A DNA stretch of 64,000 nt, from the NCBI GenBank assembly GCA_030248135.1, contig JASANC010002762.1, positions 84,247 through 148,246 on the forward strand, written 5' to 3'. Below are positions 1 to 64,000 of the stretch, piece by piece; positions within the stretch are counted from its first letter, which is position 1; each line of letters opens with the position of its first letter. Made by a program: the position numbers and the translations under genes. The notes beneath the pieces were generated by a model that searched no databases, had not been told where the DNA came from, and saw nothing but the letters and a program-made list of their open reading frames with translations. Source of the stretch: Theristus sp. LFF4_11 (Eukaryota; Nematoda; Chromadorea; Monhysterida; Xyalidae).

Positions 1-3000
1 ATACAGCACATTCACCTCCGGTAAATCGTTTTTATGGTGCCCGGATATGTGCAAAATTAATGCAAATTTATTTCCGAATGGAGTGGGTTGGTTGGAATGG
101 CATTCAGCAGGTTTGACCATGATCATGAATGTGGCGTTAAGTTGTAACCTTAACCCATCATACATTATTGGCGACGGCTAATCGATCAATATGTGCCAAT
201 GTGCTGCTTGGGGTGGCAGTATCGTTTGCAAATTACTGCGAATAACACACTGAAATCGATCAGGAAAAAATTTATCCCATGAGAAAAAGTTAAAAAAAAA
301 CACATTCGATTTCGCCAGCGTGGCGTAGCTCATCAGGAACAACTAAAACCCCCGGATTCAATCACGCCAAAATTAGAAACGGAATGACAGCGATGCAGTG
401 GAAAGCAAAAGAACAGGACATGCGACGAAAAAAAATAGTTGCAGAGTCAGCAGCGACGGCAGCAGCAGAGCGATGAGCAACTGAGAAAAAAAAGTATGAT
501 TGAAAAGACGAGACGGGACGGGTGGACCTTTAACGTGCGGTCGTCAGTCGTTAGTTTTTTTTCGCTGAGCCCGGTCATGATAATAAAATTGAGAAGACGA
601 AAAAATGGACGAAATGAAAACGAGTCAGTGGTCCGTCCGTTATGGGATGGTGAAATTGAGTTTCGAACGGCACCGAATCGAACACACACACAGACACACG
701 CATATGATGACACAACAGACAGCACTGGAATTGACTATGAAACCAAACCAAAAAAACCAGTGGTAATAGAACTGAAAACTGTGGATTGAGCGAGTTTGCG
801 ACTGTTCGTTGTGCTTGAAACGAAAACAGATGCAAGAAAGCGATCCAGTGCGGCAGACGAACAAGCAAACTGTTCGTAATTGTCTGAAAACGCTGTCGTC
901 TCGCTCAAGCACATGAGACGCAAACTGTCTTGTTCAACCGGCTCACTGCGGCGACGACGACGGCAACCGCTGAATAAAAATTGAGAAAAACTGACAGAAC
1001 AAGATGTTGGCCAGGTTGGTCAGCTAATTTTGGCAAATGAAATACGGGCAACGGTAAATCTTGGTTTACATTTTATTTTGGTGAACATCTTCGTCAGTCT
1101 TTTTTCTCCGCGGAACAAAATGCAGTTCAGAGTGAGCGCTTGCCATAAAATTTCCAATAAATTTGCTGTGTGCGTCAATAAACGCCAGCGTTCATTTATA
1201 CATGCACCCATAGAGCGACTGACACGGTTGTCGCTGCGACAAATCGCTGGAACACGTGAATGGGCGTTTTATGACGTTGTTGCGCGTTATGGCTCATATT
1301 ACCAGTGCACAACGACACACACACACACACTCGGTTTGTTTTGTCATGCAAATCGACGTCGATTTGTTGTAACGCGATAAGTCCCCTGTCCGGCGACGAT
1401 TCAAATGTTTTTTTTTCAAAATTCAACGTGCAATGTTTTTCCACAGCTGTTTTGTGGGGCAATCTCATGCGACAACAATGCGCAAACGTTCTGATTGGAA
1501 CGTTCTGAAAAGCAAACAACAGCATGGTTTGAGTCAGGAAAAAACGGTACACTTCGCGATGCCACAAATCGACGTCAAAATGCGCGACACGCAATCAGTG
1601 CTGCATTGGAGAATGTACACAGTGAAGAAGTGACAGTGACACAATACACAAGCGCGACATTCGAACGACACCGCTGAAGCAGCAGCATTCCGGCCCGTTC
1701 GTCTTTGTCCTGTCATCGTCATCGTGTTCCCAAGCTTGCATCGCACGGCTGCGCAGTGGTGCCTCCAAAGGCACGCTGTTTGTCCAATAAAAACGCTCTG
1801 CTTGGAGTTCTGTACGATGTGGATAAAGCAAGCAAACATTTCATTCAAGCAATTGAAAGCCAAAAGAAACCAGGAATTGCATGACATAGTTATAGTTTTG
1901 TCGATCTTGGGCAGAGCATAATGCGTCCCGGGGAACCAAAATCGCGTTTTGCACAGAGGACACGCAAACTGTGTAGGTCTGGCATATCCAAAAATGAATC
2001 ATAAAAACTCATGTGTACCAAGTACATGCCAATCAACGACAAACGACACTTGTGGCTCCCGGGATCGCAGGGTTGAACAACGCGGTCAAAAGTGCGGTGG
2101 TTGTACAAAATGAAACATAACGGAGCGAGTGAAGGAAGAGTGGAAAGAGATGGACCACAGTGGGCCAATTTGGGAAATGCGACAAACCAAACAAAACCAT
2201 TTATTACTGGAGCAGACGAGTCGTACGTGGACATGGACAGTGAGCCGGCTGCGAAAGCCGAGAAGTGCAACTTGAAACACAAGAGAGACGCAGGAAAAAC
2301 CGAACAAGAACAAAAACCGCAATGCACCAAACGGTGTCCGGTTCACTTCAGCTGGAGGAGAAATTGAGCAAAAACGAACGAAACGAGCCAAACGGGCAAA
2401 CTGTACCAAAACCGAGAAACGAAAAATGAAAACATGTGTGCCGTGCATGCGTGTGTGTGTCGGATGTTTGGAAACCAAGTGGGGATTGTCATTGCACACG
2501 GACGCTCACACGGTGCGATGCAAGCACACTTTTAGAGCGTACATTGGAGTATTGGAGTTGCGCGGCCAATTGGGACGGTCCAACATGCAAAAAGCTCTGA
2601 ACTGCCCGGCCAGCAAGGAGCATGAGCAGACAGAAGAGGGCGCGAGCACTTGGTGGCGCCGAGTGAAGGCACAGCGGCAGGTTGGCGGTGCAGTCTTGAC
2701 TGGTTCGGTGGCTAGTGTGGGTTCACTCATTCATTGTGATACGCACGACACTGGTGGCGTACGCTGCTTGCACGTGTGACACAACAGCCAACCGCACATG
2801 CATCGTTCGCCACACTGTTGTGTATCGTTTGTTCAGTGTTCTCTCGATGCGACCAATATGGCAGAGAGCGCTAAACGTAAAAATGCGCTGCCTGCCAGCC
2901 AGCAAGCGACATGAGAGCGACAGACAGACAACTATGCGCGGCGAGTTTTAACCGCACATATGGAGCTCGCAGCAACACATTGAACACAATGAAAGAGGCG

Positions 3001-5700
3001 TGTATGTCTCGTGTGCCGTGTTGGAACATCGATCCGGGTCCGGCTTGTGTTTCGTTCGGTTTTGGTTTTGGTTTTGGCTCGGAACCTGCAAGCAAGCGCG
3101 ACTGCAGAAGACTGAAAACGCACAAAAACACTGATGCGGAAATGCGAAAAGTGATACACGTGCATGTGCATATTACGCAACTCTAGGAACACGAGCGGGA
3201 CAAGTCGTACATAACGGTAATAGACTGATGTGAGCGCGGTTGTGGTTGACATACCGCTACACCAAAAAAATGCCAACGGTAAACGGTTGTGATAGCATGC
3301 GGTATCTCGCTTTGAACTGCAATGCAACTATGGGTTTCTGTCATGCGGGAGTCTGGAATACGCATGTCTTTGACTTATTGGAGAAAAAAATGAAATCAAA
3401 GAGAAATTGTTTTCTCATGCGCATGTGCCACCTTGAGCATGTCTTTTATCATGCTTCGAACATGCGATTACCATATGTGTAGCATATGAGTTTGAAGAGG
3501 CACAATCATAATTGACGCAAACGACACAGCTCAAAGCATTTCTACAAATGAGCGAACTGCGAGACAACAATGTCGAACAGCAAACAAAGAGGAACTGACA
3601 AACTGACCAGTCGAAAACCAAACACAGAAATCACGACTTGCTGCGGTCTCGGATCGCTGTTGTAAATGCTGAAGAATGTTGAACAAGGAACAATATTGGC
3701 CGGTTTTGGCTCGCTGAAAAACCGCTTGTACACGCAATCTCTCGTCAAAACACATAATAATGTTGCCTAAAGTGGAGTAAATAAAACAAAACGAAGCGGG
3801 TTAGGAAGCGAAGCACTGGCCAAAATTCATGATGGTGCTACTGCACACACGCAAGCAAGCGGCACATAATTGCTCACGAGTCCGAAAGCTCTCGTTCAAA
3901 GATCGTATCTCTGCTCCACCACCCGTTATGCTTTTTAGGTTGCTTGCGCTAGTTCACTGGGCAAGCCGAGCTGCGAGTTTGAAATAAAAACCCAGTAGTC
4001 TCTTGAAAATAAGCGAGCTCTAATTATAGTTCCTATTGCTGGCGTTAAGTCGCGCATTTTATATGTGATCGCAATCTTTCTCGCGTGTCTTGCGTTTTCT
4101 TTCCTAGAAGACAACGATGATTAAATTTTTGATTAACTGAAAAACGGTCACTTTGAAGCTCGTGCACAAGCGCTGTGAAATGAACGGACTGACTCAAAAC
4201 GGAGGCCGACCAACCGCAGAGGAAAAAAATTACCAAGTATCGTACATCAGTATGAACATTCCGAAACGAGCACTCAAACGGATGCTAGAAAAACAAACCA
4301 AACAATAAAAGCACAATCCAATTTAAAAAAAAACAAGCGCCAGGTAAGTCATATAGAGAAGAAAACAAAGCGGACCAACAGTAAGACAAAAAACAAAAGG
4401 TCGGTGAGGGATCGGAGGATATGACCAGTAATGAACATGCGTAACACGGACTGCACACGAGCGAACGTCGACAGAGGCATCTGATGCTGAGTGGAGCGTC
4501 GCACGACCATCGGATGGATGTCGTGAACTCACAAGCCTGAGCGCAAGCGGACGCAATTGCGCGCGCAAACCATCGTAAACGCCAGCATGTACGCTACATC
4601 GCGCGACAGTGCTTGTGTGCTGCTGTGTGTGTGCTCCATATTTCCGCAGCTGCCAGTAGCGCTCTATGAGATGATTAGGAATGATGCGACTGACTGACGC
4701 AAAACCGTGTGCTGTGCTTGCTTTCAAAGTCTTGCTCTCTGTGCTCCAGCGCATGATGGCATGAAGGCTGCGCCGTAGCGCTTGCTTGAAACGATGTTAC
4801 GAAGTGAACGTGTGTGTAGCAGCACAACAACAAGCACACAAAAAACAACAGCTATACCCACTAAAGGCAGTCAGCCGATTCCATGAAGCATACGAGCTGC
4901 GACCGTTTTCACTGTACGTATGCTTACACACTGTCTCCGCATGTGCTGTTTGTGTGTCGGCCAAATAATAATGCGAAGTAAAAGAGAGCGAGAGAAACAG
5001 TGAACCGGTAGAATGCAGTACAACAAAACAACACAGTTTCCCAGTCAAGCTCGAAATGTGTAGGTAGTGGACACAGTCATATGGAGAAAAAAGCTGTATG
5101 TTCAGTGCTTATGCTGACACAAAGCACACTTTCAAGCGCTGCGTTTTTTGCAACGCCAAAGACGCCAAGCATTTTGCAAGCACAGGGAACACGCGCAATA
5201 AGGACAGACACACACAAGCGGAACACTGGGCAATGATGCAGTGTGTCGGTTTCGTCCGCAAAGAGAGAGAAAAAACGCTGCGTGCGCCGTCGTATACAGC
5301 GATTTTTCCCGTCACCTTATGTAAACTTGAAACGCTTTGGTGCATATTCTGGCAAGGCAAGCCTGGAAATGTGAAAGCGAACGCACCCCCCGACACGCAA
5401 GTTATTTGGCGCGCGCACCGAAAAATAACAATGAGAAAAAACGGTTCCATTTTCTGCGCATTGTTGTAATTCGGTTGGAACCGGACCGCACAGCAAATGA
5501 AAAATACACTCGCTTGGAGGGGGATATGCGCCGAAGTTAGACAAAGAACGAGAAAAAAGCGGTTTAGCGGAGAAATTTTGATGGAGCTAATGGCTTATGA
5601 TGGGTTTACGGTCGACTTTACGGCGCGCAAAAGACACGATACGACGGTGATTTTTTTCGTTCCGTGTTGATGGGTAATCTTTAACAGCTGATTTATTGCG
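1..5700. other. No gene recognised
   Basis: I translated this stretch on both strands and found no frame with a recognisable domain and no chain of phase-compatible exons. Short open frames (for example 2426-2779 +) have no homology that I recognise and overlap equally open frames on the other strand, as expected by chance in mixed-composition DNA. It could contain introns, UTRs or upstream regulatory DNA of a gene beginning outside the window. Confidence 0.5.
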
Positions 5701-6008
5701 TACGGAATGACCGAGTAAACATGGCATCTTTTTCTCAGGGTTCAAGAAGCGCGCGAAATTTGAATGAAAGAAAAAATACTTTCGGTAGTCAATTGTGTAC
5801 CCGCTAATTTGATACAGTGTAATTTTTGCAATTGATTAATTTGTTCGTGCATTTCTGTTCGTTCTTTGTCCATTGCACACTGGTATAGGAAACATTGCAC
5901 ATATGGGAAATACCTTCGCATTCCTGAAAAAGATAACTCCTAGTCTGCGACTAATCTCGCCTTGATGGAGAAAACAAGGACTGCTTTATTTATTCGACTC
6001 ATACTGTA
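5701..6008 (+). mobile_element. Tc1/mariner-type MITE, copy A
   Basis: A 308-bp non-coding element bounded by TA. The left end reads TACGGAATGACCGAGTAAAC and the right end is its imperfect inverted partner finishing CATACTGTA. Internal blocks (TTGAATGAAAGAAAAAA; AACTCCTAGTCTGCGACTAAT) recur in three other copies at 14379-14618, 21937-22205 and 36282-36549. TA boundaries and short inverted ends fit a Tc1/mariner-mobilised MITE. No transposase is encoded. Confidence 0.75.
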
Positions 6009-6950
6009 TTACCATGACGTGTGCAATTATGAGCAATTGAAATGGTTGAAACAAACAAGGTTTTATGTTTGAGACTACATCAGAAATTTGGCTACATTTG
6101 GGCGAATGAAACGAATAGTTCCACATGGAAAAGTAGCTGTTAAACGAAAAAAAGCACACTGGTCAATTCCGACCCAACAAACACTATTCACACATCTCGT
6201 CAACATCTGACACATCCATTACTTGCTGAAAACGTTGTACCACAGCCAACGAACGTTATGAAAGCGGAAGAAAGCACAGACATAAAGATTCTGAAGGACG
6301 CAGACAATGAAAAAAAGGATAGTTTGCTCAGATTTGTGTGCCAGACGGCGAAGAAACGCGCTGTGTACTTCACAATTATTGTGTTTTCCGTCATAAAAGC
6401 AACGGTCGTCAGCTCGATACAGACGAGCGGCGTGAAACGGCTGTTTTTTTAACACGTTTCTTCCTACGAATGCTGAAAGCAAAGAGCAAAGAGTGTGTTT
6501 ATGATGGATAGATTGGTTTGACCTGCAAATACTGTCAGTGTTATACCAGGAAACTCCATCCTATTATTCCTCATCACAAATTCTACCCTGAACTGCGCGA
6601 TTGACTAAAAATAAACTAAATCATGCGGATGCGCGAGCGAGCGCCAGCGAGCGGACAGCGCATCACGCATTATATGAGCCGTTATCCTCTCGCGCGCGTT
6701 TTTCAAATTTGCTCGCTTCCTCCAGCGAGCATAGTATAAGCCACAAACTTGGTTCTGTGCACACGAAACGAACACCCAAAGTTGTGCTTGGAGCCGCGAA
6801 AAATTTTTTATCCGACTACTTTTCATACGCTGTAGACACGAAAAACCTATTCTGAAAACAGTGTTACTTATTTTTCTATCTCTTTTTTTTTCCGGTATGT
6901 AATCAACATGTGTTCGCGCTTTCAGTTTTTACCTGCGACACGTTCACAGT
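6009..6950. other. No feature recognised
   Basis: Unremarkable sequence with short open frames on both strands. I recognise no domain, RNA or repeat here. Confidence 0.4.
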
Positions 6951-6954
6951 CTAG

Positions 6955-7440
6955 CAAGAATGTTTCCTGGGGTAATTTCATCCGTAGATTTGGAAAAATG
7001 GGTTAATTTTTTGCCCCGACCACTTTTTTGGGTAAAAATTTGGGCATTTTTAAAAGTTCGCAGCGTTTTCACCGGGTTTCAAGTGTTCGCCCTTTCAATT
7101 TTTAGCTGGGACACTTTCACAGTTGAAGAAAAATGTTTCCTAGGGTAATTTCATCCGTAGATTTGGAAAAATGAGTTAATTTTTTGCCCCGACCCTTTTT
7201 TGGGGTAAAAATTGGGTTTTTTTGAAAGTTCGCAGGGTTGTCACCTGGTTTTAAGTGTTCGCCCTTTCAATTTTTAGCTGGAACACTTTCACAGTTGAAC
7301 AAGAATTTTTCCTCGGGTAAATTCATCCGTAGATTCTGAAAATTTAGTTTATTTTTTGCCCGGGCATTTTTTGGGTCAAAATTGTGCATTTTTTGAAAAT
7401 TCGTAGCATTTTGACTGGGTATCATTTTTTCAGTCTTACA
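6955..7440. repeat. Tandem repeat, ~165-175 bp unit, about 3 copies
   Basis: Three diverged direct copies of a unit containing GGTAATTTCATCCGTAGAT, then TTTTTTGCCC, then TTCGCCCTTTCAATTTTTAG. The third copy is the most diverged. The array abuts the larger 149-bp array on its right. Confidence 0.8.
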
Positions 7441-7484
7441 AATTTTGTCTGAGCTACGAAAAATAGCAGAAATGTTTAGTCCGT

Positions 7485-8990
7485 AGGAATTCAATACGCT
7501 GATCACGGATTTTGGGATAGTTTTCTTACGTGAGCAACTCTAGATGCTGAATCGTGACGATTTCGGGCGAATCGGCCGTGGAAGTTGGCGAAATCGGTCC
7601 AGAAACGAAAAACAAGAAAAGAGTGTTTTCCAGGGTAATTCAATGCGCTGATCACGAATTTTGGGTTAGTTTTCTTACGCGAGAAACTCTAGATGCTGAA
7701 TCGTGACGATTTCGGGCGAATCGGCCGTGGAAATTGGCGAAATCGGTCCAGAAACGAAAAACAAGAAAAGGGTGTTTTCCAGGGTAATTCAATGCGCTGA
7801 TCACGAATTTTGGGTTAGTTTTCTCACGTGAGCAACTCTAGATGCTGAATCGTGACGATTTCGGGCGAATCGGCCGTGGAAGTTGGCGAAATCGGTCCAG
7901 AAACGAAAAACAAGTAAAGGGTGTTTTCCAGGGTAATTCAATGCGCTGATCACGAATTTTGGGTTAGTTTTCTTACGTGAGCAACTCTAGACGCTGAATC
8001 GTGACGATTTCGGGCGAATCGGGCGTGGAAGTTGGCGAAATCGGTCCAGAAACTAAAAACAAGAAAAGCGTGTTTTCCAGGGTAATTCAATGCGATGATT
8101 ACGGATTTTGGGTTAGTTTTCTTACGTGAGCAACTCTAGATGCTGAATCGTGACGATTTCGGGCGAATCGGCGTGGAAGTTGGCGAAATCGGTCCAGAAA
8201 CGAAAAACAAGAAAAGGGTGTTTTCCAGGGTATTTCAATGCGCTGATCACGGATTTTGGGTTAGTTTTCTTACGTGAGCAACTCTAGATGCTGAATCGTG
8301 ACGATTTCGGGCGAATCGGCCGTGGAAGTTGGCGAAATCGGTCCAGAAACGAAAAACAAGAAAAGGGTGTTTTCCAGGGTAATTCAATGCGCTCATCACG
8401 GATTTTGGGTTAGTTTTCTTACGTGAGCAACTCTAGATGCTGAATCGTGACGATTTCGGGCGAATCGGCCGTGGAAGTTGGCGAAATCGGTCCAGAAACG
8501 AAAAACAAGAAAAGGGTGTTTTCCAGGGTAATTCAATGCGCTGATCACGAATTTTGAGTTAGTTTTCTTACGTGAGCAACTCTAGATGCTGAATCGTGAC
8601 GATTTCGGGCGAATCGGCCGTGGAAGTTGGCGAAATCGGTCCAGAAATGAAAAACGAGAAAACGGTTTTTCCAGGGTAATTCAATGTGCTGATCACGGAT
8701 TTTGGGTTAGTTTTCTTGTATGAGCAACTCTAGATACTGAATCGTGACGATTTATGGTGAATCGGCCGTGGAATTTAGCGAAACCGGTCCAGAAATAAAA
8801 AACAAGAAAACGGTGTTTTCCATGGTAATTCATTACGCCGATCACGGCTTTTGGGTCAGTTTTTCTTTTGTGAGCGATTCTAGGTACTGAATCGTGACGA
8901 TTTTGGGGAATCGGCCGTAGAAATGGCACAGGAGAAATCGGCCTAAAAAACGAAAAATGAAAAACCTGAGTTGTCCGGGGTTTAGAAGAA
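7485..8990. repeat. Satellite array, ~149-bp unit, about 10 copies
   Basis: Head-to-tail copies of a ~149-bp unit. The block GCAACTCTAGATGCTGAATC recurs about every 149 bp from ~7531 to ~8725, together with GGCGAAATCGGTCCAGAAAC and GGGTGTTTTCCAGGGTAATT. Central copies are nearly identical, while the last two copies (after ~8640) are clearly more diverged, as expected when an array is homogenised in the middle and decays at the edge. No open frame runs through the array. Confidence 0.92.
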
Positions 8991-9050
8991 TGTGTGACCA
9001 ACGAATTGTGATTTTGGTCCGATCTTCGGGGCTTATGTAAAAGTCAGAAT

Positions 9051-10080
9051 ATTATCTAAAAATGCGTGAGACGCATATAAAAGGAGGAATATGGCCTTGT
9101 GTAAGCAGTGAAAGACTTGGCTCGACCACGCTTTTCAAGTCTCTGATGTGGTACAAACGGATACAAGTACATAAGGGTCATATTTTTGCGCCGCGTTTGT
9201 TTTTTTTTTGAAGCACGTCCCCCACCGATTCCGGAAACCCGAAGGTACCAAACTCCGGTGGGATTGGGGAATGGACGGCTCACCATCCCGTGGAACCAAT
9301 ACCCTCGGCATGTGAGGGGGGCAGCCTCTAAGCCCCGCTCTGTCCTGGGGGCACCAGTGATCTTAGCCCGATTTCGGTTTCGGTGGCCTGTGGTCGCTAT
9401 ATCCCCGGAGGGCAGCGAATCCGAAAGTTTTCGTTTTCGTTTTCGTTTTGCTGAAAAGCGTAAAACTTTGAAGTTATTTTTTAATTGTTCTCTTCGATTT
9501 AATCTAAAATCACGCCATGCGCGAAATTCTGTAAATTCTGTGCAAAAACAGAAAAATTAGAGATTGCAAAACATTGTTGCATGTAGCTTTTTCGTTGTTG
9601 TTAACGTACGCACCTCTGTGTACACACCAGCACCAGTGACAAAAAGGAGTTGTCTTCCGTTGATTTTTCACCTTTTTTACCGGTGTCACCTTCAACTAGT
9701 GTGGCAGGATAAACCGTCTGTCCCGTGAGTCATTGCCTTTGCCACAGGAGACCTTGCGTTCCGCAATGCTTCTGCGATACAATTTGTCCTGAACAAACCA
9801 GTGTCAGCGAGCTAAAGTCTGATTGTTATTTTAGTAGTTTTAGTGGTCGCTAAATGCCCGAAATCCGCAAATGTGAAAGGTCATTTGTCTACAATACACA
9901 GCACGAGGGTTGCCGTGCAACCGAAATCATAAATAAACGGCGCAAAAATATGACTCTTATGTACTTGTATCCGTTTGTACCACATCAGAGACTTGAAAAG
10001 CGTGGTCGAGCCAAGTCTTTCACTGCTTACACAAGGCCATATTCCTCCTTTTATATGCGTCTCACGCATTTTTAGATAAT
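9051..10080. mobile_element. DNA element with ~145-bp terminal inverted repeats
   Basis: The left arm (about 9051-9200, starting ATTATCTAAAAATGCGTGAG) is the near-exact reverse complement of the right arm (about 9935-10080, ending CTCACGCATTTTTAGATAAT). About 730 bp lies between them, including a fragment of a SINE body. I see no transposase. The symmetry and the foreign SINE insert point to a non-autonomous long-TIR or foldback element. A target duplication is not obvious. Confidence 0.82.
9222..9430 (-). repeat. SINE body fragment
   Basis: About 190 bp almost identical to 28990-29190, with shared blocks GGTACCAAACTCCGGTGGGA and GATTTCGGTTTCGGTGGCC. In the second copy this block is joined to a tRNA-like head on the minus strand, so here it is a headless fragment. 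The motif TTTGGTACCTTCGGGTTTCC on the opposite strand links it to the tails of the SINEs at 11899 and 56412. Confidence 0.75.
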
Positions 10081-11068
10081 CAAATAACTGTCTTAAAAAA
10101 CAGAAAAACAACTCGAAGGTTTCAACATCGTGCGCAACGCTGTTTCCTTCGCTGTAGTATGCCCATTGGAGAGAAATGACGGGCATCTCCTATAATAATT
10201 ACCAATTCTTGTGACTGTGTCCGTTGACCAGGCACACGCAGTCCATTTTCACACAGCAGTTCTTTTCTTATTCTCACTCAAGGATACTGCAAGGTAAATA
10301 AAACACCTCAACAGGAGCGTGATCGAAAAGGGAAAGTATTTTGTTGTCTGAAATTTGAAACGTCTTTTTGTTTTGAAAACAAGTATGATAGCGGTGCTGG
10401 CTGAATCCAGCAGGACCAATTCAAATGGCCAGGTAAATCGAGCGAGCACAAAATGAGATTAAAAACTTTTAATTTCTGTTCATAAATCGGCAGGATTTAC
10501 ACGGCAATTCTGTGCGAAGGTCCGTATACATGTTGTAAAATTTTCAACCAACCAATTCGTGTCCGACCGAAGACTGCTATGTAGATTTCAGTTCTCAGAG
10601 TTTGAATTTGGTGGTGCAGCTGAGAAATAAAACGAAATCAAGAGTTTTCGTTTAAAATTTCTCTTGTAAAACAAAACATTAACAAGGCGACTTTTACCGC
10701 AAACCGTCACTGCAGAACGGCAGATTAGAAAAACAACAAATTACAACAAGCGGCGATCAGCACGGCTGAGCGGGGCGGATGATTTCTTGTTCGCATCTGA
10801 TCTTATCAACACGACACGATAACATGTTGCCGTTGCCAGCAGATTGCATCAGCAGGAATGTTTCCATGCGCGCAATTGCAGTTTTATGGCATCATAAAAC
10901 CTTCCACGCCTGCGCACCGAACCGATTCGCTTCGCTTTCAGTGTTGCATTTGTATGTCAATGTCACCTTTTCGAAACGGCAGAAATCGAAACAATTAATT
11001 GTGTAGTGTGACCGTGTGGGTGTGAGGAGTCGCTGGGTGCAGTTCACGTGTTCATCGGTAATCAACCA
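10081..11068. other. No feature recognised
   Basis: No supported gene. Short open frames at 10249-10449 (-) and 10779-11006 (+) have no recognisable domain. Confidence 0.4.

Positions 11069-11102
<34 letters not shown>
11069..11102. repeat. (CA)n microsatellite
   Basis: An uninterrupted run of about 16 CA dinucleotides. Confidence 0.95.
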
Positions 11103-11106
<4 letters not shown>

Positions 11107-11399
11107 TCCACGTTCAAAAAAGTGAAAATCCCGTTTTTTTCTAAATTAATTTTTTTTCAAATTTTTAATTAATTAAAATTTTTTTTTAAATGCCGGAGGA
11201 AAATCGATTTGTATACATACTTAAAAGTGATTTTTTTGATTTCTGATCAGAGGTTGCTTGTAATGAGTCGTTGTAGGTTCCTAATCCTAAACCTAATCCA
11301 AAGCCAAGCCTTTTTGATAAGGTGAAAATGATCAATTTAGTTTTTGCATTTTTTTCTTTCCTGTGTTAAAGGGCAGGACAGGGGCCACCGCACCGCCAC

Positions 11400-11616
11400 C
11401 GGACGAAGCCTAAAGTCAGTCGGTAAAACGGTCCAAAAGTCCAAAATCGACTGCTGACGGTTTCACGGGGTAATATCAAAAAAAAAATTGTTGAACTTTC
11501 GAAAAATTTTGCCAAATTTGAGGTTTTCAGAGCATATTAAAGAAAAAATGTTCGATTTTTTTTTAAATCGGCATTTTTTTACTTTAAAAAAAATTCGATT
11601 TTTGTTTAACAACCCC
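11400..11616 (+). mobile_element. hAT-type MITE, 3' fragment
   Basis: Contains CCTAAAGTCAGTCGGTAAAA, then TTGTTGAACTTTCGAAAAAT, then GTTTTCAGAGCATATTA, and ends in TTTGTTTAACAACCCC. This is the same order as the right half of the ~730-bp MITEs at 48191 and 48954. The 5' half is missing. Confidence 0.75.
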
Positions 11617-11898
11617 ATGCACGGGCAGATACCCGTGTACCCCCTCCCCCCTTTACCTCGACAGGTCGACACGGGTACTGGCTGGACTCCCCCCACCTCG
11701 GGTTAGAAAGAAAAAATCCGGATTTTTTTAGATTAAAAAAAATTATTTTTTTACAAGTTAGGTTCGTTCGAAGCGTCTCGTCGAGCTGAGTTCAGCTAGA
11801 CTATTTTCAGAACGATCCGGAAAACTATAAAAGCGAAAATCGTGTTTTATTGAAATTATGTCGATTTCATAGAGGGAAAGTTGCATTTTCAACGTTGC

Positions 11899-12140
11899 GT
11901 CCGTGGCGAAGCGGTAGAACTTCGGCCAACAGTTCTGTAGGTACCCGGTTCGAACCTCGCTGTGGACAAGACATACTCGTGGAAAATTAGAGTGACCAAC
12001 GAACATCTAATGGTCTATTCCCTCCTGAGCCGAGGGTAAAATTGGGCTCGGGGCAGTATTGCCCGTCTCCGCCGGAGTTTGGTACCTTCGGGTTTCCGGA
12101 ACCGGCGCGCGTATAATTAAATAAAAAAAGTAAAACAGAA
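11899..12140 (+). mobile_element. tRNA-derived SINE
   Basis: The head (11899-11967) resembles a tRNA. It has an A-box-like TGGCGAAGCGG, a perfect B-box core GGTTCGAACC, and ends GTCC/GGAC that can pair. The anticodon arm is irregular, so I do not call a functional tRNA. The body runs through CTCCTGAGCCGAGGG to TTTGGTACCTTCGGGTTTCC and an AT-rich tail. A close head copy lies at 47546 and a tail copy at 56412. Confidence 0.85.
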
Positions 12141-12235
12141 CAATTTTTGACGTGTACTTGAATATTGAATCGTTCTTAGTTGTTCCTCTTTAGAAAATTA
12201 CTAAAATTTGACTGTGTTAAAAAATTCCTGTTTTC

Positions 12236-12430
12236 TGTAGCTAAGTCGGCAACCCCCAAGACACTTACTTTCTCTCATTTTGACGCGAAATGTCACCTTG
12301 GCGGCATCGGAAATGGTAAGCCAAGCTTTGCGATGCTCAAAAACTTTATTCCAAAAGTTGTGAAGCCTAAAGTCAGTCGGTAAAACGGTCCAAAATCAAC
12401 TGCTGCTAATGTCACAAGGTAATGTAAAAT
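12236..12430 (+). mobile_element. hAT-type MITE, internal fragment
   Basis: Shares CGGAAATGGTAAGCCAAGCT, then AAGCCTAAAGTCAGTCGGTA, then the AGGTAAT junction with the internal part of the 48191-type MITEs. Both termini are absent. Confidence 0.65.
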
Positions 12431-13795
12431 CGGCATTTTGTTTTTCGTTGTTGTCACCCTTCACTAAGTTATGTTTTGGCTTCGCCGATGATTTTTTATT
12501 ATATAAATTCTGAAACCGTTTTTCTGGAAAACTGGAGAATTTCTGGAATTAGAGACCTTTGCGTTGATAAATCAGTACCTATCATAAGATACCATAGAAA
12601 TCAAAGCAGAAATCAAAACCACCAGTGGCTCAATTAATTTTTAACAACATTACAAAGCACAGCTTTTGTGCTCTCAAAACATGATGCAAACTCACTAAAA
12701 AAAGAAACTCGAGACAACAGGGGAACCGACTTTAACATACCGGCATTAGTGGAAATTCCCCTAGCTTCCGCCTGAGTTTTCCTGTGAGCTATAATTCTTA
12801 TCTGATATATATGTATTTGTTTGATTTCACTCAAAGTTGCGGTACTATAAATACAACTAATGTTTATGAGTGGAACTGAAATGTTTATGTTCGGGTGTCT
12901 AGCTCCAGATCCAGTTCTTGTTTTTTGTGACACTTTATTGTTTTATTTTTTTTGCTGACATTATTGTGCACTTTTTTGTTTGACCAATTGGAATGCACAT
13001 CTTTGTGTTCATGCCTAAAGTGCTATTCATTTTTGTCATCACTTTTGACTTGCAGAAAAAATCGGGTTCTATCCAGCACGCCTTAGATTCGTTCGAGTGA
13101 GAGGAAAATTCATAAGTCGATTCCTTGCCAAAAAAGTGTGAGAAAATGCCAACACCGCTAATTTCTGCCAATCGTTTTTGTTAATTGATTGGATTTAAAA
13201 TATTAAAAAATACGACAGCAGTGATGGATTTTTTTTTGTCATGAATACAACGCCATTAACCGTGTTAAAAATTTCTCTGAGCTTTTTACCACCGCATCAA
13301 TATAATGAATATTATATCTTACATTATAGTCTATTGCAAATTGCAATGCTACACATTATGTTCATTATTGCAAATCGCAGTGTTGAGTGTTGACCAGATA
13401 AGATACATACAATAGTATCAATTTCCGACGTCGCCTCTACTCATTTATCACGTTAAAAAATGACTTTTCAGCCTTGAGATCCATTAGGTACATGTACAGT
13501 ACTAATCGCACAGTAAACTGAGAACTTTGTTTTCGTTCATCTTCTTGGGTAATCAAATATTCTGTGTTTAAAAACTTTTGTTCACGTACACGCATCAAAA
13601 CAATAAAAACCATAGAACGAATCTGATATGTACAACATATGGTGGTGTCAGATGCGCATGTATGTGCGTGTACATACAAAAGAAACAGAAGTTTCCAGAA
13701 AAAAGCAGAAAAAACTTGGACAATAACAGGCCCAGCGACAAAAACAAAAAGCTAGCGAGTTCGAGTTTAGCAAGTCGCCGTTGAGGTGCTCTGCA
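12431..13795. other. No feature recognised
   Basis: AT-rich sequence. Short open frames occur on both strands without recognisable domains or splice-consistent continuation. Confidence 0.4.
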
Positions 13796-13799
13796 AATA

Positions 13800-13930
13800 T
13801 TGCTTCAGTCCGTATAATACTTTTTATTTTGGTCCCGCGTCTCAATGAGCGCATTGATGGGTAAGCAGTCTCATGCACGAAGTGGGAATTCAAAATGGCA
13901 AAGGGATCCGAGAGGTCTTAAAGAAAAGAT
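13800..13930 (-). repeat. Dispersed ~110-bp repeat (family R1), inverted copy
   Basis: Contains TTTTATTTTGGTCCCGCGTC, CAATGAGCGCATTGATGG and GGGAATTCAAAATGGCAAAG. The same blocks occur at 18240 (+), 23268 (+), 40680 (+) and 44955 (-). It is non-coding and I cannot assign it to a transposon superfamily. Confidence 0.75.
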
Positions 13931-14043
13931 AATACCACCGACCTGTTTACTTTTTGGCACTTGTTTACCACCCTGTGCGGGTCGTCGCACTTATGCATGG
14001 TGAATGTTCACCACATGAAACCAATACGCCACGCCAATGTCAT

Positions 14044-14237
14044 CCTCGTGGCTAGGTCGTAGCGCGTTAGACTTTTGTCTGTGCGTCGAATGATCGAGTC
14101 CCGCCGAGGGGTGTAAAGGAACTTAATGACAGAAAACTCGATGGGCGCCCTACTTGACGGCATTCTGCACGCTTTTCTAGGTTAGCTCTGGCTAAAAACA
14201 TCGCCTGAAATCCCAACAACAACAACAACAACAACAA
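14044..14237 (+). mobile_element. tRNA-derived SINE with (AAC)n tail
   Basis: The first ~70 bp looks tRNA-like: a CCTCG/CGAGG acceptor pair, a TGGCTAGGTCGTAGCGCG D-arm/A-box region, a GAC-loop-GTC anticodon stem and GATCGAGTCCC as B box. A ~100-bp unrelated body follows and ends in seven AAC repeats. That is standard SINE anatomy. Confidence 0.82.
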
Positions 14238-14378
14238 ATGTTCAAAAACTAACAGGTTTCGATTCAGATCGTGTAATAACTTTCTATTTAGATAACTTTC
14301 CAGAATTCCAGAAACTTTCTCAAAGCCTTTTTATTGTGCTTCCCGTTCGCCAAGAGAGACGACCATCATGGGCAGTAC

Positions 14379-14618
14379 CACGGTATGGCCGATTAAACAT
14401 GGTAGCTTTTTTCAGGGTGCAGGGTACGTGCGAAATTTGATTGAAAGAAAAACACATTCAGAAACCCAAGTGTGTGTCAAATTCGACGTTTCTTAAATTT
14501 AATTCACACACGGTCAGGATTTATCTTGGCGCTCTTGAAAAAGACAACTCCTAGTCTGTGACTGATCCCGCCTTGACGGAGAATACGAGGACTGTCTTAT
14601 TTATTCGGCCGTACTGTA
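14379..14618 (+). mobile_element. Tc1/mariner-type MITE, copy B
   Basis: The left end is CGGTATGGCCGATTAAACAT and the right end TTATTCGGCCGTACTGTA. The internal blocks match those of copies at 5701, 21937 and 36282. At 240 bp it is slightly shorter than its relatives and has lost the clean TA at its left edge. Confidence 0.78.
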
Positions 14619-16200
14619 TGTAGACTCAAATCAAAACACCAATAATAATAACACTCTTTTGTTTGTTATTTCTTGTTTTCTTAATCACACAGGCGCTTTT
14701 AGAGGGTTTCAGTTTCACAGGCAAATCTTATCAGTATTGGAACAGGAGCACGTTTTACTTGCAACGTTCTGCATGTTGATTGTTCCGAAGAGAAAACTTG
14801 CTTGCCAATTTACATATTTAAACTTATTTAATAACACTTAAGCACATTTCCTGTCGTGTATACCATTTACACCTGTGTACTTCTTCAAACCCGCGCTTCA
14901 AAAACAGAGATTGAAATATGAAATGTTGCACGATTCGTGTATTTAGATACCATGACCATTATTTGCAATATTAGTCTTCATTTCTTGATTCATCACATAT
15001 GTAACTTTTGTTCTCAGCATCTCAAATTTTGTGCGCATATGGGTGAGATGCTGTTAGTCATATGCCAGGCACTGTCACTTGTCTCCACGCATTCATTAAA
15101 CGAACAGCTTGAATTTTTGGTTTGAATTTCGTTTTCTGAATACTCATTAAAAACCACTGTGCAACGAAAAATGAAACGCGAATTGATATGTTGGTAAAAG
15201 AACGGAACTACCACTATTTCTATTACAGCTTCTACGCCCACCAGCTCAAAGAATGAAGTCAAATATTAGCTAGCACACTTGAACCCGGTCGGTCGCCGCA
15301 CCATAAAAAAGTTTTTTGAGTGTATTATTTATTCTACGACGGTTACTTTTGCTGGCACGTGCTGTAAAACAGCCAACAATTTTGTTAAACCGTGGCGTCC
15401 GCAGCAGTATCACCTCTACCACTTCAAATGGAGATGCTTTGCCCGAAAAAATCCGATTTTTACCATTTATAAACACTTGATTTTTCAGCTGGTGCGCCAT
15501 ATTGTTCATTAAACAGTTGGGTGTGATGAGAAGACCGGTAGTGTTTAAAATGTGCACAGTCCCCAATAAGACAAAGATATTCGAGGTTTGAAAAAAGTTT
15601 TCAACACCATTCCCTGAGACGTGAAGCAAAGGCTCAGGCGCAGCAGGTCGACGCCAACGCCAAAACTGTTCGGTCCCATGTCAAAAATCTGTCTGCAGAC
15701 CTTTCAAACGTCGAGAGAATCAAATTTTTCTCGGCTGTGGGTGGTGGACATTGTTTTCATTGAGGCAAAGAAAACTGTAAAAAAATTATTATTGTGATCT
15801 ATGTACCTGGCTGGTCTGAAGTTTGCCAATTTAAAATTACTTGTAAACAAATTTTGTCGCACTGTTTTGCTTGCAAGGTTTCCGCATATGGCATTTGTTA
15901 TGTATTTTCATTTACGTCGTTACTTTCGCTGTTTATTGAGTGTGGCCACGGACGTCGCAATTAAAACGACAACAAGAGGACAAATATGATTAGGCAGATG
16001 CGGGACTTCGGGGAGGCGGTTATATGCTTGTACATTTGAAAACTGAGAATATAACATAACAGAATAAAACCAAAACTGTAACATGAACACTTGTCAAGGA
16101 AATACAAGAGACCGAAGCATAATTGACGCAATCACAACTTTCGCCTGACCAGACATTGTGCATTTTCTGTTGTTCCAATATGAAGAAAAAATAAAATTTT
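14619..16200. other. No gene recognised; possible upstream region of receptor 1
   Basis: Short open frames only (for example 15270-15629 -). This stretch lies directly upstream of the first coding exon at 16213 and may hold its promoter and 5' UTR, but I cannot point to a core promoter element. Confidence 0.35.
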
Positions 16201-16212
16201 AGGGAGAAAACC

Positions 16213-18298
16213 ATGGATTTCTCTGCGCGATGGCCGCTTGAGGCACGTCAGCTGATCAACACCTACGTCATGCCAGCGGAGTTGTTCATTGGATTCGTGT
16301 CTCAGCTGTTGAATTTACTCGTGCTCAAGCAGAAATCAATGCGTTCTGCCGGCGCGTACACTTTCTACCTCCGATTACTGTCGATCACCTACTTGATTGT
16401 GACGCCACTGTTGTTACTCAGGTCCGTTCGACAACCAAACCGTTTCAAACTTCTGTGTTTCAATTCATTTGAAAACACAATTTTTTTGTGAATCAGCTTG
16501 ATATCCTAAACGTTCGTGTTGGCGAAAGCGGATGCCCTTTTCCGGATAATCCCACCGTGATTTCTTGCACCACCAAGCGGCTTTTTCTGCAGTACCTAGG
16601 CATTCCAGGGCGATTCCACAATAGGCTGTTGTTTAGTACAAATTCATGATTTCAACATAGAAAATCCCGTGGTAAAAGCTAACAAAAAAGAGCAAATCTG
16701 TACGTGCTCCAAAAATAATCAAGGTCCTGTTTGTACAGCGTGGCCAAGAAAATCATTTTTGGCGAGCTCGACTGCCAGTACCAGCATTGGATGGCGGCAT
16801 TCGTGGTGGCGCATCTCGAACGCTACATCATCAATGTGCTCCTGGTCTTCGGTAATCTTCTGGTGATCATCATCGCAGCTGAGGTACAAGAAAACACTTA
16901 TTACTGTGCTAAACGTGAGACATTCGTAGTACGCTCCATACCAAACTTTTATTGACGAAAAGCAAATGAACTACAGTCGAATTCTAAAATATAGGGAATC
17001 AGTTGATTGGTTGGTGATAGTAATGCATGGATCATGTGCAAACCAAGTTCCTCCTCACCACAGCAATGCCTGCACAGAAAGCATGCATCACGTGATCACC
17101 AACCAATCAGATGATTCTCTATGATTTAATGTTCAAACGTACTTTAGACAGACACAGTTTGTACTTGAGAAAACAGTGGGAACAGTGCCTAGGAATGTTT
17201 CGTTCGGCTCACGGAACGCTGAATCGAGAACCGCGAACTTTGCCAACATTTGTTCGGCTGTTACTGTTTCACTGCGTTTGTTGCGTTCAGTTCAATCGCT
17301 TTTCAAACAGACAAGCTCGTTACTGAAAACCCCAGTTCCAAGCATTTTACCACTGGTGGACAACAAACAAGATGGAGCGTTTTGTGCTTTTGTTTATTGG
17401 TAAAATGTTGGGAAATGTTTCTCAATGGTGTGTGGACACGTTGTGGATCAGAGAATTCCTCCAAATCACCGTGCGTTCACCACAGGCGCTGTACGATCTA
17501 CACCGTCCACTGCGTCTGATCAGTCGCGGCTCGCGGAGTCCGCGCGCCACTTCGATGTCCGTCCTTGTCTGGGTCTCGCTCGTTCTGTCGCCGCTCGTTC
17601 TGACGCAAACCGTGCGCACGCACACGCAACAGCAGCCGCAGCCGCACAATCAAACAACAACAGCAACATCCACGCATTCATCGCTCTCAAACGCGTCATC
17701 ATCATCATCACCATCGTCCTACTGCTATTCGGTCGAGGCGAACTCGTCGGCGTGGGTGAAAATCGGCCACCGTCTGCTCGGTAGTCTCCTGGAACTGTGG
17801 CTGCTTCTGGTGGTCGTGCTGATCTACGTGTCGATCTACATGCGCAGCCGCTCCATCCTGTCGCACACGGCGCTCGTGTCGACGCACAGCGCACGCACGT
17901 TGGCCATGATCAACAAGGCGCGCAAGTCTGCGATCATCTGCTCCGCCCCCGTCACCGCCTACATCGTCACGAACGCGCCGACAGCCTGCAAGGAGCTGCT
18001 GTTCTTCGCGGCCACCGTGTTCGGCATCGACGCGCGCGACGGACGACCGATACAGGAGACGCCCGTCGGTCGGCTGATGATCGCTGCTAGCAACGCGGCG
18101 CTGATGGCCAACTTCACGCTGTTCGTCCTGATGCAGTATGTGGCGCGCAAACGCTACAAGACGGCGCTTCGTGACGAGCTGACGGCCAGTCTCGCCGAAC
18201 AAGTCGTGGTCGGTGCACACAGTCGCAATTCAGTGACATTTTGTAAATTATGGCACTCGGATCCCTTTCCCAATTTTGAATTCCCGCTTCGTGCATGA
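16213..18298 (+). CDS. 7TM (rhodopsin-class) receptor 1, peptide-receptor-like
   Basis: Model: exons 16213-16421, 16739-16883 and 17486-18298 (1,167 nt, 388 aa), all with GT-AG borders and compatible phases. Exon 1 begins MDFSARWPLE and gives TM1-TM2. Exon 2 has the extracellular Cys before TM3 (GELDCQYQHW). Exon 3 opens with ALYDLHRPLR, the equivalent of the DRY/second-loop region, followed by TM4 and a long Ser/Thr/Gln-rich second extracellular loop with a Cys that can pair with TM3. TM5 (LLELWLLLVVVLIYV), TM6 and TM7 follow, the last containing MANFTLFVLMQ. A cytoplasmic amphipathic helix (ARKRYKTALRDEL) comes next. The overall pattern resembles invertebrate FMRFamide-type peptide receptors, but no ligand can be inferred. 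The last ~20 residues come from a dispersed repeat (R1), so the true C-terminus may differ. Confidence 0.78.
16979..17130. mobile_element. Foldback MITE in intron 2 of receptor 1
   Basis: The arms GTTGATTGGTTGGTGAT and GTGATCACCAACCAATCAGA are inverted around a core containing AGCATGCATCACGTGATC. It belongs to a family of about six copies in this window, whose outer ends read approximately CAGTCGAACTCTAAATTA. Confidence 0.75.
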
Positions 18299-18345
18299 GA
18301 CTGCTTACCCATCTATGAGCGCATTGAGACGCGAGACCAAAATAA
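18240..18345 (+). repeat. Dispersed repeat R1 overlapping the receptor 1 stop codon
   Basis: Contains CAATTTTGAATTCCCGC, GAGCGCATTGAGACGCGAGA and CCAAAATAAAAGA, as in the copies at 23268 and 40680. It supplies the last codons and the TGA of the receptor 1 frame. Confidence 0.7.
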
Positions 18346-18460
18346 AAGACATTAGCTGATTGGTTGATGCATGCATTCTGTGCACGAATTGCTGAGAATT
18401 GTCGGAGTTCGGCTTGCACTAGAATGCATGCATCAACCAAACAGCTATTTGGATATGTTT
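18346..18460. mobile_element. Foldback MITE
   Basis: TAGCTGATTGGTTGATGCAT and ATGCATGCATCAACCAAACA are inverted around a short core. It is a member of the GATTGGTTGGTGATCACGTG foldback family, placed directly after repeat R1. Confidence 0.7.
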
Positions 18461-18469
18461 AGACTATAG

Positions 18470-20155
18470 ACGCTGAATAATACCATACTCGATGCCATAA
18501 GTGGTGCGAACACGTTTCTGATTTGAACACCACAACCGCAGAACCTCCTGGACAAGCGTGTTTTTCCCGGCCAGTGGGTGCAATGTAACAGTGCACACCT
18601 GAGGAGGACTGTAAGCGATTTAACCGGGGTGGTAAGCCTTTGGCGCATCAGTGTGCAGCACGAAAAAGTTGGCCGGAAAAACTCCACATTTGCATGATTT
18701 TTCTCGTACCGTTCATAATTCTATTGAGTTTCATCGAATGTGCCGTGCCATCGTTGCTGCATTTTATGGTCGTTGTGCGCGTGTTTTGCAGGAGCTGCAT
18801 GCAAAGTCAATGGTCGTCTTGCACCACGTGACGCACGGCTCCGCCAGATTCGTGAATCGCTTCTCTGCGTGCAATTCAACCGGTGAACGCCTGACCAGCT
18901 CTGCGTTTGGCATCAGAAAAATCAACACCAGTGTCAATTTGCAGAATGGTTTGTGGATGAAATCGGCCATTTCAACTAACATACTCAGTTCAGTATCCGG
19001 TTTAAATTGCACTTGTTTTCTAATACGGGTTACATTGTTGTGTATACAACACAGCACAAAAACCACAGGCAACGGCACAAAAACAAAGACTGCGCGCACT
19101 GAGAATACTGGTCCAATGAAACGACTGCTAAAATGCGTTTATTACTAAACATCACGGTGAAAAAGCCATTCTTGGTGCCATTCTTTGTGACACTATTGCG
19201 ATATGCCTTTCTCGGTGCCATAAAGTGTAGGGTGAACAACCAGTGAACCTACGAGTAGGACTGAAAACTTTTTTCTTTCTCACACCTTGCACCTAACCTG
19301 CGTTTCAGAAGTGAGAAAACAAACTAAGTCGGGCCTGGATGCAGTGCCGGAAGCGTGCGTTGCAATAAACCGGAGCAAGAGTGCTTGTTCGCAAAACGAT
19401 TTTCGAAAACTACGCGACGTTGCTTTATGAACACGTGATTAAAGTTGTTATCTAAGTTGTCTTAAGATAGTTGCTGTACCACTATTTGAAAAAAAAAACA
19501 GGATTGTTTTCTTCCAGAACAGTCAATTAAAAAGCGTGTGTGATTCAATGACCTTTTGCGTTCCGCCGTCCACATTCATCTATTCATTTTTTAAATTGTT
19601 CTCCTGATTAAAAGCCTAAGTGTTTTCCATCCCGTTGAGTTTATAGTCACTCTTTGAAATCAGTTTCGGTTGACATGATTTTGAACGATTACCGAAACGT
19701 CTTGCATATAAGACTTCTTTCGTTTATAAGACCCCTCAAAGTTGGCGGAATGTCACGCGGCGGAAAACCGAAAATTTCAAAACTTTGATTTTGTCAGAAT
19801 CCCATGTCAGAAATTTGGCTTTTTCATAACGTTGTTTTTTGCTTCATTTTTTTGCTGCGGACGCTTTTAACGTGCGCTGAAAGCCAATCATTACTTTGAG
19901 CACTAACAAACAGAAACAAGCCGACAACGTTATCGTCGATAAAAGGGGGGGGGGTGGCACGGTGGGACGGTGGAAAATTTGACGGTGGATTTACAGCTTA
20001 AACCCAAACGCACTATCAATGGTTGAAGAACTCAAGGTTGCAAACTGTCAAGATCTTCACCATACCTGTGAGAGGGTGTGGCGTACCGATCGAGGCGTTC
20101 AGCCCTCAAAACCGGTGTGCAGCCCGCAAGAACTTTTTGCGTTGGCATTTTAGCG
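18470..20155. other. No feature recognised
   Basis: An open frame at 18651-19148 (+) has no recognisable domain and no splice partners. The rest is unassigned. Confidence 0.35.
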
Positions 20156-20158
20156 ACA

Positions 20159-20568
20159 CCGTTTTGGGCTGTGCACCACTTTGAGGGCTGTGCACCACTT
20201 TGAGAACTGTGCAGCACTTTGAGGGCTCTGTGCACCACTTTGAGGGCTGTGCAGCACTTTGAGGGCTCTGTGTACCACTTTGAGAACTGTGCAGCACTTT
20301 GAGGGCTCTGTGCACCACTTTGAGGGCTGTGCAGCACTTTGAGGGCTCTGTGCACCACTTTGAGGGCTGTGCACCACTTTGAGAACTGTGCAGCACTTTG
20401 AGGGCTCTGTGCACCACTTTGAGGGCTGTGCAGCACTTTGAGGGCTCTGTGCACCACTTTGAGGGCTGTGCAGCACTTTGAGGGCTCTGTGCACCACTTT
20501 GAGGGCTGTGCACCACTTTGAGAACTGTGCAGCACTTTGAGGGCTCTGTGCACCACTTTGAGGGCTTC
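20159..20568. repeat. Minisatellite, ~20-bp half-unit / ~40-bp unit
   Basis: Alternating 19-21-bp units of the type TGTGCACCACTTTGAGGGC and TGTGCAGCACTTTGAGGGC, about 20 units. On the minus strand all three frames stay open through the array (the longest frame is 20032-20619, 195 codons). Because the unit length is not a multiple of three, each frame cycles through the same three peptide registers. I regard these as repeat artefacts, not genes. Confidence 0.93.
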
Positions 20569-21008
20569 ACACCTCGGTACCCCGCACGGTCGCACGGTTA
20601 TGATCTGGACAAAGGACACGACTTTTTACTAAAAAAACGACGAGCTCTTTAACGCGCTTCTCTTATTATAAGACCTCCTCCCGCTCGTAGGGGCGTACAC
20701 AAAATTCCACTTTTTTGTCAAAATTTTTGATTTGCAAAGTTTTATAAGGGCGCCTAATATGCAAGACGTTACGGTACTTAATTGGTACACCCGCTTAAGA
20801 AGTGATTACGCGGCTGTCCTTCTTGGTTTACAGATTTTTTTCTCGCATTTACTACTCTTTTTGCTACACGTGCATCTTCAGGTGCAGTTGCAACGTTTTT
20901 ATTTGTCATTTCACAATGTTTCTCACGCGCGGGTTCTGTTGAAATTCATTGTTTTACTTTTTCGCTTTTATTTTTCTCTGTTTTTTTGTTGGTTGTCTCG
21001 CTGTTTTG

Positions 21009-21845
21009 TTATACAGAGTGGTCCAAAAGCAGTGGGTACAACTTTGAGTTGCTCTAACTTGCCAACGGTTGGATCGTTTGAGCTGCAATTTTAGTCGCTT
21101 ACTTAAGAAGGACAAACTCAGACCCCCACAATGTTTTAGCCCAAACGAAAAAGATTGCCTTTGTGCGAAAGCAAAAGTTAAAAAAAACCGAATTTTTGCA
21201 TGAAAAACAGAATTTTTTCTGCCTCACATCGGATTTATTCATCGATAATGTCACAAATTGAGCAAAAACCGTCAAAAATTAAAGCTAATCCTCCTCGAAA
21301 AGTGAGCCGCCAGCTTCAATGCACAGTCGAGCCCTATTGGCTAAAAATCGCCCAAAATTCTCAAGACTGTGGACCGAGTGATGTTCAGCTCTTTCGATGT
21401 ACGCCGCGATGACTTTCCGGGGCTGCGGGAAATCGCAGCAATTTTTTGTTCCATAAAACGAATTGAACACGATGTTTCGCGCACATTCGCGCTTCTTTCG
21501 CGTGCTTAGCATAGGGAAATTGAGGAATTAAAATAAAAATCTTCAGTTGTGTGTGAAGGGAAATTGAAAGCAGCAATATCGTTTTTAATAGCAATAAGCA
21601 ATGTATTGTTTTTTTGACGTTATCGATGAATAAATCCGATGTGAGAAATAAAAGAGGCTGTTTTTCGTTTTTTTTCGAACTTTGCGTCCGCACAACGGCA
21701 ATATTCTCTTGTTTGAGCTAAAAATTGGTGGAGGTTTAAATTTGTCCTTTCTAAGTTAGCGAATAAAATTTCAGCTCAAACGGTCCAACCGTTGGCGAGT
21801 TAGAGCGATTCAAAGTTGTACCCACTACATTAGACTACTCTATAT
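21009..21845 (-). mobile_element. Decayed Tc1/mariner-like element
   Basis: Inverted ends of about 100 bp: left TACAGAGTGGTCCAAAAGCA...GTGGGTACAACTTTGA, right the complement, ending ACTCTATA. Both are flanked by TA. Inside on the minus strand (~21360-21420) one frame reads KELNITRSTVLRILGDF and then a stop, a helix-turn-helix segment typical of the N-terminal DNA-binding part of Tc1/mariner transposases. No DDE domain can be read. A second inner inverted repeat (~21225-21250 and ~21625-21650) suggests rearrangement. It is a non-functional remnant. Confidence 0.75.
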
Positions 21846-21936
21846 GTACGTAACATTTTCCTGTCATTTTTTTGTCACTTTGTTACACATTGTACAAACG
21901 GGGACACTTTTTCAGTACATTGTATGTACATACTGG

Positions 21937-22205
21937 TACGGTATGGCCGATTAAACATGGCAGCTTTTTTCAGGGTGCAAGGAGTGCGCGAATTTTGAAT
22001 GAAAGAAAAAAGACATTCAGAAAACAAATTGTGTGCCAAATTTGACGCGTTTTTTTAACTTCAGGATTATCCGCGATATTCTGTTCATTCTTTCTCCCTT
22101 GCACACATGATTGGGAATTCTGCTGGCATTTTTGAAAAAGGCAACTCCTAGTCTGCGACTAATCCCGCCTTGATTGGACTGCCTCATTTATTCGGCCATA
22201 CTGTA
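21937..22205 (+). mobile_element. Tc1/mariner-type MITE, copy C
   Basis: A 269-bp element starting TACGGTATGGCCGATTAAAC and ending TTCGGCCATACTGTA, with TA at both edges. It has the same internal blocks as copies A, B and D. Confidence 0.82.
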
Positions 22206-23040
22206 TGTGCATGTTCTCATTCAAATTGTTTTACTGTTTTCCTGTCATTGTTTTCAAAATACAAACGTGCGATGTCGGAGAATCTGAGCGTGCTGCCTCA
22301 TTGTGACATTCGGCAGTTGGTCGGTTGCAATTGCAAAAAACAACAACTCAAACACAAAATGATACAAAAGCAAGAATGATCACGTTCTCAGATGATGGCT
22401 TTTTAATCAGGACAACAATGGTAAAATAAGACATGGAATTGATGATGTGGAAAACATGGTATTCTATTTTTAATGAGGCGTAACGCTTTCTAATAATATA
22501 GCGGTAAACAAAAGTGTCGAATACCTACATCACGATCACATAGACATGCCATGCAAGTTTCGTTTCAAATTGCTTTGCGCATTGTCCTGCTAAAATTAGA
22601 CGTAATTTGCAAGAAATGGTGTATTACGATGTTTATTGAGTGACAAACAAGGTACGAATGTATGACGGTCTGACATTTAAAGAACATTGATTACCCAGAA
22701 TCTGTTTGAAATATGAATCCCGTAATCACCACGATAAATTTAGAAACCGTGAATTCCAAAAATATAGTTGCGCAACCATACGTAACCACTAAATTTTGCA
22801 GTTCATTCAGTTCAACACATTTTTTGATATCGCATGCATGTAATCTGAACTGAACTGTTGATTAAGCCGCATCCATTTGTTAAACCAATTCAACTGTGGA
22901 GTCAATACTGGTACATCATCGCATCTCGTCTGCTCTCTGTCACAGTGACTTTACAAGCAGTGGAAAACAGTATTTTAAGAAAACCTCAAGTATCAAATAA
23001 AAGTCGTTTGATTGCGCAGTTTTACACTCGAAATCGCTAC
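22206..23040. other. Upstream region of receptor 2; nothing recognised
   Basis: No gene is supported. It lies directly upstream of the receptor 2 start codon and may include its promoter. Confidence 0.35.
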
Positions 23041-23045
23041 CAAAC

Positions 23046-25892
23046 ATGAATGAGTCGATGGCAACTGATCAATACCAGTGCTATTTCTCTGATTTCACAA
23101 AGTTCTACGGTCAATTGAAAGCGTATGCAGTGGTCGGTTGGAGCACCGTTGGGCTACTTGGACACGCATTGGTGGCAACGGTGTTGCTGCAGAAATCGGT
23201 TGGTTTCACAAAATGAGCGCACACGCCCGCGATTTCTTGCGCGAATTGGCCCCATTAAGAGAACTTAGATAACTTTGGCAATTTTGAATTCCCGCATCAC
23301 GAAACTGTTTACCTACCTATGTATACGCGCATTGAGTCTCGGCTCGGGACAAAAAAACAAAAAAAAGATCACACCTGCGCTGACGCAATAATCCGAGGTT
23401 TTCCTTATGCTGGAATCGAGCATTTCTTCCACAACACTACATGCGCCAAGAGTCAACCATAAACTCCAAACTGATGTCAGCCGCCTACGCATGTCTGCAG
23501 ATGCGTCGTGCGCACATGAATCTGCTGCTGCTGTCGCTGTCGCTGGCGCAGACAACGCTGCTGGTCGGCTATGTGACGTTCGATTTGGTGTATTCGCAGT
23601 CGAACGACCACTGCAACCGGCACTTCTGGACATTCGCCTGGATATGCGCCATGAATGTGGCGCACAAGATGCAGGTCTGTAGGTCGATATGTTGCGCATG
23701 CTCGTTGTTTCACTGCTCATTGTATCCGGCGAATCAGCAGAATTGTTTTCCTCACTACAAAAGGCTCAGACCAGACTGACAAACAGTGCTTGCTGAGTGC
23801 TTTTTCGTGTAATATTGCCGCGTGCTCGACCGTTTGTCCCAAAGCAGACAGTGTTTGTTGCATTTCGCAGGTGATCGGCTACTGTACGTCATCGTGGCTG
23901 GTCGTGTTGATCACAGCCGTGCGCTGCTACAGTCTGCTGCCGAGCGTGCGTGTGCGCGTCAGCACGCCGTTCACGCACAAGTATGAGCTGCGTTGCAGCA
24001 TTGTTTTGATTGTCGCTGCGTGTCCTATTGGCTTTATAGCTTTTTAAAGCTTACATTATGCCACCATGTAGCTCAACAGTTTGTTGAGCAATTTGTTTAC
24101 TACGCGTCCTCGGTGCACCACGATTTCAAAAGTTTTGGTTACAAGGGTTGCTCAACACTGGTTTATTGTTTATAGTCACTTCACGAAATGTTGCACTTTT
24201 TTGTTGATTGCTTTTTCTGAGTGCAGCTGCGTAATAACGTAGTGTACAATGTTGCGTCTGACGCTTGCAGAACGGCGCTGGCGCTGGTGAGCGTGCTGTC
24301 GCTCGTCGTGGTCGTTCTGTCGTGGTGGACGACCCTCTGGGTGACCGTTGTCCACGACGCCGACGGCCGCTTGCGCCCGCAGTGCAACACGCGTCGCGCT
24401 GCGAATGACACGCCGCTGGTCGCTCAGATCGTGACGCACGAGCAAGCGCACCACTCGTATGCGCTCAGTTTGTCCTCGCTCGGATTGGACAACACTTACA
24501 TGGCGGTGCGTTCAGTTGGTGACGCGGCACACAATTTTAGTGCTCAAGCAAACTGCTCAACGTTGATTCGTTTGTTTAATGTTGACATTGGAACACGCGA
24601 CATGCATGCAAAAAATATACTTCACACACACGAAACGCACAACTGGCCACTTGTTTTGTTGCAACGGGCGCAACTCTACTCACGCTTTTGCGCACTGTGC
24701 AGGTGCGTCACGTGTTCTTCACGGTGACCTTCAAACTGGCGCCGGCCATCATCGTAGTGCCGCTGTGTTTCGTCATCACGATTCAACTGCGACGCATTCA
24801 TGTCAGTTTCATAAACCTGTGTCAATAAGCCGGTCGATTTCACGTGTCCGTTCATGCTGTGCAGAAATGAGCGCTATAGCGATTTCACGCGCCGCACGTG
24901 CTCGATTTCAGAAAGACACGTTGCTGCCGCTGCGTTCGTCGTACTGTCGACGAGCGAACAGCAGCCAGCAGCATCACCACCCGCGCGCCAGCATCCGCAG
25001 TCGCACGATGCCGATGGTGCTGATCGTGATGGCGACGTTCGCCGTCGTCGAAGTGCCGCAAGTTGCGCTCGCGTTCCACCGCATTCTGCACGGCACCGAG
25101 CGCCTCCAACGCTGCTACAGTCACCTGCTCGATCTCGCCGAACTCAGCATCATCATCTACAGCTCGGTGCGTCCTCGTCTGTGTGTGTGCGTGTTACCCG
25201 GCCAAGTTGTTTGGTGCTGGCATTTTTTTGCAACAATTTCGGCAACAGGCAACCAGTTTCAATATTAGAAAGTTCTGCTAAATCACAAAAGTTCCGAGGA
25301 CAATTATAGCAAATGTGAACATTGGACAAACGTCAGCAAAAAAGCACTCCGAAACGCATTTGCTTAATTCAGGAGCAAAAATTGAAAAAATAGTATGTTT
25401 TCAGTGTGTGCTTGGTAAACGCTTTCTGAAGTTATGAGGGATCGGCTTGCAGATCAAAAGTTTCTTCACATTTCTCTGCCTCCATATGTACAGGTCAACT
25501 TCACGTTGTTCTGCGCGACGTCGTCGCAGTTCCGCGGCGAGTTCTGCTCGTGGATCCACCGCAACACGCTGGCGTCGTTCGTGCTGCTTCGAACGACGAC
25601 GAACAACGTCGAGAACAAAGAGCACCAGCAGACCGGCTTCCGCGAACACCAACAGCACAGCTACCGTAATCAGCGTCGACGGTCGTCATCGATACAGGTG
25701 AAGATCCACGTGCAAGAGTCGCAAGCGCTCACTCGCTCCACGCCTGCTCTGGAGCATCATCATCAAGCACTGGAGCGCCCGCCGACCTCGCCGACGCATC
25801 GCAACACGGACAGGCGAACGGAGGCGCCATCGATGCATGCGCGAGCTGCACGACTGTGGCGACGGCGATCGTTTGTGAAGCACACATTCTGA
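23046..25892 (+). CDS. 7TM (rhodopsin-class) receptor 2, FMRFamide-receptor-like
   Basis: Model: exons 23046-23198, 23453-23674, 23871-23980, 24271-24505, 24703-24801, 24912-25166 and 25494-25892 (1,473 nt, 490 aa), with GT-AG borders and matching phases. The exon 2 acceptor is the least certain. The start is MNESMATDQYQ, a short N-terminus before TM1. Exon 2 carries TM2 and the conserved Cys before TM3 (SNDHCNRHFW). Exon 3 carries the end of TM3 and its DRY-like segment (TAVRCYSLLP). Exon 4 carries TM4 and a loop with Cys. Exon 5 is TM5 (IIVVPLCFVITIQLRRIH) and exon 6 TM6 (MPMVLIVMATFAVVEVP). TM7 is split across exons 6 and 7 as IIIYSSVNFTLFC...FRGEF, a peptide-receptor signature. The tail is long, basic and His/Gln-rich. 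It sits in the same orientation as receptor 1, about 5 kb away, and may be a distant paralogue. The ligand is unknown. Confidence 0.8.
23268..23358 (+). repeat. Dispersed repeat R1 in intron 1 of receptor 2
   Basis: GGCAATTTTGAATTCCCGC followed by GTTTACCTACCTATG and GCGCATTGAGTCTCG matches the R1 copies at 18240 and 40680. Confidence 0.7.
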
Positions 25893-27557
25893 TCGTGTGG
25901 AAATGCCGAAATTGTGATTATTGATAAAGACCCGTTCGAATCTAATACAAACTGTTCTATCTCTTTTCAATAAACATCACTTTTCGTCGCTAGATTAGAA
26001 TGTTATCAGTCACCATACAACTACAACAGGATAAGTAAACAACAACCATTATAATGACAGGACAAGTAGCCGGGATCATGGCGGAATCAACGCAAACTCC
26101 CTCCCATTTAATCTTTTAGCTGTCTATGTGAATAACATGTACTCCAGCTATCTACTCAGGTTTTTGTTGTGTCGCTTCCACGTACACGAACACACAGGTT
26201 CACACGCGCAAACTTTTCTGCTGCTTTTGAACCAACGTTTCAATAAAATATAATACGTACACTTTTTCCAAGGTATTTCTCACGGTATTTCCAAATAACA
26301 AAAATTTATCCGCTTTTGAAAAAGGTCATTGTTGTTGGATCCCAACCGTTAGTCTCCCAACCGTTAGTCTAATTCAAAAAACCGTTATTGTTGTTCTCTC
26401 GGTTACGATACAGTAAATAAAAGTTTGCTGCATGCGTACTGTTGAAAATGATCTTTCTGCTCTGCGTTGAATAAACTACTCGGTTGCGAGATGGCGACAA
26501 CGACAGGATTCAAACCCTACCTTGGGAAAACCTTACGCTAACCATAACCTCCGTGTCATCACCCCCATAACCCATCCTTGGAAATATGTACCTACCGATG
26601 GATCTAAAACAGTGAGTGAAAGCATCTGCAACCGGTCAGCCTGTTGTTGGCACCCATTGAAGAACACTTCAATGTGGCAGTCGCGACAAAGCAGCGAAAT
26701 TCGACTGTTCATGCTAAAGGGTTCATGCGACTGTCAAGTCAGAGACGAACAAGCAGCACGTGATTGTACAAATTCATTGATTTATTTATTTATTTTTTTG
26801 CTTTCTTTCTGGTTGTGTAAATATCAAGTTTGCTGGATTGGAACCCGTGTCCGTGTGCGTTTGCGTTGACGCTTGAGAGCGCCGAATAAAACAGAACAGA
26901 ACAGCACTAATCTGACTTGAAGACCTTTTCAAGAAAACTGACCACATCATACCGCTGCGAACTCAAGGCATTTCAATTGAAGGAGTTGGGGGGGACGAAC
27001 ATACATGCTGAATACTATTCAATTGCTTCTCTTGAAGTGCAAATCGAAATGGAGGGTTTCCGTCTATCAAGTCGTGTTAATGAGAATTTTAGCACTATTG
27101 AAGCCATTGAATTTTGAGGCTGTTTATGGTTGTCTTACTCGCGCCAAACTGAAGCACAACTGCGTCACCAACTTTGGAGAAATTCCAGCTCACGTGTCGT
27201 GCGGGCTGGGTTTTTTCGACAACGTGTAATCGGTGTCACAGACGAAGCAACGATGGCGTTCACAAAGGCAAACATCAAAGAAACATGTCATGTCCAGCAG
27301 GAACATTCGAGTTCGAAATCGCATCGATATTGATTTACATGAACGAGGAACGAATTGGCAACATGTATCTCGAACATACTGCAACTGCGTCGTTTTTCTG
27401 CATCTTTGAGTTGTTTACGGACAATTTTGTTTCAAATTAAAAATGGGGAAAAGCAGTTTTCAGTCGTAAATTTTAGTTTACATTCGTCGCCGTTTTCGTC
27501 GTCGTTTAACGTAAAAAAATAAAATAATGATATATTTAGATTCTTTTATTAGATACA
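25893..27557. other. No supported gene
   Basis: Open frames at 26522-26869, 26917-27117 and 27174-27440 (+) lie close together and could be remnants of one coding region. I recognise no domain and could not join them with consistent splice phases. Confidence 0.35.
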
Positions 27558-27565
27558 TACATAAC

Positions 27566-28315
27566 TAGAGATGTCAAGAAAAAAAAATTTTCTATTTTTT
27601 TTCTTTAAAAAAAAAAAAAATTTTTCATTTTTTTTTTAAAAAATGAAAGTTGTTCAGAATTTTTCAGGGAGTCCGAATATCACCATCTGAGGAGCCACCG
27701 ACTTACCATATGACCCCCACTCATATGGGAGGAGGGTGAAAATTTCAGACTTGGTTTCGGCGACCCCATTTTCCCACCGACGACATCACGTCTCGTGTTT
27801 TGCCTCTCAATTCACCTCAAATAACACGGAAACACGTTTAACAACAAACCGGTGTGATCATGCTGATGACACGAGGCGAAACAGCAACGAGCAACCAACG
27901 AAGTTACGCTTGCAGTGGCAGCCAGTGCAATTTCGACCTTTCGAGATCCTGAAAAACGATGCGTAAATGTGAGTTCTCTGCTTCTATCTCACCTTAGCGA
28001 CATCGGAATTTGTTGAACTAGCCTTTGCGACGCTCAAGTACTTCAATGCGCGAGTCGATCATCACTCACCAAGGCTGAAAACAGTCGATAATCAATCCAG
28101 AATACCACCTGCAGCGTTGAAGACTAAGTGACAAGGTAAAGTCAAAGAAAATTTTTGTTGAACTTTCGAAAACTTATGCCAAAAACGGCATTTTCAGGGC
28201 ACATTAAAGAAAAAATTTCAAAAATTTTTAATAAAAAAAATAAAAAAAATGCTCATTTTTTTACTTTTTTTTTTAAAAAATTAAAAAAAATTTTTTTTTG
28301 ACCCTTACATCTCTA
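27566..28315 (+). mobile_element. hAT-type MITE with 8-bp target duplication
   Basis: The left end TAGAGATGTCAAG pairs with the right end TTACATCTCTA. Both are flanked by the 8-bp direct repeat TACATAAC (27558-27565 and 28316-28323), diagnostic of hAT transposition. The interior shares TTGTTGAACTTTCGAAAA and TTCAGGGCACATTAAAGAAA with the TAGGGTTGTT MITEs further right, so it is a diverged relative with different tips. No transposase. Confidence 0.85.
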
Positions 28316-28984
28316 TACATAACTAACACAAACGATTCTTTCCATAGATTTTTTTACGAGATAACAAATACATTTTTGTACTTGTATACGCACACACCCC
28401 CGTTTGTGTGCTCATGAAGATGAACTTTTTAAAAACGCAGGCAAAAAGTGTTTCAGAAGAGAAGCGTAGAGTGTTTCAAAGGTATACAGTAGCGGTAAAC
28501 GACAAACCGAGGCATAGTCAGCAGCGGTGGTCAGCAGTAAATCTATCTTTGGCCCTTCACAATAGTGCGGACATTTTACGGAGGTTTTCAAAAACGATTG
28601 GAAAATGATCAGTTTTGGTTGGGAATCAAACAATCAATGGTGAACAATATTTGGGCGCAAATTCAAAACGTTTCTTTTTGGCGGGAAATTAAAAACACAT
28701 AAATGTAATGCACCCTTTTACACTTTTAGCCGCCCGGTTTCTTGAGTCACTGTGGTCTGCGTTGAAAAGAACGGTGCATGGTGTGTGGATGTGAACAGCT
28801 AAGCTACTGGTCGGGTATTGGCTGTGGTCGCACGTGAAGGCGTTGTTTTCCTTGCGTTCGCCCCCCCCCCCCCCCCACCTCGCTCTGTCATTTCGCTGCA
28901 CACCCTAGGTTTTCCTATTCCCTTGTTTTCATTCATGTTTTTATTTTTTTTTTTTTTTTTGGAGAACCCCCCCCCCCCCCCCCC
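28316..28984. other. No gene; C-run and T-run tracts near the right edge
   Basis: No supported coding region. Long C and T homopolymers at 28860-28984 adjoin the SINE and may be inaccurate in length. Confidence 0.4.
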
Positions 28985-29318
28985 GATTGAGGAGAGAAAA
29001 GGGTACCAAACTCCGGTGGGATTGGGGAACGGACGGCTCACCATCCCGTGGAACCAATACCCTCGCCACGTGAGGGGGACAGCCTCTAAGCCCCGCTCTG
29101 TCCTGGGAGCACCAGTGATCTTAGCCCGATTTCGGTTTCGGTGGCCTGCGGTCGCTATATCCCCGTAGGGCAGCGAATCCGAAAGCTTTCGTTGAAAACC
29201 AGAGTAGTTATTAGAGTAGAGAGCTACACTGGCGGCAGTTTGTCATCCTCCGTGGGGGATCGAACCCGTCACCTTCTGGGTTGAAGGCGAACGTGCTAAC
29301 CACCGAGCCACGGAGGCG
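28985..29318 (-). mobile_element. tRNA-derived SINE (full length, minus strand)
   Basis: Reading the minus strand, the head (29318 down to ~29247) begins GCCTCCGTGGCTCGGTGGTT (acceptor and A box), contains GGTTCGATCCCC (B box) and closes with CACGGAGG, which pairs with the start. The anticodon loop is one base off the standard seven, so it is tRNA-like and not a confident tRNA gene. A short linker joins it to the ~190-bp body also seen at 9222-9430. Confidence 0.82.
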
Positions 29319-29441
29319 ACAATTACATGTTTTATATTACATTTTTACACCCAGATGTCAACATGAAATTTGTAGTATTTGGCAAGGGCTTTCACGTGGT
29401 ATATTTATTTTGTCTATTAATATCTTTTGTCTATCTGGCTA

Positions 29442-30251
29442 ATATATGCAACTCGCTGATTGGTCGGCTCCTCACGCTCCGCACCCTTATTTCTTCCTGG
29501 GCACGGGATTCAGTAAAAATCATGTTTTTTTATGGTTCAGCGGTTCGTTTTTATTTTTTTCATGCCGAAAAAATATTCTAAATTAAAAACTACCAAATTC
29601 TAATTGTTTGTATTGGTAAAAAATTAGAAAGTGAAGTTTTTGGTTGATTGACTGTGACGACGTCGTCGATGATTTTTTGCTTTCAAACATGAAAACAGGG
29701 TACCGCTGACCCTGTTGCGTGTTCAAAACGAATTCAAAACAAGCAGACAAAATAACAAAACTTGTTTTCAACGATTTCGACGGTTTTGATCTCGCTTTTT
29801 AGAATTGGTTCGTTGGCTTCGCTCCAAGTCCATTGTTGTTCAAAGATTGTTCACATTGTCAATAAATAATAAAGTGGGTTATTAATTTTTTTAAATTATT
29901 TTATTTTTTTTTTGTGTTTTATTTTTTGTGTTTTTTTTACTATCACCTGCTGCGTTCTTTCTGCTCTGTGCTTTGAACGCGCAGCAGCGGCCAGCGGAGG
30001 CACGCTCTTTTCAGGCCTAAAAGCAAAAAACAAAAACAAACGACGTCGTCGCCGTCAATCAACCAAAAAATACTTTTTTAACGTTGTGACCAATGCAAAT
30101 TTTTGGAATTCGGTAGTTTTTGATTTAGAGCTTTTTTCGGCGTGAAAATAATAAAAACAAACCGCTGAACAACAAAAAAAAAGATTTTTACTGAATCCCG
30201 TTCCCAGGGTGCGGAGCGTGAGGAGCCGACCAATCAGCGAGTTGCATATAT
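29442..30251. mobile_element. Long foldback element, ~810 bp
   Basis: The outer arms ATATATGCAACTCGCTGATT (left) and AATCAGCGAGTTGCATATAT (right) are exact complements. Symmetry continues inward through GGAGCCGACCAATCAG, then GCGGTTTGTTTTTATT-type sequence, then GGTTGATTGACTGTGACGACG. Nearly the whole element can fold on itself. It has no coding frame of note. It shares the GATTGGTCGG core with the smaller foldback MITEs. Confidence 0.8.
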
Positions 30252-30365
30252 CAACGAGATAGTAGGTTCTGAATTGTCTGTGAAGTTACCAAACTTTGTT
30301 TAAGGGACAAAATTTAACAATTTTCAAAAAATATGCGCTTAAGATCATACAACTTTTGGTGTGAA

Positions 30366-30505
30366 ACAAGTCGAACTCACTGTGTGGACATTATAATGTG
30401 GAATCAGCTGATTGGTCCACGAAAAAAGAAGGGTGCGGAGTGTGAGCAGCCTCTCCTCCGCCGACCAATCAGCTGATTCCACATTTTAGTTAGTTCGACT
30501 GTAAA
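30366..30505. mobile_element. Foldback MITE
   Basis: Arms of the type AAGTCGAACTCA...GGAATCAGCTGATTGGTC and the inverted GACCAATCAGCTGATTCC...GTTCGACTG surround ~30 bp with GGGTGCGGAGTGTGAGCAGC. It has the same outer-end style as the other foldback MITEs. Confidence 0.78.
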
Positions 30506-30712
30506 ACGGTACAAAATAGCATTCTGAATGAATTTGACCCTTTTCCACCGTTTTAAAAATTCGCATCAAGTGTTTTCAATTTGCATCCTTTTTTGGCTGA
30601 CGGATGCAAATTGCATCTTGGCGATTTCGAAAAAAAACCTAGCTACTAACCACCAGCTCTGAAACAACTATGACTGGATAAGCAGTTTTTTAGTACATGT
30701 ACACATCCGAAA

Positions 30713-30885
30713 GATGGCCAATCAAATGGATCATAATCATAACAACAACAACCACGAGAACCAAGTCCTGATCGACGACATAGCCGAGCTGCCCGGTCCG
30801 TCCGGCAACGCGTGTACCACCGGTCGCAATGAGCGTCGCGAAACTTTTGGTCCAAATGTGCACCCTGAATTGAAAGAAGTACAGT
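30713..30885 (+). CDS. Candidate first coding exon (partial)
   Basis: An ATG-initiated frame of about 58 codons (begins MANQMDHNHNNNNHENQ) rich in Asn/His and then acidic. It ends where a foldback MITE starts at ~30883. No strong splice donor is visible before the stop. Its strand and position fit the missing 5' end of the RBR ligase gene downstream, but this is inference only. Confidence 0.25.
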
Positions 30886-31075
30886 AGAACTCTAAATTAC
30901 GGGCAGTATCGCTGAATGGTTGGTGATCACGTGATGCATGCTTCTTTCTGTGCAGGCTTTGCTGTGGCGGCGGAGACCGTGTGTCCTGCATAGATTAGAA
31001 AACATGCATCCTGTGGTGTATCATCTGATCACCAACTAATCAGCTAATGATCGCCTGTAATTAGAGTTCGACTGC
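30883..31075. mobile_element. Foldback MITE
   Basis: The termini CAGTAGAACTCTAAATTACG and CTGTAATTAGAGTTCGACTG are inverted. Inside are TGGTTGGTGATCACGTGATG and its partner CATCTGATCACCAACTAATC. It is the clearest copy for defining the outer ends of this family. Confidence 0.82.
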
Positions 31076-31145
31076 AGGCAGTGTTTTTGGTGTTATTGTT
31101 GTATTCCCGACATTGTTTCATGTTTTCGGATTTCGGTTGTATATG

Positions 31146-31500
31146 TACAGGGTGTCCCAAAAAAACATAACAAAAGTAAATGGCTCGTGCGGCCGACTGG
31201 TTGCACGTGAAGCCGTGAAATTTGAAACACTTTTAGAAAAAAGGAACACATTTTGTTTGTCCAAATTTTATCCCGAAATTTCATTTTTTTAATAATATTT
31301 TAGCAGAAATGCGTAAAAACTCAAAAATCACCTAACTTCAGCATTTTGACTCAGGATAATAATCGTTGTCGTCATCGAGATTCACATATGACAGTGGCGC
31401 AAGTTCATCTTTAGCTTCGTCTTCACTGATCTCATCAGATTTTCCCTCTCGACCCTTTAGTTTCAATTTTTTTCGGCAGCCCAATGTCTTTTTTGTTGTT
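31146..31500 (-). pseudogene. Tc1/mariner-family element remnant (transposase C-terminus)
   Basis: The left edge TACAGGGTGTCCCAAAAA is a characteristic mariner/Tc1-type terminal sequence. On the minus strand an acidic frame (~31500 to 31345, containing SDEISEDEAKDELAPL and ending ESKC then stop) precedes this terminus, the position of a transposase C-terminal tail. The upstream part is lost at the G/T-only tract. Assignment of the peptide to a transposase rests on position, not on a catalytic motif. Confidence 0.45.
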
Positions 31501-31504
31501 TTTA

Positions 31505-32033
31505 AGGTGGCGGGTTGGGGGTTAAAATGGGGGGAATGGGGGGGGGCCGGTTGGTGGGTTTTTGGGACCCGGGGGTTTTGGGTTTTAATTGTGGAGAAGT
31601 GGGGGGCGGGGGCATTGGGGGGAAAAAAGAGGAATGGAAAAGGGGGGGGGGGGGGGGGGGGGGGGGCGGGGGGGGGGGGGGGGGGGGGGGGGGGGGCGTG
31701 GTGCGGGGGGGCGGGTGGGGGTCGGGCCGCCGGAGCGGGGGGTAATAAAATGGAGGGGGCGGGATTTATTTGAAAGTTGGTGTGGGGTGAAAAAGAAGGG
31801 GGGAAAAAGAAAGAAGGGGGGAGATGAGATGTGAGAGTGGGGGGGGGGGGTGTGTTGTGGGGGGGTTGTTGTTGATGAATATTTTTTTTTTTTATTTAAA
31901 TAATTTGTGTTTTTTGTTTTTTTGTTTTTTTTTTTTTTGTATGGTATTTTTGGTGAAATGTTGGGTGGTAGAGTAGTTTTTTTTTTTTTTTGTTGTTTTT
32001 TTTGGTGGTTTGTTTTTTTTTTTGTTTTTTGGG
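31505..32033. repeat. G/T-only low-complexity tract, probable sequence artefact
   Basis: More than 500 bp is made almost only of G and T runs, including G runs tens of bases long, with A mostly in short runs and C very rare. It directly abuts the left end of the large palindrome. This looks like a collapsed or mis-called consensus, not biological sequence. Frames read through it give only Gly-rich peptide and should not be annotated. Confidence 0.75.
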
Positions 32034-35000
32034 TATGAGGCCTTCCGCCGAAAAATCGCCTGAGGGTGGACAGTCTAGAATTGGACTTGGTCTCCGATTT
32101 GGCTCAAATTTTAACACAGTCAACTAGGTCCAAAAACTCGGCCAAAAATCAATTTTTAGCCCAATCGGCCAAACCACGCGCGAATGGCAGCCATTTTAAA
32201 AAGGTACACTTTTTTTGGAGAGGTCATTTTTTGGACCTCATTTTTGGGCATGTTACGAAAAACGCTGCCATCAACACGTGCGTTCACCATTTGAGCTGAA
32301 ATTTGTACTGTAGTTAGGAAACACTTTGGGCTATCTTTGGACCAATTTTTGGTTTTATTGCTTACTGTATGCGCGCGGTACAGTAGCCTAAGTGCAACCT
32401 TTTTTTGATCAAATGTGAAAATTCAAATGCTCCTGCACGTGTGCCGACAGAACAGATTGCGCTCAAATTTGGTATGTGAGTAGCAGTTTACCTGGGCTAA
32501 CTGCACACCAAAAATCCAGCTTGGCCCGTACTTTTGTTACGAGTTATGGGGCGAAGCATTTGAATTTCCCTAGTAAAATGCCCCATTTTTATAAAATTTT
32601 GTAAACTTTACCAAAAAACTAGCGCCTTCTGCAGCTGTTAATCTCAAAATAGCTGTAAACAGGGGTTTTCAGATTCGCTAAAGACGGTTCAGGCATTAGT
32701 TTTTTGATTTGACCACATTGAACAAAAATAAACGGGAAATATTTCAGAAAAACCCGCCTTTTTTCCCACTTTTGACGTCTCCTTTAAAGTCATGAGGGTC
32801 TAAAAATGCGCCGACAACTGCGATTTTACTGAAAATTGGTGTGCAACTGGCAGTAGATGTGTGCTACGTGTGTACCAAATTTCAACGCTCTCCCATGTTT
32901 GTTGGCTAAGTTACAGGGTCTTTACCACACAGACTTAGTGTTTTTGAACATATCGAGCAGTGTCTGCAACAAATACGCCAGTATCATAGCTGAAGCAAAT
33001 GCGCACCTGTGTTTTTTTAGACGCTGAATTTGAATCTGATTTTAGATTTTAGCCCCGGGCATTTTTTTGCCCAAAAATTGGGCAAAAAACACATTTTTTT
33101 GCGTTTTTCAGTGTTTTTTGTTTTATTGTTTTAATTTTATGCGTGAATTTTGTATTAAAAGCTATTTTCTAATAGATTTACAACCGCTGTTTTTGAATCA
33201 GTTGTTATATTTTGCAACTGACCACTTGCTCACCGAAAAAAATGGGTAAAATGTTGACTTTTTTGTTTTATTTTTCATATGTTTTCGTTTCACAGTAAAA
33301 AAAATAGTTCAGAAACAATTTTTAATTTAAATTTTCAATTCTCCAGAAGGTTTTCAAGATTGCTGAATTTGGATCTGTCCTTATATTTTTGCCTCGGGCA
33401 TTTTTTTGCCCAAAAATTGGGCAAAAACACTTTTTTTGCGTTTTCCAGTGTTTTTTTGTTTTTATTTCTAATTTTAAGTGCGGATTTTTATTTAAAAAAC
33501 TATTTTCTAATAGCTTTACAACTGCTGTACTTGAATCCGTTATTACATTTTGAAACGGACCTCTTTCTGACCCAAAAATGGGTTAAACATGGATTTTTTG
33601 CCGTTTTCAGACGTTTTCGTTCCATAGTAATGAATAAGTTTGAAAACAATGTTTAAAACCACTTCCTAGGAGTTCCCGACTGCGCCTAATCCATATCTGT
33701 AGTTAAATTTCGCAACTGCCCTATTATTGACCCTTATAAACGGGTAAAAAATCTACACTGTGGTCTTTCTGTAGACGTTTTTCAAGTTTCAGTTTAAGTA
33801 AGTTTAATAATGTAAGTTTCAAACAAACAGTTGAAAGTGTCAGTTTTTGCCCAATTGAATAAAATTGGGGCAAAAAAGCACCAGTTTTAAAAACGAAAAA
33901 CAGATTCAACTTCAGCGGCGTAAAAAAATTCCCGAGGACAAATTAACAACAATTTACAAGTCTAGTTCAAACACAAAAAGAAAAACGTCTACAGAAAGAC
34001 AACAGTGTAGATTTTTTACCCGTTTATAAGGGTTAATAATGGGGCAGTTGCAAAATTTAACTACAGATATGGATTAGGCGCAGTCGGGAACTCCTAGGAA
34101 GTGGTTTTAAACATTGTTTTCAAACTTATTCATTACTATGGAACGAAAACGTCTGAAAACGGCAAAAAATCCATGTTTAACCCATTTTTGGGTCAGAAAG
34201 AGGGGTCCGTTTTAAAATGTAATAACGGATTCAAGTACAGCAGTTGTAAAGCTATTAGAAAACAATTTTTCAAATAAAAATCCGCACTTAAAATTAGAAA
34301 TAAAACTAAAAAACACTGGAAAACGCAAAAAAAGTGTTTTTGCCCAATTTTTGGGCAAAAAATGCCCGAGGCAAAAATATAAGGACAGATCCAAATTCAG
34401 CGATCTTGAAAACCTTCTGGAGAATTGAAAATTTAAATTAAAAATTGTTTCTGAACTAATTTTTTTACTGTGAAACAAAAACATATAAAAAAAGAACAAA
34501 AAATCAATATTTTACCCATTTTTTTCGGTGAGCAAGTGGTCAGTTGCAAAATATAACAATTGATTCAAAAACAGCGGTTGAAAATCTATTAGAAAATAGC
34601 TTTTAATACAAAATTCACGCATAAAATTAAAACAATAAAACAAAAAACACTGAAAAACGTAAAAAAATGTGTTTTTTGCCCAATTTTTGGGCAAAAAAAT
34701 GCCCGGGACAAAAATCTAAGGTCAGATTCAAATTCAGCGTCTAAAAAAACACAGGTGCATATTTGCTTCAGCTATGATACTGGCGTATTTGTTGCAGAAA
34801 CTGATCGATGTGTTCAAAAACACAAAGTCTGTGTGGTAAAGACCTTGTAACTTAGCCAACAAACATGGGAGAGCGTTGAAATTTGGTACACACGTAGCAC
34901 ACATCTACTGCCAGTTGCACACCAATTTTCAGTTAAATCGCAGTTGTCGGCGCATTTTTAGACCCTCATGACTTTAAAAGAAACGTCAAAAGTGGGAAAA

Positions 35001-35727
35001 AAGGCGGGTTTTTCTGAAATATTTCCCGTTTATTTTTGTTCAATGTGGTCAAATCAAAAAACTAATGCCTGAACCGTCTTTAGCGAATCTGAAAACCCCT
35101 GTTTACAGCTATTTTGAGATTAACAGCTGCAGAAGGCGCTAGTTTTTTGGTAAAGTTTACAAAATTTCATAAAAATGGGGCATTTTACTAGGGAAATTCA
35201 AATGCTTCGCCCCATAACTCGTAACAAAAGTACGGGCCAAGCTGGATTTTTGGTGTGCAGTTAGCCCAGGTAAACTGCTACTCACATACCAAATTTGAGC
35301 GCAATCTGTTCTGTCGGCACACGTGCAGGAGCATTTGAATTTTCACATTTGATCAAAAAAAGGTTGCACTTAGGCTACTGTACCGCGCGCATACAGTAAG
35401 CAATAAAACCAAAAATTGGTCCAAAGATAGCCCAAAGTGTTTCCTAACTACAGTACAAATTTCAGCTCAAATGGTGAACGCACGTGTTGATGGCAGCGTT
35501 TTTCGTAACATGCCCAAAAATGAGGTCCAAAAAATGACCTCTCCAAAAAAAGTGTACCTTTTTAAAATGGCTGCCATTCGCGCGTGGTTTGGCCGATTGG
35601 GCTGAAAATTGATTTTTGGCCGAGTTTTTGGACCTAGTTGACTGTGTTAAAATTTGAGCCAAATCGGAGACCAAGTCCAATTCTAGACTGTCCACCCTCA
35701 GGCGATTTTTCGGCGGAAGGCCTCATA
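32034..35727. repeat. Giant palindrome: two ~1.74-kb inverted arms, ~200-bp loop
   Basis: The left arm (32034 to ~33785) starts TATGAGGCCTTCCGCCGAAA. The right arm (~33980 to 35727) is its reverse complement, ending GGCGGAAGGCCTCATA. Scattered substitutions and small indels between arms (for example around 33185/34570 and 33270/34490) show that this is not a simple chimeric read. Both arms encode mirror copies of short frames (60-125 codons) without recognisable domains. I see no transposase and no target duplication, so it is either a foldback transposon or an inverted duplication. It lies upstream of the RBR ligase exons. Confidence 0.9.
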
Positions 35728-35926
35728 TAGGGGGGGGGGGAAGTTTTTTTCGTGTTTTGACAAAGTTTTCGTATCGTCAAAGGAGGAAAACTTTCTTCTG
35801 TCGCACGTTGACCTGGGTGGACGACTACTAAACGGATGGTTGATTAAAGGGAGTGGTATTGACATTGATATGTGGAGAGGGATGAACAGGTCGCTGTAAG
35901 AATGTGATTGAACTTTTTTTGGTCAG

Positions 35927-38900
35927 ATCTGGCTGTACAATCGTTATCGATCTCTGCGCTGTGATTTCCTGGATTACTTGCTTGCGCAACACAACGACCA
36001 TCTGTTGCCGACGTATCGCGCCATTAAAAATGGTAGTGTTTCAAATCTACTTTTGCCATTCAGTGCATCCGATTGGTCGACGAGTTGGCAGGAAGTCACG
36101 CAACAGCCGTTCTCAGTGTGTTTCGTTTCTGTCGCATTTGAATGCGACGTTCTAATTCGTAGTCTTTGTGCTGTGCTTTTCTTCAAACATTGTAGCACGT
36201 GTGCCAGTGTGCCTCCTTGTTGGCAACTGTGCAGCAAAAGTGTTGTGATACTGAAGATGAGGCGTGAATGTGAAAGAGTTGTACAGTATGGCCGAATAAG
36301 TAAGGCAGTCCATCAAGGCGGGATCCGTCGCAGACTAGAGGTTGACTTTTTCAAAAATGCCAACAAAATTCCTAATCATGTGTGCAAGGGAAAAAGAAAT
36401 GAACATAATAGCAAGAAGAATCCATTAGTTAAAAAAACGCGTCAAATTTGGCATACAATTAGGTTTCTAAACGTCTTTTGTCTTTCATTCAAATTTCGCG
36501 CGCTCCTTGCACCCTGAAAAAACTGCCATGTTTACTCGGCCATTCCGTACGGTTCTGAGTCGACGTTGTTGTAAAGATTAGAAAAATGTATGAAAACTAA
36601 GCTCATGTTTTGTCTGATAAGCTTCATGCGTGTGTTGAAAATTCATGAAACGTAAACATATAAAACTTGTTGCATTGCGTCTTGAAAACGAAATTTTATG
36701 GATGCTTGTCGGTTTTGTTAGAATAAAATATATGTGTTACGTGGTCTGCGTCATCATGCGTTGAAAGAAAACAAGAGATGCAACATATGGCATCCCCTGC
36801 GGGAGTCGAACCCGCGACCTTTGGATTAGAACTTTGGATCATTCAATGATCAAAGAGCTCGAGGGCGAGCCGAACGATTCGCCAGGCTATACGCATTGCG
36901 TTAGTGCATGTGGCTGCTGGGCAATACCCATATTAACAAAAAGCAAGATATTCATCTAACCGTCAACGAATTCCGCCGGTCGATCACGTGACGAAAACAC
37001 CAGAGAAACATGAATCGACTCGCCAACATGTTCAGAAAATCAACAAGTGCACGCGGTCAATCGGACGACATTGATCCTCCACCGCCGTACTCACCGGATG
37101 ATAAGCCGACGCCACCACCTGTTGACCTGAAGAATCAGACTGTGATCTGTTATATCAAAGGATCACTGACAGTCACGACAGAAAGCACAAAAGAACGTGC
37201 CGGATTGCGTTCCGTAGTCACGCATTTGACTTGTCAGGAGATGAAATCATGTCCGGGCCGCTATGCGCTATTTGCGACGCTAATGGATGCGACAACTGCA
37301 CCGCCTGTGACGATGCGCTCAGCGACAATGTCGTGGTCATACGGAAAGAACATCTATGACCATCGATGGGCGCAAATTGATCAGATCAACATCGACAGCG
37401 AGAAAGATTTCAAGCGCCACGCAAAGGGCAATGGATTTGAGCGCGATTGCAAACAAGGTGTCATTAAGCGCTCTGGTTCTGCACGCGGCGAGAACAATCA
37501 GATGTACGACTATAGTGCATCATTGCGCTATCAAATCAGCGTTGTTCCGACTGATGAGCTCAGTACCAAGTTCGATGACATCAATCGTGCGATCTTGTTC
37601 CGCTATGATGCACGTGTCATCAATGACATCAAGGCGCACTGCCCGGTGTGGCTGAAGAGGAGGAGCAAGCTGGAACGAGCGCGATTCAGGTGGTTCGCAG
37701 ACGACAGGGTCTTGAGTAAATTACAACACTTTAAGGGCTGTTCAGTTGTCAGTTGAAAAAAGAGGCACTTATTTGCATTTGAATCAACACCTTTTAGAGT
37801 ATTTCACGTGCATTTTTATCTATATGTCGTGTTTTCTAAACCTTTGATTTTTGTTTCTGTCTCTTTAATCTGTGTTTGTGTAAGTACCTTGAAGGCCACG
37901 GCGAAACTGTCCACCATGCTGATAATACACGCGCTGAGATTACGTCGTTTGCTTTGCAAGCCAATTTATCCTTTGTGTCGAAGCACCAACTGTTCAGTGT
38001 GGGGCACAGGGGTTCGGACGGTGCAGGTTATTACCAAACTGGGTGGCCTGACTTGGCATTTGCCGGACTGTTGTACGGATCATGGGTGCAAAGAATCGTA
38101 CTGATTGCTGTGGTCATTTTTTTCGTGCTAATTGTTGTTCGCATTATTATTGGAATTCTGTTTTGAATATTTGTCACAACCAGCATCTTTTTCAAACATT
38201 GATCTCCTTTTTGGGGAGTGTTGTAAAGATTAGAAAAATGTATGAAAACTAAGCTCATGTTTTGTCTGATAAGCTTCATGCGTGTGTTGAAAATTCATGA
38301 AACGTAAACATATAAAACTTGTTGCATTGCGTCTTGAAAACGAAATTTTATGGATGCTTGTCGGTTTTGTTAGAATAAAATATATGTGTTACGTGGTCTG
38401 CGTCATCATGCGTTGAAAGAAAACAAGAGATGCAACAGACGTCTTCACTGGCAGACTGACTTGGTGTCCGTGCGTTGCTTGCAGACCCCTCGCAGCAACA
38501 AAAACGTCGTCGCCGTCTGCATGTGCCCGAGTTCAAAGGGCCACAGTACCTGGCGCTCGGGCACGAACGCAACGACGCAGCAGAGCTCCCGGCGACCGTT
38601 GACGAACAATTTTACCGTGAACTGCAATATCTGACGTTTGAAGATCGCATTCGTGGTCAGTGAAAGTCCACTTTCTTTCAGTTTGCGCTCTTTTGGTATC
38701 CGCTGAAAAACGTGTCATTTTTCTTCGGTTCGGACAAACTGCACGTATTTCACTGGATCTCAGCATTTGCTTTCCTTTGCCGACTTCACTCACGCGAGAG
38801 TTGCCGTGTGAATTTTTTTACGACATCATTATTTCACTTATATAATGTTCAGCGGAGATGAAAAAGGCTTACCTTTGGTGGGAAAATGAATTTTGCGATA

Positions 38901-41900
38901 TGTGCAGCGCAGTCGTAGGTTAATAACTTTATGCAATCAGCTGATTGGTTGGTGATCACGTGAAGACGTGATGCATGCTTTCCGTTCAGGACAGACTCCG
39001 CCTCCGCAGCAATGCCTGCAACGACGGCATGCATCACGTGATCGCCAACCAATCGGCTGCATGGGCTAAAATTTAGAGTTCGGTATTTCAGAAGAGCTGC
39101 GCGATCGTGTTGAACGCCGCGAGCGCCGCCTGGCGGACGCTCGAGCAAACGAGTCGCTGGGCGAGTGTCGCTGCTGCTACAAAGAGGAGGTACGGTACTA
39201 GGCACTCTACGGCTTAACGGCAAAAAACTGGATGTAAAAATTTGCGGGGACAAAAGTAAAAAAAAACGGCGGTTAGAAAAGTTTTTTAAGCAAAATCTGA
39301 CACGGCTTTCTTGCTTGCTCCGTTGACATCTACCGATTGAAACTGAGCGCTTCGTTTTTCCAGGTATTACCCGAAGAAATGGGTTGGTGTGGCGCTCAGG
39401 CACATCTGTTTTGCAAAGACTGTGTGCGGCAGCACGCGGAAACGGCCATTGGCAATGGTAAAGTCACCTTTTGAAAAGCATGCACTTTCAGTTTCTACAC
39501 ACGTCCTGCACAGCACAGTCATCGCAAACACACAGGCACATTTGCACCCTTTGCCAGTGTGCGTTTGTTTGTCGCTGTGCAACATCTGAGACGAACAGTG
39601 CGCAGTGCGTGGGTGTACAGAGCACAGTCTTTAGTTGACCGTGTTTTCTGTCACGGTTTTGGTAGGCTGTGAATTGATTGGTTTCCTCTGCGGTTTTATC
39701 TATGAACCACAAGACCATGTGTTGAGTTGATGCACGTTGTGCTGCGACGGGGCCGCTGGGGTATCATCATGAGCGTGTGTGTGTTGAATGTGAGCGAGTT
39801 AAGTGCAGCGCGTGCCATTGAACATGGCTGACCACTGCCTAAATGTGAACGTGTCCGTAGTGCCTGCAGGTGCGCACCGCATCGCGTGCCTCAGCGACGG
39901 CTGTGCCGCAGAGTACTCGTTGGCCGTGTTGAACGCTGTGCTGCCACCTGCCACTGTTGATCTCATACTGCGACGTGTGCAACAGGTGCGTTTGTTCGCT
40001 GTTCACCTGTATTGCGGTTGTCAAGACTTTTAAGATTGGGCGCTTCAGTTGAAAGCTTCCGCTTCGCTTGAAAGAATACTGCGCTGAGGAACATTCGTGA
40101 AGAAAAGTGTTTATTCTCTAACCCTGGCGCAATCTTGCGAGCCTTTGTTCTGGCAGTCGAAAGTGCAGGTGCAGCTTGACGGAAACGCCAAATTGGCTGC
40201 AGTGCAACAACAGCGCTCCGCAAAGGCAGCAATGAAAATAACTCGGTTTTCGAAACCACCGATTTTCTTTTTCTTCCCGACGTGTTTTTTCTCAACTTAG
40301 GATGAACTGCGTCAGGCGGCGGTCGACAACATCGAGTCGTGTCCGTTCTGCGATTTCGCGCTGATCATTGAGAACACTGAGGAGCGACTGTTTCGCTGTC
40401 AGAATCCCGACTGCCTCAAGGAATCCTGCCGGTGCGTCAGTGTCTTGCGATGTCTGTGCGCATTTTCGTGTTGTATGTTGTTTACCACGGAGAAAAGTTT
40501 TGCAATTTGGAATCCCAACTAAACGTCGAACTCGAATAAGCCCATTGAAATCAGTTGTGAAATGGGAGACGACTACTATCAAATTTTTCAGGCTCTGCGA
40601 CTCAGTGAGTGTGCAGACGTCGAAAGGAAACTAGTTTCAATCTTTGGTGGCAATTCAAAATAGCCTAAGTGAATCGGCGCTGTTTAAGGGACTCGGATCA
40701 CTTTACCACTTTTGAATTTCCGCGTAATGCATGAAACTGTTTACCTGTTTATGAGCGCATTGAGTCTCGGGACCAAAGTAAAAGATAATAGATGTGATAA
40801 AATAAGCACATCGGCAAGCAAAAGCAAAGTGACTCCGCGCAAACAGCAGTTTTTGTTGTGTTTCCAGTGAATGCCGCCAGCCGAGTCATATTCCGTTGCG
40901 GTGCAATGAAGTGGAGCGCGACGCGGAGACACGCTTGCGCACTCACATTGAGAATGAAATGGCCGAGGCGTTGATTCGCACTTGCCCGAACTGTCACAAA
41001 CGGTTTGTACATGTCGCCGCAAAGTTCGCGACTTATTTGTGTTTTTTTCTGTATTTTCGTTGGGCTTTTTTATGTCATACTTCCATGGCGTTCCTGGACT
41101 GGTTCATTTCGCTGACTGAAATCCTGTGGGGGGTTCTGAATGGGTTATTCACAACAACAATGGTTAGGAGGAGGTGTGATGTCAAGTCACTGCATTATAT
41201 TTCGATACTTTGATCGGTTGCTTTTGTCAATGCTTTGGTAGTGATCAGCTGAATCATTTTTGTTTGCATCGGAAACCGGAATGAGCAGTTAGCACAATTT
41301 GCACAATTTTCTCAGCACCGTGAAAACAGAGGGCTGCAATAAGATGACGTGCGCGTGCGGCACCAAGTTCTGCTACGTGTGTCGTTGCAAAATCGACGAT
41401 TACAATCACTTCCACAAGCCGCCACCGGGGTGAGCAAGCGTGCGTTGCACAGAGTCGTTGTTGCGTTTTACGTATTTTGAACTGCATGTTACAAAGCGGT
41501 TTTTAATTTTCCGAAGAAGAGCGGCTGATGTTTAGCAAGTGTACTGTTGGCTTGGTGACCGGTCTGCTGGTGAATACCATTATAACTCCGCAGTGTTTGT
41601 TATCTTTTATGTCGCTTCTCTGCTACTCGATGCATTTGCAGACATGGAAGGGAAATTCCTTTCATGCTTGTTGCGGCAATTCAAAATAGCCAAAGTGATT
41701 CTGTCCTTTTGTATCTCAGGGTATCTGGTAAGATACTTTTCAACTTGGTTGTTGGCAATCTGATCTGAACGCGTTTGGGTTGCGATTTTCGTATTTTGTT
41801 GTTTTAAGCTCTTGTTCTTCTGCTTGGCATCGAACCCTACCAGCGAAAAGTTGCGAAAGGTGCGCACTGAAGCGAATTGAAGCTGTCCTATTTTTTGTCA

Positions 41901-43008
41901 ATGTGAAGCGATGTGACGCAAGCGCTTCAAGCTCCACGAATGGCGCATAAGATCGCAAGTTTTTTCAATCGTTTGTCCTCTAAATTGCTGTTTTTTTGTC
42001 TATGTCAGAACCAAAGGTTGCCCGCTTTGGACGTCCGTCGATCAAGTCCATGCCGAGCTGGCGACGCGCGCCGGTCGTGAAGCGCGCGAACGCTTTTTGC
42101 GCGAAAACGCCGCGCAATCGGGCGACGTGCGCGAGGTCGCGCAAAAAATCGACGTCAACCAGTTGGTCGACCGACGCAACGACAGACCGCCAAATGGTCT
42201 GTGTATGTTTTATGTTGAACATATGTTGAATTTCATGCATATGAATGCTTGTTTCTTGGTATAAATAGCAGCCAGAGGTCTTTGATTAGAGTTTTCAAGT
42301 GATAGTTTAACACAATCAATGACAAACATTTCTCAAGCAGTGTTCCAAATTTCAAACCAACACTTCGAAGCAGATTCGACGAGCCATTTTGCCCATTGTA
42401 GTTTTTGCAACACCCTGTACTTACACATGAGCTGCTTTGTTGATTCAGTTGCTGGCGTTCATGTGCGCCGCGGTCATGCTCAAGCACAGCCGCAACAACA
42501 ACAACAGCAACAACATCAATCACATCATCATCGACATCAGCAGCAGCCGCCGCAACAACAACCACAACATCAGTATCAGGACTACCGACAACAACAGCAA
42601 CCACAACAACAACATTATCAACATCAACAGCGTCCTGATCCACTACAACAGGTGCAGCAAATTCATCTTCTCCTGCAGCAGTATCAGCGTCACGATCAAG
42701 AATACCTTCAACAACAACAACAGCAACATCAAGCACATCATCGTCGACATCAGCATCAGCCGCAACAACAACCACAGCAACAACAACCACAACATCAGTA
42801 TCAGGACTACCGACAACAACAGCAACCACAACAACAACAACATTATCAACATCAACAGCGTCCTGATCCACTACAACAGGTGCAGCAAATTCATCTTCTC
42901 CTGCAGCAGTATCAGCGTCACGATCAAGAATATCTGCAACAACTTCGGCATCAGCTGCTGCAAGATCAACGGTTGCATCAGCAGCACCATCAACAGCCAC
43001 GTCACTAA
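35927..43008 (+). CDS. RBR (RING-IBR-RING) E3 ubiquitin ligase, RNF216/TRIAD3-like (5' end missing)
   Basis: Ten phase-consistent exons: 35927-36032, 38485-38655, 39092-39189, 39364-39457, 39870-39985, 40301-40431, 40868-41002, 41316-41429, 42009-42202 and 42449-43008 (1,719 nt, 572 aa). RING1 begins ECRCCYKEE and continues with HLFCKDC. The IBR covers CPFCDFALI...CQNPDC. RING2 starts TCPNCHKR and has GCNKMTCACGTKFCYVC, in which the Cys after MT matches the RBR catalytic position. CPLWTS after RING2 and the spacing match the RNF216 family. The last exon adds an extra ~185-residue Gln/His-rich tail. RBR ligases pass ubiquitin from an E2 through the RING2 cysteine. Exons 5' of 35927 were not identified; an open frame at ~35745-35890 does not match in phase. 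Intron 1 (36033-38484) holds a MITE and the LTR element. Confidence 0.88.
36282..36549 (-). mobile_element. Tc1/mariner-type MITE, copy D
   Basis: The left edge TACAGTATGGCCGAATAAGT and right edge GTTTACTCGGCCATTCCGTA are TA-bounded. It is inverted relative to copies A-C and lies in intron 1 of the RBR gene, 17 bp before the LTR element. Confidence 0.82.
36567..36785 (+). repeat. 5' LTR
   Basis: 219 bp, TGTTG...CAACA. It contains TATAAAA at 36659-36665 and AATAAA at 36722-36727, consistent with promoter and polyadenylation functions of an LTR. By eye it shows no differences from 38219-38437. Confidence 0.93.
36788..36805 (+). promoter_or_regulatory. Primer-binding site (tRNA-complementary)
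   Basis: TGGCATCCCCTGCGGGAG, 2 bp downstream of the 5' LTR. TGG is the complement of the untemplated CCA of a mature tRNA. The rest complements a tRNA acceptor and T-arm, and complementarity continues well beyond the usual 18 nt. Confidence 0.85.
36791..36906 (-). other. tRNA-like sequence continuing the primer-binding site
   Basis: On the minus strand the 3' part reads as a tRNA 3' half: an anticodon-loop-like TTCTAATCCAAAGG, then variable loop, then T-arm GCGGGTTCGACTCCCGC and acceptor AGGGGATG. It resembles tRNA-Arg(TCT). The 5' half is poor: an A-box-like AACGCAATGCGTATAG is separated by a ~55-bp insert with its own hairpins. I treat it as a captured or copied tRNA inside the retroelement leader, not as a working gene. 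Confidence 0.5.
37010..37756 (+). CDS. PPPY-motif protein of the LTR element (matrix-like)
   Basis: An intact, intronless 248-aa ORF. The N-terminus is short and basic/amphipathic (MNRLANMFRKSTSARG). It is followed by an acidic patch and DPPPPYSPDD, with a PPPY late-domain motif at residues 24-27 of the type that recruits NEDD4-class ubiquitin ligases during budding, and then a second Pro-rich stretch. Residues ~45-215 look like a compact alternating-strand domain (CYIKGSLTVTTES...) with no zinc knuckle and no protease or RT motif. Size, N-terminal basic region, early PPPY and a following membrane-anchored frame recall matrix proteins of negative-strand RNA viruses or a gag-like matrix. This is a resemblance in architecture only; I did not recognise it by sequence identity. 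ATG 37010 is the first in-frame start after the leader. Confidence 0.6.
   Translation: MNRLANMFRKSTSARGQSDDIDPPPPYSPDDKPTPPPVDLKNQTVICYIKGSLTVTTESTKERAGLRSVVTHLTCQEMKSCPGRYALFATLMDATTAPPVTMRSATMSWSYGKNIYDHRWAQIDQINIDSEKDFKRHAKGNGFERDCKQGVIKRSGSARGENNQMYDYSASLRYQISVVPTDELSTKFDDINRAILFRYDARVINDIKAHCPVWLKRRSKLERARFRWFADDRVLSKLQHFKGCSVVS
37840..38166 (+). pseudogene. Envelope-like C-terminal segment with membrane anchor
   Basis: Open from after the stop at 37837 to the TGA at 38164-38166. It has no suitable ATG before the hydrophobic part, so it is either a 3' exon (a pyrimidine-rich stretch followed by AG at ~37883 could be an acceptor) or a truncated remnant. The C-terminus is GLLYGSWVQ followed by ~23 strongly hydrophobic residues (RIVLIAVVIFFVLIVVRIII) and ends at once, as in a glycoprotein with almost no cytoplasmic tail. 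It stops 52 bp before the 3' LTR, the position of env in retroviruses. Most of an ectodomain is missing. Confidence 0.45.
38219..38437 (+). repeat. 3' LTR
   Basis: A 219-bp direct repeat of 36567-36785, preceded by GGGGAG as a short polypurine tract and followed by the GACGT target duplication. The RBR exon acceptor begins only ~45 bp further on (exon at 38485). Confidence 0.93.
38905..39078. mobile_element. Foldback MITE adjoining an RBR exon
   Basis: AATCAGCTGATTGGTTGGTG and CGCCAACCAATCGGCTGCAT are inverted around a core with GTGATGCATGC and GCATGCATCACGTGATC. The right terminus (AAATTTAGAGTTCGG) ends 13 bp before the exon at 39092, so the acceptor region lies at the edge of the element. 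Confidence 0.78.
40680..40790 (+). repeat. Dispersed repeat R1 in an RBR intron
   Basis: Contains GGGACTCGGATCACTTTACC, TTTTGAATTTCCGCG and GAGCGCATTGAGTCTCGGGA, collinear with the copies at 18240 and 23268. Confidence 0.72.
42480..42960 (+). repeat. In-frame tandem duplication in the Gln/His-rich RBR tail
   Basis: About 150-225 bp is repeated with a period of ~225 bp (75 codons). CAGTATCAGGACTACCGACA occurs at 42571 and 42796, and the block through GGTGCAGCAAATTCATCTTC to CACGATCAAGAATA is repeated almost exactly. The repeat preserves the reading frame of the last RBR exon. Confidence 0.85.
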
Positions 43009-44285
43009 CAGTCTTCGGGCTTTGCGTCTAGTTTTATCAATTGAAAGTGTTTGTTTTTTGTATTTGTGTCCATGACTGATTGCGTCCATGCTCTTTGTTC
43101 GTTGATTCATAATGTAGTTGTGCCAACGTTTTTGATTTTATTTTGAAACCTGTCCAATTCAATGCCAGCTGACTGGGTTTTGAGTTTTGACTATCTTTGA
43201 GTCATCGATGTCGGGTGCTGTTTGGTTTGCAGATTTTCTTCTTTGGTTTTGTGAGTTTGGATGGAACCCATTTATGGAAAAAGCGTGCGGTTTAAAAGAA
43301 GTTACTGGATCTAAATCTGCAATAGTTGTACTCGTCTGTGCTCTATGGACCTGAACTTTTATTAAAATTTTTTGGTTGTGTCTTTTAAAACACAAAAATC
43401 ATGTGCTGCTCCTCTCTTTCTGCTTGGTTGTTTCAATATTAGTAACCGTTTATTTTATCACTTGCGAATCCAACCGTGTGTAGCCATTTTATGCATTTAA
43501 AAGGCCAAAATTTATTATTTTTAGGCCAAAATAAAAAGCCAAATCTCATTTGAAATTGTGTTTTTGCTGTATTGATTGACTGCACTTGAACTTAATGAAA
43601 TGCCAGAAACTGCCGAAACTAGCAGTTTTTCTGTTTCGTACCCGCAAGATCAAACGACAATCAGATTCTGATTATCAGAACGACAAAATTGTGATGCACA
43701 CATGCTCAGCAATGAGCCGGCGATGAAACAGATCAACAACACTTACAATTTTTGATCTCAGAAGACGTTGTGGACTTTGAACACAAAACCGAGATGAAAC
43801 GTGGAACAATAACGGTCTGCTGGCCTGTTCATATGAAACTTGTACACTATCTGCATCCAGGAATAGTGGCTGCGTAGATACAGAGTGCCGCTTAAGTCAA
43901 AAATGTTTGCCGCTTCATGTCTGATTTCTCACGATGTTGTCTAAAAACAATAATAAAACCAGTTTTAACAAAAGCATTTTCGTGCCATTCCAACTATCGA
44001 CATTATGACAGCAAATGACGTTCAGTCAGCGGTACACCGGGTCTCAGGGAATACGGTCTACCACGTTTCAGAACAGCCGCTATGGTGCGTTTACCACACG
44101 AGTGTACGTGATGGTGTTGCCGTCTAAGTACGTCGGTTCAAGCCTGACAGCTTCATACAAACAGCCATTACATAAAAAGAAACCCCAAATACGAGAACCT
44201 CATCAGTGTGCTGACCAAAATAACACCGAGTAAAAATGTCGCAACTCGCTGAACAACTGCACAACATCTCGATTCATAGTCGCCC
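43009..44285. other. Intergenic region between convergent genes
   Basis: Lies between the 3' ends of the RBR gene (+) and UBC9 (-), so it should contain both 3' UTRs. I see no further gene. Confidence 0.4.
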
Positions 44286-44289
44286 TGGC

Positions 44290-44415
44290 TAATTTGTAGT
44301 ATCGGCTGATTGGTTGGCGACCACGTGATGCTGCCTGCAAGCATTGTGTGCTGGCTGGGTACAAACTCCGCCCCCTCAGAATGCATGCATCACGTGACCA
44401 TCAGCCACTCAGTTG
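44290..44415. mobile_element. Foldback MITE
   Basis: TATCGGCTGATTGGTTGGCG and its inverted partner near TCAGCCACTCAGTTG surround ATGCATGCATCACGTGACC. It is a more degenerate family copy. Confidence 0.65.
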
Positions 44416-44769
44416 CCACCACAATGTCAGGACGACACGACAGGCAAAAAAATGACGAGATCTGTGGAGCGAGTTGAAATGTTCGATTGAAGCAAATTTC
44501 CCAGCTGTTTTCAGTTGACTGTGGAACAGTCTACGACAAAAGGGGTTTCTCGGCTTATTGAAAGGGCGCAATTTTTTTGTTTCCTGATTGCGTGACAACT
44601 TGGAAACAGAAAAACTCACTTTTAATCAACTTCACAAATGCTGACTGAGAGACGACGACCGACTGCAAAAAAGGCCCGAATCCAGACGTGAAATTCGCTT
44701 CGCAAGATCACAACAAAACAAAAAACAAAGCAAACGACATTGAACAGCACGAATGTGTGTTGTGTTTGT

Positions 44770-47249
44770 TCACGAATCAGCCATGATCGCTTGAACGTTG
44801 GCGGCTGCAAACTGTCGCGCCTGCTGTTTCACCCTTCGGTCGTATTCGGGACGATTTTGGCTGGAATACTTTGCTTTTTGGTTTAGCGGATTACCAGGTT
44901 TCATCGTTTTTTAGCCTCTTCGTCTAAGACTAACCGATAAGTTTTTGCCGCTAAAACGAACTTGTTATCTTTTATTTTGGTTCCGAAACTCAATGCGCGC
45001 AATGATGGGAAAACAGTTGGTAAAGTAATCCATGTCTCGTAAATAGGCCGGGTCACTAAGGCAATTTTAATACCATTTTTTTACCACGGCACAGAACTAA
45101 CTGCACCAAGTAGGTTTACGCATGTGTCTCATGAAAATAAAGTATAAAATGGAAACAAAGTTGACTTCACTCTACTAATTGATAGCAATTGTTTGTGAGA
45201 CTGTGCCACGTTATCGTGCATTGTCTTCCAGATCTGGACTTTAGCAACGTCCGTTATCATACACGAGCCACAAAACGAAAACAAACTCACATGAAGATTT
45301 GGTAGCCTTCCGCCTGTGCTGGGTCCTCTGAATTCGGGTGTTCCAGTAAATCTTGGATGCCGAGCAAAAGCTAGACAAAAAAGCAGAAAGAAACATCGGC
45401 TAAAATGAAAAAAGCTCGTGTTTGTAGAGCTAGGCTTTCAGCCATTTGCAAATTGGACACAGTTCCGATCCGGTCATATGGAAAAGGTGATCGCTTCATC
45501 GGAAAAAATTCAGTTGGCTAAAATGTGCCAAACCTGTTTCACGGTCAGCGATGGTTTCCAGTCTTTGTTTTCGTCCAACAATGAGAGACACACGGTGCCG
45601 GATGGATACACGTTCGGGTGGAACAGTGGTGGCTCGAATTTGCCTGCAACGAAACGTGAAAATATTATTTTGTTCGTTTTGAAAGGGGCACAATGGCACA
45701 TAACATGACTGATGAGGCCACCGCTCTTCTGCATCTGATGATGGCCAGACCGAAATGCAGAGAACATCATGAAATTTAGTTGACTATGGTGAGTTGGATT
45801 GTGGCCACGCATAAATGCGTACACATGAAGTTGTACGTCAGGTTTTGCTTTGTGACCTGCGGACTGACTGACACCGCGAGTGTTGGACACTCGCCAGACC
45901 GCACACCCGGGGACGGTCCGCAGACCACAAAGCAAAAACTGACGATTGATGACACAAAAGTGGTTGATTCATTCGAAGTCAGTCAGTCAGTCAGTTTTAT
46001 TCTGCAGTGCACGGCATAATACCAGAGAAGTGTAAAACACCATGAGTAGGCAAGCCGAACTCAAGTAGTGCTCGAGAAATCGTCGAGATTCGACATAGAA
46101 ACTATATTATCTGTTGTTCTTTGTTGTTCGCGTTGCCTGCGTTGTTCTGATCACGTTCAGCTAGGGTTCATATCGGGGTACGTGAACGAAGATTCAGAAA
46201 CCAACTTGTGTGTGGAATTTTGAGTTGGCGTACATTTTTAGAGATGAAGTTCTAATCTGAAGACAGTAGTGCACCGGGCCTGTCATACACGACCCATAGA
46301 TTCGAAAAAAAAACAAAAAACCTTTCAAAAAACGAACATTTCGGCGGTGTCGACGGAAAGTCTTCCTTGAAGTGCATTTTCAGCCTGTACAGGCCACCCT
46401 CCCAAATCGTGCCAGGTCGACCAGGAATCGCACAATCCCACACGTACAGATTCAGTGTTCCATCTTCGTTCTTCGTTGGTTTCGCAATGAAACCCTGGAA
46501 AATGACAAAAAACAGTTTTTTTGACACAAAGGTTTTTTTGGCACAGCTAATCATAGTTGTTCCAGAGCCGAGGGGTTGGGGGGGGCCGCGGGGGGGGCCA
46601 TGTGACTTTGGGGGGGGCGGTCAAAATTTTGAAATTAGATAGATAGATAGCTAAAACGCTAAAAAGCTATAAAAACAGCAAAATAATGCTTAAAATATGC
46701 TAAAAATCAAGTATAAACGCATATTTTGCCTAAAATTTGCAAAATTTTAACGAATTTCGAGCAAAAACGGTCAATTTTGGTCAAAAATTGACTCATTTTA
46801 TATCTTCGAACACAAAAATTTTCAGATAGACAGCTGGCTGCGAAATTTTTTTAGATAGATATTAGCTGAGCCGAAAAAACTTCTCTGATAGAGATAGATT
46901 CGAAAAATTTTTTTTGGGGGGGGGCCGGCCACCCTAGAACAACTATGCAGCTAATATATCTAAAAAAATTTCAGCCAGCAAACCGAAAATTTTGATCTCC
47001 AGGTCAGTTTTAGAACAAAATTCACCATTTTTTTGCTCTATCTACCTCTTATAAAATTCGCTAATTTTAAATAAAATAAACGTTTATATATAATTTTATC
47101 GAAATTTTTAAGAACAAAAAAAAACAAGAACGAAAAGGAGAATGAGAACAATACAAACATTTAAGGGAAGTCCAAAAACTCACAAAGGGATGATCTTTTC
47201 GCCACTGTTTTCTTTCCTCCATCAAACGGCCGTATGAAATTCCTGACAT
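44770..47249 (-). CDS. UBC9: SUMO-conjugating enzyme UBC9 (E2)
   Basis: Complete five-exon model on the minus strand: 47249-47184, 46494-46338, 45643-45534, 45370-45291 and 44860-44770 (504 nt, 167 aa; the family is ~158-166). All borders are GT-AG with matching phases. The start [20 protein letters not shown] is the conserved UBC9 N-terminal helix with its basic SUMO/E1 surface. The UBC core is intact: [24 protein letters not shown], then [17 protein letters not shown] with the HPN motif and the catalytic Cys, then KDWKPS. The fourth exon has [20 protein letters not shown] and the last helix ends QAIMADS. UBC9 accepts SUMO from the SAE1/UBA2 E1 and transfers it to lysines, mostly on nuclear proteins. 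Intron 1 contains a MITE-like insertion and AT-rich repeats. Confidence 0.97.
44955..45085 (-). repeat. Dispersed repeat R1 in a UBC9 intron
   Basis: CTTTTATTTTGGTTCCGAAA, CAATGCGCGCAATGATGG and GGTCACTAAGGCAATTTTAA match the R1 family, inverted relative to the copy at 40680. Confidence 0.65.
46551..46950. mobile_element. MITE-like insertion in UBC9 intron 1
   Basis: The ends CATAGTTGTTCCAGA and CCTAGAACAACTATG form an imperfect inverted repeat. Next to them are G-rich blocks (GGGGGGGGCCGCG; GGGGGGGCCGGCC) and an AT-rich centre with GATA repeats and related TATCTTCGAACACAAA sequences. No coding capacity. The superfamily is unknown. Confidence 0.6.
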
Positions 47250-47545
47250 GATAAAATGATGTGCTGACGAGACGACAATCGAGATTCAATATATAAATAT
47301 AGTTGAGTATAGGAAAACAAAATTGGCGGTTGTTTGATTGAGCTCGAGTCGAGAATTCTTCGTCGAGTCGGCTTGTCTACTTGTCGTCGTCGGTCGGGCT
47401 GCGTTGCGGGTCGTCGTGTATTATTTGGGAAATAAAGCTCAAAACGAAATAAAGGAAACTCAAACACAAACGTAATTTGCTCGTTTTAGTTGCGCATTTT
47501 CTTTCGCGTGGTCTCCTTGTATTTCTAAAAAAGTAAAACTGTCGC

Positions 47546-47705
47546 GTCCATGGCGTAGCGGTAGAACTTCGGCCTACAGTTCTGTAGGTACCCGGTTCGA
47601 ACCTCGCTGTGGACAAGACATACTCGTGGAAAATTAGAGTGACCAACAAACATCTGATGGTCTATTCCCTCCTGAGCCGAGGGTAAAATTGGGCTCGGGG
47701 CCAGT
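47546..47705 (+). mobile_element. tRNA-derived SINE, 3'-truncated
   Basis: GTCCATGGCGTAGCGGTAGA, then GGTTCGAACC, then CAAGACATACTCGTGGAAAA matches the SINE at 11899. It is interrupted at ~47703 by the G-run element. Confidence 0.85.
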
Positions 47706-47716
47706 ACCGAAGGCGA

Positions 47717-48182
47717 AAGCAAATTTTCGAGGGGGGGGGGGGGTGTCGTCACGTGGGGGGGGGGGTGCCGAAAATTTTTCAGTGGGGGGGGGGGTGTCAG
47801 TCATGGTACAGTGACACCCCCCCAGGCGTGGGCCATGGGGGGGTGCACTATTGTAGAAAATTTTCTGGGGGGGGTGCACACCCCCCACCCCACCCATGAG
47901 ATTTTTTCGCTTAAATTTTGAAGGAAAAACGCTAAATTTTGCTGCAAAATCTTTGAAATTACAGTGAAGAATGTCAAGTTATCATATATTTAGCTTATAT
48001 TATAGACTTTAAAGACAAAAAATCATGATTTTTGAGCAAAAATTCATGATTTTTGGGTGGTCCGAAAAATTTTTTGGGGGGTGTCACTGTTACTTAGGTC
48101 CATCTAGGGGGGGGGGGGTGGGGGGGGTGTCTAGCAAATTTCGGGGGGGGGGGTGTGGATGGTCCAGTGTCAGGTTTTGGGG
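47717..48182 (+). repeat. G-run element (family U)
   Basis: About 470 bp with many runs of 7-14 G separated by short spacers (GTGTCGTCACGTG, GTGCCGAAAATTTTTCAGTG), a C-run inverted portion and an AT-rich centre with AAAATCATGATTTTTGAGCA. An inverted copy lies at 53930-54360 and a fragment at 54780-54850. Copy number and internal symmetry suggest a transposable or satellite-like unit with strong G-quadruplex potential. Run lengths may be inaccurate. Confidence 0.6.
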
Positions 48183-48190
48183 GGTGGGTG

Positions 48191-48916
48191 TAGGGTTGTT
48201 AAAAAAAAACAAAAATCGTCATTTTTGTTTTGTTTTTTTTTAAATTTTTTTTTAAAAAAATTTCAAAAATCAAAGTTGTGCTAAATCAATCAGGGAGTCT
48301 GAAGAACCACATATGATATGCAAGCGCCTCCCGAATGACTCCCGTATGGCGGAACTTTGCAGATTTTGTTTTGGTGACCTCAATTACCCCTTTTCCAAAC
48401 CGTCACCATGCCTCTTCTTGTGTTTTGACCTCCAAAACGTCACTAATTGTCCCCAGCTAAGCTAATGCTAAAGTGAAGACAAACATACCGCCTTGAAATT
48501 CGATCAATTCTTCTGATGGTGTCGCGACGACACGACACGAAGCAGCAACCAGACAACGTAGCGCTTGCAAACGGAGCAGCGAGCACAATCGGACGCTCTG
48601 CGAGGCGAATCGTCACCTTATCTGCATCGGAAATGGTAGGCTAAGCTTTGGGACGCTCAAAAACTTCATCGCAGATGTTGTCGAAGCCTAAAATCAGTCG
48701 GTAAAACGGCCCAAAATCGACTGCTAAAGGTTTTACGAGGTATAATCAAAGAAAATTTTTGTTGAACTTTCGAAAAATTGTGCCAAAATTGAGGTTTTCA
48801 GAGCATATTAGAGGAAAATTTTTCGAATTTTTTTTAAAAAAAAAAATCGGCATTTTTGTTTTTTTTTAATCACTTTTTTTAAAAAAAAAAAATTTCATTT
48901 TTGTTTAACAACCCTA
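48191..48916 (+). mobile_element. hAT-type MITE, copy 1
   Basis: 726 bp. The ends TAGGGTTGTTAAA and TTTAACAACCCTA are perfect inverted repeats followed inward by A/T runs. GGTGGGTG lies directly outside both ends (48183-48190, 48917-48924), an 8-bp target duplication typical of hAT transposons. The interior is non-coding and shared with copies 2-5. Confidence 0.9.
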
Positions 48917-48953
48917 GGTGGGTGTCGCGTGACCCCCCCCCACCCCCCCCCAC

Positions 48954-49684
48954 TAGGGTTGTTAAAAAAAACAAAAATCGTCATTTTTGTTTTTTTTTTA
49001 AAAAAAAAATTTTTTTTAAAAAAAAAAAAATTTCAAAAATCAAAGTTGTGCTAAATCAATCAGGGAGTCCGAAGAACCACATATGATATGCAAGCGCCTC
49101 CCGAATGACTCCCGTATGGCGGAACTTTGCAGATTTTGTTTTGGTGACCTCAATTACCCCTTTTCCAAACCGTCACCATGCCTCTTCTTGTGTTTTGACC
49201 TCCAAAACGTCACTAATTGTCCCCAGCTAAGCTAATGCTAAAGTGAAGACAAACATACCGCCTTGAAATTCGATCAATTCTTCTGATGGTGTCGCGACGA
49301 CACGACACGAAGCAGCAACCAGACAACGTAGCGCTTGCAAACGGAGCAGCGAGCACAATCGGACGCTCTGCGAGGCGAATCGTCACCTTATCTGCATCGG
49401 AAATGGTAGGCTAAGCTTTGGGACGCTCAAAAACTTCATCGCAGATGTTGTCGAAGCCTAAAATCAGTCGGTAAAACGGCCCAAAATCGACTGCTAAAGG
49501 TTTTACGAGGTATAATCAAAGAAAATTTTTGTTGAACTTTCGAAAAATTGTGCCAAAATTGAGGTTTTCAGAGCATATTAGAGGAAAATTTTTCGAATTT
49601 TTTTAAAAAAAAAATCGGCATTTTTGTTTTTTTTAATCACTTTTTTTTAAAAAAAAAAATTTTCATTTTTGTTTAACAACCCTA
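48954..49684 (+). mobile_element. hAT-type MITE, copy 2
   Basis: 731 bp with the same TAGGGTTGTT/AACAACCCTA termini. The 8-bp target duplication is CCCCCCAC (48946-48953 and 49685-49692). It is almost identical to copy 1, which lies 37 bp away in the same orientation. Confidence 0.9.
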
Positions 49685-49734
49685 CCCCCCACGCGGAGGT
49701 CTCGGGTGCTCGGGGGGGGGTGTACCCCCCCCCA

Positions 49735-51152
49735 CTAGCCTATTGACCCGAGCTTATGTGGCTTAATCAATGCCAAGCCTTTTTGGTGAAGTGGCATTGA
49801 CTTAGAAAGAAAAAACAGTAACGTTTACTGAATAATAACCCTGAAGAAAATTTACCTTGTGCTGCCGTGAAGTCGCCTACAATACAATATTTTTTAATGT
49901 ATTTAAATAAATAAAAAATGCGAAGTTTATGATTTTGCTATTTTTACCCGTTCACCCTAACCGAAGGCAAGCCTTTTTGTAAGTGAAGTAAAATTGAATA
50001 AAAAAATATAAAAACTAACGTTTTTTAATTTACCCGTTTTAAAAAGCTAATGCTTTTTTACCCGTTTACCTAAGCCAAGCCTTTTTTTGTAAATTGAAAA
50101 TGCGAAGTTTATGATTCTGCCATTTTTTACCCGTTCACCCTAACCTAAGTCAAGCCTTTTTGAATGTAAAGTAAGATTGAATAAAAAACATAAAAATTAA
50201 CGTTTTTTACAATTACCCGATTTAAAAAGCTAATGCTTCTTTTACCCGTTTACCTAAGCCAAGCCTTTTTTGCAAAGTGAAAATGCGAAGTTAATGATTT
50301 TGCTATTTTTACCCGTTCACCCTAACCTAAGTCAAGCCTTTTTGTAAGTTAAGTAAGATTGAATAAAAAATATAAAAATCAACGTTTTTTCATAAAAAAT
50401 ACCCGTTTTAAAAAGCTAATGCTTCTTTTACCCGGTGACCCTAACATAAGCCAAGCCTTTTTTGTAAAGTGAACATGCATAGAAGAAACAAAAAAGTGAC
50501 GTTTATAATTTCGTTTTGCAGTTTTGCTTCTTTTTACCCGTTCACCCCAACATGACCCAAACATGTTGCAAAGTAAAATGAATGGTAAATACCATTTCGA
50601 CCCAATTAAAAAACTAACTTTTTTTCAGAGACAGTTTTGTTACATCTTTCGCAGTCGCTCGTCAAGTTTTGAGCAGCAAAAATTGCCAGTTGCCCATCGT
50701 GCGTTACGTTGAAATTATCGCTCATAACCACGGAGTATCAATTTGAAAATGAAACATGGAGTATCAATTTCAATGAAATTTACTTGTTTTGAATCCAAAG
50801 TGCAACTTGCAATGCCGATGTCGATGTGCGTTTTGCAACCCGATTTTTAAAAACAAAAAAGTTCAAACTTTTTTCAAAGACGGTTTTGTTACATCTTTCC
50901 CAGTCGATCATCAAGTTTTATCAGCCACGCTTCCATTTGCCTGTGCTGCGCTGAACTGTCTCTGTTGACCAAAGAGTATCATGATGACTCCAGCTATGAA
51001 GAGCGACATTTTGAGAAAACAATCTCAACTGGCATTATTAAAAAAAGGTTAAGGAAATTGAGATGGAGTTTTCTTAAGTAGCAAAAAAGGGCGCCAATTC
51101 AAATTGCAAAAAAGTGCCACGCACAGACAGACACTTTGTAAATTTAATAATA
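49735..51152 (-). mobile_element. Helitron-like element H2' (minus strand)
   Basis: Inverted counterpart of 58812-60080. Reading the minus strand it ends GGGTCAATAGGCTAG, a Helitron-type CTAG 3' end. It contains ~110-bp tandem blocks alternating AAAAAGGCTTGGCTTA-type and GGTAAAAA...GCATTAGC-type sequence (49930-50520). Non-coding. Confidence 0.7.
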
Positions 51153-53063
51153 CTAGCAAATGTGCCTACGGCACGATTAGCTGATAACTACAATTATTTT
51201 TTCAGAGTGGATTTTTGCTTCTTGACCTTGCCCACGATCCGGACTAAAAATGCATTGCATTTTGATTTTGAGCTGCTTCAACCGACTGTTGTTGATTTAC
51301 CATGAAATAAACGTTCATTTTTAAAGCACTCGTATCCGTCGATGCTTCTACTTTTTGAGAATCATAGCATTTCAGTTGTTTTTGAAAACAGTGTTTTTTG
51401 CCAAGTATGTGATTTTGCTGATTTTATTGCTGTCGATTCAATCGTAGTCTGATTAAGTCACCGTATCACTTATTACTGTGTGGTTTGGTTAATGCTGCTT
51501 CACCGTGATTCAGAGTCACAGATGCTATTTCTCAACTTGCCAATAATTTTGATACGAACCGCTGTTTTTTTTTAATTCAAGCGTAAATATTCTTCTGCAA
51601 GCAACAGTAGCAACACAATCATGACTGCATTGCCATTCAAAATATGAAAAACAATCTTTTTTAATCAGCAACAAACAACTGCAATCTAAAGTATCACGAT
51701 AAACTCTGATTTGTTACCTTCTTCAAAGTCGCTTAATTGTATTTTCATTCTTCTTTGTATTCCACTGTCATTCCCGTTTAAAGTATCAAAAAACATTGAT
51801 CAGCGACGATTAACAGCCATTTCCCTCAAAATATCAAAATCAATCTTGTTTTGTTAGCTTTTCCATGTCGTCAAATGTCGTTCAACTACCAAATGCTATT
51901 CCCGTTCAAAATATTAAAAAATCATTCCCGTTTAAGGTATCAGAAAACAATCTTTTGATGATGAGCGACAATTAACAGTCATTCCCGCTCAAAGCATCAA
52001 AAATCAATCTTTTCTATTCCTGTTCAAAAAAAACTTAAAAAAACATGTCGTTTGATCAGCAACAATCAGCTGATATCGGTTTAAAATATTTAAAAAAATT
52101 GAAAGTCATCTGATTCAGTCAGCAGCATTTCGCTGTCATTTTTGTTCGGTATAACAAAAACAATATTGTATGATCAGCAACAACTATCCCGTTCAAAAAG
52201 CAATCTTTTAAGCTTCTTAGTGAGTTGCATTTTATTGTCATGACCGTTAAAAGTATGATAAAACAATTTTTGATCAGCAACACACAACTGCTTCGTTCAA
52301 AATTCCCGTTCAAAATATTTAAAAACCTCTTCTGATCAGAATCATTCAACTGTTACTCTCGTTAAAAAATTGATCGATTATATGTGGACCGTTCCACTGC
52401 TTCGCCGTCGATCATGGCCACATCTGTTGATGCTGCAATCCATATCTTGTGGAACTACAGTCTATTTTTTGTTCAGAAACAGTCAACTACTTCTTGTTAG
52501 CTATTGTAATTCGATTGAACTTCTATCTTTTCGTGTAAAGGAGGCGGAGTAATGTTGAATGATGTGTGGAAAAGCCGCACAGCTGAAAAGATGTGTCGCG
52601 CCCGAACGTAGTTCGAATACGATATAAAATAAAATTATTTAGTGAGGAAAGATTCTGATTAGCTTTTTCACCAATGTTTTGCACGAATCTGCCGACAGAA
52701 TACGTCAAGTTTCGGTGATTTCAAATGGCCGCACAGCCATGAAAAATTTTCTCTATCTTTGCGTGCAAACGCATATTGATTGGGGCCCGTTTAATAAGAA
52801 AGATAAAAGAGGGCAAACAGCAGCAACAGCCAAATCAAAGTGGTCGATTGTTTTCATTGCATGAGAATGATGATGATTAGGACTTTTTACAGAACATAGA
52901 GAGTAAAAAATTCTCTTGAATCTTGAATTAAAAATGGAGTGCAGCTAGAGATGATGATATATATGGCAAATTCAGAATAGCTTGGCGCCAATTCAAATCG
53001 ACCAAAATTGACACGCTAAGACACACACACACACACACGGTCTTCCTGTTTTAGTAGTATAGA
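51153..53063 (-). mobile_element. Non-autonomous Helitron H1' (minus strand)
   Basis: Reading the minus strand it starts TCTATACTACTAAAACAGGA (TC start) and ends with GTGCCGTAGGCAC, a spacer and then CTAG. A hairpin about 10 nt before CTRR is the hallmark of Helitron 3' ends. Degenerate ~65-bp units with CGTTCAAAATAT- and GATCAGCAACA-like blocks fill 51780-52350. It encodes no Rep/helicase. Near-identical inverted copy of 56881-58811. Confidence 0.8.
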
Positions 53064-53233
53064 TAGATAGAGGATGGTGGTTGGAAAAGGGGTTTGAGTA
53101 AAAATTGAAGTTGATGGAGTATGGAGGTTGATTTGGGTTGTGTGTAGACAACTTTGATTTTTGAATAAAAAAAATTTTTTTTTAAACACAAAAATTTTTA
53201 AGATTTTGTTTTTAAAGGGGGGGGGGGGGGGGG

Positions 53234-53924
53234 CAGGGTTGTCAAAAATGAAAATTTTTTAAAAAAAGTATTAAAAAAAAAAAAATGCCGATTTTTTTTT
53301 TAATTCGAAAAATTTTCCTCTAATATGCTCTGAAAACCTCAATTTTGGCACAATTTTTCGAAAGTTCAACAAAAATTTTCTTTGATTATACCTCGTAAAA
53401 CCTTTAGCAGTCGATTTTGGGCCGTTTTACCGACTGATTTAGGCTTCGACAACATCTGCGATGAAGTTTTGAGCGTCCCAAAGCACCTACCATTTCCGAT
53501 GCAGATAAGTGACATTAGCCTCGCAGAGTGTCATTGTGCTCGCTGCCCGTTTGCAAGCCTCGTTGTCTGGTTGCTGCTTCGTGTCGTGTCGTCGCGACAC
53601 CATCAGAAGAATTGATCGAATTTCACAGGCGGTATGTTTGTCTTCACTTTAGCATTAGCTTAGCTGGGGACAATTAGTGACGTTTTGGAGGTCAAAACAC
53701 AAGAAGAGGCATGGTGACGGTTTGGAAAAGGGGTAATTGAGGTCACCAAAACAAAATCTGCAAAGTTCCGCCATACGGGCGTCATTCGGGAGGCGCTTGC
53801 ATCTCATCTGTGGTTCTTCGGACTCCTGATTGATTTAGCACAACTTTGATTTTTTGAAATTTTTTTAAAAAAAAATTTAAAAAAAAAACAAAAATGACGA
53901 TTTTGTTTTTTTTTAACAACCCTA
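53234..53924 (-). mobile_element. hAT-type MITE, copy 5 (inverted)
   Basis: Reverse-complement copy of the 48191-type MITE: starts CAGGGTTGTC, ends TTTAACAACCCTA, and has the internal blocks CCTCGTAAAACCTTTAGCAG and GGCCGTTTTACCGACTGAT. The left flank is a G run and no target duplication is seen. Confidence 0.85.
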
Positions 53925-53929
53925 CAACA

Positions 53930-54360
53930 CTGGACCATCCACACCCCCCCCTCAAATTTGCTAGACACCCCCCTAGATGGACTAAGTAACAGTGACACCC
54001 CCAAAAATTTTCTCGGACCACCCAAAAATCATGAATTTTTGCTCAAACAATCATGATTTTTGTCTTTAAAGTCATAATATAAGCTAAATGTCTGATAACT
54101 TTACATTCTTCATTGTAATTTCAAAAATTTTGCAGAAAAATTTAGCGTTTTCATTCAAAATTTAAGCGAAAAAATCTCATGGGTGGGGTGGGGGGTGTGC
54201 ACCCCCCCCAGAAAATTTTCTACAATAGTGCACCTGGCCCACGCCTGGGGGGGTGTCCTGTACCGCTGACACCCCCCCACTGAAAAATTTTCGGCACCCC
54301 CCCCCCCCACGTGACGACACCCCCCCCCCTCGAAAATTTGCTTTCGCCTTCGGTACTGGC
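53930..54360 (-). repeat. G-run element (family U), inverted copy
   Basis: Reverse complement of 47717-48182. Shared blocks include AGTGACACCCCCAAAAATTT, CCACCCAAAAATCATGAATT and CACGTGACGACACC. Together with the adjacent inverted MITE it forms an inverted duplication of the 47.7-48.9 kb region. Confidence 0.75.
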
Positions 54361-54478
54361 CCGAATTATTCGCTACATCAGATGTTTGTTGCGGTATTTT
54401 CCCGATATGCTGTACGCGATTCGACGGTACCTACAGACTAGGCCGACATTCAACAAATAAACAGAGAACCACCGAACC

Positions 54479-54646
54479 ATGTCTATCGCCACCAAAAAGA
54501 AACATGTTGTGCACGAGATTTCCACAGAGTTTGCATTACCGAGCGGATCGCAGTTCATCGCACGCGTGTTGACCGGCTGCGGTAACAATTTGCACAAGGT
54601 GGAAACCGCTGATCACGATTGCTTTCTGGTCAGCATGCCGACAAAA
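54479..54646 (+). CDS. EIF1AD: EIF1AD-like protein, first coding exon only
   Basis: A 56-codon exon starting [20 protein letters not shown] and continuing [17 protein letters not shown]...[16 protein letters not shown], then the strong donor GTGAGT. It matches the N-terminal half of eIF1A-domain-containing protein (EIF1AD), an S1/OB-fold RNA-binding protein. GNNLHKVE and FLVSMP are the OB-fold strands. The next exon, expected to encode the rest of the OB-fold, was not found before the window end. The sequence directly downstream is G-run, MITE and Helitron DNA. The gene may have a very long intron or be broken. Confidence 0.85.
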
Positions 54647-54779
54647 GTGAGTACACACTACACGCCTTACGCTCATCATCATAGTTGTTGGGGGGGGGGG
54701 GGGGGTTTTGATTTTTTAGGTTTTGGTGTTTTTTTATTTTAGCAAAAACATGTTTCTATCCGAAAATTTTGTGTCACTG

Positions 54780-54854
54780 ACAGACAGGGGGGGGGGGGGG
54801 GGGTGTCTAGCAAATTCATAGTGGATGTTCCAGTGTCAGGGGTGGGGGGTGGGG
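54780..54854 (+). repeat. G-run element (family U), fragment
   Basis: GGGTGTCTAGCAAATT and CCAGTGTCAGGGGTGG match the 3' end of the copy at 47717-48182, immediately left of MITE copy 3 as in the original arrangement. Confidence 0.65.
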
Positions 54855-55567
54855 TAGGGTTGTTAAAAAAAAACAAAAATCGCCATTTTTGTTTTTTTTA
54901 ATTAAAAAAAATTTAAAAATCAAAGTTGTGCTAAATCAATCAGGGAGTCTGAAGAACCACATATGATATGCAAGCGCCTCCCGAATGACTCCCGTATGGC
55001 GGAACTTTGCAGATTTTGTTTTGGTGACCTCAATTACCCCTTTTCCAAACCGTCACCATGCCTCTTCTTGTGTTTTGACCTCCAAAACGTCACTAATTGT
55101 CCCCAGCTAAGCTAATGCTAAAGTGAAGACAAACATACCGCCTTGAAATTCGATCAATTCTTCTGATGGTGTCGCGACGACACGACACGAAGCAGCAACC
55201 AGACAACGTAGCGCTTGCAAACGGAGCAGCGAGCACAATCGGACGCTCTGCGAGGCGAATCGTCACCTTATCTGCATCGGAAATGGTAGGCTAAGCTTTG
55301 GGACGCTCAAAAACTTCATCGCAGATGTTGTCGAAGCCTAAAATCAGTCGGTAAAACGGCCCAAAATCGACTGCTAAAGGTTTTACGAGGTATAATCAAA
55401 GAAAATTTTTGTTGAACTTTCGAAAAATTGTGCCAAAATTGAGGTTTTCAGAGCATATTAGAGGAAAATTTTTCGAATTTTTTTTTAAAAAAAAAATCGG
55501 CATTTTTGTTTTTTTTTAATCACTTTTTAAAAAAAAAAATTTTTTTCATTTTTGTTTAACAACCCTA
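54855..55567 (+). mobile_element. hAT-type MITE, copy 3
   Basis: 713 bp, TAGGGTTGTT...AACAACCCTA. The flanks (GGGTGGGG / GGTGGGCG) are only similar. With its neighbours it is a segmental copy of copy 1 and not an independent insertion. Confidence 0.87.
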
Positions 55568-55604
55568 GGTGGGCGTCGCGGGACCCCCCCCCACCCCCCC
55601 CCAC

Positions 55605-56346
55605 TAGGGTTGTTAAAAAAAACAAAAATCGTCATTTTTGTTTTTTTTTTAAAAAAAAAATTTTTTTTTTAAAAAAAAAAAATTTCAAAAATCAAAGTTG
55701 TGCTAAATCAATCAGGGAGTCCGAAGAACCACATATGATATGCAAGCGCCTCCCGAATGACTCCCGTATGGCGGAACTTTGCAGATTTTGTTTTGGTGAC
55801 CTCAATTACCCCTTTTCCAAACCGTCACCATGCCTCTTCTTGTGTTTTGACCTCCAAAACGTCACTAATTGTCCCCAGCTAAGCTAATGCTAAAGTGAAG
55901 ACAAACATACCGCCTTGAAATTCGATCAATTCTTCTGATGGTGTCGCGACGACACGACACGAAGCAGCAACCAGACAACGTAGCGCTTGCAAACGGAGCA
56001 GCGAGCACAATCGGACGCTCTGCGAGGCGAATCGTCACCTTATCTGCATCGGAAATGGTAGGCTAAGCTTTGGGACGCTCAAAAACTTCATCGCAGATGT
56101 TGTCGAAGCCTAAAATCAGTCGGTAAAACGGCCCAAAATCGACTGCTAAAGGTTTTACGAGGTATAATCAAAGAAAATTTTTGTTGAACTTTCGAAAAAT
56201 TGTGCCAAAATTGAGGTTTTCAGAGCATATTAGAGGAAAATTTTTCGAATTTTTTTTTTTTTAAAAAAAAAATCGGCATTTTTGTTTTTTTTTTAATCAC
56301 TTTTTTTTTTAAAAAAAAAAATTTTCATTTTTGTTTAACAACCCTA
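55605..56346 (+). mobile_element. hAT-type MITE, copy 4
   Basis: 742 bp with perfect ends and the 8-bp flank CCCCCCAC on both sides (55597-55604, 56347-56354), the same flank as copy 2. The pair copy 3/copy 4 therefore duplicates the pair copy 1/copy 2. Confidence 0.9.
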
Positions 56347-56411
56347 CCCCCCACGCGGAGGTCTCGGGTGCTCTGGGGGGGGTGTACCCCCCCCCCACCC
56401 CCCCTCGTCTT

Positions 56412-56515
56412 CGGTACTGCTCGGGGCAGTAATTGCCCGTCTCCGCCGGAGTTTGGTACCTTCGGGTTTCCGGAACCGGCGCGCGTATAATTAAAAAAAA
56501 AAAAATAAAATAAAT
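56412..56515 (+). mobile_element. SINE 3' fragment
   Basis: GCTCGGGGCAGTAATTGCCC, TTTGGTACCTTCGGGTTTCC and CGCGCGTATAATTAAA match the tail of the SINE at 11899-12140. The head is missing. Confidence 0.75.
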
Positions 56516-56880
56516 CAATCAATCAATCAAGTTTATTTGTTGTAAGCCTCACGGCCAGTTCACATCAACACATTCACAAAACTTCCATTATTATGCAAAA
56601 CAAACGTAAAACTACAAAGCTAAACCGGAGCTGGAGCTGATCCCTGATCCCGATGTTTCACCCCTTCAACAAATTCAATCAAAGCTAACAATCCAGGCAC
56701 TTTCACTTTGTTAAAAAGGCTTCGCTTAGGATTAGGATTAGGTTTAGGATTAGGAACCTACAACGACTTCATTAGGATTGGGATTAGGCTTAGGATTAGG
56801 AACATACAACGACTTCATTGAAACCGAACTAAAACAACAAAACAGACTGTAAACTTGGCTTTGGTTTAGTAATCTATCTA
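56516..56880. repeat. (AATC)n and degenerate TTAGGN repeats
   Basis: A short AATC run at 56515-56530. Then TTAGGATTAGGATTAGGTTT-type hexamers at ~56728-56757 and again at ~56774-56800. The complement of the second block resembles 11268-11310, so this is part of a dispersed repeat. No gene. Confidence 0.5.
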
Positions 56881-58811
56881 TCTATAATACTAAAACAGGA
56901 AGACCGTGTGTGTGTCTTAGCGTGTCAATTTTGGTCGATTTGAATTGGCGCCAAGCTGTTCTAAATTTGTCATATATATATCATCATCTCTAGCTGCACT
57001 CCATTTTTAATGCAAGATTCATGAGAACTTTTACTCTCTATGTTCTGTAAAAAGTCCTAATCATCATCATTCTCATGCAATGAAAACAAACAATCGACCA
57101 CTTTGATTGGCTTTTGTTGTTATTTGCCATCTATTATCTTTCTAATTAAACGGGCACCAATCAATATGCGTTTGCACGCAACGATATAGAAAATTTTTCA
57201 TGTCTGTGCGGCAATTTGAAATCACCGAAACTTGACGTATTCTGTCGGCAGATTCGTGCAAAAAAATTCGGAAAAAAGCTAATCAGAATCTTTCCTCACT
57301 AAATAATTTTATTTTATATCGTATTCGAACTACGTTTGCGCGCGACACATCTTTTCAGCTGTGCGGCTTTTCCACACATCATTCAACATTACTCCGCCTC
57401 CGTTACACGAAAAGATAGAACTTAAATCGAATTACAATAGCTAACAAGAAGTAGTTTGACTGTTTACTGTAGACTGTGAACAAAAAATAGACTGTAGTTC
57501 CACAAGATATGGATTGCAGCATCAACAGATGTGGCCATGATCGACGGCGAAGCAGTGGAACGGTCCACATATAATCGATCAATTTTTTAACGAGAGTAAC
57601 AGTTGAATGATTCTGATCAGAAGAGGTTTTTAAATATTTTGAACGGGAATTTTGAACGAAGCAGTTGTGTGTTGCTGATCAAAAATTGTTTTATCATACT
57701 TTTAACGGTCATGACAATAAAGTGCAACTCACTAAGAAGCTTAAAAGATTGCTTTTTGAACGGGATAGTTGTTGCTGATCATACAATATTGTTTTTGTTA
57801 TACCGAACAAAAATGACAGCGAAATGCTGCTGACTGAATCAGATGACTTTCAATTTTTTTAAATATTTTAAACCGATATCAGCTGATTGTTGCTGATCAA
57901 ACGACATGTTTTTTAAAGTTTTTTTTGAACAGGAATAGAAAAGATTGATTTTTGATGCTTTGAGCGGGAATGACTGTTAATTGTCGCTCATCATCAAAAG
58001 ATTGTTTTCTGATACCTTAAACGGGAATGATTTTTTAATATTTTGAACGGGAATAGCATTTGGTAGTTGAACGACATTTGACGACATGGAAAAGCTAACA
58101 AAACAAGATTGATTTTGATATTTTGAGGGAAATGGCTGTTAATCGTCGCTGATCAAAGAACGTTGTTTTTTGATACTTTAAACGGGAATGACAGTGGAAT
58201 ACAAAGAAGAATGAAAATACAATTAAGCGACTTTGAAGAAGGTAACAAATCAGAGTTTATCGTGATACTTTAGATTGCAGTTGTTTGTTGCTGATTAAAA
58301 AAGATTGTTTTTCATATTTTTAATGGCAATGCAGTCATGATTGTGTTGCTACTGTTGCTTGCAGAAGAATATTTACGCTTGAATTAAAAAAAACAGCGGT
58401 TCTTATCAAAATTATTGGCAAGTTGAGAAATAGTATCTGTGGCTCTGAATGACGGTGAAGCAGCATTAACCAAACCACACAGTAATAAGTGATACGGTGA
58501 CTTAATCAGACTACGATTGAATCGACAGCAATAAAATCAGCAAAATCACATACTTGGCAAAAAACACTGTTTTCAAAAACAACTGAAATGCTATGATTCT
58601 CAAAAAGTAGAAGCATCGACGGATACGAGTGCTTTAAAAATGAACGTTTATTTCATGGTAAATCAACAACAGTCGGTTGAAGCAGCTCAAAATCAAAATG
58701 CAATGCATTTTTAGTCCGGATCGTGGGCAAGGTCAAGAAGCAAAAATCCACTCTGAAAAAATAATTGTAGTTATCAGCTAATCGTGCCGTAGGCACGGGT
58801 CAATTTGCTAG
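56881..58811 (+). mobile_element. Non-autonomous Helitron H1
   Basis: 1,931 bp starting TCTATAATACTAAAACAGGA (after A) and ending CGTGCCGTAGGCACG, GGTCAATTTG and CTAG (before T). TC start, GTGCC-GTA-GGCAC hairpin, CTAG end and A/T insertion context are all Helitron features. Internal ~65-bp degenerate repeats; no Rep-helicase. Confidence 0.85.
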
Positions 58812-60080
58812 TATTATTAAATTTACAAAGTGTCTGTCTGTGCGTGTGTGGCACTTTTTTGCAATTTGAATTGGCGCCCATTTTTGCTATTTAAGAAAAC
58901 TCCATCTCAATTTCCTTAACCTATTTTTTTATTAATGCCAGTTGAGATTGTTTCCTCAAAACGTCGCTCTTCATAGCTGGAGTCATCATGATACTCTTTG
59001 GTCAACAGAAACAGTTCAGCGCAGCATAGGCAAATGGAAGCGTGGCTGATCAAAACTTGATGATCGACTGGGAAAGATGTAACAAAACCGGGTCTTTGAA
59101 AAAAGTTTGAAATTTTTTGTTTTTAAAAATCGGGTTGCAAAACGCACATCGACATCGGCATTGCAAGTTGCACTTTGGGTTCAAAACAAGTAAATCTCAT
59201 TGAAATTGATACTCCATGTTTCATTTTCAAATTGATACTCCATGGTTATGAGCGATAATTTCAACGTAACGCACAATGGGCAACTGGCAATTGTTGCTGC
59301 TCAAAACTTGACGAGCGACTGCCAAAGTTGTAACAAAACCGTCTTTGAAAAAAGTTAGTTTTTTAATTCGGTCGAAATTGTATTTACCATTCATTTTTAC
59401 TTTGCAAAATGTTTGGGTCATGTTGGGGTAAACGGGTTAAAAGAAGCAATGACTGTAAAACGAAATTATAAACGTCACTTTTTTGTTCTTTCTATTCATG
59501 TTCACTTTACAAAAAAGGCTTGGCTTATGTTAGGGTAACCGGGTAAAAAAGCATTAGCTTTTTAAAACGGGTATTTTTATATGAAAAATCGTTAATTTTT
59601 TATATTTTTTATTCAATCTTACTTAACTTACAAAAAGGCTTGACTTAGGTTAGGGTGAACGGGTAAAAATAGCAAAATCATAAACTTCGCATTTTCGCTT
59701 TGCAAAAAAGGCTTGGCTTAGGTAAACGGGTAAAAAAGCATTAGCTTTTTAAAATGGGTAATTGAAAAAAACGTTAATTTTTATGTTTTTTATTCAATCT
59801 TACTTCACATACAAAAAGGCTTGACTTAGGTTAGGGTGAACGGGGAAAAATAGCAAAATCATAAACTTCGCAGTTTCACTTTACAAAAAAGGCTTGGCTT
59901 AGGTAAACGGGTAAAAAGCGTTAGCTTTTTAAAACGGGTAAATAAAAAAACGTCAGTTTTTATATTTTCTTCAAGGTTATTATTCAGTGAACGTTACTGT
60001 TTCTTCTTTCCAAGTCAATGCCACTTCACCAAAAAGGCTTGGCATTGATTAAGCCACATACGCTCGGGTCAATTGGCTAG
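58812..60080 (+). mobile_element. Helitron-like element H2
   Basis: Directly follows H1. It begins near TATTATTAAATTTACAAAG, has a GTGTGTGGCACTTTTTTG block shared with the start of H3, ~110-bp tandem blocks with AAAAAGGCTTGGCTTA (59500-59960), and ends GGGTCAATTGGCTAG. The terminal hairpin is weak compared with H1 and H3. Confidence 0.68.
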
Positions 60081-61088
60081 TCATAATACTAAGATAATAG
60101 TCGTGTCTGTGTGTGTGTGTGGCACTTTTTTGAAATTTGAATTGGCGCTCATTTTTGCTATTTAAGGTAGCTAAGCTAAAGCTCATTTTTTTAAATATCA
60201 ATGACAATTATTTTTCTCGGAAAAGTCACTCTTCACTGCGAAGTCATCATGATACTCTTTGGTCATCCGCTACAGCGCCTCTAGATACGATTGCCAAATA
60301 ATGGCAACTGTTGCTGTTCAAAACTTGACGACCGAAAGCGAAGATAAAAGAAAACCAACTGTGAAGAATGGTTGCAATTGTTTTAAAAAATCAGGTTGCA
60401 AAACGACATCGAAATTGCAAGTGCACATTGCACTTCGCTTTCAAGACACTATTTTTCATTATCATTTGGTTGAAAAGTTATTGCTTGAGAACTTTTTCGA
60501 AAACAGAAAAGTGTTGTAAAAACAGAAACGCAAAAATTAAGCTGCATGACAAAAATGGGTATTTTTTATTTAAACGTCACTTTTTTATATTTTTTGTTCA
60601 TTTTTTATGTTTTCACTCTAAAAAAGGATTTGCTTAGAGCAGGGTGAACGGGTAAAGACATAACAGCAAAATTATAAACTTCGGTTTTTAAATTTGTTTT
60701 CAACACCCGGGTTTAATTAGAAATCTGTCAATTTCAAAAACAAAACTTCAAAATTGCAATTACAAATTACATTCAAAAACGATTATTATAAAACGTTACG
60801 TTTTGTCGTTTCAATTCAATTAACTTTAAAATCGCTTCACACATTTTAACGGAAATAGCAATTGACCATTGGCGATTAAAAAAGATTGTTTTTTAATTTT
60901 AAAACGGAATGCAGTAAAGATTGTGTTCTTGATCAGAAGATTGTTTTTGATAAATTGAACGGGAACAACTAAAGCAGCTTAAAATCAAAATGCAATGCAT
61001 TTTTGGCACGGTTCAAAAGGTCAAAATCCATACAAAAATAATTGTATTTATCAGCTAACCGTGCCGTAGGCACGGGTCAATTGGCTAG
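60081..61088 (+). mobile_element. Non-autonomous Helitron H3
   Basis: 1,008 bp starting TCATAATACTAAGATAATAG directly after the CTAG of H2, and ending CCGTGCCGTAGGCACGG, GTCAATTGG and CTAG before T. The palindromic stem is perfect (7 bp, GTA loop). No Rep-helicase frame. Confidence 0.83.
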
Positions 61089-61751
61089 TGTAGGCAAAGC
61101 CAAAACAAACACAATTATGTCACAAAAAAACTAAAGGAACACAAGATTATTGATGAATAAATAAATAAATAGCGCGCAAACAAATAAAATAAAAAAAAAT
61201 AAATTGGTGAAATAAAAATCCCGATTTTTTAATTTTTTAATTAATTAAATTAATTTTTAATTTTTCAAATAAAATGCAGGAGGAAATTTCATGGCCGACA
61301 AAAATATGTGCATTCGAGCCGCGCTGACGAGCTGAGTTCGAATTTTGCACTTTCAGAACTAAATAGAGCCATTTTAGTTTCTAAAATTTGCAAAAACTTT
61401 TATCAAAATTACCGTCCGACGTCGATTTGGGGTTGGACCTACCGTTTTGCAGCATGTGGATAGAAAACCAGGTCGTGTTTCTCGTATCCAAATGATTTCT
61501 CAGTGTTCCGTAGTAGTTTCAGCCGTTATCAGTCATGAAACAAACGGGTGGCGGAGAACTTTATTTCGGTTTGTCGGCGTACTACACATACTAAAAAGCA
61601 TACACGTAATTCGACTTGACGCAGATGAAATGATACATTGTGAAACGATTTTACTGAAACGATTTGAACATTTAATGCGAGCATAAAATTGCCGCATAAA
61701 GTTGCTGATTGTATCACTATTAAGCATAAAACTGGAACACTGTGAAACATA

Positions 61752-63603
61752 TTATTTGGATTTTCTATCAGAGATGACATAATGCTCCACGGCGCGCATG
61801 ACATCCGCATTGAATGCGTCCAAACGACCGTTTTCCTTCGCATACTGGTAGACGGCGTAATGGTGCACAAGCGCTGAGACGCTTCTGAAAGAAACACACG
61901 ATTCCATGACGAAAACAATTTTGATTTCCATGAAAGAACAATAAGTTATAAAAAAACGTTTTATGCATTTGGGTGTTTTAGCAAGAATTCGAGCGAAATG
62001 AGGGTAAAATTCAAGAATTAAAAATACAAATTACGGAAATGTCAGCGGCGATTTTCCGCCAATGCTTGGTTCGACTGAGTAACGGGGTCGTCGCTGGAAA
62101 TCCGATTCAGAGTTGCGCGAAAACGTGGCGCAAACTGGATAATGATGGATTTCGCGTTGCGAGTCACGCCATGCGACCATGAGCGACGTGTGCACCGGCT
62201 GCCGTTGGCGGCTTCCATCGGACTCCGGCAGCAAATGGTACAGCACAAAGTCACTCGTGCTCTCGGGCACCAATTGCGCCAGTTTGCTGCTCAGCTGCGT
62301 CAATTGAGGCCGTGGCTTTTTTTTCTTAAAGTTCTAATCTGAAGACGTGCACTCCTGTTAGAACACCAGTTGCACAGTTGCAAACAAGCGCACGCAGACC
62401 TACGATAACGCGTGTTTTGTTGTTTTTTGGGCAAAGTCCAGTGCACGGCCATTAGATTAGAACTTAATCTTGTATCTTCAAAGTTTGTTACAAAATAAAT
62501 GAGACCATTCATTCACTCCACTGCTGCCCATTTTTTACCTCATTCCTCGTGAACAGCCCAACGTATCTGCGTTCGTGCGACACCTTCAACGTGTCGCTGA
62601 CCGCCCTGTACTGTTCCAGCAATTCCTCGTCTGTTTTGCTCGTCTGCTCAACGAAACGAAATCCTCCTGATAAATAAAGTTTCTCATGTTTCTCAACAGT
62701 TGATTTTTTTACTCAATACAAAAAACACTTTTTTTCTCTCATCCAAACTGTCAAAGCTTTTGAAAAAAAACCAAATAACAACCGCAAGCGGTACGTTTCC
62801 GTTCGCATACCTGCTGTGCTTGATCCGCTGTGCACCAACGTGCGTCCACCAAGTTCCGCTTGGAGTTTGTTTTCGATTTGAACGATCGGCACACTGCCTG
62901 TGGATGTCGCCCTTTGCAGCAGACGGTGGCCCTTTGGAGGCTGCAAAATGCTGGCGGTGTGTGTCTGGGGTGCATCACGCTGACCAGGTGAACAAAGCAC
63001 TGAGAAAACAGGGTGCTGCTGAAGTTGCGACTAAAACGAGCTTACTATCGCAAACAACACGTACACATAATGTACTAGCAACTTTTCGCAGCAAACAATG
63101 TGTTATTTTAAAACACGTGCCAGTCAAAACAGCGGCAGTAGAAAAATTAGTAGCAACGTTTCAGACATAGATGGCAGATGCATGAGCGGGTTGAAATCGC
63201 CACAAACAGGTAGGTTACGCGATCAAAATCCATTTGCAATTGTGAGTTTTTTCAACAAATTTAAACAAAAAGCTAACATGAATCGGCGAATGGCGGTGGC
63301 TCGCTGCCGGACTTTTACTCCGACTGAGTTGACGCGACGGTGGCAGCAAGTCGCAGCGTCTCGAACACTGGAAAACATGGAAAACACACAGCTTTTGGTT
63401 CACATAAATCAAGGTTCTGATGAGTTTATCTTTCCTTTTCACAAAAATCAACCAACATTCATCAGTGCACCACATTGTTTGCAACAGCCGTGAATTGACT
63501 CCTCCTCGCCGTGGTAACCGCCATGTGGTAGCGAGGCTAAATGAGTTTTAGAGGGGAATCCGCCAAATTGATGCGATGGTGGCGGTTCGTATTGGTCAGA
63601 CAT
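61752..63603 (-). CDS. SH2-domain protein (adaptor-like)
   Basis: Complete six-exon model: 63603-63457, 63367-63278, 62979-62811, 62666-62539, 62294-62035 and 61884-61752 (927 nt, 308 aa), with GT-AG borders and consistent phases throughout. The start MSDQYEPPPSHQF gives a Pro/Ser/His-rich, probably disordered N-terminal half with a CCKQCG cysteine cluster. A helical stretch (KTDEELLEQYRAVSDTLK) precedes an SH2 domain at residues ~175-290. There YVGLFTRNE leads into the first helix, STSDFVLYHL is the FLVR strand, HHYPV the central strand, and LTFPSVSALVHHYAVY the C-terminal helix signature. The phosphotyrosine-binding Arg of FLVR is replaced (FVLY), so phosphotyrosine binding is doubtful. The family is not identified. 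There is no kinase or phosphatase domain. Confidence 0.78.
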
Positions 63604-64000
63604 TTTTCGGTTTATGTTTAGGTTTTAAGCCTGAAATTTAAAACTTTTTAGATTTCGAATTTGTGGAATCATTTCGGCAAAATAAACGCAGAAATCAGTT
63701 AAAAGATGTGCACGTGTGATTTCAAAATTTATTGACAAACTACATTGTATGATGTGATAAGGGGATACTGAGAGAACATATTGGCATAAAGTAAAATGGT
63801 GTTGGCAAGTGTTTTTTTTGCAAAAAAATTATGCAGCAAGATGGTGAAGAGAAGAGTGCTTTGAGCCAAACAGACCTAACAAAATTTGATAACAAACGGT
63901 AAAACAGCAATGACAAGTCAAATAATAACGCGACACGCGAAAACAGTTTTGTCGAGAAAGTGCAACAACCACGACCATTACTGCTGTTTGGAAGTGTGTG
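63604..64000. other. Upstream region of the SH2 gene; nothing recognised
   Basis: Lies immediately 5' of the minus-strand SH2 gene and probably contains its 5' UTR and promoter. No motif stands out. Confidence 0.4.

Follow-up and report, generated by a model that had tools for sequence, protein, structure and literature searches.

At positions 36562-38442 of the 64,000-bp stretch of Theristus sp. LFF4_11 DNA analysed here (the window; part of contig C1779 in the searched assembly of 159 Mb and 3,744 contigs) lies a short LTR element, whose overall anatomy on sequence inspection is as first described in an initial annotation made from the letters alone. Its two forward-strand LTRs (36567-36785 and 38219-38437) are identical at 219 of 219 bases and have the tips TGTTG...CAACA; the 5' LTR contains a TATAAA box at 36659 and an AATAAA box at 36722, and the duplication GACGT flanks the element on both sides (36562-36566 and 38438-38442). 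The interior between the LTRs measures 1,433 bp. It opens two bases past the 5' LTR with a primer-binding site (36788-36831, forward strand) that matches, over 44 bases without mismatch and over 46 bases with one, the complement of the genome's own tRNA-Arg(UCU) gene plus CCA and ends inside the anticodon loop. At the other end, the last bases before the 3' LTR are CTCCTTTTTGGGGAG, with a purine tract, GGGGAG, of only about six bases. An intact ORF of 248 codons runs from ATG to stop at 37010-37756 and encodes the motif PPPPYSP, and a further frame, whose end is hydrophobic, has its stop at 38166, leaving 52 bp to the 3' LTR. All of these parts had been claimed beforehand and all were found again, including the env-like membrane anchor, which turned out to be genuinely env-derived.

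Direct LTRs with inverted tips, a target-site duplication, a tRNA primer site and a short purine tract together mark the element as an LTR retrotransposon. The stated absence of gag and pol was also borne out: the 1,433-bp interior consists of env pieces, the tRNA complement and a foreign part, and since it holds no pol, we term the element a BEL/Pao derivative rather than a member with a pol of its own. TRIM and LARD elements are non-autonomous, with LTRs and a primer site but little or no coding sequence; the window element is likewise non-autonomous, yet carries an intact 248-codon ORF and thus does not fit their definition. Rfam at gathering thresholds gave no match in the window.

A search of the assembly with the LTR returned 17 matches, the window pair included. 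Besides this pair, there are an identical LTR on contig C1673, one of 95% identity on C2605 and two solo LTRs on C2239 and C1362 (86% and 85%) with 5-bp duplications of their own (AGCCA and CTACC, respectively), while the remaining 12 matches are shorter pieces, some perhaps from another repeat. Because solo LTRs with their own duplications occur together with other copies, the LTR family has moved; the expectation of a mobile family, to be recognised by further copies, different duplications and identical LTRs, was thus confirmed. Along 7.76 kb of 3' LTR and 3' flank, contig C1673 is 99.4% identical to the window, with 25 mismatches and 8 gap openings, and by this shared sequence seems to be a second haplotype holding the same insertion; upstream of a point 64 bp before the 3' LTR the two differ, close to the end of contig C1673. 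The first approximately 500 bases of C1673 (L013:1-577) resemble repeats at window positions 50404 and 59569. A rearranged copy of the LTR family was also read on the minus strand of contig C788 (L017) inside a tandem-repeat array, in the order first LTR bases, env-like sequence, LTR end with primer site and inverted LTR start.

The copy on C2605 carries a long env frame, the two halves of which match the Pfam family Phlebovirus_G2 at E 7.6e-53 and 8.9e-28, and two parts of the window element come from such an env. The first (36840-36923) is identical over 84 bp to L012:847-930 within the C2605 env; the second (37931-38218, 288 bp), comprising the transmembrane end with the stop at 38166, the leader to the 3' LTR and the purine tract, is 99% identical to L012:1781-2067. 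Between the primer site and the first piece lie a few junction bases (36832-36839), in which we read CTTTGGAT, a string that recurs in the primer site directly upstream. Both pieces are collinear in one env reading frame (residues 242-269, then residue 553 onward), and the 850 parental bases between them are swapped for 1,007 foreign bases (36924-37930), so that the order is env, foreign segment, env; gag, pol and most of env are missing. This arrangement of two collinear env pieces around a foreign middle identifies the window element, as judged by sequence comparison, as a recombinant deletion derivative of an env-bearing element, and the hydrophobic 'anchor' frame, by the same alignment, as the end of the parent env gene with its middle replaced.

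Profile searches of the assembly listed 31 matches to Phlebovirus_G2 and 32 to Peptidase_A17, which we take to be a marker of BEL/Pao pol. For 12 of the 31 env matches, the open frame is equal in length to that of a Peptidase_A17 match on the same contig, some of these 12 possibly being haplotype copies of one another. Since no pol-bearing copy with the window LTR was found in the assembly, the C2605 copy starting inside env, we infer from env that the element descends from an env-bearing BEL/Pao element. Identical LTRs had been taken to suggest an active helper in the genome: candidate helpers do exist in the form of these 12 frames, although none could be linked to the window LTR. The proposal that the element represents a new class of minimal retroelement with a recurrent layout did not hold, as the assembly yielded the ORF with its flanks at one place, and the 'env-like end' counted among the features kept by that class is the end of the parent env around a replaced middle. 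An autonomous element, or one of a new class, was rejected on the same single occurrence of the interior. We consider the window insertion real and recent; its interest lies more in the capture than in any new class of minimal elements.

But what was captured? The foreign segment had no other match in a DNA search of the 159-Mb assembly, in which simple repeats and very common words were skipped, and a protein search of the assembly with the 248-residue product matched the ORF itself only. A gag fragment at 37010-37756, named beforehand among the findings that would speak against a new element, was not recognisable: we rejected this identity given a protein search that, in an assembly rich in BEL-type copies, retrieved the ORF itself and nothing else. 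Among Pfam families, matrix families included, no match was obtained up to E 5, and of 258 candidates from a protein collection none reached E 1 or better. The silence of that collection says little, since the env half, matched by Pfam at 8.9e-28, likewise gained none at E 0.001 among 952 candidates. A scan of viral contigs gave no relative of the ORF, and a search for rhabdovirus nucleocapsids gave no match, the controls being silent too.

Rhabdovirus matrix proteins have a late-domain PPxY near the N terminus and a length of about 200-250 residues, and the ORF product resembles them in both respects, with PPPPYSP within the first 30 of its 248 residues. Among 50 rows taken from the viral fold list, 7 are proteins named matrix or M and 4 more are unnamed proteins from rhabdo-related or rhabdo-like viruses; these rows are enriched but non-significant, and the enrichment was not reproduced with a trimmed structure model, whose viral list was unhelpful. 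The full model itself is of very low confidence and the trimmed one worse (pLDDT 33.3); the PDB fold list was unhelpful for the ORF product, and neither codon nor dinucleotide composition set the foreign piece apart. Our best reading is that the ORF is a captured RNA-virus gene; that it might encode a rhabdovirus-type matrix protein is a guess from motif, size and modelled fold, for which the support is weak and mixed.

The second peculiarity of the element is its tRNA complement, which at 44 bases is unusual compared to the usual 18 or so. A tRNA gene at this site was rejected, as ARAGORN finds none in the window, and a tRNA gene or SINE was rejected as well, as the match opens with the CCA complement, which is absent from both tRNA-Arg genes. 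The 18-base tRNA-Arg(UCU) complement is matched at 27 places with at most one mismatch, and 24 of them were read (all except C84, C3028 and C142:37642). At 12 of these 24 sites the complement extends over 17-21 bases, at 2 over 31-32 and at 10 over 38-54. These lengths were mostly scripted with a few mismatches tolerated, C3113 and C142:36115 being read by eye, and C3178 was counted as long because its match resumes past a 5-base insertion. As several sites are copies or haplotypes of one family each (C109/C1270/C2553, C2415/C3530, C2665/C2693, C142/C1424), the independent cases are fewer; outside this count, a 46-base search gave 4 more long matches (C70, C2938, C1748, C2100). Complement position k corresponds to tRNA position 77-k, so that 18 bases end just before position 58, 40 at 37, 44 just before 32 and 50 just before 26. 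Positions 32 and 26 may, we assume, carry blocking modifications.

Both LTRs were identified in six long-tail elements (window, C1738, C1611, C3178, C115, C2246), five of them of 0.8-2.5 kb; the sixth, C2246, measures 6.35 kb and opens with integrase. Loss of gag and reverse transcriptase (RT) is not limited to long tails, since at the short-tail site C1655 Peptidase_A17 follows 171 bases downstream. At C754, a retroelement with a 3,094-residue open frame has, close to its start, 10 bases of complement and then a discontinuous tRNA-like stretch. This stretch (L058:687-715) resembles the complement deeper in the tRNA, as if part of the T arm had been skipped. Several of these loci have features of their own. 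The C1738 element (L044; C1738:6036-7179) is 1,144 bp long, with LTRs 99% alike, duplication GAATT and a 50-base complement; its frame of 180 residues gives GDSL-lipase and OSK-like matches at E 2.3e-6 and 3.6e-6, neither of which reaches the curated cut-off. On the minus strand of C2246 (L050), identical 223-bp LTRs enclose an open frame that starts at the tRNA complement and proceeds through integrase, DUF5641 and Phlebovirus_G2 env, with gag and RT missing, and a 349-residue ORF 3' of env has a weak OSK match (E 0.0096). In the 2.5-kb LTR element of C1611 (L045; C1611:29354-31883), a 202-residue ORF extends onward from the tRNA complement; the element also contains TTAGGG-like strings and a frame of 106 residues that includes a hydrophobic segment and has a basic tail. 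Its frames had no significant Pfam match. Loci L046, L048 and L051-L053 were covered by an open-frame scan only.

One long-tail element carries recognisable viral sequence. The minus-strand element on C3178 (L047; C3178:87583-89415) comprises 1,834 bp, has LTRs 91% alike and a long tRNA-Arg complement, belongs to a different LTR family than the window element and is flanked by an imperfect duplication (CCAAC/CCAGC). Within about 25 bases of its tRNA tail starts an open stretch resembling the orthomyxovirus polymerase subunit PB1 (Pfam PF00602): 119 residues match at E 1.2e-5 and 24.1 bits, below the curated cut-off of 26.4, and 133 residues match profile positions 470-604 at E 1e-7 and 31 bits, above it. 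Against PDB sequences, the fragment hits the same region of two solved polymerases (E 2.5e-4); after these come designed ankyrin proteins, at 0.019 or weaker. The element also has a second, acidic frame of 154 residues without a Pfam match. PB1-like sequence recurs at two collinear places on C2192 (C2192:56863-57857; L069, L070), where the upstream one matches profile positions 279-358 at E 1.8e-9 and the downstream stretch, broken by frameshifts, has 62, 55 and 76% protein identity to the C3178 fragment in three pieces. PF00602 was thus matched at two places, C3178 and C2192, in this genome compared to none in 14 control genomes. From these matches we conclude that orthomyxovirus-like sequence entered the genome, and on the profile evidence one LTR-flanked element, that of C3178, holds such PB1 sequence inside. 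This element is the strongest support for reading the window ORF as a viral capture.

How could the window element have arisen? We regard it as probable, with considerable reservation, that it is a deleted recombinant of an env-bearing element of the BEL/Pao kind that captured foreign, likely viral, RNA by template switching. In one round of reverse transcription inside a particle supplied by an intact helper, the enzyme would jump off the element RNA at the 3' end of env, continue on the foreign RNA, copy approximately 1 kb of it with the complete ORF and jump back to env further upstream; a final join would attach the product to the end bearing LTR and primer site, at the cost of gag, pol and most of env, and the recombinant would insert through ordinary integration at GACGT. 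The most likely source of the foreign RNA would be a negative-strand RNA virus of exogenous origin, and our best guess at the gene is a rhabdovirus-type matrix gene. For the last join, we suggest that plus-strand strong-stop DNA read past the usual tRNA stop at m1A58 into the anticodon loop, and that its tRNA-copied tail primed ectopically on minus-strand DNA, which would itself be the product of switching between element RNA and foreign RNA. According to the accessible text of one source (PMC13191261), retroviral plus-strand strong-stop DNA halts before m1A58, yielding 18 bases, HIV-1 makes a minor product ending at ms2t6A37 in the anticodon loop, a methyltransferase mutation leads to synthesis past A58 in HIV-1, and some viruses carry a short primer over-extension sequence. 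The same text says that the anticodon-loop product of HIV-1 is inactive as a template, whereas the genomic elements described here carry 38-54 bases of tRNA complement as a fixed part. A broader proposal, which we put forward as possible but doubtful in its entirety, is that BEL-type reverse transcription in this lineage repeatedly captures genes of negative-strand RNA viruses (matrix-type in the window, PB1 at C3178) into LTR-flanked elements, with over-extended, tRNA-Arg-copied strong-stop DNA as ectopic primer, through which LTR plus tRNA tail become fused to cDNA of viral or internal origin, and the 38-54-base complement as the scar.

Selection for a longer primer-binding site, or use of the site by 3' halves of tRNAs, may instead account for the long complement, a quite conceivable explanation that we nevertheless do not favour. 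It would agree with the recurrence of long complements across several LTR families, with their presence in C3178, C115 and C1611, whose LTR pairs are 7-9% diverged, and with the discontinuous tail retained beside the 3,094-residue frame of C754. Against it, 12 of the 24 sites end at 17-21 bases, so the longer form is dispensable, and the tail ends vary in place, as stops would. For the ORF, it is unlikely that recombination between two retroelements, with no virus involved, brought in an accessory gene of an element lacking any other copy in the assembly. Local retroelements do carry extra ORFs, GDSL/OSK-like in C1738 at sub-cut-off values and weakly OSK-like in C2246, as do bdelloid LTR elements in the text available from PMC5408684, but no second copy or relative emerged from an assembly with 31 Phlebovirus_G2 and 32 Peptidase_A17 matches listed. 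Retro-transduction of a cellular gene by template switching, with the ORF as a captured host mRNA, would leave an identical insertion architecture, and nothing in the codon usage marks the ORF as non-host, since it is about as near to the retroelement frames as these are to each other; a parent gene would be expected in the assembly, perhaps incomplete and able to hide a gene of small exons, but protein and DNA searches found none, and we judge this origin distinctly improbable. That the chimera is an assembly artefact, as the single occurrence of the foreign part and the divergence of the apparent other haplotype from 64 bp upstream of the 3' LTR might suggest, is highly improbable given identical LTRs and a perfect duplication bracketing the whole element, both env pieces in order, and a C1673 divergence located at the end of that contig, where the sequence resembles window repeats.

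The capture reading has precedents in other systems. In the LCMV-IAP case (Geuking et al., as summarised in the portion of review PMC3205384 at hand), arenavirus sequence recombined with an LTR retrotransposon and integrated; the likeness lies in the joining of a non-retroviral RNA virus sequence to an LTR retrotransposon, with viral origin being a candidate in the window element. In that case, as described there, the arenavirus sequence was partial and was found in infected mice and mouse cells, with no endogenous copy known, whereas the window holds an inherited insertion with both LTRs and a foreign piece, of candidate viral origin, between two env parts. Measured against this type of capture, the window provides a complete element with a candidate viral insert, and C3178 a good virus match with an imperfect duplication. 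AeBunya1 of Aedes aegypti, a bunyavirus-like integration embedded in a full-length Pao-Bel element (PMC5497376, in the part available), would share with the window element the presence of viral sequence within a BEL/Pao element of a germline genome; in the window, by contrast, the host element is short and deleted, and the foreign ORF takes the place of the env middle. In bdelloid rotifers, the non-autonomous LTR family TelKA2n has retained an env-like ORF along with part of gag, and GDSL-bearing LTR elements occur there too (PMC5408684, likewise in part); the window element, by comparison, has lost gag, pol and the greater part of env, and its intact ORF is a foreign one. TRIM elements, in the accessible text of PMC3532108 and PMC6934838, are small and non-autonomous, with primer site, purine tract and a short internal domain, unlike the 1,433-bp interior of the window element with its intact 248-codon ORF. 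Among the titles and abstract openings listed in searches of an open-licence library, none reports a short LTR element enclosing a matrix gene or PB1, or tRNA complements of 38-54 bases.

For RNA viruses without an RT, the way in which their genes reach host genomes is often deduced from scars of the LINE type. An LTR pair and target duplication around a viral insert would record an LTR route directly, and in other genomes strand transfers that failed might be recognised by how long the tRNA complement is. The intact captured ORF, lying behind a predicted LTR promoter, could be expressed, and an effect on the host or on related viruses is therefore testable.
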